Assembly (NCBI GenBank): GCA_003224855.1 | Contig: QHZY01000013.1 | Location: 1-38,613 of the forward strand | Length of the DNA: 38,613 nucleotides | Source: Acidobacteriota bacterium | GTDB lineage: Bacteria; Acidobacteriota; Terriglobia; Terriglobales; Acidobacteriaceae | Direction: 5' to 3' | Part shown: in pieces, positions 1 through 38,613 of the stretch | Layout of the letters: every line of letters begins with the position of its first letter | How positions within the stretch are numbered: the first letter of the stretch is position 1 | Position numbers and translations under genes: made by a program | The notes under the pieces: model-generated | What the model saw: the letters and a program-made list of their open reading frames with translations, nothing else | What the model was told of the DNA's origin: nothing | The model's database searches: none

Positions 1-240
1 CTGCGCCATGCCTTCGCAGATGGTGCCAATCCTGTGATTGGAATCCACGCCCAGAACAACGATGTGACGTGTATTTTTTTGCAAGCCTGAAAAAAATATC
101 TGTTCTACCAACGGTTGCAGTTGTTCGCGAATGCCGTTCGTAAGAGCCGAGTAAATAACTTGAGCGGCTATGATGGGCGGCGCACTGACTGGTCCTGCAA
201 CTTCGGCGGGAATGGGCTGAGGGCTGGCAACAGTGCTCAA
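1..240 (-). CDS. CpsD/CapB-like P-loop ATPase of exopolysaccharide operon, N-terminal part (cut by window edge)
   Basis: The minus-strand frame is open from a TTG at 240-238 to the window edge with no stop. The TTG overlaps the stop of the Wzz-like gene (sequence TTGA), and AAGGAG lies 7 nt upstream, so translation is probably coupled. The visible 80 residues are a low-complexity Ala/Pro-rich start, a helical stretch, and then a hydrophobic strand followed by a loop (HIVVLGVDSNHRIGTICEG) where CpsD/BY-kinase proteins carry the Walker A loop. No GK[ST] is present at that point. Position after a chain-length protein is the usual place for the cytoplasmic ATPase or tyrosine-kinase partner that controls polymer length and export. 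The catalytic part is outside the window, so kinase activity cannot be judged. Confidence 0.6.
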   Translation of the reverse strand, partial: MSTVASPQPIPAEVAGPVSAPPIIAAQVIYSALTNGIREQLQPLVEQIFFSGLQKNTRHIVVLGVDSNHRIGTICEGMAQ

Positions 241-1739
241 GAGGGTGCTCCTTCCGTGCCCGCCGGCAGGAAAGCAAGGACGGGCGTGTGCAATACGGCG
301 AATACTTCGTCAGGAGTACGGAATGCCGGATCCAGACGATCCGCCACCAAGGCGGCTCCGGTGCTGAAAGCGCTCGCGACCACGAAACTGATTGCGAGAA
401 GATTCATGCTGGACCGCGCCGGCAATGCTGGAACACTGGGCTGCTCGGCTACGGTGACATTCAAGATCCCGCCCGCGTCCAGTGCGTCTGCGATGCGGGC
501 CTCCTCTCGCTTGCTCACATAAAGCAGATAAGCGCCCTCCGCAGATTTCATCTCACGCACCAGATCATCCTGCACAATGGCGTGTTCTCCCAAAAAGCGC
601 GCCATGTCACGATATCCGGCGACTTCAACCCCGGTAGCTTGTGCGTGAGCCATAAGCGCATCGAGTTCGACCTGGGATTTCAGCATTTCTGCCCTGGCCC
701 AGGCGTAGTCCGGATTCTGGTCGGTCGTCTGTTCGAGGATGGGGGCCTGTTGCTCTGCTGAGATGGAATCTTTCGCCTCTTTAATCTGCTGGTCGACTTC
801 CTGAACCAACCGGTATCCCGGTTCAAACTTGGTCAACAGTTCTGAGCGTTTGAGCTGCAATTCCAGCAATCGCGACTTCATCCTTGCCATAAGCTCGGGG
901 TTTCCGGAGAGCCTGGTGGAGGTCGTAATGCGGTCGGGAATCGTCTTGAGCCTGGTTTCCAGAGACCGCACTTTACGCGCCGTTTCCGTCAGCGCAACCT
1001 GGGTTTGACGGTTATTGTTTTCGGCTTCACTCAGCTTCTGCAGCGTGCTGTCGCGTTCCAGGGAAGCTGAGACTACGCCTTGTCCGCGCATGAAATCGAG
1101 CATGCGGTACTCAGCTCTAGTCAGTGAAGCACGAGACTCATTCACTTGTTGATCGAAAAACTGGAATTGTCCGGATGGCCGGCGCACCCGCTGATGCCGA
1201 TCGAGATATGCGCGTCCGAGTGTTTGCAGAAAGGCCGATGCCTGCTCAGCACCGGCAGCCGAGTAAGAGACTTCAATGAGGTTGGTCTTGCGGATCGGAG
1301 TGACGTTCAGTTTTGTTGCCGCACGGCGCACGGCAGCCTCGGTGCGCTGGCCTTCGGTGCCGGGCCACAGCCATTGGGCCCATCCCGGGCTCCTGGCCAG
1401 GCCAAGGGACGTGACCACCGAGCGGATCATCTCTTGGTCGCGCAGCAGTTCCGCTTCAGAGTTCAGCTGTTCTTCCGAGATGAATTCCTGTTGCAGCAGA
1501 AGCGACTGTTCGGGGGATGCTGTAACCACCGGGTCCATCCTGCTGCGCCGCACTAAAACTCTCATGTGGGCCTGGTAGCGTGCGGAGAAAAGGCTGTAGA
1601 ACAATCCGGCCAGCAGCACGCCGAAAAAACACACCAGAATCACTCGCCGCTGGCGGAAGAATATGGTCAATATGTCCCGGATGCTGACCGTGGCGGGCGG
1701 CGCGTCGGTTGGGCGAAGTATCGTAAGTTCACTGTTCAT
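237..1739 (-). CDS. Wzz/GumC-type polysaccharide chain-length determinant, inner-membrane protein
   Basis: This 500-residue protein has the polysaccharide co-polymerase layout. A cytoplasmic N-terminus is followed by a membrane helix at about residues 32-52, a long periplasmic region rich in heptad-like helices (about 180-420), and a second membrane helix at about 445-466. A short cytoplasmic tail contains RTPDEV and ends in a Pro-rich segment. Proteins of this family set polymer length and bridge to the outer-membrane exporter. There is no fused kinase domain; the separate ATPase begins at the overlapping TTG downstream. The export protein lies 22 bp upstream on the same strand, so the three genes form one operon. 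The exact glycan cannot be inferred. Confidence 0.85.
   Translation of the reverse strand: MNSELTILRPTDAPPATVSIRDILTIFFRQRRVILVCFFGVLLAGLFYSLFSARYQAHMRVLVRRSRMDPVVTASPEQSLLLQQEFISEEQLNSEAELLRDQEMIRSVVTSLGLARSPGWAQWLWPGTEGQRTEAAVRRAATKLNVTPIRKTNLIEVSYSAAGAEQASAFLQTLGRAYLDRHQRVRRPSGQFQFFDQQVNESRASLTRAEYRMLDFMRGQGVVSASLERDSTLQKLSEAENNNRQTQVALTETARKVRSLETRLKTIPDRITTSTRLSGNPELMARMKSRLLELQLKRSELLTKFEPGYRLVQEVDQQIKEAKDSISAEQQAPILEQTTDQNPDYAWARAEMLKSQVELDALMAHAQATGVEVAGYRDMARFLGEHAIVQDDLVREMKSAEGAYLLYVSKREEARIADALDAGGILNVTVAEQPSVPALPARSSMNLLAISFVVASAFSTGAALVADRLDPAFRTPDEVFAVLHTPVLAFLPAGTEGAPS
241..260 (-). promoter_or_regulatory. Shine-Dalgarno for the overlapping TTG start
   Basis: GGAAGGAG on the minus strand ends about 7 nt before the TTG at 240-238 and lies inside the last codons of the chain-length gene. 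It is the main support for calling a TTG start of the downstream ATPase. Confidence 0.6.
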
Positions 1740-1761
1740 GGAAGATGGAATGGGTACCCGG

Positions 1762-2508
1762 CTAGAATTGTGTTGGATTCAAATATGTGCTCAGTGTTGC
1801 CATGGGCAAAAATTTGCGAATTTTGGAAATCCTGTTCTGGGGGATGAACAGTACGTCTCCAGGCTTAAGCTGCAAGTCTTCCTGTAAATTGCGAGAGTTG
1901 AACATGTGCTTCATGTCCAGTAGCCGCGCCTGGACTTCTTCGTCTGAGTACCTGCGGAAAAGTACCACCTGAGAGTGTTTCGACTGATCGGTAAGACCCC
2001 CTGCAATGGCTACGCCTTCGGTAGCCATAAGAGGTCCACGCAGTTCGTATCGCCCGGGGTGCGCTACCTGGCCGCTGACAATGAAGTAGGGGCGTTCAAA
2101 ATCTTTGAGCGTGACCGTAATCTCCGGCTGATGCAGCCGGCTGGCGTACCAGGTCACGAGAATGCGTTGCAATTCGGAAACGGTCAGACCTGCAACGTAG
2201 GCATCCGGCAGTTCTCTCAAGCTGACGAAGCCATCTGGACGTACCGTGAGGGTCTGGTTGAACTCGGGTGCGAAGCTGAAGTTGATGTCAACGGTGTCAC
2301 TCTGGCGAAGCCGATACAGCGGACGGCGGTTCCCCATCTCGTCATGGTCTGGACTTGATGCACCGCCCGCTTCATCGGGTGTGACACTTGATTGACCTTC
2401 TGCCTCGGGGGAGGAATTCTTCAGCAAAGATTGCTGACCTGCAGCAATCTGAAAGAGCAGGAGCACCGTGCCCGCGATTGTTCTTGCCGTTTGCAGCCTG
2501 GAGCTCAT
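1762..2508 (-). CDS. Wza-type polysaccharide export protein (Poly_export/SLBB)
   Basis: This predicted periplasmic/outer-membrane export protein has 248 residues from the ATG at 2508. The start was chosen because MSSRLQTARTIAGTVLLLF begins a signal peptide ending near AAG, and GGAGG lies directly upstream. An in-frame TTG at 2559 would add 17 residues but has no SD and would put them before the signal peptide. The mature part contains a Poly_export segment (RLRQSDTVDINF, then VRPDGFVSL) and an SLBB-like fold (YFIVSGQVAHPGRYEL, then LKPGDVLFIP). No Cys sits in the usual lipobox position, unlike classical Wza. It is first in the operon with the chain-length protein and the ATPase and would form the outer-membrane exit channel. 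Confidence 0.85.
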   Translation of the reverse strand: MSSRLQTARTIAGTVLLLFQIAAGQQSLLKNSSPEAEGQSSVTPDEAGGASSPDHDEMGNRRPLYRLRQSDTVDINFSFAPEFNQTLTVRPDGFVSLRELPDAYVAGLTVSELQRILVTWYASRLHQPEITVTLKDFERPYFIVSGQVAHPGRYELRGPLMATEGVAIAGGLTDQSKHSQVVLFRRYSDEEVQARLLDMKHMFNSRNLQEDLQLKPGDVLFIPQNRISKIRKFLPMATLSTYLNPTQF

Positions 2509-2963
2509 ACTCCTCCAATCGAGTGCGCAAAATTTAATTGGAAGAAGCCAAGTCAACAAGACTTGGAAGGTGCTGTCATCAAAAGTGACCAGCTGTTTTC
2601 AAGGTGCGAAGGGCGACTTAACTGGCGGAGAATGAACCGCTTTGAATTGAAATCATGCTGGTCATTGACTGGCTGACTCCGACACCACTGTCCACTTTGG
2701 TATCCCCTACGAAGGTGTAGTTGGCGAAACGAGTTCGCGTGTTCCAGCGGCCATGTTCCTCCCGAGGAGCTAGCGTAACCACTTACTTTTGATGTGCTTG
2801 TAAGTTAAGGGGAACCTGGCGTTGGTGCCTCTGCCGGATGTTTTCCACAGCCTGACAGATGTGCTTGGTTATCCGTCACAGATAAGGTAACCACCGTATC
2901 CTAAACTAATGGACATGATCGCGAGTAGGTGGTCGGAGGGATTCAATCGCGCCATGGGGGACC
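2509..2963. promoter_or_regulatory. Divergent intergenic region between EPS operon and LuxR gene
   Basis: These 455 bp contain no convincing gene. On the minus strand TTGACT (2556-2551) followed by an AT-rich stretch is a weak promoter candidate for the export gene. Two small inverted repeats are visible: ACTTAC/GTAAGT (2781-2786 and 2800-2805), and TTATC/GATAA with a 7-nt spacer (2869-2885). The second lies about 80 bp before the LuxR start, so either could bind the adjacent regulator. That role is inferred only from position. Confidence 0.4.
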
Positions 2964-3674
2964 ATGAGTACACAGGGCTCCACTTCGTCCGAGGTAATAA
3001 ATGTTCTGGTAGCTGATTCGAATCAAATGCAGTGCCAGTTGCTGACTGCAGCTTTACGTCGAAGGCCGGAATTCAGAGTGATTTCCGGACCGCTGGATCC
3101 GGAGCTGATATTAAAGACCGCCGCCGAAGCCGCTACGCAAGTGGCGATCATGAATGTGGATGACGCGCGCAGCGGTGTTCTGCAGCTGAGCGTGGTGCGG
3201 CAGCTGCATCTATTGCATCCGGAGATCGCACAGATTTTATTGCTTGAGGGGTACAGCCCAGAGACGGTTGTGAATGCATTCCGGTCGGGCGCGAGAGGAC
3301 TGTTCTGTTTTTCGCGCTATCCGTTTCGGATGTTGTGCAAATGCATACAGGTGGTGCGCAAGGGGCAGATCTGGGTGAGCGGCGACCAGGTGCAGTACCT
3401 GGTGGATGGCCTGACTCAGGTCTCTTCGCTGCGGGTGGTGAACACCCACGGCATGAAGCTGCTCACCCCGCGCGAGGAACAAGTGGTTGCGCTGGTAGCG
3501 GATGGGCTGAGCAATCGCCAGGTGGCGCACGAACTTCAGCTCAGCGAGCACACAGTAAAGAAGTATCTGTTCCGCATATTCGATAAGCTGGGCGTTTCCA
3601 GCCGGGTCGAACTTGTGTTGTATGCGGTCAGTCATGGCAGGGCGGAGCCGGTGGAATGGATCCCGGCCGGCTGA
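2964..3674 (+). CDS. NarL/LuxR-type transcription regulator with degenerate receiver
   Basis: This 236-residue protein has the NarL/FixJ layout. A CheY-like N-terminal domain (about 12-130) is followed by a LuxR helix-turn-helix (about 167-222: LTPREEQVVALVADGLSNRQ, then SEHTVKKYLFRIFDKLGV). In the receiver the acidic pocket keeps D18, but the phosphoacceptor position reads IMNVDD with Asn64 in place of Asp. The conserved Lys segment reads ARGLFCFSR, without Lys. The domain therefore looks unable to take part in normal phosphotransfer. No sensor kinase is adjacent. GGGGGA lies 2 nt before the ATG. It is divergent from the exopolysaccharide operon and may regulate it in response to something other than phosphorylation. 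Confidence 0.85.
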   Translation: MSTQGSTSSEVINVLVADSNQMQCQLLTAALRRRPEFRVISGPLDPELILKTAAEAATQVAIMNVDDARSGVLQLSVVRQLHLLHPEIAQILLLEGYSPETVVNAFRSGARGLFCFSRYPFRMLCKCIQVVRKGQIWVSGDQVQYLVDGLTQVSSLRVVNTHGMKLLTPREEQVVALVADGLSNRQVAHELQLSEHTVKKYLFRIFDKLGVSSRVELVLYAVSHGRAEPVEWIPAG

Positions 3675-3693
3675 AGCCCGATCGCGCAATTAT

Positions 3694-4239
3694 TTATTTC
3701 TTTTCGCTGACCTCGACGCTGGCGCGGGTGTTCTCCCACTCCATGCGCATAGTGCATTTGCTGCCGGACTGGTCGAATGCGATAGTGAAGTTCTCAACCG
3801 GGGCAGAGGTCTTCGATGCTGTCATATCGGTTCGGGTAAAGTCGTCACCTTCTCCCGGGTACGGCACGCCCCATTCGCCAGTCTTTTTGCTGACGACCAG
3901 CGTCCACTTATCGGGGCTAGGGACGGCAAAGATCGTGTAGCTACCAGCAGGGACATCCTTGCCGCCAACATTGAGGTTAGTGTTGGTAACGAAGGTGGTC
4001 GCTTCGTTGGCGCCAGCCCGCCAGACTTCGTTGTAGGGGACAAGTCCGCCGAAAATCTTGCGGCCTTTCACGCGCGGGCTGGAGTAGTCCACGGTGACGG
4101 TTTTGCCGTCGGAAAATTTGCATTGCGCCTGAGCCGGCGGGCTGGGGCGTTTCGCTTTGTCCTGGGCAGCGAGTGGGGAAACCGAGATCATCAGGGTCAA
4201 AACCAGCAACGTTAAAACCATCCACAGTTTTTTTTGCAT
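3694..4239 (-). CDS. Secreted DUF2911 family protein
   Basis: This 181-residue protein begins with a signal peptide (MQKKLWMVLTLLVLTLMI, cleavage near LAAQ-DK), followed by a single DUF2911 domain. Recognisable family pieces are VDYSSPRVKGRKIFGG, VWRAGANEATTF, PAGSYTIFAVP and WGVPYP. The family is common in Bacteroidetes and Acidobacteria; its biochemical role is unknown. AAAGGA lies upstream of the ATG with usual spacing. The gene converges on the LuxR-type gene with a 19-bp gap and appears to be monocistronic. Confidence 0.85.
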   Translation of the reverse strand: MQKKLWMVLTLLVLTLMISVSPLAAQDKAKRPSPPAQAQCKFSDGKTVTVDYSSPRVKGRKIFGGLVPYNEVWRAGANEATTFVTNTNLNVGGKDVPAGSYTIFAVPSPDKWTLVVSKKTGEWGVPYPGEGDDFTRTDMTASKTSAPVENFTIAFDQSGSKCTMRMEWENTRASVEVSEKK

Positions 4240-4384
4240 CGGTTCATCCTTTGTTTTGGCGATCTGTTTACAGGATAACTTAGACGTAGTGCAGGCGTAG
4301 ATGGATAGCGGGCGAATGCTGAGCCCACGAGCGAAGTCTTAAAGCTCGGAAGGCGCAAGGAAGTACCGCACCGCGCGCAGAGTA

Positions 4385-6181
4385 TCAGGACAGCGCGTAC
4401 TTGCCGCGCTCAATCACCTTCTGCGCGATCTGCTGCCGCAGTTCAATAACATTGAAGGGATCATGCTTGGATAAGCGCCGCAGGATGGCCAGTTGCGTAC
4501 GCAGCATGTCGCCGTCTGCAACCGCGGCGATGATCCGTCGCGCTGCGGATTCGATTTTTTCCATTGACAGCGAAAGATAGACGCGAGTCATGGCAATGGG
4601 CAGCGCGGCGTCCGCTTCGCTTTTTTGTTCAACAATTTTCAAGGCCCGCAGCAGCGCCGTTTCCATGGCGTAGATTTCGATCACCATGTCGGCGATGGCG
4701 CCCATGATTTCCTGCTGGTCCTGGATAGCCTGCATATATTTCTGGGTGGCGGCGCCGGCGGCGAACAGGCCAAGTTTCTTAGCCTTTTGCACCAGCGTGC
4801 GCTCCTCCGCAAGCAGACCTTCGAGTTCGCCGGTTGAAGACGGCCCCGAGAGAACTTCGTCCATCAGACCCTTGATAGCAGGCATCAGAGCGAGTTGGCC
4901 GGACAAGGCGCGCTTCAAAAGGAATCCGGTAATGATGAGGCGGTTGATCTCGTTGGTGCCTTCGAAAATGCGGTTGATGCGCGCATCGCGGTAGGCGCGC
5001 TCGGCAGGGTACTCTTCGACGAAGCCGTAGCCTCCATAGATCTGCACGGTTTCGTCCACCACGTAATCGACCATTTCCGATCCCCACACTTTTATGATCG
5101 AGCACTCGACCGCATACTCCTCAATGGCTTTCAGGGTCTGTTTGGCCGCATCGGCGGCGGACTTGTCGACCTCTGCCAAGGCAGCGTCCATCATGCCCAC
5201 GGTGCGGTAGATCATGGACTCGCCCACGTAGATGAGGGTCGCCATCTGCGCCAGCTTTTCGCGCACCATCCCGAAATCAGCAATAGTTTTATTGAACGCC
5301 TTGCGCTGTTTGGCATAAGCGATGGCATTCTCGAGCGAAAGCCGTGCTCCCCCCACGCACATAGCGCCGAGCTTAAAGCGGCCGACGTTCAGAATGTTGA
5401 ACGCGATCACGTGGCCCTTGCCGATTTCGCCCAGCACGTTCTCGATAGGAACTTTGCAGTCATTCAAAATGATCGGGCAAGTGGATGAGCCGCGAATGCC
5501 CATCTTGTGCTCTTCCGCGCCGATGGAAAACCCGGGAAAGTTGCGCTCGACCAGAAATGCGGTGAACTTCTCTCCGCCGACTTTGGCGAAAACGGTGAAC
5601 AGGTCGGCAAAGCCGGCGTTGGTGATCCACATCTTTTCGCCGTTGAGAATGTAGTGCTTCTTGTCGGGGGCAAGCTCGGCGCGGGCGCGGCAGTTCAGCG
5701 CGTCCGAACCGGAAGAAGCTTCAGACAGGGCGTACGCGCCGACGATTTCTCCGGTGGCAAGACGCGGCAGGTACTTCTGCTTTTGCTCTTCGGTACCAAA
5801 GTAGACGATGGGCAGCGTGCCGATGCCAGTATGGCCGCCCCAGGTGGTGGCGAAGCCGGCGTACTTGGCAATGTGATCGGCGATTACGGCGGCGGTGACT
5901 TTATCCATTTCCAGGCCGCCGTAAGCTTCGGGAATTTCGACTGCGCTGAGGCCGAGTTCGCCAGCTTTCTTGAGCAGATCGCGAGTGACCGAAAACTCTT
6001 TATGCTCGATCTTCTCGATGTTGGGGATGATCTCGTTATTCGCGAACTCTTCCGTAGTCTGGCCGATCAGTTGGTGCTGTTCGGAAAAATCTTCCGGAGT
6101 AAAGAGCTTTTCCAGAGCTTGTTCTTCAAGCAGAAAGCTGGCGCCTGAGAGCTTTGATTTGGGAACGGTTGCGGTGGCCAT
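4385..6181 (-). CDS. Acyl-CoA dehydrogenase (long/very-long-chain type)
   Basis: This 598-residue FAD-dependent dehydrogenase catalyses the first oxidation of acyl-CoA in beta-oxidation. N-terminal helical, middle beta (about 145-255: ALSEASSGSD, then WITNAGFAD) and C-terminal helical domains (260-420) are intact. Catalytic Glu407 is in FEGTNEINR. An extra 170-residue C-terminal helical region matches the VLCAD-like size class rather than the roughly 380-residue short-chain enzymes. The start has no SD. Instead TAGAAT lies 6 nt upstream of the ATG, fitting a leaderless transcript. The thiolase gene lies upstream on the same strand, so the two probably serve the same pathway, although 350 bp of decayed sequence separates them. 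Confidence 0.92.
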   Translation of the reverse strand: MATATVPKSKLSGASFLLEEQALEKLFTPEDFSEQHQLIGQTTEEFANNEIIPNIEKIEHKEFSVTRDLLKKAGELGLSAVEIPEAYGGLEMDKVTAAVIADHIAKYAGFATTWGGHTGIGTLPIVYFGTEEQKQKYLPRLATGEIVGAYALSEASSGSDALNCRARAELAPDKKHYILNGEKMWITNAGFADLFTVFAKVGGEKFTAFLVERNFPGFSIGAEEHKMGIRGSSTCPIILNDCKVPIENVLGEIGKGHVIAFNILNVGRFKLGAMCVGGARLSLENAIAYAKQRKAFNKTIADFGMVREKLAQMATLIYVGESMIYRTVGMMDAALAEVDKSAADAAKQTLKAIEEYAVECSIIKVWGSEMVDYVVDETVQIYGGYGFVEEYPAERAYRDARINRIFEGTNEINRLIITGFLLKRALSGQLALMPAIKGLMDEVLSGPSSTGELEGLLAEERTLVQKAKKLGLFAAGAATQKYMQAIQDQQEIMGAIADMVIEIYAMETALLRALKIVEQKSEADAALPIAMTRVYLSLSMEKIESAARRIIAAVADGDMLRTQLAILRRLSKHDPFNVIELRQQIAQKVIERGKYALS

Positions 6182-6331
6182 AGGAGGATTCTAACCACGA
6201 ACAGAATGAAGGTACACCATAGGATTTTCACCACGAAGGTACACGCGAAGGAAGACTAAAACCGTGGTAACAGCAAAACTGTGATTGGTTTTTTCGTTCG
6301 TGTACCTGCGTGTCCCTGGTGGTGAATACTC
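6182..6331. repeat. Inverted and direct copies of a CCACGAAGGTACAC-type repeat
   Basis: Related units occur at 6194-6217, 6227-6255 (TTCACCACGAAGGTACACGC) and, inverted, 6290-6328 (TTCACCACCAGGGACACGCA read on the minus strand). The last two form an imperfect inverted repeat around about 35 bp. A 24/27 match to the inverted unit lies at the 3' end of purB (25344-25384). The array is directly next to the GxxExxY remnant. The promoter of the acyl-CoA dehydrogenase lies at its low-coordinate edge. Confidence 0.6.
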
Positions 6332-6448
6332 TCATTTCCATCCTGTGCCGTTCACGAATCGTTTTGTGCCGTGTTTGAGATGGACGAGATTTAAATTGAT
6401 CAGCAATCCAAGGGATTTGCCGGTGAGTTTCAGATAGGAGTGGCTTAC
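6332..6448 (-). pseudogene. C-terminal remnant of a GxxExxY family protein
   Basis: The minus-strand frame ending with TGA at 6334-6332 reads YLKLTGKSLGLLINLNLVHL followed by KHGTKRFVNG. This is the characteristic end of GxxExxY proteins (PF13366: YLKLTG, then GLLINFNV, then LKxGIKR). Upstream the frame stays open for some codons, but nothing resembling the GxxExxY core or the usual E-x-K motif is present. Only the last ~38 codons therefore survive. Function of the family is uncertain. It lies between thiolase and acyl-CoA dehydrogenase and is flanked by short repeats, suggesting insertion followed by decay. Confidence 0.65.
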
Positions 6449-6530
6449 ACCCTCTGGAGATATCCAAATTGCTGGACTGGCCATTGCAGGCAAGGGTCCA
6501 AATTTGAGGCCAGTCTGACAAGGTTAGCTG

Positions 6531-7712
6531 TCACACAGCGATGTTTTCAAAAACACCAGCGGCGCCCATGCCGCCACCCACGCACATGGTCACCAGGCCG
6601 TAGCGGGCATTGCGGCGCTTCATCTCGCGAATGATGGTCGCCGTCAGCTTGGCTCCGGTGCAGCCCAGAGGATGGCCCAAGGCGATGGCGCCGCCGTTGG
6701 GATTGACACGGTCGGGATCCAGTCCAGCTTCTTTAATCACAGCCAGTGATTGCGCGGCGAACGCTTCGTTCAGCTCGATGAGGTCGATCTCGGACAGTTT
6801 CAGTCCGGCCAGTTTCAATGCTTTCGGTATGGCATACACCGGGCCCAGTCCCATTTCTTCCGGCTTGTACCCCGCGGTCGCAAACGAGACGTAACGGACC
6901 AGCGGCCTGATGCCAAGCGCTTGGGCGCGTTCACCGGACATAACCACGGCGGCAGCCGCTCCGTCTGACATCTGCGAAGAGTTGCCGGCGGTAACCGTCC
7001 CGGCAACGTGAAAGGCGGGCTTCAACGCTGCGAGAGCTTCGAGCGAGGTATCGGCTCGCGGGCCTTCATCAACTTTGAAAACGATCTCCTGTTTTTTGGG
7101 TTTCGACCCATTGGGGGTGGTGAAGCTCACCGGCACCTCTACGGTCTCGTCTTCGAACTTGCCGGCCTGGATTGCGGCCAAAGCCTTCTGATGGCTGTGC
7201 AGCGAGAATTCATCGGCCTGTTCGCGGGTGATGCTAAAGCGCCTTGCCAGTCGTTCGGCAGTCAGGCCCATGGATAAGTAAGCGTCCGGGTAGTGGTCCA
7301 CCAGCCAGGGATTCGGCGAAATCTTGTTTCCGCCCATCGGAATCATGGTCATGGATTCGGTTCCCCCCGCGACGATGACCTCGGCGCCGCCGCTGCCAAT
7401 TCGCTCGGCGGCCATGGCTATCGCCTGTAAACCTGACGAGCAAAAGCGGTTGATCGTCATGGCGGAGGTTTCCACCGGCAGCCCGGCGCGTAGCGCGGCG
7501 ATGCGGGCGACGTTCATGCCCTGTTCCGCTTCCGGCATGGCGCAGCCTAGGATTACATCCTCAATTTCTTTGGGATCAAGTTGCGGTACCCGCTCCAGGG
7601 CGCTCTTAATGGCGATGGCGGCCAGCTCATCCGGACGGGTGGAGCGAAGGGTGCCCCTGAAAGCACGTCCAACAGGAGTGCGCAGCGATGAAACAATGAC
7701 TACTTCACGCAT
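6531..7712 (-). CDS. fadA: Acetyl-CoA acyltransferase (thiolase, FadA-like)
   Basis: This 393-residue thiolase cleaves 3-ketoacyl-CoA in the last step of beta-oxidation. The nucleophile Cys91 is in [10 protein letters not shown]. The oxyanion and proton-relay residues are in NEAFAAQS (about 315), [11 protein letters not shown] (His347) and CVGGGMGAA (Cys377). Length and motifs are complete. GAGG precedes the ATG. The NEAFA form and acyl-CoA dehydrogenase neighbour favour a degradative rather than biosynthetic thiolase, but substrate chain length cannot be read from sequence. It is divergent from nagA, with only about 90 bp between the starts. Confidence 0.92.
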
Positions 7713-7805
7713 AAGAACCTCGGCAACATTTTAGATGATGACTGGAGCGCCGCAGCACCACGCTTTGGCTCGGGGTTCGATAGAATGTTTCACTTTCCAA
7801 AAGTC

Positions 7806-8945
7806 ATGATCGCCTTCACGGCCAGGGCGTTGATTACGCCACGCGAACGCATTGAACAGCCGCTGGTGCTGGTTGATGACGGCTTTATCGTGGAGATTAC
7901 TTCGCGGGCGCACCGAGAGAAACCGGCAGATACTGTCAACCTGGGCGATGGGATTATTGCCCCTGGGCTTTTTGATCTGCACATTCACGGCGGCGCGGGA
8001 AGCGACGTGATGGAGCAGGATGGTGTGCGCGTAGTCGGGCGATTCTTGCCGCACCATGGAGTGACCAGCTATTTGCCGACCACTGTAACGGCCCCGGTAG
8101 ATAAGACGCTCTCCGCGCTGGACCGGATTGCCGACAGCATCGAACGGTGCGACGACAGGGGCGCTCGACCGCGAGGCATTCATCTGGAGGGGCCCTTCCT
8201 TAGCCACGCTCGTCGCGGCGTACATCCAGAAAAGGACCTTCTTAAGCCTTCCGTGCAGATATTCAAGCGGTTCTGGGAGGCCGCGCGCGGCCATATTCGC
8301 ATGATGACGATCGCGCCGGAGCTTGATGGGGCTCTAGAACTCATTGCGGAGGCGGCGAGTCGAGGGGTGCTAATGAGCCTGGGCCACTCCGACGCTTCCA
8401 TGGATTCGGCACGCAGGGCCATTGAGGCTGGTGCGCGCCATGCCACGCATACCTTCAATGCAATGCGTCCACTTGACCACCGCTCGCCGGGGATTCTAGG
8501 GGTTGCGTTGACAGATGCACGACTATCCGCCGATATCATCGCGGATGGCCTTCATACCGATCCTTCGATGGTCGGATTATTCCTGAGGGCAAAAGGACCC
8601 GATACTGCAGTCCTGATTACGGACGGACTGTCACCCACCGACATGCCCGACGGGCACTATCATCTGGGGTCGCTGGAGGTCGAGGTAAAGGATGGGCTCT
8701 GCGTTTCGAACGGAACGATTGCGGGCAGCGTCTTAACGCTGGACCGCGCGGTTCGTAATGCCATGAAATTCACACAATGCACCCTGCAAGATGCGGTCGC
8801 CCTCGCATCACTGAATCCGGCCCGTGCGGCTGGGCTACCCGATATCGGGGCGCTCAAGGCTGGAGCCCGGGCGGATTTTGCAGTATTGACTCCGCAGGGC
8901 GAAATCATAAAGACCGTTATTGGCGGGACCATACTCGAGTCATAG
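7806..8945 (+). CDS. nagA: N-acetylglucosamine-6-phosphate deacetylase
   Basis: This amidohydrolase-fold enzyme removes acetate from GlcNAc-6-P. From the ATG at 7806 it has 379 residues. Motifs are HIH (59-61), LEGPF (Glu128), LGHSDA (His194), THTFNAM (His215) and ITDGLSP (Asp273, catalytic). The family more often has TDA/TDAM at the last motif. An in-frame ATG at 7785 would add seven residues, but it overlaps a TAGAAT hexamer and homologues start near MIAFTARAL, so 7806 is preferred; neither start has a clear SD. The SIS-domain gene follows after 8 bp, forming an amino-sugar operon. Confidence 0.9.
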   Translation: MIAFTARALITPRERIEQPLVLVDDGFIVEITSRAHREKPADTVNLGDGIIAPGLFDLHIHGGAGSDVMEQDGVRVVGRFLPHHGVTSYLPTTVTAPVDKTLSALDRIADSIERCDDRGARPRGIHLEGPFLSHARRGVHPEKDLLKPSVQIFKRFWEAARGHIRMMTIAPELDGALELIAEAASRGVLMSLGHSDASMDSARRAIEAGARHATHTFNAMRPLDHRSPGILGVALTDARLSADIIADGLHTDPSMVGLFLRAKGPDTAVLITDGLSPTDMPDGHYHLGSLEVEVKDGLCVSNGTIAGSVLTLDRAVRNAMKFTQCTLQDAVALASLNPARAAGLPDIGALKAGARADFAVLTPQGEIIKTVIGGTILES

Positions 8946-8953
8946 GAGAACCA

Positions 8954-10078
8954 ATGCCAGACAAGGGCGGCTTTCCTCATTTCATGATCAAAGAGATCTT
9001 CGAGCAACCGCAGGGTATGCGCGATACCATCGAGCCGCGCCTGTCGCTGAACGAAGGCGTTGTCCGGCTGGATGAAATCCGAAGCAGTCCCGATGAGCTG
9101 CGCGCCCTGCGACGCATCAACATCCTCGCCTCTGGCACCAGCCGGCACGCCTACATGGTCGGCCAATACGTGATCCAGGACATGGTCAACATTCCTGTGG
9201 ATGTTGATTATGCGAGTGAATTCGAATATCGCAATCCGCTGATCGGCCCGGGGGAAATAACCATCGTTATCACGCAGTCGGGTGAAACCGCCGACACCAC
9301 GGCAGCTCAGCGTGAGGCGAAGGCGAAGGGCTCACGGACGGTTGCAATCTCAAACGTGATAGATTCCACCATCGCGCGCGAGGCTGATGGCGTGCTTTAC
9401 ACGCTTGCCGGCCCGGAGATCAGCATCGCTTCTACCAAGGCGTTCACTGCTCAGATGGCAGTGCTGTTCCTGTTCGCCCTCTACCTGGGCCAGGTGCGCG
9501 GCAAGTTCTCCCGCGAGCAGCGCCGCTTGTATCTGAAAGACCTGCTGGAGATCCCGGAGAAACTGAAAGTCCAGCTGGAAACCGCGTCGCTGTGCGAAAG
9601 TCTGGCCGACCGCTATCACGCCTTTGATGATTTTTTGTTTATGGGTCGCGCCGCACACTACCCGGTCGCCATGGATGGCGCGTTAAAACTCAAAGAAGTC
9701 TCGTACATTCACGCCGAAGGTTATCCCACCGGTGAAACCAAGCACGGCCCGCTGGCGTTGATCGACGAGCATCTCCCGATCGTCATTATCGCCACCCGCG
9801 ATCAGGACGATGCCGGTTCCATGCTGCGGTATGAAAAGACGGTGGCCAACATCAAGACTTTCAAAGAGCAGGGTGCCCACGTTATCGCGCTTACTTCCGA
9901 AGGCGACGAAGAACTGGCCAAACTCACTGATGCCATTCCCATTCCAACGACCCGCGAACTGTTGCTGCCGATCCTTGAAATCGTTCCCATGCAGCTGTTT
10001 GCTTATTACATGGCGGTGCGTCGCGGTCTGGATGTCGACAAGCCGCGGCATCTGGTGAAGTCAGTGGTGGTGGAGTGA
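8954..10078 (+). CDS. GlmS-like SIS isomerase without glutaminase domain; probable glucosamine-6-phosphate deaminase (NagB-II type)
   Basis: The 374-residue product corresponds to the isomerase half of GlmS. It starts PHFMIKEIFEQP, the linker that follows the glutaminase domain in full GlmS. Two SIS domains follow (about 50-185 and 225-360): ILASGTSRHA, TQSGETADT, GYPTGETKHGPLALID (His264) and the C-terminal tail LVKSVVVE (Lys370), all GlmS-like. The N-terminal Cys glutaminase domain is absent, and upstream sequence is nagA, so this is not a broken glmS. AGGAGA lies 5 nt before the ATG. SIS-type deaminases that convert GlcN-6-P to Fru-6-P are known next to nagA, and this is the likely role. 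A stand-alone ammonia-dependent synthase is the alternative. Confidence 0.85.
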   Translation: MPDKGGFPHFMIKEIFEQPQGMRDTIEPRLSLNEGVVRLDEIRSSPDELRALRRINILASGTSRHAYMVGQYVIQDMVNIPVDVDYASEFEYRNPLIGPGEITIVITQSGETADTTAAQREAKAKGSRTVAISNVIDSTIAREADGVLYTLAGPEISIASTKAFTAQMAVLFLFALYLGQVRGKFSREQRRLYLKDLLEIPEKLKVQLETASLCESLADRYHAFDDFLFMGRAAHYPVAMDGALKLKEVSYIHAEGYPTGETKHGPLALIDEHLPIVIIATRDQDDAGSMLRYEKTVANIKTFKEQGAHVIALTSEGDEELAKLTDAIPIPTTRELLLPILEIVPMQLFAYYMAVRRGLDVDKPRHLVKSVVVE

Positions 10079-10095
10079 AGGCTCTGGGCGGCGCA

Positions 10096-10488
10096 CTAAT
10101 TCGGCTTGCGATGCTTCGCATCCGACAGGTATCTCAGAATCGTTGCTTCGGTTGGATTCTTCAACTTTTCTACGTAGGAAGCTTCTGCGCTGAATGCCCC
10201 TTCTGGGGTGGGCCTCTGGCGTATCGCTTGCCGGAGCTTTTCTCCGGCTTCTGAGTCGTTGGTCATTACCTGCACATAAAACCACAGAAAGTGTCGCATC
10301 TGGTCGAGCGCGGATTTCAGGTTCTGCAATGACTCAACTTCGGCCATCGAGCTCAGCGCTTCCATCAGCTCAGGATCGCCCGGAGCTTCCATTGCGGCAT
10401 AGTTCAGTTGTCGTTGAATCACGCGCAGGTCTTCAATCACGCGCAACATGCGGATGTGAATTTCGTGGAGGTAGTCGTCTCTTTCCAT
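10096..10488 (-). CDS. Small all-helical hypothetical protein
   Basis: This 130-residue soluble protein has no signal peptide or membrane segment. The sequence predicts several amphipathic helices (HEIHIRMLRVIEDLRVIQRQ, then LQNLKSALDQMRHFLWFYVQ). I do not recognise a family. Coding character is supported by a good ATG, a weak GAGGCG upstream, and acidic/basic heptad patterning. It converges on the SIS gene with a 17-bp gap and is divergent from the permease. Confidence 0.65.
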   Translation of the reverse strand: MERDDYLHEIHIRMLRVIEDLRVIQRQLNYAAMEAPGDPELMEALSSMAEVESLQNLKSALDQMRHFLWFYVQVMTNDSEAGEKLRQAIRQRPTPEGAFSAEASYVEKLKNPTEATILRYLSDAKHRKPN

Positions 10489-10740
10489 GTGCGCGGACGC
10501 CTCAGAACAGCACGACTCAACATCTCACTCGATGTCGCACCCGCACAGATGTCCCATGTGCATGCGCTTTGGTAATTCAAGGGTTTGCGCGGCGAACGAA
10601 AGTTCCGCGTCCGTAGGAATTGCTCAGAGCAGGCTTCCAGAGCGGATTTCCGGCACGGCTGTTCCGGTCACATAACCCGGGGCTTCATCATGGACCGGTA
10701 CGCGTGGCGAGCGAAAACAGGCTCGATACGCGTCTGGGCT

Positions 10741-10760
10741 TGGTACCATAGCAAACCTTT
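10741..10760 (+). promoter_or_regulatory. Extended -10 promoter close to permease start
   Basis: TGG-TACCAT places an extended -10 hexamer at 10744-10749, only 11 nt before the ATG at 10761. No SD is present, so the transcript would have a leader of a few nucleotides. No strong -35 was found. Confidence 0.35.
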
Positions 10761-12041
10761 ATGTCGTCCGTTTCCGATCGCGGGCTGGTTAGAGCCATTG
10801 GCCGCTGGAGCCTCGCCCTGCTGGTCATCAACTCCATTATCGGAAGCGGCATCTTCGGGCTTCCCTCGGAGATCGCAAAATTGCTGGGCAGGGCGAGCGT
10901 CTGGGCCGTGCTGCTGGCCGGCGCTGCCATCGGCATCATCATGGCCTGCTTCGCTGAGGTCGGCTCGCAGTTCAGCGAAGCCGGCGGCCCGTACTTGTAT
11001 GCCCGCAAAACCTTTGGGCGGCTGGTCGGAATCGAAGTCGGCTGGATGCTGTGGCTGGTGCGCACCGCTGCACCGGCTGCCACGGCAAATCTTCTGGTCA
11101 TCTACCTGGGCGAATTTTTTCCCGCGGCCAGCCGGCCTGTGCCGCGCATGCTTGCGCTCACCCTGCTCATTGGCTTTATCGCAGTTGTGAATTTCTTCGG
11201 GGTTCGCGGCGGAACCCGCACCAGCAACATCTTTACTGTTGCCAAGCTCGCGCCACTGCTGGTGGTGGCTATAGGAGGAGTCGTTTATCTCGCCAGCCAA
11301 GGCCCGGTAACTGCAAGCGTTCCTCCCGGAAACGGCTGGCTGAAGGCGCTGGTGCTGCTGGTATTCGCCTATGGAGGTTTCGAGACCGCGGTCACGCCCA
11401 TGGCGGAAGCCAGCAATCCTCGTCGCGATGTTTCATTCGCGCTCCTGTTCGCGCTGGCCGTCTGCACGTTGCTATACACCGCGATTCAGTGGTCGGTGGT
11501 CGGCATTCTCCCCGATCCCGCTCACAGTGCCCGCCCGCTGGCCGATGTCGCTCGCGTTTTCATGGGCAATCGGGGCGCGGCTTTCATCTCAGTCGGCGCG
11601 CTCATCTCAGTTTACGGATATCTCACTGCGAACATGCTCGCGGTTCCACGCGTTACGTTTGCGCTCGCGGAAAACGGCGACTTTCCATCGATTTTCGGGG
11701 CGGTGCATCCGCGCTATCACACCCCCTATTTTTCGATCATCGTCTACGCTTTCTTTCTCTGGTGCATGGCAGTGCTGGGGAACTTTACCTGGAACGCGAC
11801 TCTTTCGGCAGTAGCACGCCTGTTCTATTACGGGATCGTCTGCGCCGCTCTGCCGGTTCTGCGCCGCCGTCAGCCAGAGGCGGTCCAGTTCCGGTTGCCG
11901 ATGGGAAATGTTCTGGCAGCTGTGGGTGTGCTGGTGTGCGCGATTTTGATTACCCAGGTTGATCTCAGCAAATCGCTGGTGCTGCTGGCGATCGTCCTGG
12001 TCGGGTTTCTAAACTGGCTGCTGGTGCGTCGCCGTGCCTGA
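10761..12041 (+). CDS. APC-family amino acid permease
   Basis: This 426-residue inner-membrane transporter has about 12 hydrophobic helices. The substrate-binding glycine-rich loop in helix 1 reads IIGSGIFGLP, the conserved signature of amino acid/polyamine/organocation carriers. Helix 3 contains SEAGGPYLYARKTFG, typical of the family, and helix 6 contains FAYGGFETAV. The substrate cannot be named from sequence. No SD was found; a TGnTAnnnT box lies just upstream. The CocE-like hydrolase starts 21 bp after the stop, but has its own -10-like hexamer. Confidence 0.88.
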   Translation: MSSVSDRGLVRAIGRWSLALLVINSIIGSGIFGLPSEIAKLLGRASVWAVLLAGAAIGIIMACFAEVGSQFSEAGGPYLYARKTFGRLVGIEVGWMLWLVRTAAPAATANLLVIYLGEFFPAASRPVPRMLALTLLIGFIAVVNFFGVRGGTRTSNIFTVAKLAPLLVVAIGGVVYLASQGPVTASVPPGNGWLKALVLLVFAYGGFETAVTPMAEASNPRRDVSFALLFALAVCTLLYTAIQWSVVGILPDPAHSARPLADVARVFMGNRGAAFISVGALISVYGYLTANMLAVPRVTFALAENGDFPSIFGAVHPRYHTPYFSIIVYAFFLWCMAVLGNFTWNATLSAVARLFYYGIVCAALPVLRRRQPEAVQFRLPMGNVLAAVGVLVCAILITQVDLSKSLVLLAIVLVGFLNWLLVRRRA

Positions 12042-12046
12042 TTTCC

Positions 12047-12062
12047 TGTTACCCTACCACCC
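12047..12062 (+). promoter_or_regulatory. Extended -10 promoter directly before the CocE-like gene
   Basis: TGT-TACCCT (-10 hexamer 12050-12055) lies 7 nt before the GTG start at 12063, where the +1 of a leaderless transcript would fall. No SD is seen between the permease stop and the GTG. Confidence 0.35.
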
Positions 12063-13808
12063 GTGAAACTCGCCTTCGCTGCGGTTCTACTCATTTCCTC
12101 CTGCGCTCTCGCCCAACTGTCTTCAGACTGGACCACCGAACGCGACGTGGCAGTTCCCATGCGTGACGGAGTTATTTTGCGTGCCGACATCTTGCGGCCC
12201 AAAAGTGGTGCCCGGTTTCCTGTGCTTGTTTACCGAACGCCTTACGGGAAGCACTTCGCGCAGAATGAATATTCCACCTTCGGGCACGCAGTGGATCGTG
12301 GATACGCGGTGGTTATTCAGGATGTTCGTGGTCGCTACGCCTCTGACGGCGAGTTTCGTCCCTATGAAAACGAAGCTCGCGATGGTTATGACACCATCGA
12401 ATGGGCGGCTAAGCAGCCCTGGTCGAATGGTAACGTCGGCACGTTCGGCCTTTCTTATCCCGGAGCAGTGCAGTGGCTGGCCGCGGTTCAGAACCCTCCA
12501 CACCTCAAAGCCATGGTTCCTGCCATGACATTCTCCACGCCGAAAAACTTTTTTTATGCATGGGGCACCTGGGACATGTCGTGGATTGAATGGATTTGGG
12601 AAAACATTGCCGCTGATGCTCGTATAAAGAAAAATTTGGCGGGGCCGCACACGGAAGAAGAGGTCACGGCCGCATGGAAAGAGCAAAGCCCGAAGATGCT
12701 TGCCACCGTGCCACTCAACCAGCTTGAGAGCCTGCGCCAGGTTGCGCCTTACTACTACGACTGGCTTTCGCATCCATTCGAGGATCCGTGGTGGGACTGG
12801 GCCGAGCTGCGCAATAAATACGGCCGCACACATGCCGCCGTGCTCAATCTTTCTGCCTGGTATGACGACAACTACGGCCCTGAAGGCGCTACCACCAACT
12901 TCAATGGCCTGCTGACGTCGCGCATGGCGGAGAAAGACAAGAGAACTCATCTGCTGCTCGGCCCGTGGGTCCACGGCGTGGACTCGACTGCCCAAGCCAA
13001 ATCCGGCGAGCGCCAGTTCTCGCCCGTAGCTGCGATCGATTATGACGAAACTGTTTTGCGTTGGATGGATCACTATCTGCGGAGCAAGGACAATGGCGTG
13101 GGGAAAGAAAAAGCTGTTCGTTATTTTGTGATGGGAAGAAACGAGTGGCGGGACGCTGACGCGTGGCCGCCGCCATCCACTCGCAAAAGCTACTACCTGA
13201 ACCGGCCCGTATCAAATGAACCCTCAGGCACACTCAGCTCCGATCCGCCACCGCAGGAAGTCCCCGGACTGACATTCGTAAGCGATCCCGAGCATCCGGT
13301 GGTGAACGAGTTCAACAGCTCCGGTGCGCATGATTACCGCAAACTGGCTGACCGTGAGGATGTTCTCACCTTCGATTCGCCGCCACTTGAAAACGATCTC
13401 GAAATCACCGGGCCTATCAGCGCGCGCATTTTTCTCTCCTGCGACTGCCGCGATCTCGATCTCTGGGTCCGCTTGCTCGATGTCGCTGCCGACCGAACCG
13501 CATTCAACCTGATGAGCCCCGGACTCGATGTTCAGCGTGCCAGCTATCGTGGTCCCGGCAAAAACCGACAGCTCCTCACGCCCGGCCACATCTATGAGCT
13601 CGGCCCTGAGACGCTTGTAACCAGCAATGTCTTTCTAAAAGGACATCGCATCCGCGTGCAGATTTCCGCCAGTTTCTTCCCCAACTTCTCGCGTAACCTG
13701 CAAAGCGGAGAACTCGAAAACAATTCAGCGAAAATGCAGAAAGCCACAATAAGTGTCTACAGCGACCGCAGTCATCCTTCGCGGGTGATACTGCCGGTTA
13801 TGAAGTGA
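12063..13808 (+). CDS. Exported CocE/NonD family hydrolase (X-Pro dipeptidyl-peptidase S15 type)
   Basis: This 581-residue serine hydrolase starts with a GTG. An N-terminal signal (MKLAFAAVLLISSCALAQ) could be cut by signal peptidase I after ALA, or by signal peptidase II at Cys14. The alpha/beta-hydrolase domain has the nucleophile elbow FGLSYPGAVQW (Ser131). The likely acid is in SAWYDDN (Asp268), and the catalytic His is in LGPWVHG (His304). The C-terminal ~200 residues are the jelly-roll X-Pro dipeptidyl-peptidase domain. Members hydrolyse acyl esters, glutaryl-cephalosporins or dipeptides; the substrate here is unknown. The preceding permease suggests import of a product, which is inference only. 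Confidence 0.87.
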   Translation: MKLAFAAVLLISSCALAQLSSDWTTERDVAVPMRDGVILRADILRPKSGARFPVLVYRTPYGKHFAQNEYSTFGHAVDRGYAVVIQDVRGRYASDGEFRPYENEARDGYDTIEWAAKQPWSNGNVGTFGLSYPGAVQWLAAVQNPPHLKAMVPAMTFSTPKNFFYAWGTWDMSWIEWIWENIAADARIKKNLAGPHTEEEVTAAWKEQSPKMLATVPLNQLESLRQVAPYYYDWLSHPFEDPWWDWAELRNKYGRTHAAVLNLSAWYDDNYGPEGATTNFNGLLTSRMAEKDKRTHLLLGPWVHGVDSTAQAKSGERQFSPVAAIDYDETVLRWMDHYLRSKDNGVGKEKAVRYFVMGRNEWRDADAWPPPSTRKSYYLNRPVSNEPSGTLSSDPPPQEVPGLTFVSDPEHPVVNEFNSSGAHDYRKLADREDVLTFDSPPLENDLEITGPISARIFLSCDCRDLDLWVRLLDVAADRTAFNLMSPGLDVQRASYRGPGKNRQLLTPGHIYELGPETLVTSNVFLKGHRIRVQISASFFPNFSRNLQSGELENNSAKMQKATISVYSDRSHPSRVILPVMK

Positions 13809-13868
13809 GCCTCGAAATGCTTTGTCATTCCGAGCCGCTCTGGCCGGTGACCAGGTCATCCGCGGTCT

Positions 13869-13925
13869 CAAATAAAATTTTCTTTATTTCTCCCTTGACC
13901 CTCACGTTACGTGATCCCCGACAAT
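13869..13925 (+). promoter_or_regulatory. MerR-type promoter/operator with 19-bp spacer
   Basis: TTGACC (13895-13900) and GACAAT (13920-13925) are separated by 19 bp, the lengthened spacer that MerR-family activators untwist. The spacer is centred on the perfect palindrome TCACGTTACGTGA (13902-13914). An AT-rich inverted repeat (AAATAAA/TTTATTT, 13870-13889) sits where an UP element would be. The gene 46 bp downstream encodes a MerR protein, so autoregulation is likely. Confidence 0.7.
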
Positions 13926-13971
13926 ATCTAGTAGTCGACGGGATTGACGTGATCTCTGCCGAGAAAAAGCA

Positions 13972-14844
13972 ATGGCTTACACAGTAAAAAAAGTAGCCGC
14001 GATGTCGGGCGTCAGTGTGCGCACGCTGCATTTCTACGATGCGACGGGCCTGCTGAAGCCCGCCTATTGCCGGGCGAATGGCTACAGGTTCTACGAGGAG
14101 CCACAGCTCTTGACCCTCCAGCAGATCCTGTTCTACCGAGAGCTGGGATTCGAGCTGAAGCAGATTGAACGAATCCTGGGCCAGGCCGATTTCGAGAAAG
14201 TCGCTGCCCTGCAATCGCACCGGAAGGTTCTGCAAAAAGACGTCGCTCAGACGCGCACGTTGATTGAAACCATCGACAAAACTATCAAGCACTTAAAAGG
14301 AACAAAGAAAATGAAGAGCGAGGAGATGTTTCTTGGCTTCAGCGTCGCCGCGGGGAAAGACCGATCAGGTGAACACATCAGACTCGGCGGCGAACCGAAT
14401 GATTGTAAGGTGTCTGTACAGGACACTGATGGCGCAATGTGTGTTTTCGAGTTTACCGGCGGAGGCGGCGGGCCGCGCCACCTTCACCACGACCAGGAAG
14501 AGTGGATCTACATCATTGATGGCGAGTTTCAATTTGAGGTTGGTGAGAAGCGCTATCGAGTGGGGCGCGGTGAGTCCGTTTTCATACCGCGCAAGGTTCC
14601 TCACGTGTGGGCCTGCGTGAGCGGGAAGCCGGGCAAGATTATTAATGTGTACCAACCCGCAGGGAAGATGGAGGATTTCTTCCGCGAATTAGGCAAGTAT
14701 CACGGCAAGCCATACGTCCATGAGGCGCTCTCGATTGATGAATTTCGTCAGTTGTTCCACGACCACGGGATGGATCTTCTCGGCCCACCCCTCCTGGGAA
14801 AATGGAAAGTCGAAGAAGACGGACGAATCAGAGAGATCACCTAA
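13972..14844 (+). CDS. MerR-family regulator fused to a cupin sensor domain
   Basis: This 290-residue protein has an N-terminal MerR winged helix (residues 1-70: YTVKKVAAMSGVSVRTLHFY), a dimerisation coiled coil (about 72-110), a short linker KGTKKMKSEEMFLGF, and a C-terminal single-domain cupin (about 145-220). Cupin metal ligands are complete: His170, His172 and Glu176 in GPRHLHHDQEE, and His211 in FIPRKVPHVW. The linker resembles the one in TipA-like MerR proteins, where a TipAS domain would follow. An internal ATG (14311, Met114) preceded by AAAAGGA could produce the cupin alone. A 19-bp-spaced promoter with palindrome lies upstream. The ligand is unknown; small organic acids or sugars bound through the cupin metal are possible. 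Confidence 0.88.
   Translation: MAYTVKKVAAMSGVSVRTLHFYDATGLLKPAYCRANGYRFYEEPQLLTLQQILFYRELGFELKQIERILGQADFEKVAALQSHRKVLQKDVAQTRTLIETIDKTIKHLKGTKKMKSEEMFLGFSVAAGKDRSGEHIRLGGEPNDCKVSVQDTDGAMCVFEFTGGGGGPRHLHHDQEEWIYIIDGEFQFEVGEKRYRVGRGESVFIPRKVPHVWACVSGKPGKIINVYQPAGKMEDFFRELGKYHGKPYVHEALSIDEFRQLFHDHGMDLLGPPLLGKWKVEEDGRIREIT
14295..14313 (+). promoter_or_regulatory. Internal SD and ATG at the MerR/cupin boundary
   Basis: AAAAGGA (14295-14301) is followed after 9 nt by an in-frame ATG (14311-14313). Initiation here would give a 177-residue protein consisting of the linker and the cupin, analogous to TipAS made from tipA by internal initiation. No experiment supports it here. Confidence 0.4.
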
Positions 14845-15026
14845 CCATGCGGCTGCTTCACGAACAACCCCCGGCCTGCTTAATCCACCAGAGCGGCTTC
14901 GCCATCCGGCATTGTCTCCGCCGCGTGCACCGGGCTGAGGTGCGGCCGCTATTCGAGACTGTACCAGTCACCCAGAGATTCCCCCAACCAAGCTTTGTTT
15001 TTGACAGTCCTAAGCCCGAAGCGGTT

Positions 15027-15046
15027 GCTATAATTCCGGCTCGCCA
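15027..15046 (+). promoter_or_regulatory. Extended consensus -10 before the TolB/PHP gene
   Basis: TTGC-TATAAT has a perfect -10 at 15029-15034 with the extended TG at 15026-15027. It lies 11 nt before the ATG. TTGACA at 15001-15006 is 22 bp away, too far for a standard -35. The expected 5' leader is about 5 nt, and no SD is present. Confidence 0.45.
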
Positions 15047-17562
15047 TGCGATACCGTGCGCTGTTTCTATTGCTGGTTTATCCGCTTGCCGCATTTGCCC
15101 AGCGTGATCCGGTCCTGAAACAAATCGATCTGCCGCATGCCTACTACTACCGCGAGATGTATCTTCCGCAGCTCACCACTGGGCCAAGTTTCTTGGCCTG
15201 GGCGCCTGATTCGAGAAGTCTTATTTATTCGATGGCCGGGTCGCTCTGGCAACAGAAACTGGGCATAACTTCAGCCCAGCAATTGACCTCTGGTCCCGGC
15301 TACGACTATCAGCCCGACTGTTCGCCGGATGGCAAGTGGGTGATCTACGATTCCTACAACAAAGACGCGGTCGAGCTCTGGGCGTTAAACCTCAGCAACG
15401 GAAAAACTCAGCAGCTCACGCACAACGGTTCGGTAGACCTTGAGCCGCGATTTTCTCCTGATGGCAAGCGCGTGGCTTTCGTTTCGACGCAATACAAGGG
15501 TCACTTGCACATCTTCGTTGCTGATTTCCGAAACGGCGAGTTAACCAGCATCACTCGCCTGACCGGCGAAACCCGCAGCAGCCTGCCGCGTTATTACTAC
15601 AGCCAGTTCGATCATGAGATCAGCCCTGCCTGGTCGACCGACGGAAGCGAAATACTGTTCGTCTCCAATCGAAACCATATCTACGGCACGGGCGGCTTCT
15701 GGCGTATGAAGGCCGAAGCAGGATCTGAGCCCCGTGAAATCCATTACGAAGAAACGACTTGGAAGGCGCGGCCTGATTTCTCGCCTGACGGCAAGCGCAT
15801 TGTGTACGCCTCTTATTTGGGCCAGCAGTGGCACCAGCTCTGGCTGATGCCCGCGCAAGGTGGCGATCCATTCCCGATTTCCTACGGCGACTTCGATAAC
15901 GTTTCACCCCGCTGGTCGCCCGACGGCAAGCACATAGCTTTTATTTCCAATCGCAATGGCAACACATCGCTTTGGCTTCAGGAAGTACTTGGGGGCGCGC
16001 AGACTGAACTGATCGCGAAAGAAAGGCGCTATTTGAAACCCAGCGGCCAGTTCAGCATCACTGTGCTTTCGGCGGGTCGTCCGGTGCCCGCGAGAATTTT
16101 CGTCACAGCAGAAGATGGGCGGGCCTATGCTCCCGATGACACCTGGATGCGCGCTGATGACAGCTTCGTGCGCTCCGAGCGTGCGTTCGAGCCTCACTAC
16201 TTCCAGACCAGCGGCACTTCGGAACTGAACGTTCCGGCAGGGCATCTGCAGGTAGAGGTTATGAGGGGATTCGAATACCGGGTTGAGAAGCGCCAGATCC
16301 TGATCGCAGCGGGGCGGCGCACATCTCTCACCATTTATCTCCAACCGCTGAATGTTCCAAAAGACGCGCGCTCGCAGTGGGTCAGCGGCGATGTGCATGT
16401 CCACATGAACTATGGCGGCGCTTACCGCAACTCTCCGAAGCGCCTGGTCGATCAGGCGGCCGCGGAAAATCTGCAGGTCGTCGAAGACCTTGTAGTCAAT
16501 AAAGAACAGCGCATTCCGGATATTGCTTACTTCTCACCCAAGCTCGATCCCGCATCCACGGCGACTAACCTTCTATTTCACGCGCAGGAATTTCACACCA
16601 GCTACTGGGGACATCTCGGCCTGCTCAACTTGACCCAGCACTACATTCTTCCCGAGTACGCAGGTTATGCGGGAACCGCGGCTGCGAGCCTGTTTCCAGC
16701 GAACGCCATCGTGGCCGACATGGCGCACGAGCAGCAGGCGCTGGTCGGCTACGTTCATCCTTACGAGACTATTCCCGATCCCGCCAAAGACGAATCGTTG
16801 AACCACGAATTGCCGGTCGACCTCGCGCTGGGCAAAGTCGATTACATGGAAGTGGTTGGTTTTGCCGATCACAAATCTACTGCCGCCGTCTGGTATCGGC
16901 TGCTGAACTGCGGCTTTCGTTTGCCCACCGCTGCGGGAACCGACGCTATGGCGAACTTTGCGTCTTTGCGTGGGCCAGTCGGTCTGAACCGCGTTTACGT
17001 GAATGTTCCGCCCGGCCCGCTGAATCACACGTTCTGGCTCGACGGTTTGAAACATGGCCGGAGTTTCGCAACCAACGGCCCGCTGCTGGGCTTCGCGCTG
17101 GGAGATCGCCGGATTGGGGACGAGTTGAAGCTTCCTGCCGGCGAGAACAAAGTCAAACTCACGGCCTGGATGCGATCGATCGTTCCGATCGATCACTTGC
17201 AGGTGATCTGCAATGGCGACGTAGTACGCGATTTAAAGCTCAGCGGTGATCGCCAAAGCGCGGACATCAACGAATCGCTGCCGATCTCGCGCAGCGGATG
17301 GTGTGTGTTGCGGGCATGGAGCGATAAATCGGAATATCCCGTGCTCGATCTTTATCCCTACGCCACCACCAGCCCGATCTACATTTCGGTGGCAGGCTCG
17401 AACCCCTCACGCAAAGAAGACGCCGGTTACTTCGTGGCCTGGATCGATCGCATGATCCAGGCTGCAAAATCAAATCAGGACTGGAACACTGAGCGCGAAA
17501 AAACCGCTGTACTCAGTCTGCTGGATTATGCCCGCAATATATACGTCGGCATGGAAAAGTAG
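15046..17562 (+). CDS. Exported TolB-propeller / CehA-McbA type PHP metallohydrolase
   Basis: This 838-residue protein begins with a signal peptide ending AAFA-Q (about residue 18). Residues 45-325 hold repeated PD40/TolB blades (SPDGKWVIYDS, SPDGKRVAFVS, SPDGKRIVYAS, SPDGKHIAFIS), predicting a beta-propeller. After a linker beta domain (335-435) comes a PHP-like metallohydrolase of the CehA/McbA type: GDVHVHMN (His451, His453), HAQEFH (about 512-517), GYVHPYE (571) and AAGTDAM (633). CehA-type enzymes hydrolyse carbamates, but most relatives have unknown substrates. The propeller probably binds a partner or substrate in the periplasm. It converges on ada with a single base between stop codons. 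Confidence 0.82.
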   Translation: MRYRALFLLLVYPLAAFAQRDPVLKQIDLPHAYYYREMYLPQLTTGPSFLAWAPDSRSLIYSMAGSLWQQKLGITSAQQLTSGPGYDYQPDCSPDGKWVIYDSYNKDAVELWALNLSNGKTQQLTHNGSVDLEPRFSPDGKRVAFVSTQYKGHLHIFVADFRNGELTSITRLTGETRSSLPRYYYSQFDHEISPAWSTDGSEILFVSNRNHIYGTGGFWRMKAEAGSEPREIHYEETTWKARPDFSPDGKRIVYASYLGQQWHQLWLMPAQGGDPFPISYGDFDNVSPRWSPDGKHIAFISNRNGNTSLWLQEVLGGAQTELIAKERRYLKPSGQFSITVLSAGRPVPARIFVTAEDGRAYAPDDTWMRADDSFVRSERAFEPHYFQTSGTSELNVPAGHLQVEVMRGFEYRVEKRQILIAAGRRTSLTIYLQPLNVPKDARSQWVSGDVHVHMNYGGAYRNSPKRLVDQAAAENLQVVEDLVVNKEQRIPDIAYFSPKLDPASTATNLLFHAQEFHTSYWGHLGLLNLTQHYILPEYAGYAGTAAASLFPANAIVADMAHEQQALVGYVHPYETIPDPAKDESLNHELPVDLALGKVDYMEVVGFADHKSTAAVWYRLLNCGFRLPTAAGTDAMANFASLRGPVGLNRVYVNVPPGPLNHTFWLDGLKHGRSFATNGPLLGFALGDRRIGDELKLPAGENKVKLTAWMRSIVPIDHLQVICNGDVVRDLKLSGDRQSADINESLPISRSGWCVLRAWSDKSEYPVLDLYPYATTSPIYISVAGSNPSRKEDAGYFVAWIDRMIQAAKSNQDWNTEREKTAVLSLLDYARNIYVGMEK

Positions 17563-17563
17563 C

Positions 17564-18664
17564 TCAACGGTTCTCGATCGCCAGCAAGCTCTTTTTTCTC
17601 TCGATGCCCCATCTGTATCCGCCCATTTCTCCGCTCTCGCGCACCACGCGATGGCATGGAATCGCCACCGCCACCGGATTGGTCGCGCACGCACGCGCCA
17701 CCGCGCGGCTGGCCGTCGGCTGGCCGATAGCCTTCGCCACCTGTGAGTAAGACCGGGTCGCTCCGAAAGGGATCGACTGCAGGTACGCCCAGACACGACG
17801 CTGAAAAGCTGTTGCCTGAATGTCCAGCGGCAGCGCCTTGTTCAGTTTCTGTCCCGCCATCTGATGAAGCAGGCTTACTTTCCATTCATTCATAGCAGCG
17901 TCATCGCGCTTGCGGTTGGCAAACGGGAACTCATGCTTCAGTCCCTGTTCCAGTTCCTCATCGGTATCGGCAAACTGTATGGCGCAGATGCCCTTGTCGG
18001 TAGCCGCAATCAGCATTCTTCCCAGCGGCGAATCCGCAAACGTATAGCGAATGGGCGCGGCAATCGCGCCCCGGCGATAGGTATCAGGTGTCATTCCCAG
18101 CTGCGCCGAGGTGCGTTCATACAAACGGCTGCTGGAACTGAAGCCCGCGTCGTACATGGCGCGGGTGACGTTCCGTCCGGCCTGCAGATCGCGCTTGAAC
18201 TGTTTCATGCGGCATGAATCAGCATAGGCGCGCGGGCTTACGCCCAGCACCGCTTTGAAAGTGCGTTGCAGGTGGAACGGGCTTTGCCGAAACTCTTTGC
18301 TCAGCCGCTGCAACGTAACTGGTTCATCGAGGTGCTGTTCGATGTACCGGCATATTGCCTTTACCATCTCCGTTTGACGGCCGGCACCGGTCGCCTGCGG
18401 ACGGCAACGCAAGCAGGCACGGTATCCGGCATGTTCAGCATCTTGCGGCTTGCTGAAAAACATTACATTCTCCCGCCGCGGACGCCGCGATGGGCACGAT
18501 GGCCGGCAGTACACGCCGGTCGACGACACCGCGAACACGAATTCTCCATCGCGGTTCGCATCACGATTCAAGACCGCTTGCCACTGTGGGTCTGTCGTGG
18601 GCTTATGTTCAATTTTCGGTTGCATTTCCATAGTGAGTATCGCATCGGTATTCATAGTTTCCAT
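17564..18664 (-). CDS. ada: Ada: bifunctional DNA alkylation-repair methyltransferase and transcription activator
   Basis: This 366-residue protein (from ATG at 18664) has all Ada parts. The N-terminal Zn/methyl-acceptor domain carries four Cys in VYCRPSCPS and YRACLRCRP (Cys53, 57, 84, 87). An AraC-type HTH follows (about 95-185: LQRLSKEFRQSPFHLQRTFK), then the O6-methylguanine methyltransferase domain with AIPCHRVV (Cys337). It removes methyl groups from phosphotriesters and O6-methylguanine and activates repair genes. The start is uncertain: TTG at 18724, ATGs at 18664, 18655 and 18631 are in frame; GGGAGG lies 15 nt before 18664. No alkA-type gene is adjacent. Confidence 0.92.
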   Translation of the reverse strand: METMNTDAILTMEMQPKIEHKPTTDPQWQAVLNRDANRDGEFVFAVSSTGVYCRPSCPSRRPRRENVMFFSKPQDAEHAGYRACLRCRPQATGAGRQTEMVKAICRYIEQHLDEPVTLQRLSKEFRQSPFHLQRTFKAVLGVSPRAYADSCRMKQFKRDLQAGRNVTRAMYDAGFSSSSRLYERTSAQLGMTPDTYRRGAIAAPIRYTFADSPLGRMLIAATDKGICAIQFADTDEELEQGLKHEFPFANRKRDDAAMNEWKVSLLHQMAGQKLNKALPLDIQATAFQRRVWAYLQSIPFGATRSYSQVAKAIGQPTASRAVARACATNPVAVAIPCHRVVRESGEMGGYRWGIERKKSLLAIENR

Positions 18665-18786
18665 AGAGTAGAATGCGTTCCTCCCATGGACTATCCGAAG
18701 CTTGCGGTCAAAGCGATTCACCAAACGCTTTATTTTCTGCGCACATGCGTGCTACTCTGCGGCTTCATCACAACCAGGAGAATTGG

Positions 18787-20091
18787 ATGCACCGCCGAAA
18801 CTTCCTGATTCGCGCCGGACAGACCCTGAGCGCCGCCGCACTCGCTTCCGCCTTCGAGCGCGCCCACGCGCTTTCGGCCCTTCCTAACCCTGAATCTCAG
18901 GACTGGGAGAGTGTTCGCGCTCTCTTCAACGTCGATCCGCAGATCATCCAGATGTCGGCTTTCTTCCTCGCGTCACATCCCAAACCGGTGCGTGACACGA
19001 TCGAGGAGCATCGCCGCGCGCTCGACGCCAACGCCATTGACTACATCTACGCCAATGACGAAAAGTGCGAAGCTGCCGTATGCGCCGCCGCCGCTCACTA
19101 TATGGAAGTTGAGCCCGGCGACGTAGCTCTTACCGACAGTACCACCATGGGGCTGGGCCTGCTGTACTCCAGCCTGAAGCTATCTCCTGGCCAGGAAATT
19201 CTGACCACCACTCACGATCACTACTCCACCGAAACTTCATTGCGACTTCGCGCCGAGCGCACCGGCACCAATATTCGTCGCGTCAATCTTTATGATGATC
19301 CGGAGAATGCCAGCTCTGCGCAGATTCTTGACCGCCTGTCGAAAGTCATCACTCCCAAGACTCGTGTAGTCGCAGTTACCTGGGTCCATTCCTGCAGCGG
19401 CGTGAAGCTGCCCATCGCGCAGATGGCTGAAGTGGTGAAGAAAGCCAATGCCAATCGCGCTGAGAACGACCGAGCGCTGCTGTGTGTCGATGGCGTCCAC
19501 GGCTTTGGTTCCGTGAACCAGAGCGTGAACGATCTTGGCTGCGACTTCTTCATCTCCGGCTGCCACAAATGGATTTTCGGTCCGCGCGGGACTGGCCTGG
19601 TCTGGGGGAAACCCGAAGCCTGGCGTGTAGCGCACGCCACCATCCCCACCTTCGATCTGGAAGCCTATGAGATGTGGATGAACGTTAAACCTCAGGCGCC
19701 TATTCCGGTCGGCCGAATCATGTCTCCCGGCGGATTTCATGCCTTCGAGCATCGCTGGTCGCTGCACAAAGCTTTCGAACTGCACCAGCAGCTTGGCCGG
19801 GCCCGCGTCGAGCAGCGTATCAACCAGCAAAATGGTCAGCTGAAAGAAGGCTTGTCGAAATTGCCGGGGGTTCGCCTGCGCACTCCCATGTCCCCGGAGC
19901 TTTCTGCCGGCATCACCTGCTTCGAAATTAAGGGTCTCGCTCCTGACGCAGCTGTGCAGAAATTGCGCGCGCAAAATATCGTTGCCAGCGTCACTCCGTA
20001 CAAAACGTTATATGTCCGGCTGTCGCCGAGCCTGCTCACGACGCCGGAGCAGGTGGATCAAACTCTTGCGGCGGTCAAAAACCTAGCGTGA
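18787..20091 (+). CDS. Tat-exported class V PLP enzyme (isopenicillin-N-epimerase-like)
   Basis: This 434-residue protein starts at the ATG at 18787, preceded by CAGGAG at good spacing; an upstream in-frame ATG (18673) has no SD and no conserved residues. The N-terminus MHRRNFLIRAG is a twin-arginine signal, so the enzyme is probably exported folded with its cofactor. Fold-type-I motifs follow: DSTTMGLGLLY (phosphate site), CVDGVHGFG (Asp235, PLP nitrogen) and ISGCHKWIFGPRGTG (Lys261, Schiff base). The family includes cysteine desulfurase-like and epimerase-like enzymes; the reaction here is unknown. The next gene overlaps by 4 nt (GTGA). Confidence 0.88.
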   Translation: MHRRNFLIRAGQTLSAAALASAFERAHALSALPNPESQDWESVRALFNVDPQIIQMSAFFLASHPKPVRDTIEEHRRALDANAIDYIYANDEKCEAAVCAAAAHYMEVEPGDVALTDSTTMGLGLLYSSLKLSPGQEILTTTHDHYSTETSLRLRAERTGTNIRRVNLYDDPENASSAQILDRLSKVITPKTRVVAVTWVHSCSGVKLPIAQMAEVVKKANANRAENDRALLCVDGVHGFGSVNQSVNDLGCDFFISGCHKWIFGPRGTGLVWGKPEAWRVAHATIPTFDLEAYEMWMNVKPQAPIPVGRIMSPGGFHAFEHRWSLHKAFELHQQLGRARVEQRINQQNGQLKEGLSKLPGVRLRTPMSPELSAGITCFEIKGLAPDAAVQKLRAQNIVASVTPYKTLYVRLSPSLLTTPEQVDQTLAAVKNLA

Positions 20092-20744
20092 GCTCAGCCA
20101 TTTCTGCAGGCCAGCATAGCTCGGTGATCACCGCCGTTCATCTCACGCATGAGATCGTTATCAACGCAGCCGCGCCGGCCCGTGAGTGGGAGAATGCGTC
20201 TTCTATCTCGTTCTCTTCCGACTGGCGAGGCGAGCACCCCAATTCTGACTTGCAAACAAAGGTTTGCGCGCTCTGGTCGCAACGCGATTTATACCTGCAC
20301 TTTGAATGCCGGTACCGCGACCTGTTCGTTTTCAACGACGCCGATTCCGACCGCCGTCGCGACAAGCTCTGGGAAAGAGATGTGGTCGAAGCCTTTCTTC
20401 AACCGGACCCTTCTCGCGAACGTTATTACCGCGAGTTCGAAGTGAGCCCTAATGGCATGTGGATCGACCTCGAGGTTTTTCCGGGCGGGATCGCCAACTT
20501 GCGCAGCGGGATGAAATCCTCGGTCGCGCTCAATGACAAGGCGCACACCTGGTCCGCCGAACTGGCCATTCCGATCAAAGCCATAACCGCTGATTTCGAT
20601 CCTGAATCAGAGTGGCGGGTAAACTTCTATCGCGTCGAAGGCCGCCAGGAACCGCGTTCCTATCTGGCCTGGCAGCCGACTGGAACGCCGGAGCCGAATT
20701 TCCACGTCCCGAGCGCGTTCGGCAGAATGAAATTTCAGCTCTAG
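20088..20744 (+). CDS. CBM9-like / carbohydrate-binding domain protein
   Basis: This 218-residue protein starts with a GTG overlapping the stop of the PLP enzyme (GTGA), so translation is probably coupled. The whole chain resembles the family 9 carbohydrate-binding / DOMON-like beta-sandwich: VCALWSQRDLYLHFECRY, LWERDVVEAFLQPD, YREFEVSPNGMWIDLEVF, WSAELAIPI and WRVNFYRVEG. No signal peptide is visible, which is odd for a sugar-binding domain next to a Tat substrate. Ligand and role are not known. Coupling suggests it acts with or on the same substrate as the PLP enzyme. Confidence 0.75.
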   Translation: MSSAISAGQHSSVITAVHLTHEIVINAAAPAREWENASSISFSSDWRGEHPNSDLQTKVCALWSQRDLYLHFECRYRDLFVFNDADSDRRRDKLWERDVVEAFLQPDPSRERYYREFEVSPNGMWIDLEVFPGGIANLRSGMKSSVALNDKAHTWSAELAIPIKAITADFDPESEWRVNFYRVEGRQEPRSYLAWQPTGTPEPNFHVPSAFGRMKFQL

Positions 20745-20750
20745 CAAAAT

Positions 20751-20766
20751 GGAGGCAGAAAACTTG
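20751..20766 (+). promoter_or_regulatory. SD deciding a TTG start
   Basis: GGAGG (20751-20755) lies 8 nt before TTG 20764-20766. The longest-ORF ATG at 20749 overlaps this SD and would add five residues before the signal peptide, so the TTG is preferred. Confidence 0.6.
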
Positions 20767-21261
20767 AAAACTGTACTTGTATCCCTGGCACTTGTAACTG
20801 TGACCTTGCTCGCCCTGGCGCAGGAAATCAAGCCTGGCGTGCTTGGCGCCGATGACCTTAAGCGCGTTGTCCCTTCCGTTTATTTCTTCCGCGGGCAATC
20901 GGCCACTGTGCAGATACGCAACGCCGGCGGATTTGCCGCTGCGGACGGAAAACTTGTGCTGGCTGCTCTGGTTGACACTTCCGGCTACGCCACCGACGTC
21001 CAGGCAAAGTATCAGGGCCTGCTGATCACAGAAATCAAACTGAACGTTCATGGAACATCGCTGCCGCCGGGCCAGTATGGGTTCGGTTTCACGAAGGAAG
21101 GAAAATTTCTGGTGTCGGATGTCGGGGCCAACGATCTGCTCAGAGCAGATACCCAGTCAGACGACAAGCTCACGCACCCTGTACCGCTCAAGATGGCGGC
21201 CGATGGAACAGGTTATCGTCTTTACGCAGGCAGAAAGTGGGTAACTCTGAAGCCGGAATAG
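20764..21261 (+). CDS. Small secreted hypothetical protein
   Basis: This 165-residue protein starts at a TTG and opens with a clear signal peptide (MKTVLVSLALVTVTLLALA, cut before QEI). The mature part is predicted mostly beta (VYFFRGQSATVQIRNAGG, GYRLYAGRKWVTLKP). I do not recognise a named family, though small secreted proteins of this style are frequent in acidobacterial genomes. It follows the CBM9-like gene by 19 bp on the same strand and is probably the last gene of that operon. A hairpin repeat lies 10 bp after the stop. Confidence 0.7.
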   Translation: MKTVLVSLALVTVTLLALAQEIKPGVLGADDLKRVVPSVYFFRGQSATVQIRNAGGFAAADGKLVLAALVDTSGYATDVQAKYQGLLITEIKLNVHGTSLPPGQYGFGFTKEGKFLVSDVGANDLLRADTQSDDKLTHPVPLKMAADGTGYRLYAGRKWVTLKPE

Positions 21262-21270
21262 AGTATTTAA

Positions 21271-21310
21271 AAGGGTGCCCCACTTCTCGCCGTGGTTGCG
21301 AGAAGTGGGA
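21271..21310. repeat. Palindromic repeat copy A (12-bp perfect stem)
   Basis: CCCACTTCTCGC (21279-21290) pairs perfectly with GCGAGAAGTGGG (21298-21309) across a 7-nt loop. It is preceded by GGGTGC, as in copy C. It sits between two convergent stop codons and could act as a bidirectional terminator, although there is no U-run. Confidence 0.75.
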
Positions 21311-21320
21311 ATCACGAATT

Positions 21321-21905
21321 CTAGTGCGCCAGTGACTTGTTCGGCCCCAGCACTTGTTCCAGTCCGGCGCGCCGCCGTAACTCCGCCAGCAGTGCGGTGG
21401 CCGCGTTCTGATAAGTTTTGCTCGGATCAGAGGGGTCCGCCCACACCGCTTCATATACCACCTGGGTCGCTTCCTTCTCGTCCATGCGCAGCGCCGCTTC
21501 CAGTATGTCTACGCGATTGTTCAGCTGGTCATAACAGGTCTGGCAAACCGACGCCGCCTCGAACGATCCCGGATGATTGTCTTCGTTTTCGCAACGGAAG
21601 CTGGCCGCGGCATTGATCTGCATATGCGACGAATAAACCTGCGCTTTAAAAGCTCGCAGAAAATTTTCCCGCTCCTGTTCAAGCGCAGCCTCTTCCACCG
21701 AGGCCGGCGCAACTGCTGTTTCCGTTTCTCCTGAGGACGTAGGTGAAACGCGCTCTGGCGCTTTACACACTGGGCAGGCGGGAAGGTTGGCCGCGTAGTA
21801 AGTCCGGCACTTCGCGCAGGGAAGGCCGTATCCCGCTGACCGCGTCGGGGTCAGCGGCGCAATTACCGCTTGCGACTGCAAACTGGCTGGATCGGTACCA
21901 CGCAC
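21321..21905 (-). CDS. Zinc-ribbon hypothetical protein
   Basis: This 194-residue soluble protein has a GTG start overlapping the 3' end of the TPR gene by 43 bp. A rubredoxin-like C4 knuckle is near the N-terminus (CAKCRTYYAANLPACPVC). A second Cys/His cluster follows (FRCENEDNHPGSF, then CQTCYDQL). The C-terminus is helical. No SD is visible at the GTG, and no ATG occurs before mid-protein, so a TTG at 21881 is the alternative start. Overlap suggests translational coupling to the TPR protein. Function is unknown; a metal-binding adaptor is plausible. Confidence 0.7.
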   Translation of the reverse strand: MRGTDPASLQSQAVIAPLTPTRSAGYGLPCAKCRTYYAANLPACPVCKAPERVSPTSSGETETAVAPASVEEAALEQERENFLRAFKAQVYSSHMQINAAASFRCENEDNHPGSFEAASVCQTCYDQLNNRVDILEAALRMDEKEATQVVYEAVWADPSDPSKTYQNAATALLAELRRRAGLEQVLGPNKSLAH

Positions 21906-23311
21906 TGGGGCGTTGGCGCCAGTCGTGTAGATGACTCGAGCTCTTTTAGTGCTTCGTTATAGCGTCCCTCAGTCATCAGGGTTGCGGCCAGGTAGTAGTG
22001 ATTATTGGCCGAGGGCTCCAGCCGCACGGCGTGCCGGAACTCGGTCTCCGCCGCATCCAGTTTCTGCTCGTCGAAGAACGCCGTTCCCAGGTAGTGGTGC
22101 GCCAGCGCCGAGTCAGGATCGAGTTCCACTGCAACTTTCAATTCGCGGATTGCTTCTTCCTTGTCTTTAACCAGCAACAACGCCTGTCCCAGAACGCGGT
22201 GCTCGGTCGCTCCCTCGGGATTCTGCAGAATCGCCATCCGCAGTTCGGCGATCGCCAGCTTGTAATTCTTTTTGCTCATGAAAGCCTTCGCTAGGCAGCT
22301 GTGTCCGCGCTGCCAGCCCGGATGCTTCCGGAACAGCGTGTTCAGCTCGGTGATGGCCGCGTCGTACTCGCCCTTGTCGCAATAAGTGTTCCCCAGGTTG
22401 TAGCGAATTCCCGGCTCCGACGGAGCAATTCGCTTTGCCTGCAGATATTCACTGACCGCGCTGGTCAAATTGCCCGCATCATGCAACAGCATTCCAAGAT
22501 TGTTGTGCGCCTCCCACATCTGCGGATCGAGCGTGATCGCCTTGCGATAAGCTTTGATGGCCAGCTGCAGTTCGCCCTTTTCCTTCAGCGTGATTCCCAT
22601 GTCGTAATAAACTTCGGCATCGTTGGGGTGCAGCACCAGAGCCTCTGCAAAGGCGTTGATGGCCGCCGCGTAGCGCTGGTTGGCATGAAACCCCAGCCCC
22701 AGAAAACGATAAGCATCGGAGTTTTTAGGATCGAGGCTGAGCGCGGTGCGCGCCTCTGCAATGGCGTTGTCTCCATCTTCATAACGATAGAAAACGTATG
22801 ACAGGCGGCAATGAATGTCGGAACTGCCCGGCGCCAGATCGCGCGCCTCAGAATAGGCGTCGAACGCCGCGTCCCACTGCTCCGTTTGCTGATAAACAAA
22901 TCCCAGTGCAAATTTCAGACTCGCGTCCTGCGGATTCCGGTTGATGAGCTTTTCGAGCGCGGGCTGCGCCAGTTCGAATTTGCGTGCTCGAATCAGCGCG
23001 CTGACCTTGGACACTTCCATCGGGCACGCGCTGCTTCCACCCGGCGCTGAATCCGGCAGCAGGCGAAGGCTCTGTACCAGGGCCGCATCCATACCAGCCG
23101 CGAGCAGGGTCTTGGTATTTGCTTGGTCGATCTTGAATGCCAGGCCACGTTCTTCGAGCAGCCTGCTCAGTCGCGGCGCGGGCATGCCGCCCGCAAACCA
23201 GCCCAGGGCTTCACCACATCCCATTGGACTGGAAACTGCTTGCGCGCTGGCGCCCACCGAGAACGACAAAAATAAAGATACAGACAGAACCAGAAGAAGT
23301 TTGCGGTGCAA
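21863..23311 (-). CDS. Exported TPR-repeat protein
   Basis: This 482-residue protein starts with a TTG preceded by GGGGA, with a signal peptide (KLLLVLSVSLFLSFSVGASA-QA). After a ~90-residue N-terminal region come about ten TPR units between residues 100 and 470. Examples are AEVYYDMGITLKEKGELQLA, AHNNLGMLLHDAGNLTSAVS and AHHYLGTAFFDEQKLDAAE. TPR solenoids are protein-protein scaffolds; the partner is unknown. It overlaps the zinc-ribbon gene downstream and is divergent from tatA. Confidence 0.85.
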   Translation of the reverse strand: MHRKLLLVLSVSLFLSFSVGASAQAVSSPMGCGEALGWFAGGMPAPRLSRLLEERGLAFKIDQANTKTLLAAGMDAALVQSLRLLPDSAPGGSSACPMEVSKVSALIRARKFELAQPALEKLINRNPQDASLKFALGFVYQQTEQWDAAFDAYSEARDLAPGSSDIHCRLSYVFYRYEDGDNAIAEARTALSLDPKNSDAYRFLGLGFHANQRYAAAINAFAEALVLHPNDAEVYYDMGITLKEKGELQLAIKAYRKAITLDPQMWEAHNNLGMLLHDAGNLTSAVSEYLQAKRIAPSEPGIRYNLGNTYCDKGEYDAAITELNTLFRKHPGWQRGHSCLAKAFMSKKNYKLAIAELRMAILQNPEGATEHRVLGQALLLVKDKEEAIRELKVAVELDPDSALAHHYLGTAFFDEQKLDAAETEFRHAVRLEPSANNHYYLAATLMTEGRYNEALKELESSTRLAPTPQCVVPIQPVCSRKR

Positions 23312-23473
23312 TCGGTTTCCCCATCCGCCACTTGGCTCAGACGTACTTCAGCCGGCGGTGATTGCACGATAGTGTTCGCCCGCTGAATCCGTAAGGTCAC
23401 GGAGGTAATTGCACCTTTGGCGGCGTCAGCGTATGCGCGAGATTTCCCCTGCGTTTTTGGCCTTTCTCGAAAG

Positions 23474-23502
23474 TTGACCTGTCATTCAGCTTTAGATACT
23501 GT
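23474..23502 (+). promoter_or_regulatory. Candidate sigma-70 promoter of tatA
   Basis: TTGACC (23474-23479) and TACTGT (23497-23502) are 17 bp apart, 28 bp before the tatA start. The -35 is good and the -10 is poor. Confidence 0.35.
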
Positions 23503-23529
23503 TAGATAGGGCGTTCGCGGAGGGACAAC

Positions 23530-23724
23530 ATGTTTGAAGGTCTTTTTCAACCCATGCACCTGCTGGTGATCTTCGGTATCGCCTTGCTGGTGTTTGGCCC
23601 CAAGAAACTCCCGGAGCTTGGCAAGGGCATCGGCGAGGGCATCCGCGCCCTCAAAGACAGCATGAAAGACCACCCGTCCGTGCAGGCGAAGAACGACGTC
23701 TCCACTCCCGAAACTAAAAGCTAG
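23530..23724 (+). CDS. tatA: Twin-arginine translocase subunit TatA
   Basis: This 64-residue protein has a single N-terminal membrane helix (MHLLVIFGIALLVFGPKKLP), the FGPKKLPELGKGIG hinge, and an amphipathic helix with a charged tail. These are the defining features of TatA/E. TatA oligomers form the passage for folded proteins. GGAGGGA precedes the ATG. tatB and tatC are not next to it, so it is an isolated tatA, common outside proteobacteria. A Tat substrate (the PLP enzyme at 18787) is encoded in the same window. Confidence 0.93.
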   Translation: MFEGLFQPMHLLVIFGIALLVFGPKKLPELGKGIGEGIRALKDSMKDHPSVQAKNDVSTPETKS

Positions 23725-24052
23725 TTCCGGCGTTTCCTGTGCCAACTCGGTTTTAGCGTTTAAAGCCTTTGCCTTCTTCTAAGGGCCTGGGTGCGCCAGG
23801 TCTCGCCGCTTATGCGAAAACTGGGAAGGCGATGTTCAGCCGTCACATCTTCACTCAACTGGAAGTGTTAAAGGGGCTGCTTCCAGGCTGGCCTGCTTGT
23901 CTGAAGCTTTACGAAAATGCCTGCCCCTGCAAAATTCAACGTCGGTTCCACGTGCATAGTGACAAGCCGCGGCGGCGCGCCCGCCTGACAAGGCTCCACT
24001 GACCATTTAGAATCCTCTGTCCTCAACTCTGAACCGTTATGGGAGAGCCCGC
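23725..24052. other. tatA-purB intergenic region
   Basis: These 328 bp hold degenerate palindromic repeat copy B (23789-23826) and no believable gene. The 77-codon open frame from 23769 translates the repeat itself and lacks conserved features. TAGAAT at 24007-24012 is a possible -10 for purB. Confidence 0.5.
23789..23826. repeat. Palindromic repeat copy B (degenerate)
   Basis: The sequence GGTGCGCCAGGTCTCGCCGC is nearly identical to copy C on its left arm and loop. The right arm (GCGAAAACTGGGA) has decayed, leaving CCAG and TCGC paired at the two ends. Confidence 0.6.
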
Positions 24053-25420
24053 GTGATCCCTCGCTACACCCGCCCTGAGATGGGCCGCATCTGGAGTGAT
24101 GAAAATCGTTTCCGCACCTGGCTCACCGTGGAGCTCGCCGCCACCGAGACGCTAGCCGAGGCCGGCATGGTTCCCGTGGCAGCCGCGCGCGCCATCCGCG
24201 AGCGCGCTGACTTCGAGCTCGAACGCATCCATCAGATTGAAGCCGAAGTCCGCCACGATGTCATCGCCTTCACCACCGCAGTGGCGGAGATCGTGGGCGA
24301 ACACGCGCGCTGGTTTCATTACGGGCTCACCTCAAATGACGTGGTCGATACCGCGCAGGCGCTGCTCACCGGCCAGGCTTCGGCCATCATCGCCGATGAT
24401 CTCGAGATCCTCGCGGAAGTTTTGCAGCGGCGTGCGTTCGAGTTCAAAGACACGCCCATGATCGGGCGCACCCACGGGATCCATGCGGAGCCCATCACCT
24501 TCGGCTTGAAGCTCGCCAACTGGTACTCGGAGACGCAACGCAACATCTCGCGCTTCGCGAACGCAGCTGAAGACATGCGGGTGGGAAAGTTCTCGGGTGC
24601 GGTGGGAACATTCGCGCATTTGAGTCCTGAACTGGAAGAGAAGATGTGCGCGCGCCTGGGGCTGAAGGCGGCAGCGATATCTTCCCAGGTGATTCAGCGC
24701 GATCGTCACGCGGCTTATGTCGCCACCCTGGCGGTGATCGCATCGACCCTCGACAAGATTGCCACTGAGGTCCGTCATCTGCAACGCACTGAAGTGCGCG
24801 AGGCCGAAGAGTTCTTCAGCGAGAAGCAGAAGGGCTCATCAGCCATGCCTCATAAGCGCAATCCGGTGACGGCGGAACAGATCAGCGGACTGGCGCGCGT
24901 GGTGCGCTCCAACGCCCAGGCAGGTTTTGAGAACGTGGCGCTGTGGCACGAGCGTGACATCTCACACTCGTCAGCGGAGCGCGTCATCATTCCTGACTCG
25001 ACCATCCTGGTGGACTATCTTCTGAGTAAGACAGCCAACCTGATTGACACCCTGTTGGTGTATCCGCAGCGCATGATGGCGAACCTGGAGAGCACGGGCG
25101 GGCTGGTCTACAGCGGGCAGTTACTGCTAGATCTGGTGGAGCATGGAGTGTCGCGCGAGGAAGCTTACCGGCTGGTGCAGGGACACGCCATGCGCGCGTG
25201 GAAAGAAGGGCTCAACTTCCGCGCGCTGGTTACCAGGGACAAAAGCATTACCGGGCGCGTACCGCGCGAACAGGTGGAGCGAGCATTCGAGCTGAAGCGG
25301 CAACTGAAGAACGTGGGTAAGATTTTTGCGCGGGTCTTTCCATCCACCACCAGGGGCACGAAGGTACACCAGGGAAAGACACGGGCTCATAACCGCAAGA
25401 AAAAATCTAGGGGCGCTTAA
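24053..25420 (+). CDS. purB: Adenylosuccinate lyase with extra C-terminal tail
   Basis: This 455-residue enzyme (GTG start, GGGAGA upstream) cleaves adenylosuccinate and SAICAR in purine synthesis. Motifs are complete: HYGLTSNDVVDTA, GRTHGIHAEPI (catalytic His) and the signature SSAMPHKRNP with the mobile-loop Ser. The family normally ends near KNVGKIFARVFPS (about residue 431). Here 25 more basic residues follow (TTRGTKVHQGK, then a Lys/Arg-rich end), encoded by a dispersed DNA repeat. The stop lies 14 bp inside the convergent doxX gene. Activity is probably unaffected because the tail is outside the conserved fold. Confidence 0.93.
   Translation: MIPRYTRPEMGRIWSDENRFRTWLTVELAATETLAEAGMVPVAAARAIRERADFELERIHQIEAEVRHDVIAFTTAVAEIVGEHARWFHYGLTSNDVVDTAQALLTGQASAIIADDLEILAEVLQRRAFEFKDTPMIGRTHGIHAEPITFGLKLANWYSETQRNISRFANAAEDMRVGKFSGAVGTFAHLSPELEEKMCARLGLKAAAISSQVIQRDRHAAYVATLAVIASTLDKIATEVRHLQRTEVREAEEFFSEKQKGSSAMPHKRNPVTAEQISGLARVVRSNAQAGFENVALWHERDISHSSAERVIIPDSTILVDYLLSKTANLIDTLLVYPQRMMANLESTGGLVYSGQLLLDLVEHGVSREEAYRLVQGHAMRAWKEGLNFRALVTRDKSITGRVPREQVERAFELKRQLKNVGKIFARVFPSTTRGTKVHQGKTRAHNRKKKSRGA
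25344..25384 (+). repeat. CACCAGGG/CACGAAGGTACAC-type repeat inside purB 3' end
   Basis: CACCACCAGGGGCACGAAGG plus seven following bases matches 24 of 27 positions of the unit next to the GxxExxY remnant (6290-6328, read on the minus strand). It begins exactly where the conserved PurB fold ends. Confidence 0.7.
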
Positions 25421-25811
25421 CCAGCATGCCGTCGACTGAGACCGCGCCCCCACCAGTCAGGGCCAGGCAGATGCTTGCAGCGAGCAGGATTAATGGGAAC
25501 TCGAAGCCCATCTTCTGACTCCAGAAGCCGTTCTTTAGGTGTACAAGAAGGATGGCGCCGAGCATATCGATGGCTACGAATATAGCGGCCCAGCGAGTGA
25601 ATAGACCTATTAACAGACAGAGACCGCCGAAAAATTCAACGAGCGTCACCACTACGGATGTAATTCCCGGGAGAGGGATACCACTAGCAGCGAAGAAGCC
25701 GGCGACGCCGTGAAAGCCAAAGCCGAAGAGCTTCTGCCATCCATGGGCAAGAAAGATGACCCCAAGGACTACGCGCAACACAGTCAAGCCGCAGGCCGAT
25801 CTTGAATTCAT
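25407..25811 (-). CDS. DoxX family membrane protein
   Basis: This 134-residue protein has four membrane helices and the DoxX signature near helix 1 (LRVVLGVIFLAHGWQKLFGFG), plus VEFFGGLCLLIGLFTRWAA and the ending VSVDGMLVKR. DoxX-like proteins are linked to quinone/thiol redox stress, but the molecular role is uncertain. AAGGAG precedes the ATG. The MarR gene lies 16 bp upstream on the same strand, making a marR-doxX operon. The last codons overlap the 3' end of purB. Confidence 0.88.
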   Translation of the reverse strand: MNSRSACGLTVLRVVLGVIFLAHGWQKLFGFGFHGVAGFFAASGIPLPGITSVVVTLVEFFGGLCLLIGLFTRWAAIFVAIDMLGAILLVHLKNGFWSQKMGFEFPLILLAASICLALTGGGAVSVDGMLVKRP

Positions 25812-25827
25812 AGCTTTCTCCTTGCCA

Positions 25828-26295
25828 TCAAACTCTTTCGCGGATCTGGTCGAGTGTCCGCAGGAATTCCTGAAGTCTCTGGCGGCCGAGCTGGCCGGTG
25901 ATCTTTTGATTCAAATCCTCCAGCGGAGCATCCAGGGACTTGAGCAATGCCAGGCCATTATCCGTGATTCTCGCGGTAATGACGCGGCGGTCGGTTTTGC
26001 AGCGGCCACGGCGCGCCAGCCCGCTTTTTACCAGTCGATCGAGCAGGCGAGTGATGTCGGGATCACGGTTGAGCATGCGCTCGCCAATTTCATTGCATGC
26101 CAGACCCTCATCACCGGCGCCCCGCAGAATGCGCAGAGCATTGTATTGGGTGGGCGAGATCCCATAGGGCTTAAGAAATTCGGTGAGCCGCCATTGCAGA
26201 TCGCTGGCGGTACGCTGCAGGGCAACCATGGCCTCGCTGCCCAGATTAGGGAAAGGCTTGCTCTGGCGGATTTCGGCTCTGATTCCGGGGACCAC
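25828..26295 (-). CDS. MarR-family transcription regulator
   Basis: This 155-residue protein has a central winged helix: YGISPTQYNALRILRGAG, then the recognition helix RDPDITRLLDRLVKSGL and the wing RGRCKTDRRVI. Flanking helices serve dimerisation. The start is a GTG without SD. TATCCT ends 6 nt upstream, consistent with a leaderless mRNA, and conserved family residues (EIRQSKPF) begin soon after the GTG. A perfect 14-bp palindrome occupies the promoter spacer. MarR proteins usually repress themselves and a neighbouring gene until a small aromatic or oxidant is bound; doxX is the evident target. Confidence 0.9.
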   Translation of the reverse strand: MVPGIRAEIRQSKPFPNLGSEAMVALQRTASDLQWRLTEFLKPYGISPTQYNALRILRGAGDEGLACNEIGERMLNRDPDITRLLDRLVKSGLARRGRCKTDRRVITARITDNGLALLKSLDAPLEDLNQKITGQLGRQRLQEFLRTLDQIRERV

Positions 26296-26301
26296 GTTTT
26301 A

Positions 26302-26330
26302 AGGATACTCGTTATAACGAGGGAGTGCAA
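26302..26330 (-). promoter_or_regulatory. marR promoter with palindromic operator
   Basis: On the minus strand TTGCAC (26330-26325) and TATCCT (26307-26302) are 17 bp apart. The spacer contains the perfect palindrome CTCGTTATAACGAG (26308-26321). A dimer bound there would block RNA polymerase. TATAAC within the palindrome is an alternative -10. Confidence 0.65.
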
Positions 26331-26360
26331 AGCTGTGGCCATCCAAAACCACTAAGGGGC

Positions 26361-26400
26361 GGGGTGCCCCAGGTCTCGCCGCTTTTGCGAGACCTGGGAA
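26361..26400. repeat. Palindromic repeat copy C (12-bp perfect stem)
   Basis: CCCAGGTCTCGC (26368-26379) pairs with GCGAGACCTGGG (26387-26398) over a 7-nt loop. GGGGTGC precedes it, as in copy A. It lies 5 bp beyond the stop codon of the FN3 lipoprotein gene (minus strand). Confidence 0.75.
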
Positions 26401-26403
26401 GAA

Positions 26404-27540
26404 CTACTCCAGTCCCTCACTCGCCTCCTGCGACCTCGCACTCTCATTGCCTCTCGCATCTACCGCTGATACCGAATAGCTGTACCTCACTCCGGGCTTC
26501 ACGTCAGAGTCACGATAAGCCGGCACCTTCACCATTTCAGTATTGATTTTTGCCGCAGCACCACCCGGCCCACGCCGGTACACGTTGTATCCCGCTAAGT
26601 CAGATTCCGTGACTGGCGACCAGATCAGATCGATGAACGCTGGCTGCCCCACTCCCGATGCCACTGCCTGCAGCGCTTCCGGCACGCTTGGCGGATAAAT
26701 ATCGTGAGCGGTCACTTTCACTTCCGGGGTATTCTCGCCTTCAACTTCCGCGGTCGCTCTACACTCCACGTCGAGATCTTCGTTAGGCGGGCACTCTTCT
26801 TTCTTGCCCAGCGATAACTGCGAGACCACCGTGGCGCGATAGTCATAACTCTGTTCCCACTCCAATGTGCGGTCAAGAAACGTGCCCGACTGGTTTGGCT
26901 CCTGCCCGCAATTCGGCCATGCGATGTCGGCTAGCTTTACCGCATTCGAGCCTTGCTTCTGCCGGTAGACCCGAAGGAAGAACTCAAGCGATGGCGCCCT
27001 GCTGGCGGTGGGCACCGCAGGGCACGACCACGAGAGAAGAATTCCATCGCGGGCCACCTCGGCGCGAAAGTCTTGCGGAGGCGGAAGGGTGGGCGCTGCC
27101 GGCACCTGCACCTGGTTTGACAGACCCGCGGTGCGCCCGAAATCATTCAGCGCCGCAACCGCGTAGCTGATCATCGCCGTGGGATTTTGCTGCGTGAGGT
27201 CGGGGGAAAGAATGTCCACAAAGCTTGCGCTCGGCGCTGATTTGCCGTTTACCGGCGCAGCCGGCGTCCTTCGGGGCTCGATTTCTCCCACCGGATTGCC
27301 ACAGTCATGGATGGACTGACCCAGATTTCGGCAAATCCTGAACGGCCCGGGATGACGAATGCTCTGACGTTCGGTGGTCCGCGTCGGCTCCGTCCAGGTA
27401 AGTATCACTTGGTCGCCCTTGCGTGCAGCCCTGAGATCGTTGACCGGCTTGGGCAACTGCAATGACGGTGGCAACGGCGGCCCTGGCCATCCGCAACTGC
27501 TCGCGCAGATCAGTGCGAGCAGAGCCGCCACTCGCTGCAA
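26404..27540 (-). CDS. Fibronectin type III repeat lipoprotein
   Basis: This 378-residue exported protein has an N-terminal signal ending ALICASSCGW, a likely lipobox (Ala at -3 is less usual) giving a lipid-anchored Cys. The mature chain is Pro-rich and then contains about three FN3-like beta domains (residues 35-150, 155-285, 290-375). Each has a xxLxWxxP start (VILTWTEP, ILLSWSCP, IDLIWSPV) and a tyrosine-corner strand (YAVAALND, YDYRATVV, YSYSVSAVDARGNES). The start is a TTG 8 bp after the upstream aminotransferase stop; SD is poor. A structural or binding role at the cell surface is inferred; no enzyme motif is seen. Confidence 0.75.
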   Translation of the reverse strand: MQRVAALLALICASSCGWPGPPLPPSLQLPKPVNDLRAARKGDQVILTWTEPTRTTERQSIRHPGPFRICRNLGQSIHDCGNPVGEIEPRRTPAAPVNGKSAPSASFVDILSPDLTQQNPTAMISYAVAALNDFGRTAGLSNQVQVPAAPTLPPPQDFRAEVARDGILLSWSCPAVPTASRAPSLEFFLRVYRQKQGSNAVKLADIAWPNCGQEPNQSGTFLDRTLEWEQSYDYRATVVSQLSLGKKEECPPNEDLDVECRATAEVEGENTPEVKVTAHDIYPPSVPEALQAVASGVGQPAFIDLIWSPVTESDLAGYNVYRRGPGGAAAKINTEMVKVPAYRDSDVKPGVRYSYSVSAVDARGNESARSQEASEGLE

Positions 27541-27548
27541 TCTGCTGC

Positions 27549-28928
27549 TCAGTTTGTCTCCAGCAGTTCGCGCACGGCTTCGCGAAATACGCGGGTGTGC
27601 TTATCCACGTCTTCGTTTTCTGTCTGTGGCGACATCAGCGCCATGTTGTGAAATGGCGTAAGCAGAATTCCGCGATTCATCGCGTACAGGTGCATGAAGC
27701 GTTCCAGTTCGAAGTCCATTGCGTTATGCGCTTCCGTGCCATTTTTCGGGACCCGGGATGAAAAAAGATATTCCGCGCGGCATCCCAACCGGGTCACGTG
27801 CCACGGAATTTCGAATTCGCTGATGGCCTTTTGCACTCCAGAACTCCAGCGCTCGGCCAGTGGAATCATCCGGTCGAACGCCTCTTTCGTCAGCACGCTG
27901 CTGAGGGTCGCTTTCATGGCCGCCAGCGAGAGCGCGTTCCCCGCCAGCGTTCCTCCGATGCCTCCGGTGTCGCAGTCTTCCAGGCTCTGGCGTTCCAGAA
28001 AGAGCTGCGCGATCTGCTCGGTAAACCCGTAGGCCGCTCCAGGAACTCCGCCGCCGATCGGCTTGCCGAACACGATGAAGTCAGGCGCGAGATTTTCCGC
28101 GCGCGTGTAACCGCCCGGCCCGGCGCAAATAGTGTGGGTCTCATCAATGATCAGCAGCGTTCCCGTTCTTCGCGTGATCGCACGTAAGGCATCATGAAAT
28201 CCCGGCTCGGGATGAACAATGCCGACGTTGGTCAGCGCCGGTTCCGCCAGCACGCATGCCACATCCTGAGCAGATAACGCGTTTTCCAGCGCGGCCAAAT
28301 CGTTGAATTCAACTACCTTGGTTGTCACTGATGGATCCACTGGCGGCCCGATGTTTCCGCGCCGCGCTCTCGCTTCTCCGTTCTCATGGAGTGTGATGAA
28401 GCTCTCATCCACTGATCCGTGATAACACCAGTTGAAAACCAGGATTTTTGGACGTCCTGTTATATGTCGGGCCAGTCGAATCGAAAACCGGTTCGCATCG
28501 GTCGCGGTCAGCGCAAACTGCCAACATGGAAGTCCGAAGCGCTTTTGCAGTTCTTCGCCAACAAAAATTGCGTCTTCGCTGGGCAGCATCAAGGTGATTC
28601 CACGCCGCGACTGCTGCTCGATAGCTTTCACAGTGGACGAAGGCGAGTGCCCCGTCATCGCCCCGGTATCTCCCAGGCAGAAGTCGATGTAGCGATGTCC
28701 ATCCACATCGTAAAAATGCGCGCCCTGCGCCTCTCTGACAAAGGGTGGAAATGCGCCCGCCCACTTCGCCATCCAGTTCATAGGCACGCCGCCCAGCAAC
28801 GATTTGCGCGCGCGCTCGAATAAAGACTTCGACTTCGGATTGTCGTCCACGAACCGCTTCTGCTCGCGCTGCATCAGAGAAGCCAGCCGGGTGCGAGTAA
28901 TTTCTCTTTTTCGTTCCAGAGTTTTCAT
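27549..28928 (-). CDS. Class III PLP aminotransferase (glutamate-1-semialdehyde aminomutase-like)
   Basis: This 459-residue protein (ATG at 28928; a TTG four codons earlier is the alternative) has fold-type-I class III motifs: GHRYIDFCLGD, IIDETHT (Asp262) and IVFGKPIGGGVPGAAYG (Lys289, Schiff base). The phosphate-binding SGTEA of GSA aminomutases is replaced by ALTATDAN. It is therefore probably a relative with another substrate, not HemL. No SD is present; TGT-TAAGCT lies 11 nt before the ATG. The FN3 lipoprotein gene follows after 8 bp, an unusual partner. Confidence 0.82.
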   Translation of the reverse strand: MKTLERKREITRTRLASLMQREQKRFVDDNPKSKSLFERARKSLLGGVPMNWMAKWAGAFPPFVREAQGAHFYDVDGHRYIDFCLGDTGAMTGHSPSSTVKAIEQQSRRGITLMLPSEDAIFVGEELQKRFGLPCWQFALTATDANRFSIRLARHITGRPKILVFNWCYHGSVDESFITLHENGEARARRGNIGPPVDPSVTTKVVEFNDLAALENALSAQDVACVLAEPALTNVGIVHPEPGFHDALRAITRRTGTLLIIDETHTICAGPGGYTRAENLAPDFIVFGKPIGGGVPGAAYGFTEQIAQLFLERQSLEDCDTGGIGGTLAGNALSLAAMKATLSSVLTKEAFDRMIPLAERWSSGVQKAISEFEIPWHVTRLGCRAEYLFSSRVPKNGTEAHNAMDFELERFMHLYAMNRGILLTPFHNMALMSPQTENEDVDKHTRVFREAVRELLETN

Positions 28929-28977
28929 TTGAGATGGCAAGCTTAACAGAAAGGCGCAGCCCGGAACTCAAAGCTGG

Positions 28978-29008
28978 CCCACTCAAGCCTGCATTTGACT
29001 TGAGTGGG
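28978..29008. repeat. Hairpin, possibly the same palindromic family (copy D)
   Basis: CCCACTCAAG (28978-28987) pairs with CTTGAGTGGG (28999-29008) across 11 nt. Edges CCCA and TGGGA match copies A and C, but the GGGTGC lead is missing. It lies 28 bp after the stop of the small secreted protein gene (minus strand). Confidence 0.55.
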
Positions 29009-29036
29009 AATAGCCTTACAAACAGATAGCGTGACG

Positions 29037-29504
29037 CTACTGCTTGTCGTACACCCCGACGCTCTTGTACTTCTTGCCATCGGAAGTCGTTCCGCTGATG
29101 GTGACGGTACGCGTTTTTCCATCTTTTGAAACCACGATTTTGCCCGCAGCCACCACCTTGCCCTCTTTCTTGTTGGTCAATTGCAAGGTGCTCGGGTTAA
29201 CTCTTTTGTAGGAGCGCGAATCGGAGGCGGTATCGCCGGTCACTGGATAATCTTTGCCGTCCAATTTTCCGGTCCACTCATTGTGGGCAGGTTTTCCGTC
29301 TGGACCCTCTCCATCGACCGTCACCTTTATGCTGTCACCCGCGGCCTCGTACATCACGGTGTGGTTCTTGGCTGTTCCGGAACTGATCTTAGATTTTGCG
29401 TCATTCAACTTCCATGTGCCCATCATATTGTCGTCGGCCGCAAAGCAAAGCGCCGCAATCGAAAAACAAAATGCCAGCGCGCACAGAACCTTTTTGGTGT
29501 TCAT
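29037..29504 (-). CDS. Small secreted hypothetical protein, beta-rich
   Basis: This 155-residue protein starts at an ATG preceded by GGAGG (4-nt spacing), with a signal peptide (MNTKKVLCALAFCFSIAALCFA). The mature domain begins MMGTWKLNDAKSKIS and continues with beta-strand and charged repeats (TVDGEGPDGKPAHNEWTG, SDGKTRTVTI). This lipocalin-like style (GTWKLN) recurs in small acidobacterial secreted proteins. Function is unknown. A longer in-frame reading to 29708 adds 68 residues without conserved character and is rejected. Confidence 0.75.
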   Translation of the reverse strand: MNTKKVLCALAFCFSIAALCFAADDNMMGTWKLNDAKSKISSGTAKNHTVMYEAAGDSIKVTVDGEGPDGKPAHNEWTGKLDGKDYPVTGDTASDSRSYKRVNPSTLQLTNKKEGKVVAAGKIVVSKDGKTRTVTISGTTSDGKKYKSVGVYDKQ

Positions 29505-29701
29505 ATTGCCTCCAAATCGCGAATTGAGAGATCGATTTACGCGCGCCATTGTAGTGCCGGGTGCAAGCCCAGGCAAACTTCCAATGTAAGGTTGAGCCCA
29601 CGGCGGTGCTGAATCGACATCCGCTGAACTTATTTTCTTCCTGCTGTGGTAAACCGATGCGCCCCCCAATCTCTCCTGTGATACATTCGTTCGGAAACCG
29701 A

Positions 29702-29995
29702 ATGTCACTAGTGGTCAAGCTCGAAGACGATCTAGGGGAGCGCAGTGACTGGATCATCCTTCACGGGGTGTTGCCCTCGCGCGATGAGCGCGCTTTCAAC
29801 TGCCTGCGCGGAATTGATCCCTATGGCAAGACCGTCTTCAACCACCTTCAGATGGAAAAATTTCTGGAAGAATGGGAACTGGTCAAAGATCGCGCCCACG
29901 ATGACTCGCAAAGAGAAGCCTGGCAGAAAGTAAGAGAGATGGCGCAATCCTGTCAGCAGGACCGCGATCTGTTCCTGCGATTCGTGGGAAACTAG
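29702..29995 (+). CDS. Conserved hypothetical protein
   Basis: This 97-residue acidic soluble protein, MSLVVKLEDDLGE onward, contains the segments RGIDPYGKTVFNHLQMEKFLEEW and a Cys-containing C-terminal helix. The segment IDPYG-TVFN-LQM is one I associate with small conserved bacterial hypotheticals. There is no SD at the ATG. An upstream ATG (29561) adds Pro/Cys-rich residues with no coding look. It converges on ruvA with a 3-bp gap. Function is unknown. Confidence 0.7.
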   Translation: MSLVVKLEDDLGERSDWIILHGVLPSRDERAFNCLRGIDPYGKTVFNHLQMEKFLEEWELVKDRAHDDSQREAWQKVREMAQSCQQDRDLFLRFVGN

Positions 29996-29998
29996 AAA

Positions 29999-30589
29999 CT
30001 ACTTCGAGAGCTGAGCAAGAGCGCTGCGGAAAAGAGCTTCAAACGAATCGCCATTGTTCTGGCGCGTAATACCGGTCAGGGCCTTCTCCGCTGTTGCTCG
30101 CTGGTATCCCAGGTTCATCAAAGCTGAAAGCACATCTTCATCGATCGCACTGAGCGATGGAACGGCGCTCACGGTACCTGCTCCGGCGGGCGGCATTTTA
30201 TCGCGCAGTTCGAGCACCAGTCGTTCGGCAGTCTTTCGCCCGACGCCGGGAATCTTCGTGAGCCGCGCCAGATTGTTCGATCGGATCGCTTCGCCCAATT
30301 CATCTGAAGCCATGCCGCTCAGAATCGTCATGGCCAGTTTGGGCCCGATGCCGCTGACCGAAATAAGCTTTTCGAAGATGCTCTTTTCTTCCGGATGGCA
30401 AAATCCGTAAAGCGCGAGCGCATCTTCGCGGACGTGCGTGTGGATGAACAGCGCGACTTCCGACCCCGGCGACGCCAGTTGGGAAAAAGTCGGCACGCTG
30501 ATGCTCACGTCATATCCCACGCCGCCCGCTTCCACGATGACGTGATTGGGGTGCTTGTCGAGCAGCTTGCCGCGCAGGTGGGCAATCAT
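29999..30589 (-). CDS. ruvA: Holliday junction DNA helicase subunit RuvA
   Basis: This 196-residue protein has the OB-fold N-terminus ([20 protein letters not shown]), two helix-hairpin-helix motifs (SVSGIGPKLA near 78-86 and IPGVGRKTAERLVLEL near 113-128), and the flexible C-terminal domain III that binds RuvB. RuvA tetramers recognise the four-way junction and load RuvB. The ATG overlaps the ruvB stop by one base (TGATG), so translation is coupled, with ruvB first. Confidence 0.95.
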   Translation of the reverse strand: MIAHLRGKLLDKHPNHVIVEAGGVGYDVSISVPTFSQLASPGSEVALFIHTHVREDALALYGFCHPEEKSIFEKLISVSGIGPKLAMTILSGMASDELGEAIRSNNLARLTKIPGVGRKTAERLVLELRDKMPPAGAGTVSAVPSLSAIDEDVLSALMNLGYQRATAEKALTGITRQNNGDSFEALFRSALAQLSK

Positions 30590-31632
30590 CAGAAGAGCGA
30601 AGCCTGCCTGCGGGTGGGAGTGATTCCGAAGTGTTCGTAGGCCAATTGCGTTGCCACCCGGCCGCGCGGGGTGCGATTGAGAAAACCGATCTGCATCAGG
30701 AACGGCTCATACACTTCTTCAATCGCATCCGGCTCCTCGGCAAGCGCGGCGGCAAGCGTGTTCACCCCGACCGGACCGCCCTGGTACTTTTCAATAATAG
30801 TGAGCATGAGCTTGCGGTCGATTTCGTCGAAACCGTGCGCATCCACTTCGAGCATTTTCAGCGCGGCTTGCGCGGTGGGCAGATCGATCTTGCCTGAGCC
30901 TCGCACTTGCGCGTAGTCGCGCACGCGGCGAAGCAGGCGGTTGGCAATGCGGGGCGTGCCGCGCGAGCGGCTGGCGATCTCAAGCGCCCCGGGCCGGTCA
31001 ACCTCAACATTCAAGATTTCGGCAGAACGCTCGACGATAATTCGCAGATCCTGGTCGGTATAGAACTCGAGCCGCAGCACGATCCCGAAGCGTGAACGCA
31101 GCGGCGAAGAGAGCAGGCCGGCTCGGGTGGTCGCCCCGATGAACGTGAAGGGCTTCACGTCCATGGTGTGGGTGCGGGCGGCCGGGCCCTGGCCAATCAG
31201 AATGTCGAGTTTGTAATCTTCGAGCGCGGAATAAAGCAGTTCTTCAAGCGTGGGCTGAAGGCGATGAACTTCATCGATGAAAAGCACCTGCCGTTCGCGC
31301 AGGTTGGTAAGGATGGCGGTGAGGTCACCTTTGATCTGGAGGGTTGGCCCGGAGGTCTGCTGAAAGGCAACGCCAAGCTCGTTCGCAATGATGGTGGCGA
31401 GGGTGGTTTTGCCCAGCCCGGGAGGTCCGTAGAGCAGAACGTGATCAAGTGCGTCTCCCCGCGAGCGGGCAGCCTGAATTGCCACCGTGAGGTTTTCTTT
31501 AACCTTGGCCTGGCCGATGAATTGGTTGAGACGTTGTGGCCGCAGCTTCAGTTCAAATGACGAGTCGTCTTCTACCGGCGCGGCCGAGACCAGGCGCTTG
31601 TTCAGTTCAGGAGTGTTTTTTACCGAAGCCAC
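30589..31632 (-). CDS. ruvB: Holliday junction branch migration ATPase RuvB
   Basis: This 347-residue AAA+ motor is called from the GTG at 31632. Walker A is GPPGLGKTT (69-77), Walker B is LFIDEVHRL (DEVH 120-123), sensor/arginine elements are in [19 protein letters not shown], and a winged helix closes the C-terminus ([13 protein letters not shown]). An in-frame TTG at 31668 would extend it by 12 residues, but that TTG is the first part of a -35 box (TTGCTC) whose -10 (TACTAT) lies 7 nt before the GTG, so the GTG is preferred. ruvB precedes ruvA here, opposite to the enterobacterial order; no ruvC is in the window. Confidence 0.93.
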
Positions 31633-31639
31633 TGGCTGG

Positions 31640-31668
31640 ATAGTAAAGTGAAAGTTCGAACTGAGCAA
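31640..31668 (-). promoter_or_regulatory. ruvBA promoter
   Basis: TTGCTC (31668-31663), 17-bp spacer, TACTAT (31645-31640), then 7 nt to the GTG. The arrangement predicts a leaderless ruvB transcript. I see no LexA-like box (CTGT-N8-ACAG) in the spacer. Confidence 0.5.
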
Positions 31669-31784
31669 TGATCGTAATTGGGGCGTTACGATTGGCTCAG
31701 TTTACCAACGAGTAACGCCGCCCCTTCCCCCTGGTTTTACCTAAAATATCTGCAATCAGCAGCTTACAAAGTGGGGTATCTGCC

Positions 31785-31842
31785 AAAATATTGAGATAAA
31801 AGGAGTTAGGTGCAAAATATTGAGCACCAAGGATTTACGCCT
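31785..31842. repeat. Degenerate tandem repeat, 29-bp unit starting AAAATATTGAG
   Basis: AAAATATTGAG occurs at 31785-31795 and 31814-31824. The following 18 bp of each unit share AAGGA and TTA, about 20 of 29 positions identical. AAAATAT occurs again at 31743-31749. The role is unknown. Confidence 0.55.
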
Positions 31843-31967
31843 CTGGATTTCGAAACCAGTTGCAGAGCATAGCGTTTAATTTTCAAGGATGAAGCTTGCC
31901 GCAGCCTGAGCTGAAAGCAGTATTCACGTTGCGGGGCAAATAGAAAAGACCACGAAAGTAGACAAGA

Positions 31968-32006
31968 CGCCCCAGGATTGGTCACGGCGTAATTGCTCCT
32001 GGGGCG
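31968..32006. terminator. Hairpin between clpB and ruvB
   Basis: CGCCCCAGGA (31968-31977) pairs with TCCTGGGGCG (31997-32006), 19-nt loop. No U-run follows on either strand, so a terminator role is only possible. It could be another palindromic repeat. Confidence 0.35.
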
Positions 32007-32119
32007 CCAGTGAGAGAAAGAGAATGAAGGGAGCAGCCTTCCCCCCGAAATGTTACCCCCTGAATTCCCTTGTCTGTAAATGCCTGGAAGGGCGAATCCA
32101 TTTCAAAGATGCTTTGGCG

Positions 32120-32141
32120 GGCCGGGCGGGGACGCCCGGCC
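32120..32141 (-). terminator. Hairpin 10 bp after the clpB stop
   Basis: GGCCGGGCG and CGCCCGGCC form a perfect 9-bp GC stem with a 4-nt loop, immediately downstream of clpB. No U-run follows, but stem strength and position fit a transcript 3' end. Confidence 0.5.
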
Positions 32142-32151
32142 TTGAAGTTGG

Positions 32152-34821
32152 TCATCGGCGGCCCGGGCGGGAGCGCGCGGCGTCCACGGTGAGGGGCTTT
32201 GCTTCTTCGCCGAAGCGCTGGCTGACCTCGAAGGTCATCTTGCGGGCCATTGGGTCGGCATCGACGATAAGGTGATCGCCATGCAGGATTTCTCCATCCA
32301 GAATCTTGAGCGCGAGCGGATCCTGTACCAGGCGCTGAATCGCCCGCTTCAGCGGACGCGCGCCGAAGTTCGGATCGTAGCCTTCGGTAAAGAGCAGTTC
32401 TTTGGCAGCATCCGTGAGCTCGATGGAAATCTTGCGTTCCGCCAGCAGGCGACGCAGGTCTTCCAGACGAAGATCGACGATCCGTACCAGCTGCTCTTTT
32501 CCGAGCGGACGGAAGATGATGATGTCATCGACCCGGTTCAGAAACTCCGGTTTGAAGTGCGCGTGCAGCGAGTTCATGACTTGCTGCGAGGCTTCCTCGA
32601 AATCTGTTTCGGAGCGCAGGCCCTCAGCCTGCAGATAAGAAGATCCGATATTGGAAGTCATGATGATGACGGTGTTCTTGAAATCTACGGTGCGGCCCTG
32701 GCCATCGGTGAGACGGCCGTCATCCATGATTTGCAGCAACACGTTGAAGACGTCGGGATGCGCTTTTTCGATTTCGTCGAAAAGGATGACGGAGTAAGGA
32801 CGGCGGCGGACCTGCTCGGTGAGCTGGCCGCCCTCTTCGTAGCCGACGTATCCGGGAGGAGCGCCGATCAGGCGGGAGACGGCGTGCTTCTCCATGTACT
32901 CGGACATGTCAATGCGAACCAATGAGTGCTCGTCGTCAAACAAAAATTCCGCGAGCGCGCGCGCCAGTTCGGTTTTGCCGACACCTGTGGGCCCGAGAAA
33001 GATGAAGCTGCCGATGGGACGCTTAGGATCGCTTAAGCCCGCGCGTGAACGGCGGACGGCGTTAACCACACGTTCCAGGGCGGCGTCCTGGCCGACCACG
33101 CGATGGCGCAGGCGCTCTTCCATGGTGACCAGCTTCTTGACTTCGCCCTCGAGCATTTTCGATACCGGAATGCCGGTCCACTTGGAAACGATGCGGGCGA
33201 TATCTTCTTCATCCACTTCTTCTTTGAGCATGCGCGGGCCAGAAGCCTTTTCCATTTGCGCCGTGATTCTGGCAAGTTCTTCTTCGGCCTGCCGGATGAG
33301 GCTGTAGCGGATTTCGGCGACGCGCTGCAAGTTACCCTTTCGTTCCTCGGGCTGCTCTTCAATTTTGAGCTGCTCGATTTTCTCCTTGAGTGCGCGGGAG
33401 CGGGCGATGAGCTCTTTTTCCTGTTTCCAGCGGATCTTGAGGGCATTCGACTGTTCGCGAATTCCAGCCAACTCTTTTTCAATGCCTGCCAGGCGCTCTT
33501 TCGAGTTGGGGTCGCTTTCTTTCTTCAGCGCCTGCTTTTCGATTTCAAGCTGCATGGCGCGGCGTTCGAGTTCATCGATCTCGGTAGGCAATGAATCAAT
33601 CTGGATGCGAAGGGATGCGGCGGCTTCGTCGATCAGGTCGATGGCCTTGTCCGGCAGAAAGCGATCCGAGATGTAGCGATGCGAAAGCGTAGCTGCGGCC
33701 ACAATGGCGGAATCTTTGATGCGAACGCCATGATGGACTTCGTAACGCTCTTTCAGGCCGCGGAGAATGGCGATGGTATCTTCGACGTTCGGCTCGCCCA
33801 CAAAGACGATCTGAAAGCGGCGTTCGAGTGCAGCGTCTTTCTCTATGTACTTGCGATATTCGTTGAGAGTGGTGGCGCCGATGGCGCGCAGCTCTCCGCG
33901 GGCAAGCGCGGGCTTAAGCATGTTGGAAGCATCGATGGCGCCTTCGGCAGCGCCGGCACCGACCAGGGTATGAAGTTCGTCAATGAAGAGCACAATCTTA
34001 CCCTGTGAGTCTTCGATCTCTTTGAGCACGGCCTTGAGCCGGTCTTCGAACTCGCCGCGATATTTTGCGCCCGCCAGCATGGACCCGAGATCGAGTGCGA
34101 CCACGCGCTTGTTCTTAAGGATTTCAGGGACATCCCCGGAGATAATCCGCTGCGCGAGCCCTTCGACGATAGCTGTCTTGCCGACGCCGGGTTCGCCGAT
34201 GAGCACAGGATTGTTTTTGGTGCGGCGAGACAGCACCTGGACGACGCGGCGGATTTCTTCATCGCGTCCGATTACAGGATCGAGCTTGCCCTTGCGGGCC
34301 TGCTCGGTGAGGTCGCGAGCGTAGCGCTCAAGCGCCTGATACTTGCCCTCAGGATTCTGGTCGGTAATGCGTTGCGATCCACGGAAGGCGGTGAGCGCTT
34401 TAAGAATGGCATCGTGAGTGGCCCCGGCGTGGGCAAGAATCTGTTGAGCGGGATCGTTTTTGAGCTGTGTGGCCGCGAGCAGCACGTGCTCGGTGGAGAC
34501 GTATTCGTCTTTGAAGTTATCGGCTTCCTTAAAAGCGCGATCGAGCAACTGATTGACAGCCTGAGACAACGTGGGCTGAGCGGCAGCGCCGGAAATCCTG
34601 GGCAGCTTTTCAATCTCCCGGTAAATTTCGCTCAGGATGGATTGCGGGCCGATGCCGATTTTTTCGAGCACCGGCGGAACGATGCCTTCCTTGTCTTCGA
34701 GCAGGGCGGTGAGAATGTGGGCCGGCTGCAGCTCAGGATTGCCGTGTTCTGAGGCGAGTTCGCTGCCGCGCTGGATAGATTCCTGCGCCTTTACGGTGAA
34801 TTTGTCCCAACGTATTGCCAT
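32152..34821 (-). CDS. clpB: ATP-dependent disaggregase ClpB
   Basis: This 889-residue Hsp100 chaperone is complete. The order is N-domain (1-150), AAA-1 with Walker A GEPGVGKT (209-216) and [12 protein letters not shown], a coiled-coil middle domain (about 410-530), AAA-2 with GPTGVGKT (610-617) and [11 protein letters not shown], pore loops KYRGEFE and GYVGYEEGG, and a D2 C-terminal domain. The middle domain identifies ClpB rather than ClpA/C. It threads aggregated proteins with DnaK and small heat-shock proteins. hsp20 lies 235 bp upstream on the same strand. The last ~15 residues (Arg/Pro-rich) are variable. Confidence 0.96.
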
Positions 34822-34938
34822 AGAAACTCCATTTCAAAATTGGAAGAATTGGTAAACGGGAGAGTTGGTCGACCCGAGTACCGAAGTTCCCAACGTATGC
34901 CGATGATTCTGAACGAGGTGCGATCCTCCGGGTAAAGC

Positions 34939-35026
34939 AGAAGCGGGCTTTCGCCCGCTTCTTAGATGGCCTCAGGGCTGAAGCCCGCATTATTATGTGG
35001 GCTTGATAATATGGCTGCAGCCATAT
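34939..35026. repeat. Cluster of palindromes between hsp20 and clpB
   Basis: AGAAGCGGGC/GCCCGCTTCT forms a 10-bp stem with a 4-nt loop (34939-34962). GGGCT/AGCCC-type pairing follows near 34975-34986. ATATGGCTGCAGCCATAT (35009-35026) is a perfect 18-bp palindrome. The cluster lies after the hsp20 stop and before clpB, so it may end the hsp20 transcript or be a REP-like element. Confidence 0.6.
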
Positions 35027-35056
35027 CCTGATACCCAGCCCACTACACGAACCTCA

Positions 35057-35545
35057 TTACGCCGCTCTGGTAGCGCCTTTGGCCTCCAGGGTCTTTTCCC
35101 CGCCGACGTTAACTTTGATCTGTTTCGGCTTGGCTTCGGCTTTCTTTTCCAGCTTGATCTTCAGCACGCCCTTTTCGTAATTCGCCTGAACGCTCTCAGG
35201 ATTTACGGTCGGGGGCAGGCTGAAGCTGCGGGTGAAGCTGCCATACTGGCGCTCAATGCGACGGTAGTTCTCTTCTTTTTCTTCCTTTTCAAACTTGCGT
35301 TCGCCCTGAACGGTCAAGGTATTGTTTTCGACCCGGACATCGAGGTCCTTCTCGTCGATGCCAGGGACATCAATCTTCAAAACCACGTTGTGCTCGTCTT
35401 CATAGACATCGACAGAGGGAGCAAAAGTTGAGCTGGTCAGAGCTTCGTTCGAACCCTCGTTGTAGGACTGTTGGAACAGGCGGTTCATCCGGTCCTGCAG
35501 GGTGCTGAATTCCCGGAATGGATCCCAGCGAGTGATGACTGTCAT
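35057..35545 (-). CDS. Small heat-shock protein Hsp20
   Basis: This 162-residue alpha-crystallin-domain chaperone has WDPFREFSTLQDRMNRLF at its N-terminus, typical of bacterial Hsp20. The alpha-crystallin domain spans about residues 43-138 (PSVDVYEDEHNVVLKIDVPG, ending YEKGVLKIKLEK with the A/N-x-x-x-G-V-L signature). A short basic tail carries an I-x-V-type motif (IKVNV) used in oligomer assembly. It holds unfolding proteins for ClpB/DnaK. AGGAGG lies upstream of the ATG, and a near-consensus promoter precedes it by about 80 bp. Confidence 0.94.
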   Translation of the reverse strand: MTVITRWDPFREFSTLQDRMNRLFQQSYNEGSNEALTSSTFAPSVDVYEDEHNVVLKIDVPGIDEKDLDVRVENNTLTVQGERKFEKEEKEENYRRIERQYGSFTRSFSLPPTVNPESVQANYEKGVLKIKLEKKAEAKPKQIKVNVGGEKTLEAKGATRAA

Positions 35546-35622
35546 AGGCTTATCCTCCTAAAGATGGAATCTGAACTTTTTGAATGGCCTGACTCGTCTT
35601 GAGCGACCATTAGCGTAAACAG

Positions 35623-35651
35623 ATAATAAAACTTTAGCGTGTTACTGTCAA
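35623..35651 (-). promoter_or_regulatory. Near-consensus sigma-70 promoter of hsp20
   Basis: TTGACA (35651-35646), 17-bp spacer, TATTAT (35628-35623). This is the strongest promoter in the window, giving a leader of about 70 nt with an SD. No CIRCE element was seen, so heat induction would need another mechanism. Confidence 0.7.
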
Positions 35652-35674
35652 TGTTAATATTTGCCGTACTTACA

Positions 35675-36862
35675 TCAGCTTACGAGGAATATTAAGCACT
35701 TCAGGTAGGCTGTTTCGGGCACGTTCAGAAGGATCGGATGATCTTTTGCCTGCCCACGGTTTTCCAGAAGACGAAGATTCCTGTGGACATCACGGGCGGA
35801 ATCAGCCACTACCTCGAGGAATGCCGCAGGGCTTACGTGATACGAACAGGAGCAGGTGACAAGAATGCCTCCCGGGCGGAGCAGCTTGAGGGCGCGCAGG
35901 TTGAGCTCCTTGTAGCCACGGAGGGCGGAATCGAGCTCGCGGCGGCTCTTAGCGAAGGCTGGGGGATCAAGCACTACGACGTCATACTGCGGACCCTGAG
36001 CGGCATAATCGCGCAGCAGATCGAACGCATTCGCTTCGATCCACTCGACTTCCCGCTGATTCAAAGCGGCATTCTGGTCGGCCACCTCCAGGGCTGGACG
36101 GGAGCTATCGACACCGGTAACCGAATTACAGTGCGGGGCGAGGTGGAGCGCGAAGCCTCCGTGATAGCAGAAGACGTCGAGAGCCTTGCCGCGAGCATAT
36201 TGTGCGGCAGCGGAATAGTTTTCGCGCTGATCCAGGAACGCTCCCGTCTTCTGGCCGGCCAGCGCGTCATAATTCAATCTGATTCCATTCATGGTGAACG
36301 TCGTGGAGCTCTTCTGGCCTGCAACCAGACCGGAACTGCCCGGCGATAGCTGTTCCAGTTCGCGAATGCGAGGGTCAACCCGCTCGGCGATCGCCGCCGG
36401 AGTCAATCTGGTGGTGAGCTCAGCCAGGAATGTGTCTCTGACAACCTTGCTGTCCATGGCCTGGGTGAGGACCTGGAAAGAAAGCAGATCGTTGTAGCGG
36501 TCCACGATGAGGCCAGGCAGAAAATCGGCTTCGCTGAAGATCACGCGATAGGCGTCAGTGTGCGAAACGACCCGCTCACGGTAGGCGATAGCATCAGCGA
36601 TTCTTTGGCGAAGCAGGGTTTGCAAGTCGGAAACCGGTTCGCGAGAGAGGACGCGAACGGCGATTTGTGAGGCCGTGCTGTAGAAGGCCGACGCAAGAAA
36701 TTTGCCACGTTCGTCCGCTACCTTGACCAGAGCGCCGGGAGGAATGCCATCGGCGTTGAGGACATCCGAGCGATACACCCAAACGTGGCCGCTCTTGATG
36801 CGGTCAGCGCCCCGCTTGTAAATTTTAACGGTGGGAGTTGAGATGAGGGTACTTTGGGACAC
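35675..36862 (-). CDS. rlmI: Class I SAM-dependent rRNA methyltransferase, RlmI-like
   Basis: This 395-residue enzyme (from GTG 36862) has an N-terminal PUA domain (KIYKRGADRIKSGHVWVYRS, then VRVLSREP). The Rossmann methyltransferase has the SAM loop LDVFCYHGGFAL, the acidic strand VTGVDSS and the catalytic motif VVLDPPAFAKSR, with SCSYHV near the C-terminus. RlmI methylates C5 of a 23S rRNA cytosine (m5C1962 in E. coli); the specific site here is inference. An in-frame TTG at 36904 extends upstream by 14 residues but overlaps the divergent gene. TATACT lies 5 nt before the GTG, fitting a leaderless transcript. Confidence 0.88.
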   Translation of the reverse strand: MSQSTLISTPTVKIYKRGADRIKSGHVWVYRSDVLNADGIPPGALVKVADERGKFLASAFYSTASQIAVRVLSREPVSDLQTLLRQRIADAIAYRERVVSHTDAYRVIFSEADFLPGLIVDRYNDLLSFQVLTQAMDSKVVRDTFLAELTTRLTPAAIAERVDPRIRELEQLSPGSSGLVAGQKSSTTFTMNGIRLNYDALAGQKTGAFLDQRENYSAAAQYARGKALDVFCYHGGFALHLAPHCNSVTGVDSSRPALEVADQNAALNQREVEWIEANAFDLLRDYAAQGPQYDVVVLDPPAFAKSRRELDSALRGYKELNLRALKLLRPGGILVTCSCSYHVSPAAFLEVVADSARDVHRNLRLLENRGQAKDHPILLNVPETAYLKCLIFLVS

Positions 36863-36880
36863 TCCATAGTATAGTGTCCG
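36856..36880. promoter_or_regulatory. Dyad in the rlmI/DUF2306 divergent promoter
   Basis: GGACACT (36857-36863) and AGTGTCC (36873-36879) are inverted with a 9-nt spacer containing overlapping TATACT (minus) and TATAGT (plus) -10-like hexamers. The left arm overlaps the rlmI GTG. A shared operator or overlapping promoters are possible. Confidence 0.45.
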
Positions 36881-36897
36881 GCGCATTTGGAGGGTAC

Positions 36898-37551
36898 ATG
36901 TCAACAGCAGCGGTGGCGGTTCGGCGCGGATCGAGACTGCGCCCTAAATATCTGATATTCGGCCTGGTCGGGTTGATGATCTTGTACGTTCTGGGCCACA
37001 ACGAATATTTTCTGATCGACTCGAAGGCGGAGGTCTGGCACCACTATGAACCGTTCAAGTGGTGGCTGTTGCCGCACGGGCTGGCGGGAGCGTGCGCAAT
37101 CCTGCTTGGGCCGATGCAGTTTTCAACCCGCCTGCGGCAGCGTTACACAAAATTACATCGAGTAGTCGGACGCATTTACATCGCGGGAGCGATGGTGGCG
37201 GCGCCTTTGGGCGCGTACATACAATACTTCTTAGAACGCTCGGGAGGAACGCGGACGTTCACGGCGGCAGCAGTGGTGGATGCGTTGCTGCTGATGCTGA
37301 CTACCGGGATTGCATTTGCGTTCATTCTGAAGGGAAAGGTGGAACTGCACCGGCAATGGATGACGCGCAGCCTTGCGGTGGCACTGGTGTTCCTGGAGGT
37401 ACGGGTGATCGCGGGGTTGACCGGATGGGAGAAGCTTGGGCCAGGGGCAGTGGAAGCGATTGTATGGGGCTGCCTGGCTTTTTCGATTCTGGCCGCGGAT
37501 GTCGTTCTGCAGGCGCAGGAATTACTGCGGAGGCGGCCGACAGCGGCGTAA
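36898..37551 (+). CDS. DUF2306 family membrane protein
   Basis: This 217-residue protein starts at the ATG at 36898, with GGAGG at 5-nt spacing; an ATG at 36874 is upstream but lacks an SD. About six membrane helices are predicted. Family features include PHGLAGACAILLGPMQFSTR, KLHRVVGRIYIAGAM and VELHRQWMTRSLA, where conserved His residues near the membrane could bind metal or haem. Function of DUF2306 is unknown. It is divergent from rlmI and convergent with the zinc-ribbon gene. Confidence 0.85.
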   Translation: MSTAAVAVRRGSRLRPKYLIFGLVGLMILYVLGHNEYFLIDSKAEVWHHYEPFKWWLLPHGLAGACAILLGPMQFSTRLRQRYTKLHRVVGRIYIAGAMVAAPLGAYIQYFLERSGGTRTFTAAAVVDALLLMLTTGIAFAFILKGKVELHRQWMTRSLAVALVFLEVRVIAGLTGWEKLGPGAVEAIVWGCLAFSILAADVVLQAQELLRRRPTAA

Positions 37552-37566
37552 GGCGCTGCGCGGCTG

Positions 37567-37586
37567 GACAGCCGAGGGCGGCTGTC
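37567..37586. terminator. Hairpin between convergent genes
   Basis: GACAGCCG (37567-37574) pairs with CGGCTGTC (37579-37586), 4-nt loop. Position between two converging stops fits a bidirectional terminator; no U-run is present. Confidence 0.4.
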
Positions 37587-37600
37587 ATATGTGAAGCAGC

Positions 37601-38613
37601 TCAACTGGCGGCTTGGGAATCGGCGGTTTGGGGACGGGAGCGTGGGGCCGATTCGGATCGTGCCAGAGCCAGATCGCGATGGAGATAGTCGAGAACGACG
37701 GTGGGCAGTTCGTCATCCCACGCATCAATTTCGGTTTCTGGCCATTTGCCGTTCAGGCGGATGACGACGTCAGTTAAATCCTCGGGAAAACCCAGACGAT
37801 ATTCTCCTTCACGCACCCGAATGTCGCCGATGCGGCGACCGCTGGCGGCATCGTAGACGCGACGGGAAGAGCGGCCGTCAGAGTTCATAAAATTCAGGAA
37901 CACCTCACCGTCTTCACCATGCTGCGGATGAAAATACCAGGCGTGGCCAGCTTCAAATTTAGGACGAGGACGCTTGCGATGTGCGGCAACGGCGGGGGCC
38001 GCCGCGGGCTTCTCATGTGAGGGATCGAAGTAGAGAATGCGCTGGCACGAATCGCAAGCCAGCAGCGTGCCGGCACGGATTTCGTTGTAAGTCTGGGGTC
38101 GAAGCATGACCTGGCAGCCCATGCACTTCTGATCCAGAACTTCCGCCAGGCCTGAACCTCGATATTTGGCGACACGCTCGTACTGACGCAGCAGGTCAGC
38201 ATTTACGGCGCTGCGGGCGGCCTCCCGTTTGGCGTTCCACTCGGTGAGCTGTTTCTCGTCCTCGGCCGTGCGTTCGCGAGCAGCGGCCTTTTCTCTTTCG
38301 ATCTCAGCAGTTTCCTCTTTGAGTTCCAATTCCGCGGCCTTCACGTCTTTTTCGCGCGACTCGGAGTGTTCCATCAGCTCGAGAATTTTGTCTTCATTGC
38401 CGCGGATATTCTGCTCGGCAAACTGGACCTCGTGCATCAGGGCCTTGTACTGGTCGTTAGTTTTGACCTCAAGCGACTGGTCGCGGTACTTGGAGATTTT
38501 GCCCTGCAGGTCCTGGATAGCGGTTTCGAATTTGCGGCGAGCCGCTTCATCGGCCTTGATGGCGGCACGGGCCTGCTCGAGGTTGGCCCTGGTACCGGCC
38601 AGTTTTTCTTCAA
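37601..38613 (-). CDS. CT398-like coiled-coil zinc-ribbon protein with extra C-terminal region (cut by window end)
   Basis: The minus-strand frame is open to the window edge, so the N-terminus is missing and the internal Met at 38437 is not the start. The visible part begins in a long coiled coil that includes YRDQSLEVKTNDQYKALMHE, typical of the PF02591 (CT398/DUF164) family. Next comes a C4 zinc ribbon (QKCMGCQVMLRP, then LLACDSCQRILYF). The family usually ends there. This protein has roughly 125 further residues (GHAWYFHPQHGEDGEVFLNF onward) of beta-rich, unassigned sequence. CT398 proteins are thought to act as trafficking or assembly adaptors, but the role is not established. Confidence 0.82.
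   Translation of the reverse strand, partial: EEKLAGTRANLEQARAAIKADEAARRKFETAIQDLQGKISKYRDQSLEVKTNDQYKALMHEVQFAEQNIRGNEDKILELMEHSESREKDVKAAELELKEETAEIEREKAAARERTAEDEKQLTEWNAKREAARSAVNADLLRQYERVAKYRGSGLAEVLDQKCMGCQVMLRPQTYNEIRAGTLLACDSCQRILYFDPSHEKPAAAPAVAAHRKRPRPKFEAGHAWYFHPQHGEDGEVFLNFMNSDGRSSRRVYDAASGRRIGDIRVREGEYRLGFPEDLTDVVIRLNGKWPETEIDAWDDELPTVVLDYLHRDLALARSESAPRSRPQTADSQAAS

Follow-up and report, generated by a model that had tools for sequence, protein, structure and literature searches.

A TipA-type MerR regulator gene with a cupin in place of TipAS and a conserved candidate internal start

The window analyzed here is a stretch of 38,613 nucleotides from an Acidobacteriota bacterium. 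It contains a gene in which a MerR HTH and a coiled coil are followed by a complete cupin with the residues H170, H172, E177 and H211 (Table 1). Pfam assigned residues 3-69 to MerR_1 (E 1.7e-15) and residues 158-227 to Cupin_2 (E 1e-17), with no other significant domain in between. TipAS (PF07739) was not found in the protein at E <= 1, and a profile search for PF07739 in the entire genome of this organism gave no match. The calculated masses are 33.06 kDa for the long form and 20.06 kDa for a form starting at Met114. A preliminary description had proposed a MerR DNA-binding half joined to a complete metal-binding cupin and predicted products of about 33 and 20 kDa; the domain analysis and the computed masses agree with both. 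Elsewhere in the window (17564-18724, reverse strand) lies a gene that, by reading only, encodes an Ada-type-like protein with a metal-binding N-terminus, an AraC HTH and an O6-alkylguanine transferase end with PCHRV.

Table 1. Features of the MerR-cupin locus with their positions in the window.
Feature	Position	Strand	Basis
-35 element TTGACC	13895..13900	+	TTGACC in 8/8 fusion genes and most MerR-TipAS siblings
19-bp spacer with operator dyad TCACGT-T-ACGTGA (13902-13914)	13901..13919	+	spacer length identical in 8/8 fusions and 12/12 siblings compared
-10 element GACAAT	13920..13925	+	located 46 nt before ATG1
MerR-cupin fusion gene, 290 aa, 33.1 kDa (long product)	13972..14844	+	Pfam MerR_1 and Cupin_2
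TipA-type MerR HTH and coiled coil, residues 1-113	13972..14310	+	phmmer, structure alignment
Internal Shine-Dalgarno (SD) AAAAGGA, 9 nt before ATG114	14295..14301	+	present in 8/8 fusions; Gly110 GGA in 8/8
ATG of Met114, candidate internal start for a predicted cupin-only form	14311..14313	+	Met114 invariant in 8/8 fusions and 12/12 siblings
Junction peptide MKSEEMFLGF, apparently inherited from the TipAS side	14311..14340	+	aligns with M-x-x-E/D-x-x-x-G-F, the TipAS start, in L011-L019
Predicted short product: cupin alone, 177 aa, 20.1 kDa	14311..14844	+	free-standing relatives span the same cupin region
Cupin metal site H170 (14479-14481), H172 (14485-14487), E177 (14500-14502), H211 (14602-14604)	14479..14604	+	motif, conservation

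When 84,980 species genomes were scanned, seven further full-length MerR-cupin proteins came to light, with an overall identity of 66-77% to the protein of the window. One originates from Bryobacteraceae (L004), four from Verrucomicrobia (L005, L006, L007 and L010) and two from Planctomycetota (L008 and L009). According to Pfam, MerR_1 and Cupin_2 are both present in all eight fusion proteins and TipAS (PF07739) is found in none of them at E <= 0.001. Among 396 genomes of the phylum of the window that were sampled with the full protein, its own genome was the only fusion match. No additional full-length fusion was detected in 388 genomes of the phylum of G397 (L005), in 392 of the phylum of G401 (L009) and in 200 genomes of the order of G396 (L004). 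The earlier view of such fusions as a matter of the Acidobacteriota was too narrow, as most of the others belong to Verrucomicrobiota and Planctomycetota. The family is rare and patchy, with solitary members over three phyla, and this distribution suggests a lateral transfer of the gene. None of the viral contigs searched encodes a relative, and the phages searched gave matches to the MerR half only. Among plasmids, the candidate with the best coverage (H4 from Paenibacillus, spanning 70% of the query) was rejected as an independent fusion, since its translated C-terminal half lacks a cupin motif. A search of the open-access literature found no paper on MerR-cupin proteins.

Using phmmer, the MerR half matched SkgA (1.6e-28), MtaN (5.1e-25) and TipA (7.1e-16), and also the Lmo MerR protein 3qao. 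Structure alignment with VIA-align gave similar Z scores for MtaN (1r8d; Z 14.2, rmsd 0.9 over 72 residues) and for TipAL-N (2vz4; Z 14.3, rmsd 8.0 over 100 residues, the helix orientation being unsure). The protein has the N-terminal MerR HTH of the TipA/Mta/SkgA subfamily that characterizes the TipA class, but not the C-terminal TipAS domain (PF07739). Because the N-terminal domain is MerR_1 and not XRE/HTH_3, the protein does not belong to the XRE-cupin regulators either.

An over-long spacer of 19-20 bp with a dyad is the hallmark of MerR-activated promoters (PMC10189885). A promoter of this type, with a 19-bp spacer and the dyad CTCACGT-T-ACGTGAT, precedes the fusion gene, as is characteristic of the TipA class, and the arrangement TTGACC-N19-(-10) with a dyad is present in all eight fusions. 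The siblings compared, which are close MerR-TipAS relatives, possess a TTGAC-type -35 element (TTGCCC in L016), a spacer of exactly 19 bp with a dyad and a -10 element. The pattern TTGACCCTSACGTWRCGTKAT, allowing up to two mismatches, occurs a single time in the own genome (a MAG of about 92% completeness), at the fusion promoter. Six of the seven other fusion genomes likewise have a single occurrence, not counting two additional sites. One of these sites belongs to a MerR-TipAS paralogue in G397 and the other is a contig-end site in G399 (L068), with no recognisable MerR reading frame downstream before the contig ends. A reversed control pattern gave no matches; targets with an operator more degenerate than two mismatches lie outside the reach of this search. 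The flanking genes differ at every fusion locus, and no conserved neighbors were found as target genes. Since the operator is present essentially only at the fusion gene and no neighbors are shared, the gene itself is the sole common candidate target, which fits with a putative self-contained autoregulated system. In the verrucomicrobial genome G397 a MerR-cupin gene (L005/L030) and the MerR-TipAS paralogue (L031/L032) are located behind near-identical operators, and cross-regulation of the two genes is possible. The distance from the -10 element to ATG1 is 45-46 nt in the majority of fusions and reaches 123 nt in L009. It shrinks to 10 nt in L004 and to 8 nt in L008, so that the mRNA for the long form may be almost leaderless in these two.

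The same genome scan yielded proteins (L011-L021) which match only the MerR half, from residue 1 to about 125-150, with 57-71% identity; over residues 1-123 the identity to MerR-TipAS siblings is 60-75%. Five of them were scanned for domains and contain TipAS (PF07739) in place of the cupin (E 1e-23 to 1e-27). The closest MerR halves occur in MerR-TipAS proteins whose junction, SD and promoter agree with those of the fusions. Past the junction Met-x-x-E/D-x-x-x-G-F the fusions read '(S/T)VAAGxDR...', which is the start of free-standing cupins of the same family. A shared junction that leads directly into a cupin start points to a swap of TipAS for a cupin immediately behind the short helix with which TipAS begins. 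The fusion is therefore best read, from the sequences, as a TipA-class gene with the TipAS domain replaced by a cupin. In phylogenies computed separately for the two halves, MerR and cupin, a branch sets the eight fusions apart. Its support is weak (68/73 and 65/88), with recovery in 64-66% of the bootstrap trees; a single origin of the fusions is likely. One MerR-TipAS gene of this group (L020) stems from a record titled Chlamydia trachomatis MAG. It resembles genes of environmental Parachlamydiales and the label is probably wrong.

In all eight fusions, from three phyla, Met114 is preceded at a distance of 9 nt by AAAGGA or AAGGGA, and SD and Met are found at the same codon in 12 of 12 close MerR-TipAS relatives. 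As background, an SD at suitable spacing precedes 5 of 194 internal in-frame ATGs in the long ORFs of the window, ATG114 included, and 6 of 208 in the ORFs flanking the homologues, a rate of 2.6-2.9%. The AAAAGGA and in-frame ATG pointed out at the junction in the preliminary description are hence in place and above chance. Both elements are kept in all seven homologues, and a search for fusions lacking them found none among the seven. The TipAL/TipAS-style layout on a cupin holds at the level of sequence, the same signal being present in the MerR-TipAS siblings of the MerR half. The internal SD is of moderate strength (about -5.6 kcal/mol in duplexfold); the SD of ATG1 is weak in several fusions and does not reach the strength of the internal SD. 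The region from -30 to +20 around ATG114 belongs to the least structured 1-3% of the windows of the gene in seven of the eight fusions (11% in L005). It is AT-rich, and the lysine-rich coding sequence adds to the low structure.

A junction SD with an in-frame ATG was also seen in most of the MerR-TipAS proteins examined (L043, L044, L046-L052, L054, L055, L057 and L069-L074), divergent ones included, from Acidobacteriota, Actinomycetota, Bacillota and Pseudomonadota. In divergent examples GAGGT or GAGGA is located before '..EVI(N/D)M' or 'EEIHM'. Dual starts may thus be general across the MerR-TipAS class. In a distant protein of this type, L073 from plasmid p1 of Sphingomonas sp. NY01, the internal Met and the SD are both gone; it represents a natural single-product counterpart among the MerR-TipAS type proteins. 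Three MerR-GyrI proteins used as controls (L058, L026 and L027), too few for a statistic, contain no SD and ATG at the junction, and L026 has such a pair at codon 139.

The reading which we favor, and hold to be probable, is a TipA-class autoregulated system in a single gene, in which a cupin replaces TipAS and one mRNA provides both the regulator and the free cupin. By analogy with TipA and AlbA, the dimeric long form would sit on the dyad within the 19-bp spacer in the absence of ligand and keep its own promoter off. Binding of a ligand to the cupin would cause the regulator to distort the DNA and switch its own gene on. Translation of the mRNA would begin at two sites, at ATG1 for the regulator and at the internal SD/ATG114 for the cupin alone. 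The chief output of induction would then be an excess of free cupin, which as the effector could remove the ligand either by sequestration, similar to TipAS and AlbAS, or by turnover.

The cupin half is a cupin barrel with a 3-His-1-Glu motif and belongs to the metal cupins (Cupin_2, PF07883, 1e-17). H170, E177 and H211 are invariant in all eight fusions, and H172 is conserved in seven. An AlphaFold2 model built from the eight sequences is of moderate confidence (mean pLDDT 69, pTM 0.51), and its domain orientation is untrustworthy. The structure matches of residues 124-271 were dominated by cupin folds, with the quercetinases YxaG, Ni-QueD and fungal 2,3-QD as the best ones (Z 12.8-13.3, rmsd 2.2-3.0, 127-136 residues). 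Other cupins reached a Z of about 11, and Foldseek agreed on the quercetinases. As judged from this model, the window cupin appears to resemble quercetinases most, in fold only, and the ligand is not indicated by this likeness. A possible but rather improbable alternative is that the free cupin is a quercetinase-like dioxygenase, or a lyase or isomerase, which destroys the inducer, so that the gene would form a substrate-induced detoxification or catabolic unit. Two points speak for an enzyme: the metal motif is complete, its glutamate having the spacing found in HxHx4E cupins, and all of the best matches are quercetinases. Against it, the sequence identity to quercetinases is only 16-21%, a common fold is no proof of function, the structure model is of only moderate confidence, and L010 has Asn for H172, so that at least one member may hold the metal differently. 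The more specific proposal, that one and the same cupin serves as MerR sensor and as separately made quercetinase-like metalloenzyme removing the inducer, with TipAS displaced and the TipA promoter and dual start retained, we regard as doubtful.

It is unlikely that only the full-length regulator is made and that the protein is an ordinary one-component sensor, with the SD-like string and Met114 as relics of a TipAS ancestor under protein constraint. Many MerR regulators do have a single product, the homologues are of common ancestry, and HLxGT and Met114 are conserved as protein. The internal SD overlaps the conserved coding sequence HLKGT and is thus partly dictated by the protein, and AAGG is easily spelled by KG dipeptides. 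The codons argue against such an explanation. Gly110 is encoded by GGA in all eight fusions, although GGC is preferred; from the glycine usage of each gene elsewhere the chance of this is about 5e-7, a value overstated by the relatedness of the homologues. Synonymous sites are near saturation elsewhere: among 61 invariant-residue columns with at least four synonymous codons, 59 vary in codon, and the two that do not are Gly70 with the preferred GGC and Gly110 with the unpreferred GGA. Other K/R/E-G dipeptides in the fusion genes use GGA in just 6 of 29 cases. Because GGA is fixed at Gly110 while 59 of the 61 columns vary, the SD appears to be conserved at the nucleotide level, independent of the protein. 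In the sibling L019, LKKE replaces LKGT, yet AAGGA and Met are retained. We infer that the internal SD and ATG114 form a start signal which should yield the cupin alone as a predicted second product.

Very improbable is an explanation of the internal SD as a translational pause that aids folding or dimerization of the MerR half, although it is situated exactly between the domains. Met114 is invariant amid varying flanking residues, and SD and ATG keep a constant spacing of about 8-9 nt within an unstructured region, as expected for initiation and not for pausing. In addition, the homologous position is a proven start in tipA of S. lividans (PMC7762955). An artificial joining of two genes in the source, a MAG of 274 contigs, can be dismissed, as the same fusion with the same junction is present in seven independent assemblies from three phyla.

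Returning to the TipA-class system with a cupin, its layout, in which a gene with a promoter of its own provides a regulator and, by way of an internal start, the free sensor, has hitherto been treated as a trait of TipAS drug-binding proteins. Its survival of a swap to an unrelated fold, in three phyla, suggests a portable design in which any ligand-binding domain could act as sensor and sink. A known one-gene design for sensing and capture seems to have been re-tooled for another ligand, and the promoter with its operator adds the autoregulation half of the TipA analogy. For MerR-TipAS proteins, whose short form has so far mostly been assumed by analogy, GGA at one codon and the joint loss of SD and Met offer an easy test of how general dual starts are.

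Among the systems compared, the quercetinases Ni-QueD (5flh) and YxaG (2h0v) have the cupin fold and the HxHx4E...H metal site in common with the fusion at about 20% identity. Free-standing Cupin_2 proteins ending with HGMxLLGPPL (L002 from the own genome, L024 and L039-L041) comprise the same cupin and C-terminal extension with 42-50% identity, but lack a DNA-binding half. XRE-cupin and AraC-cupin regulators (PuuR, PsdR, AraC) likewise combine an HTH with a cupin sensor. Their HTH and DNA mechanism are unrelated to the distortion by MerR proteins, they are not derived from TipA, and we know of no internal start of the MerR-cupin kind in them. AlbA of Klebsiella oxytoca is similar in that its operator is located within a 19-bp spacer and nowhere else in its genome (PMC10189885). 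A long and a short form have been postulated for AlbA (PMC10189885, PMC6078987), the short form still to be identified in vivo according to the authors (PMC6078987). In place of a cupin, AlbA has a TipAS-like helical domain in duplicate as its effector half. Streptomyces lividans tipA itself uses two start codons to produce TipAL together with TipAS, the predominant form, and TipA proteins have been described as minimal autoregulated systems (PMC7762955). With the TipA class (SkgA, Mta, AlbA) the fusion shares the subfamily of MerR HTH and coiled coil, the junction peptide, the internal SD and Met at the homologous position, the promoter with a dyad in the 19-bp spacer and the lack of linked targets. 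It differs in having a cupin of quercetinase-like fold where the TipA class has TipAS (PF07739), and binding of the thiopeptide type would not be expected for MerR-cupin proteins.
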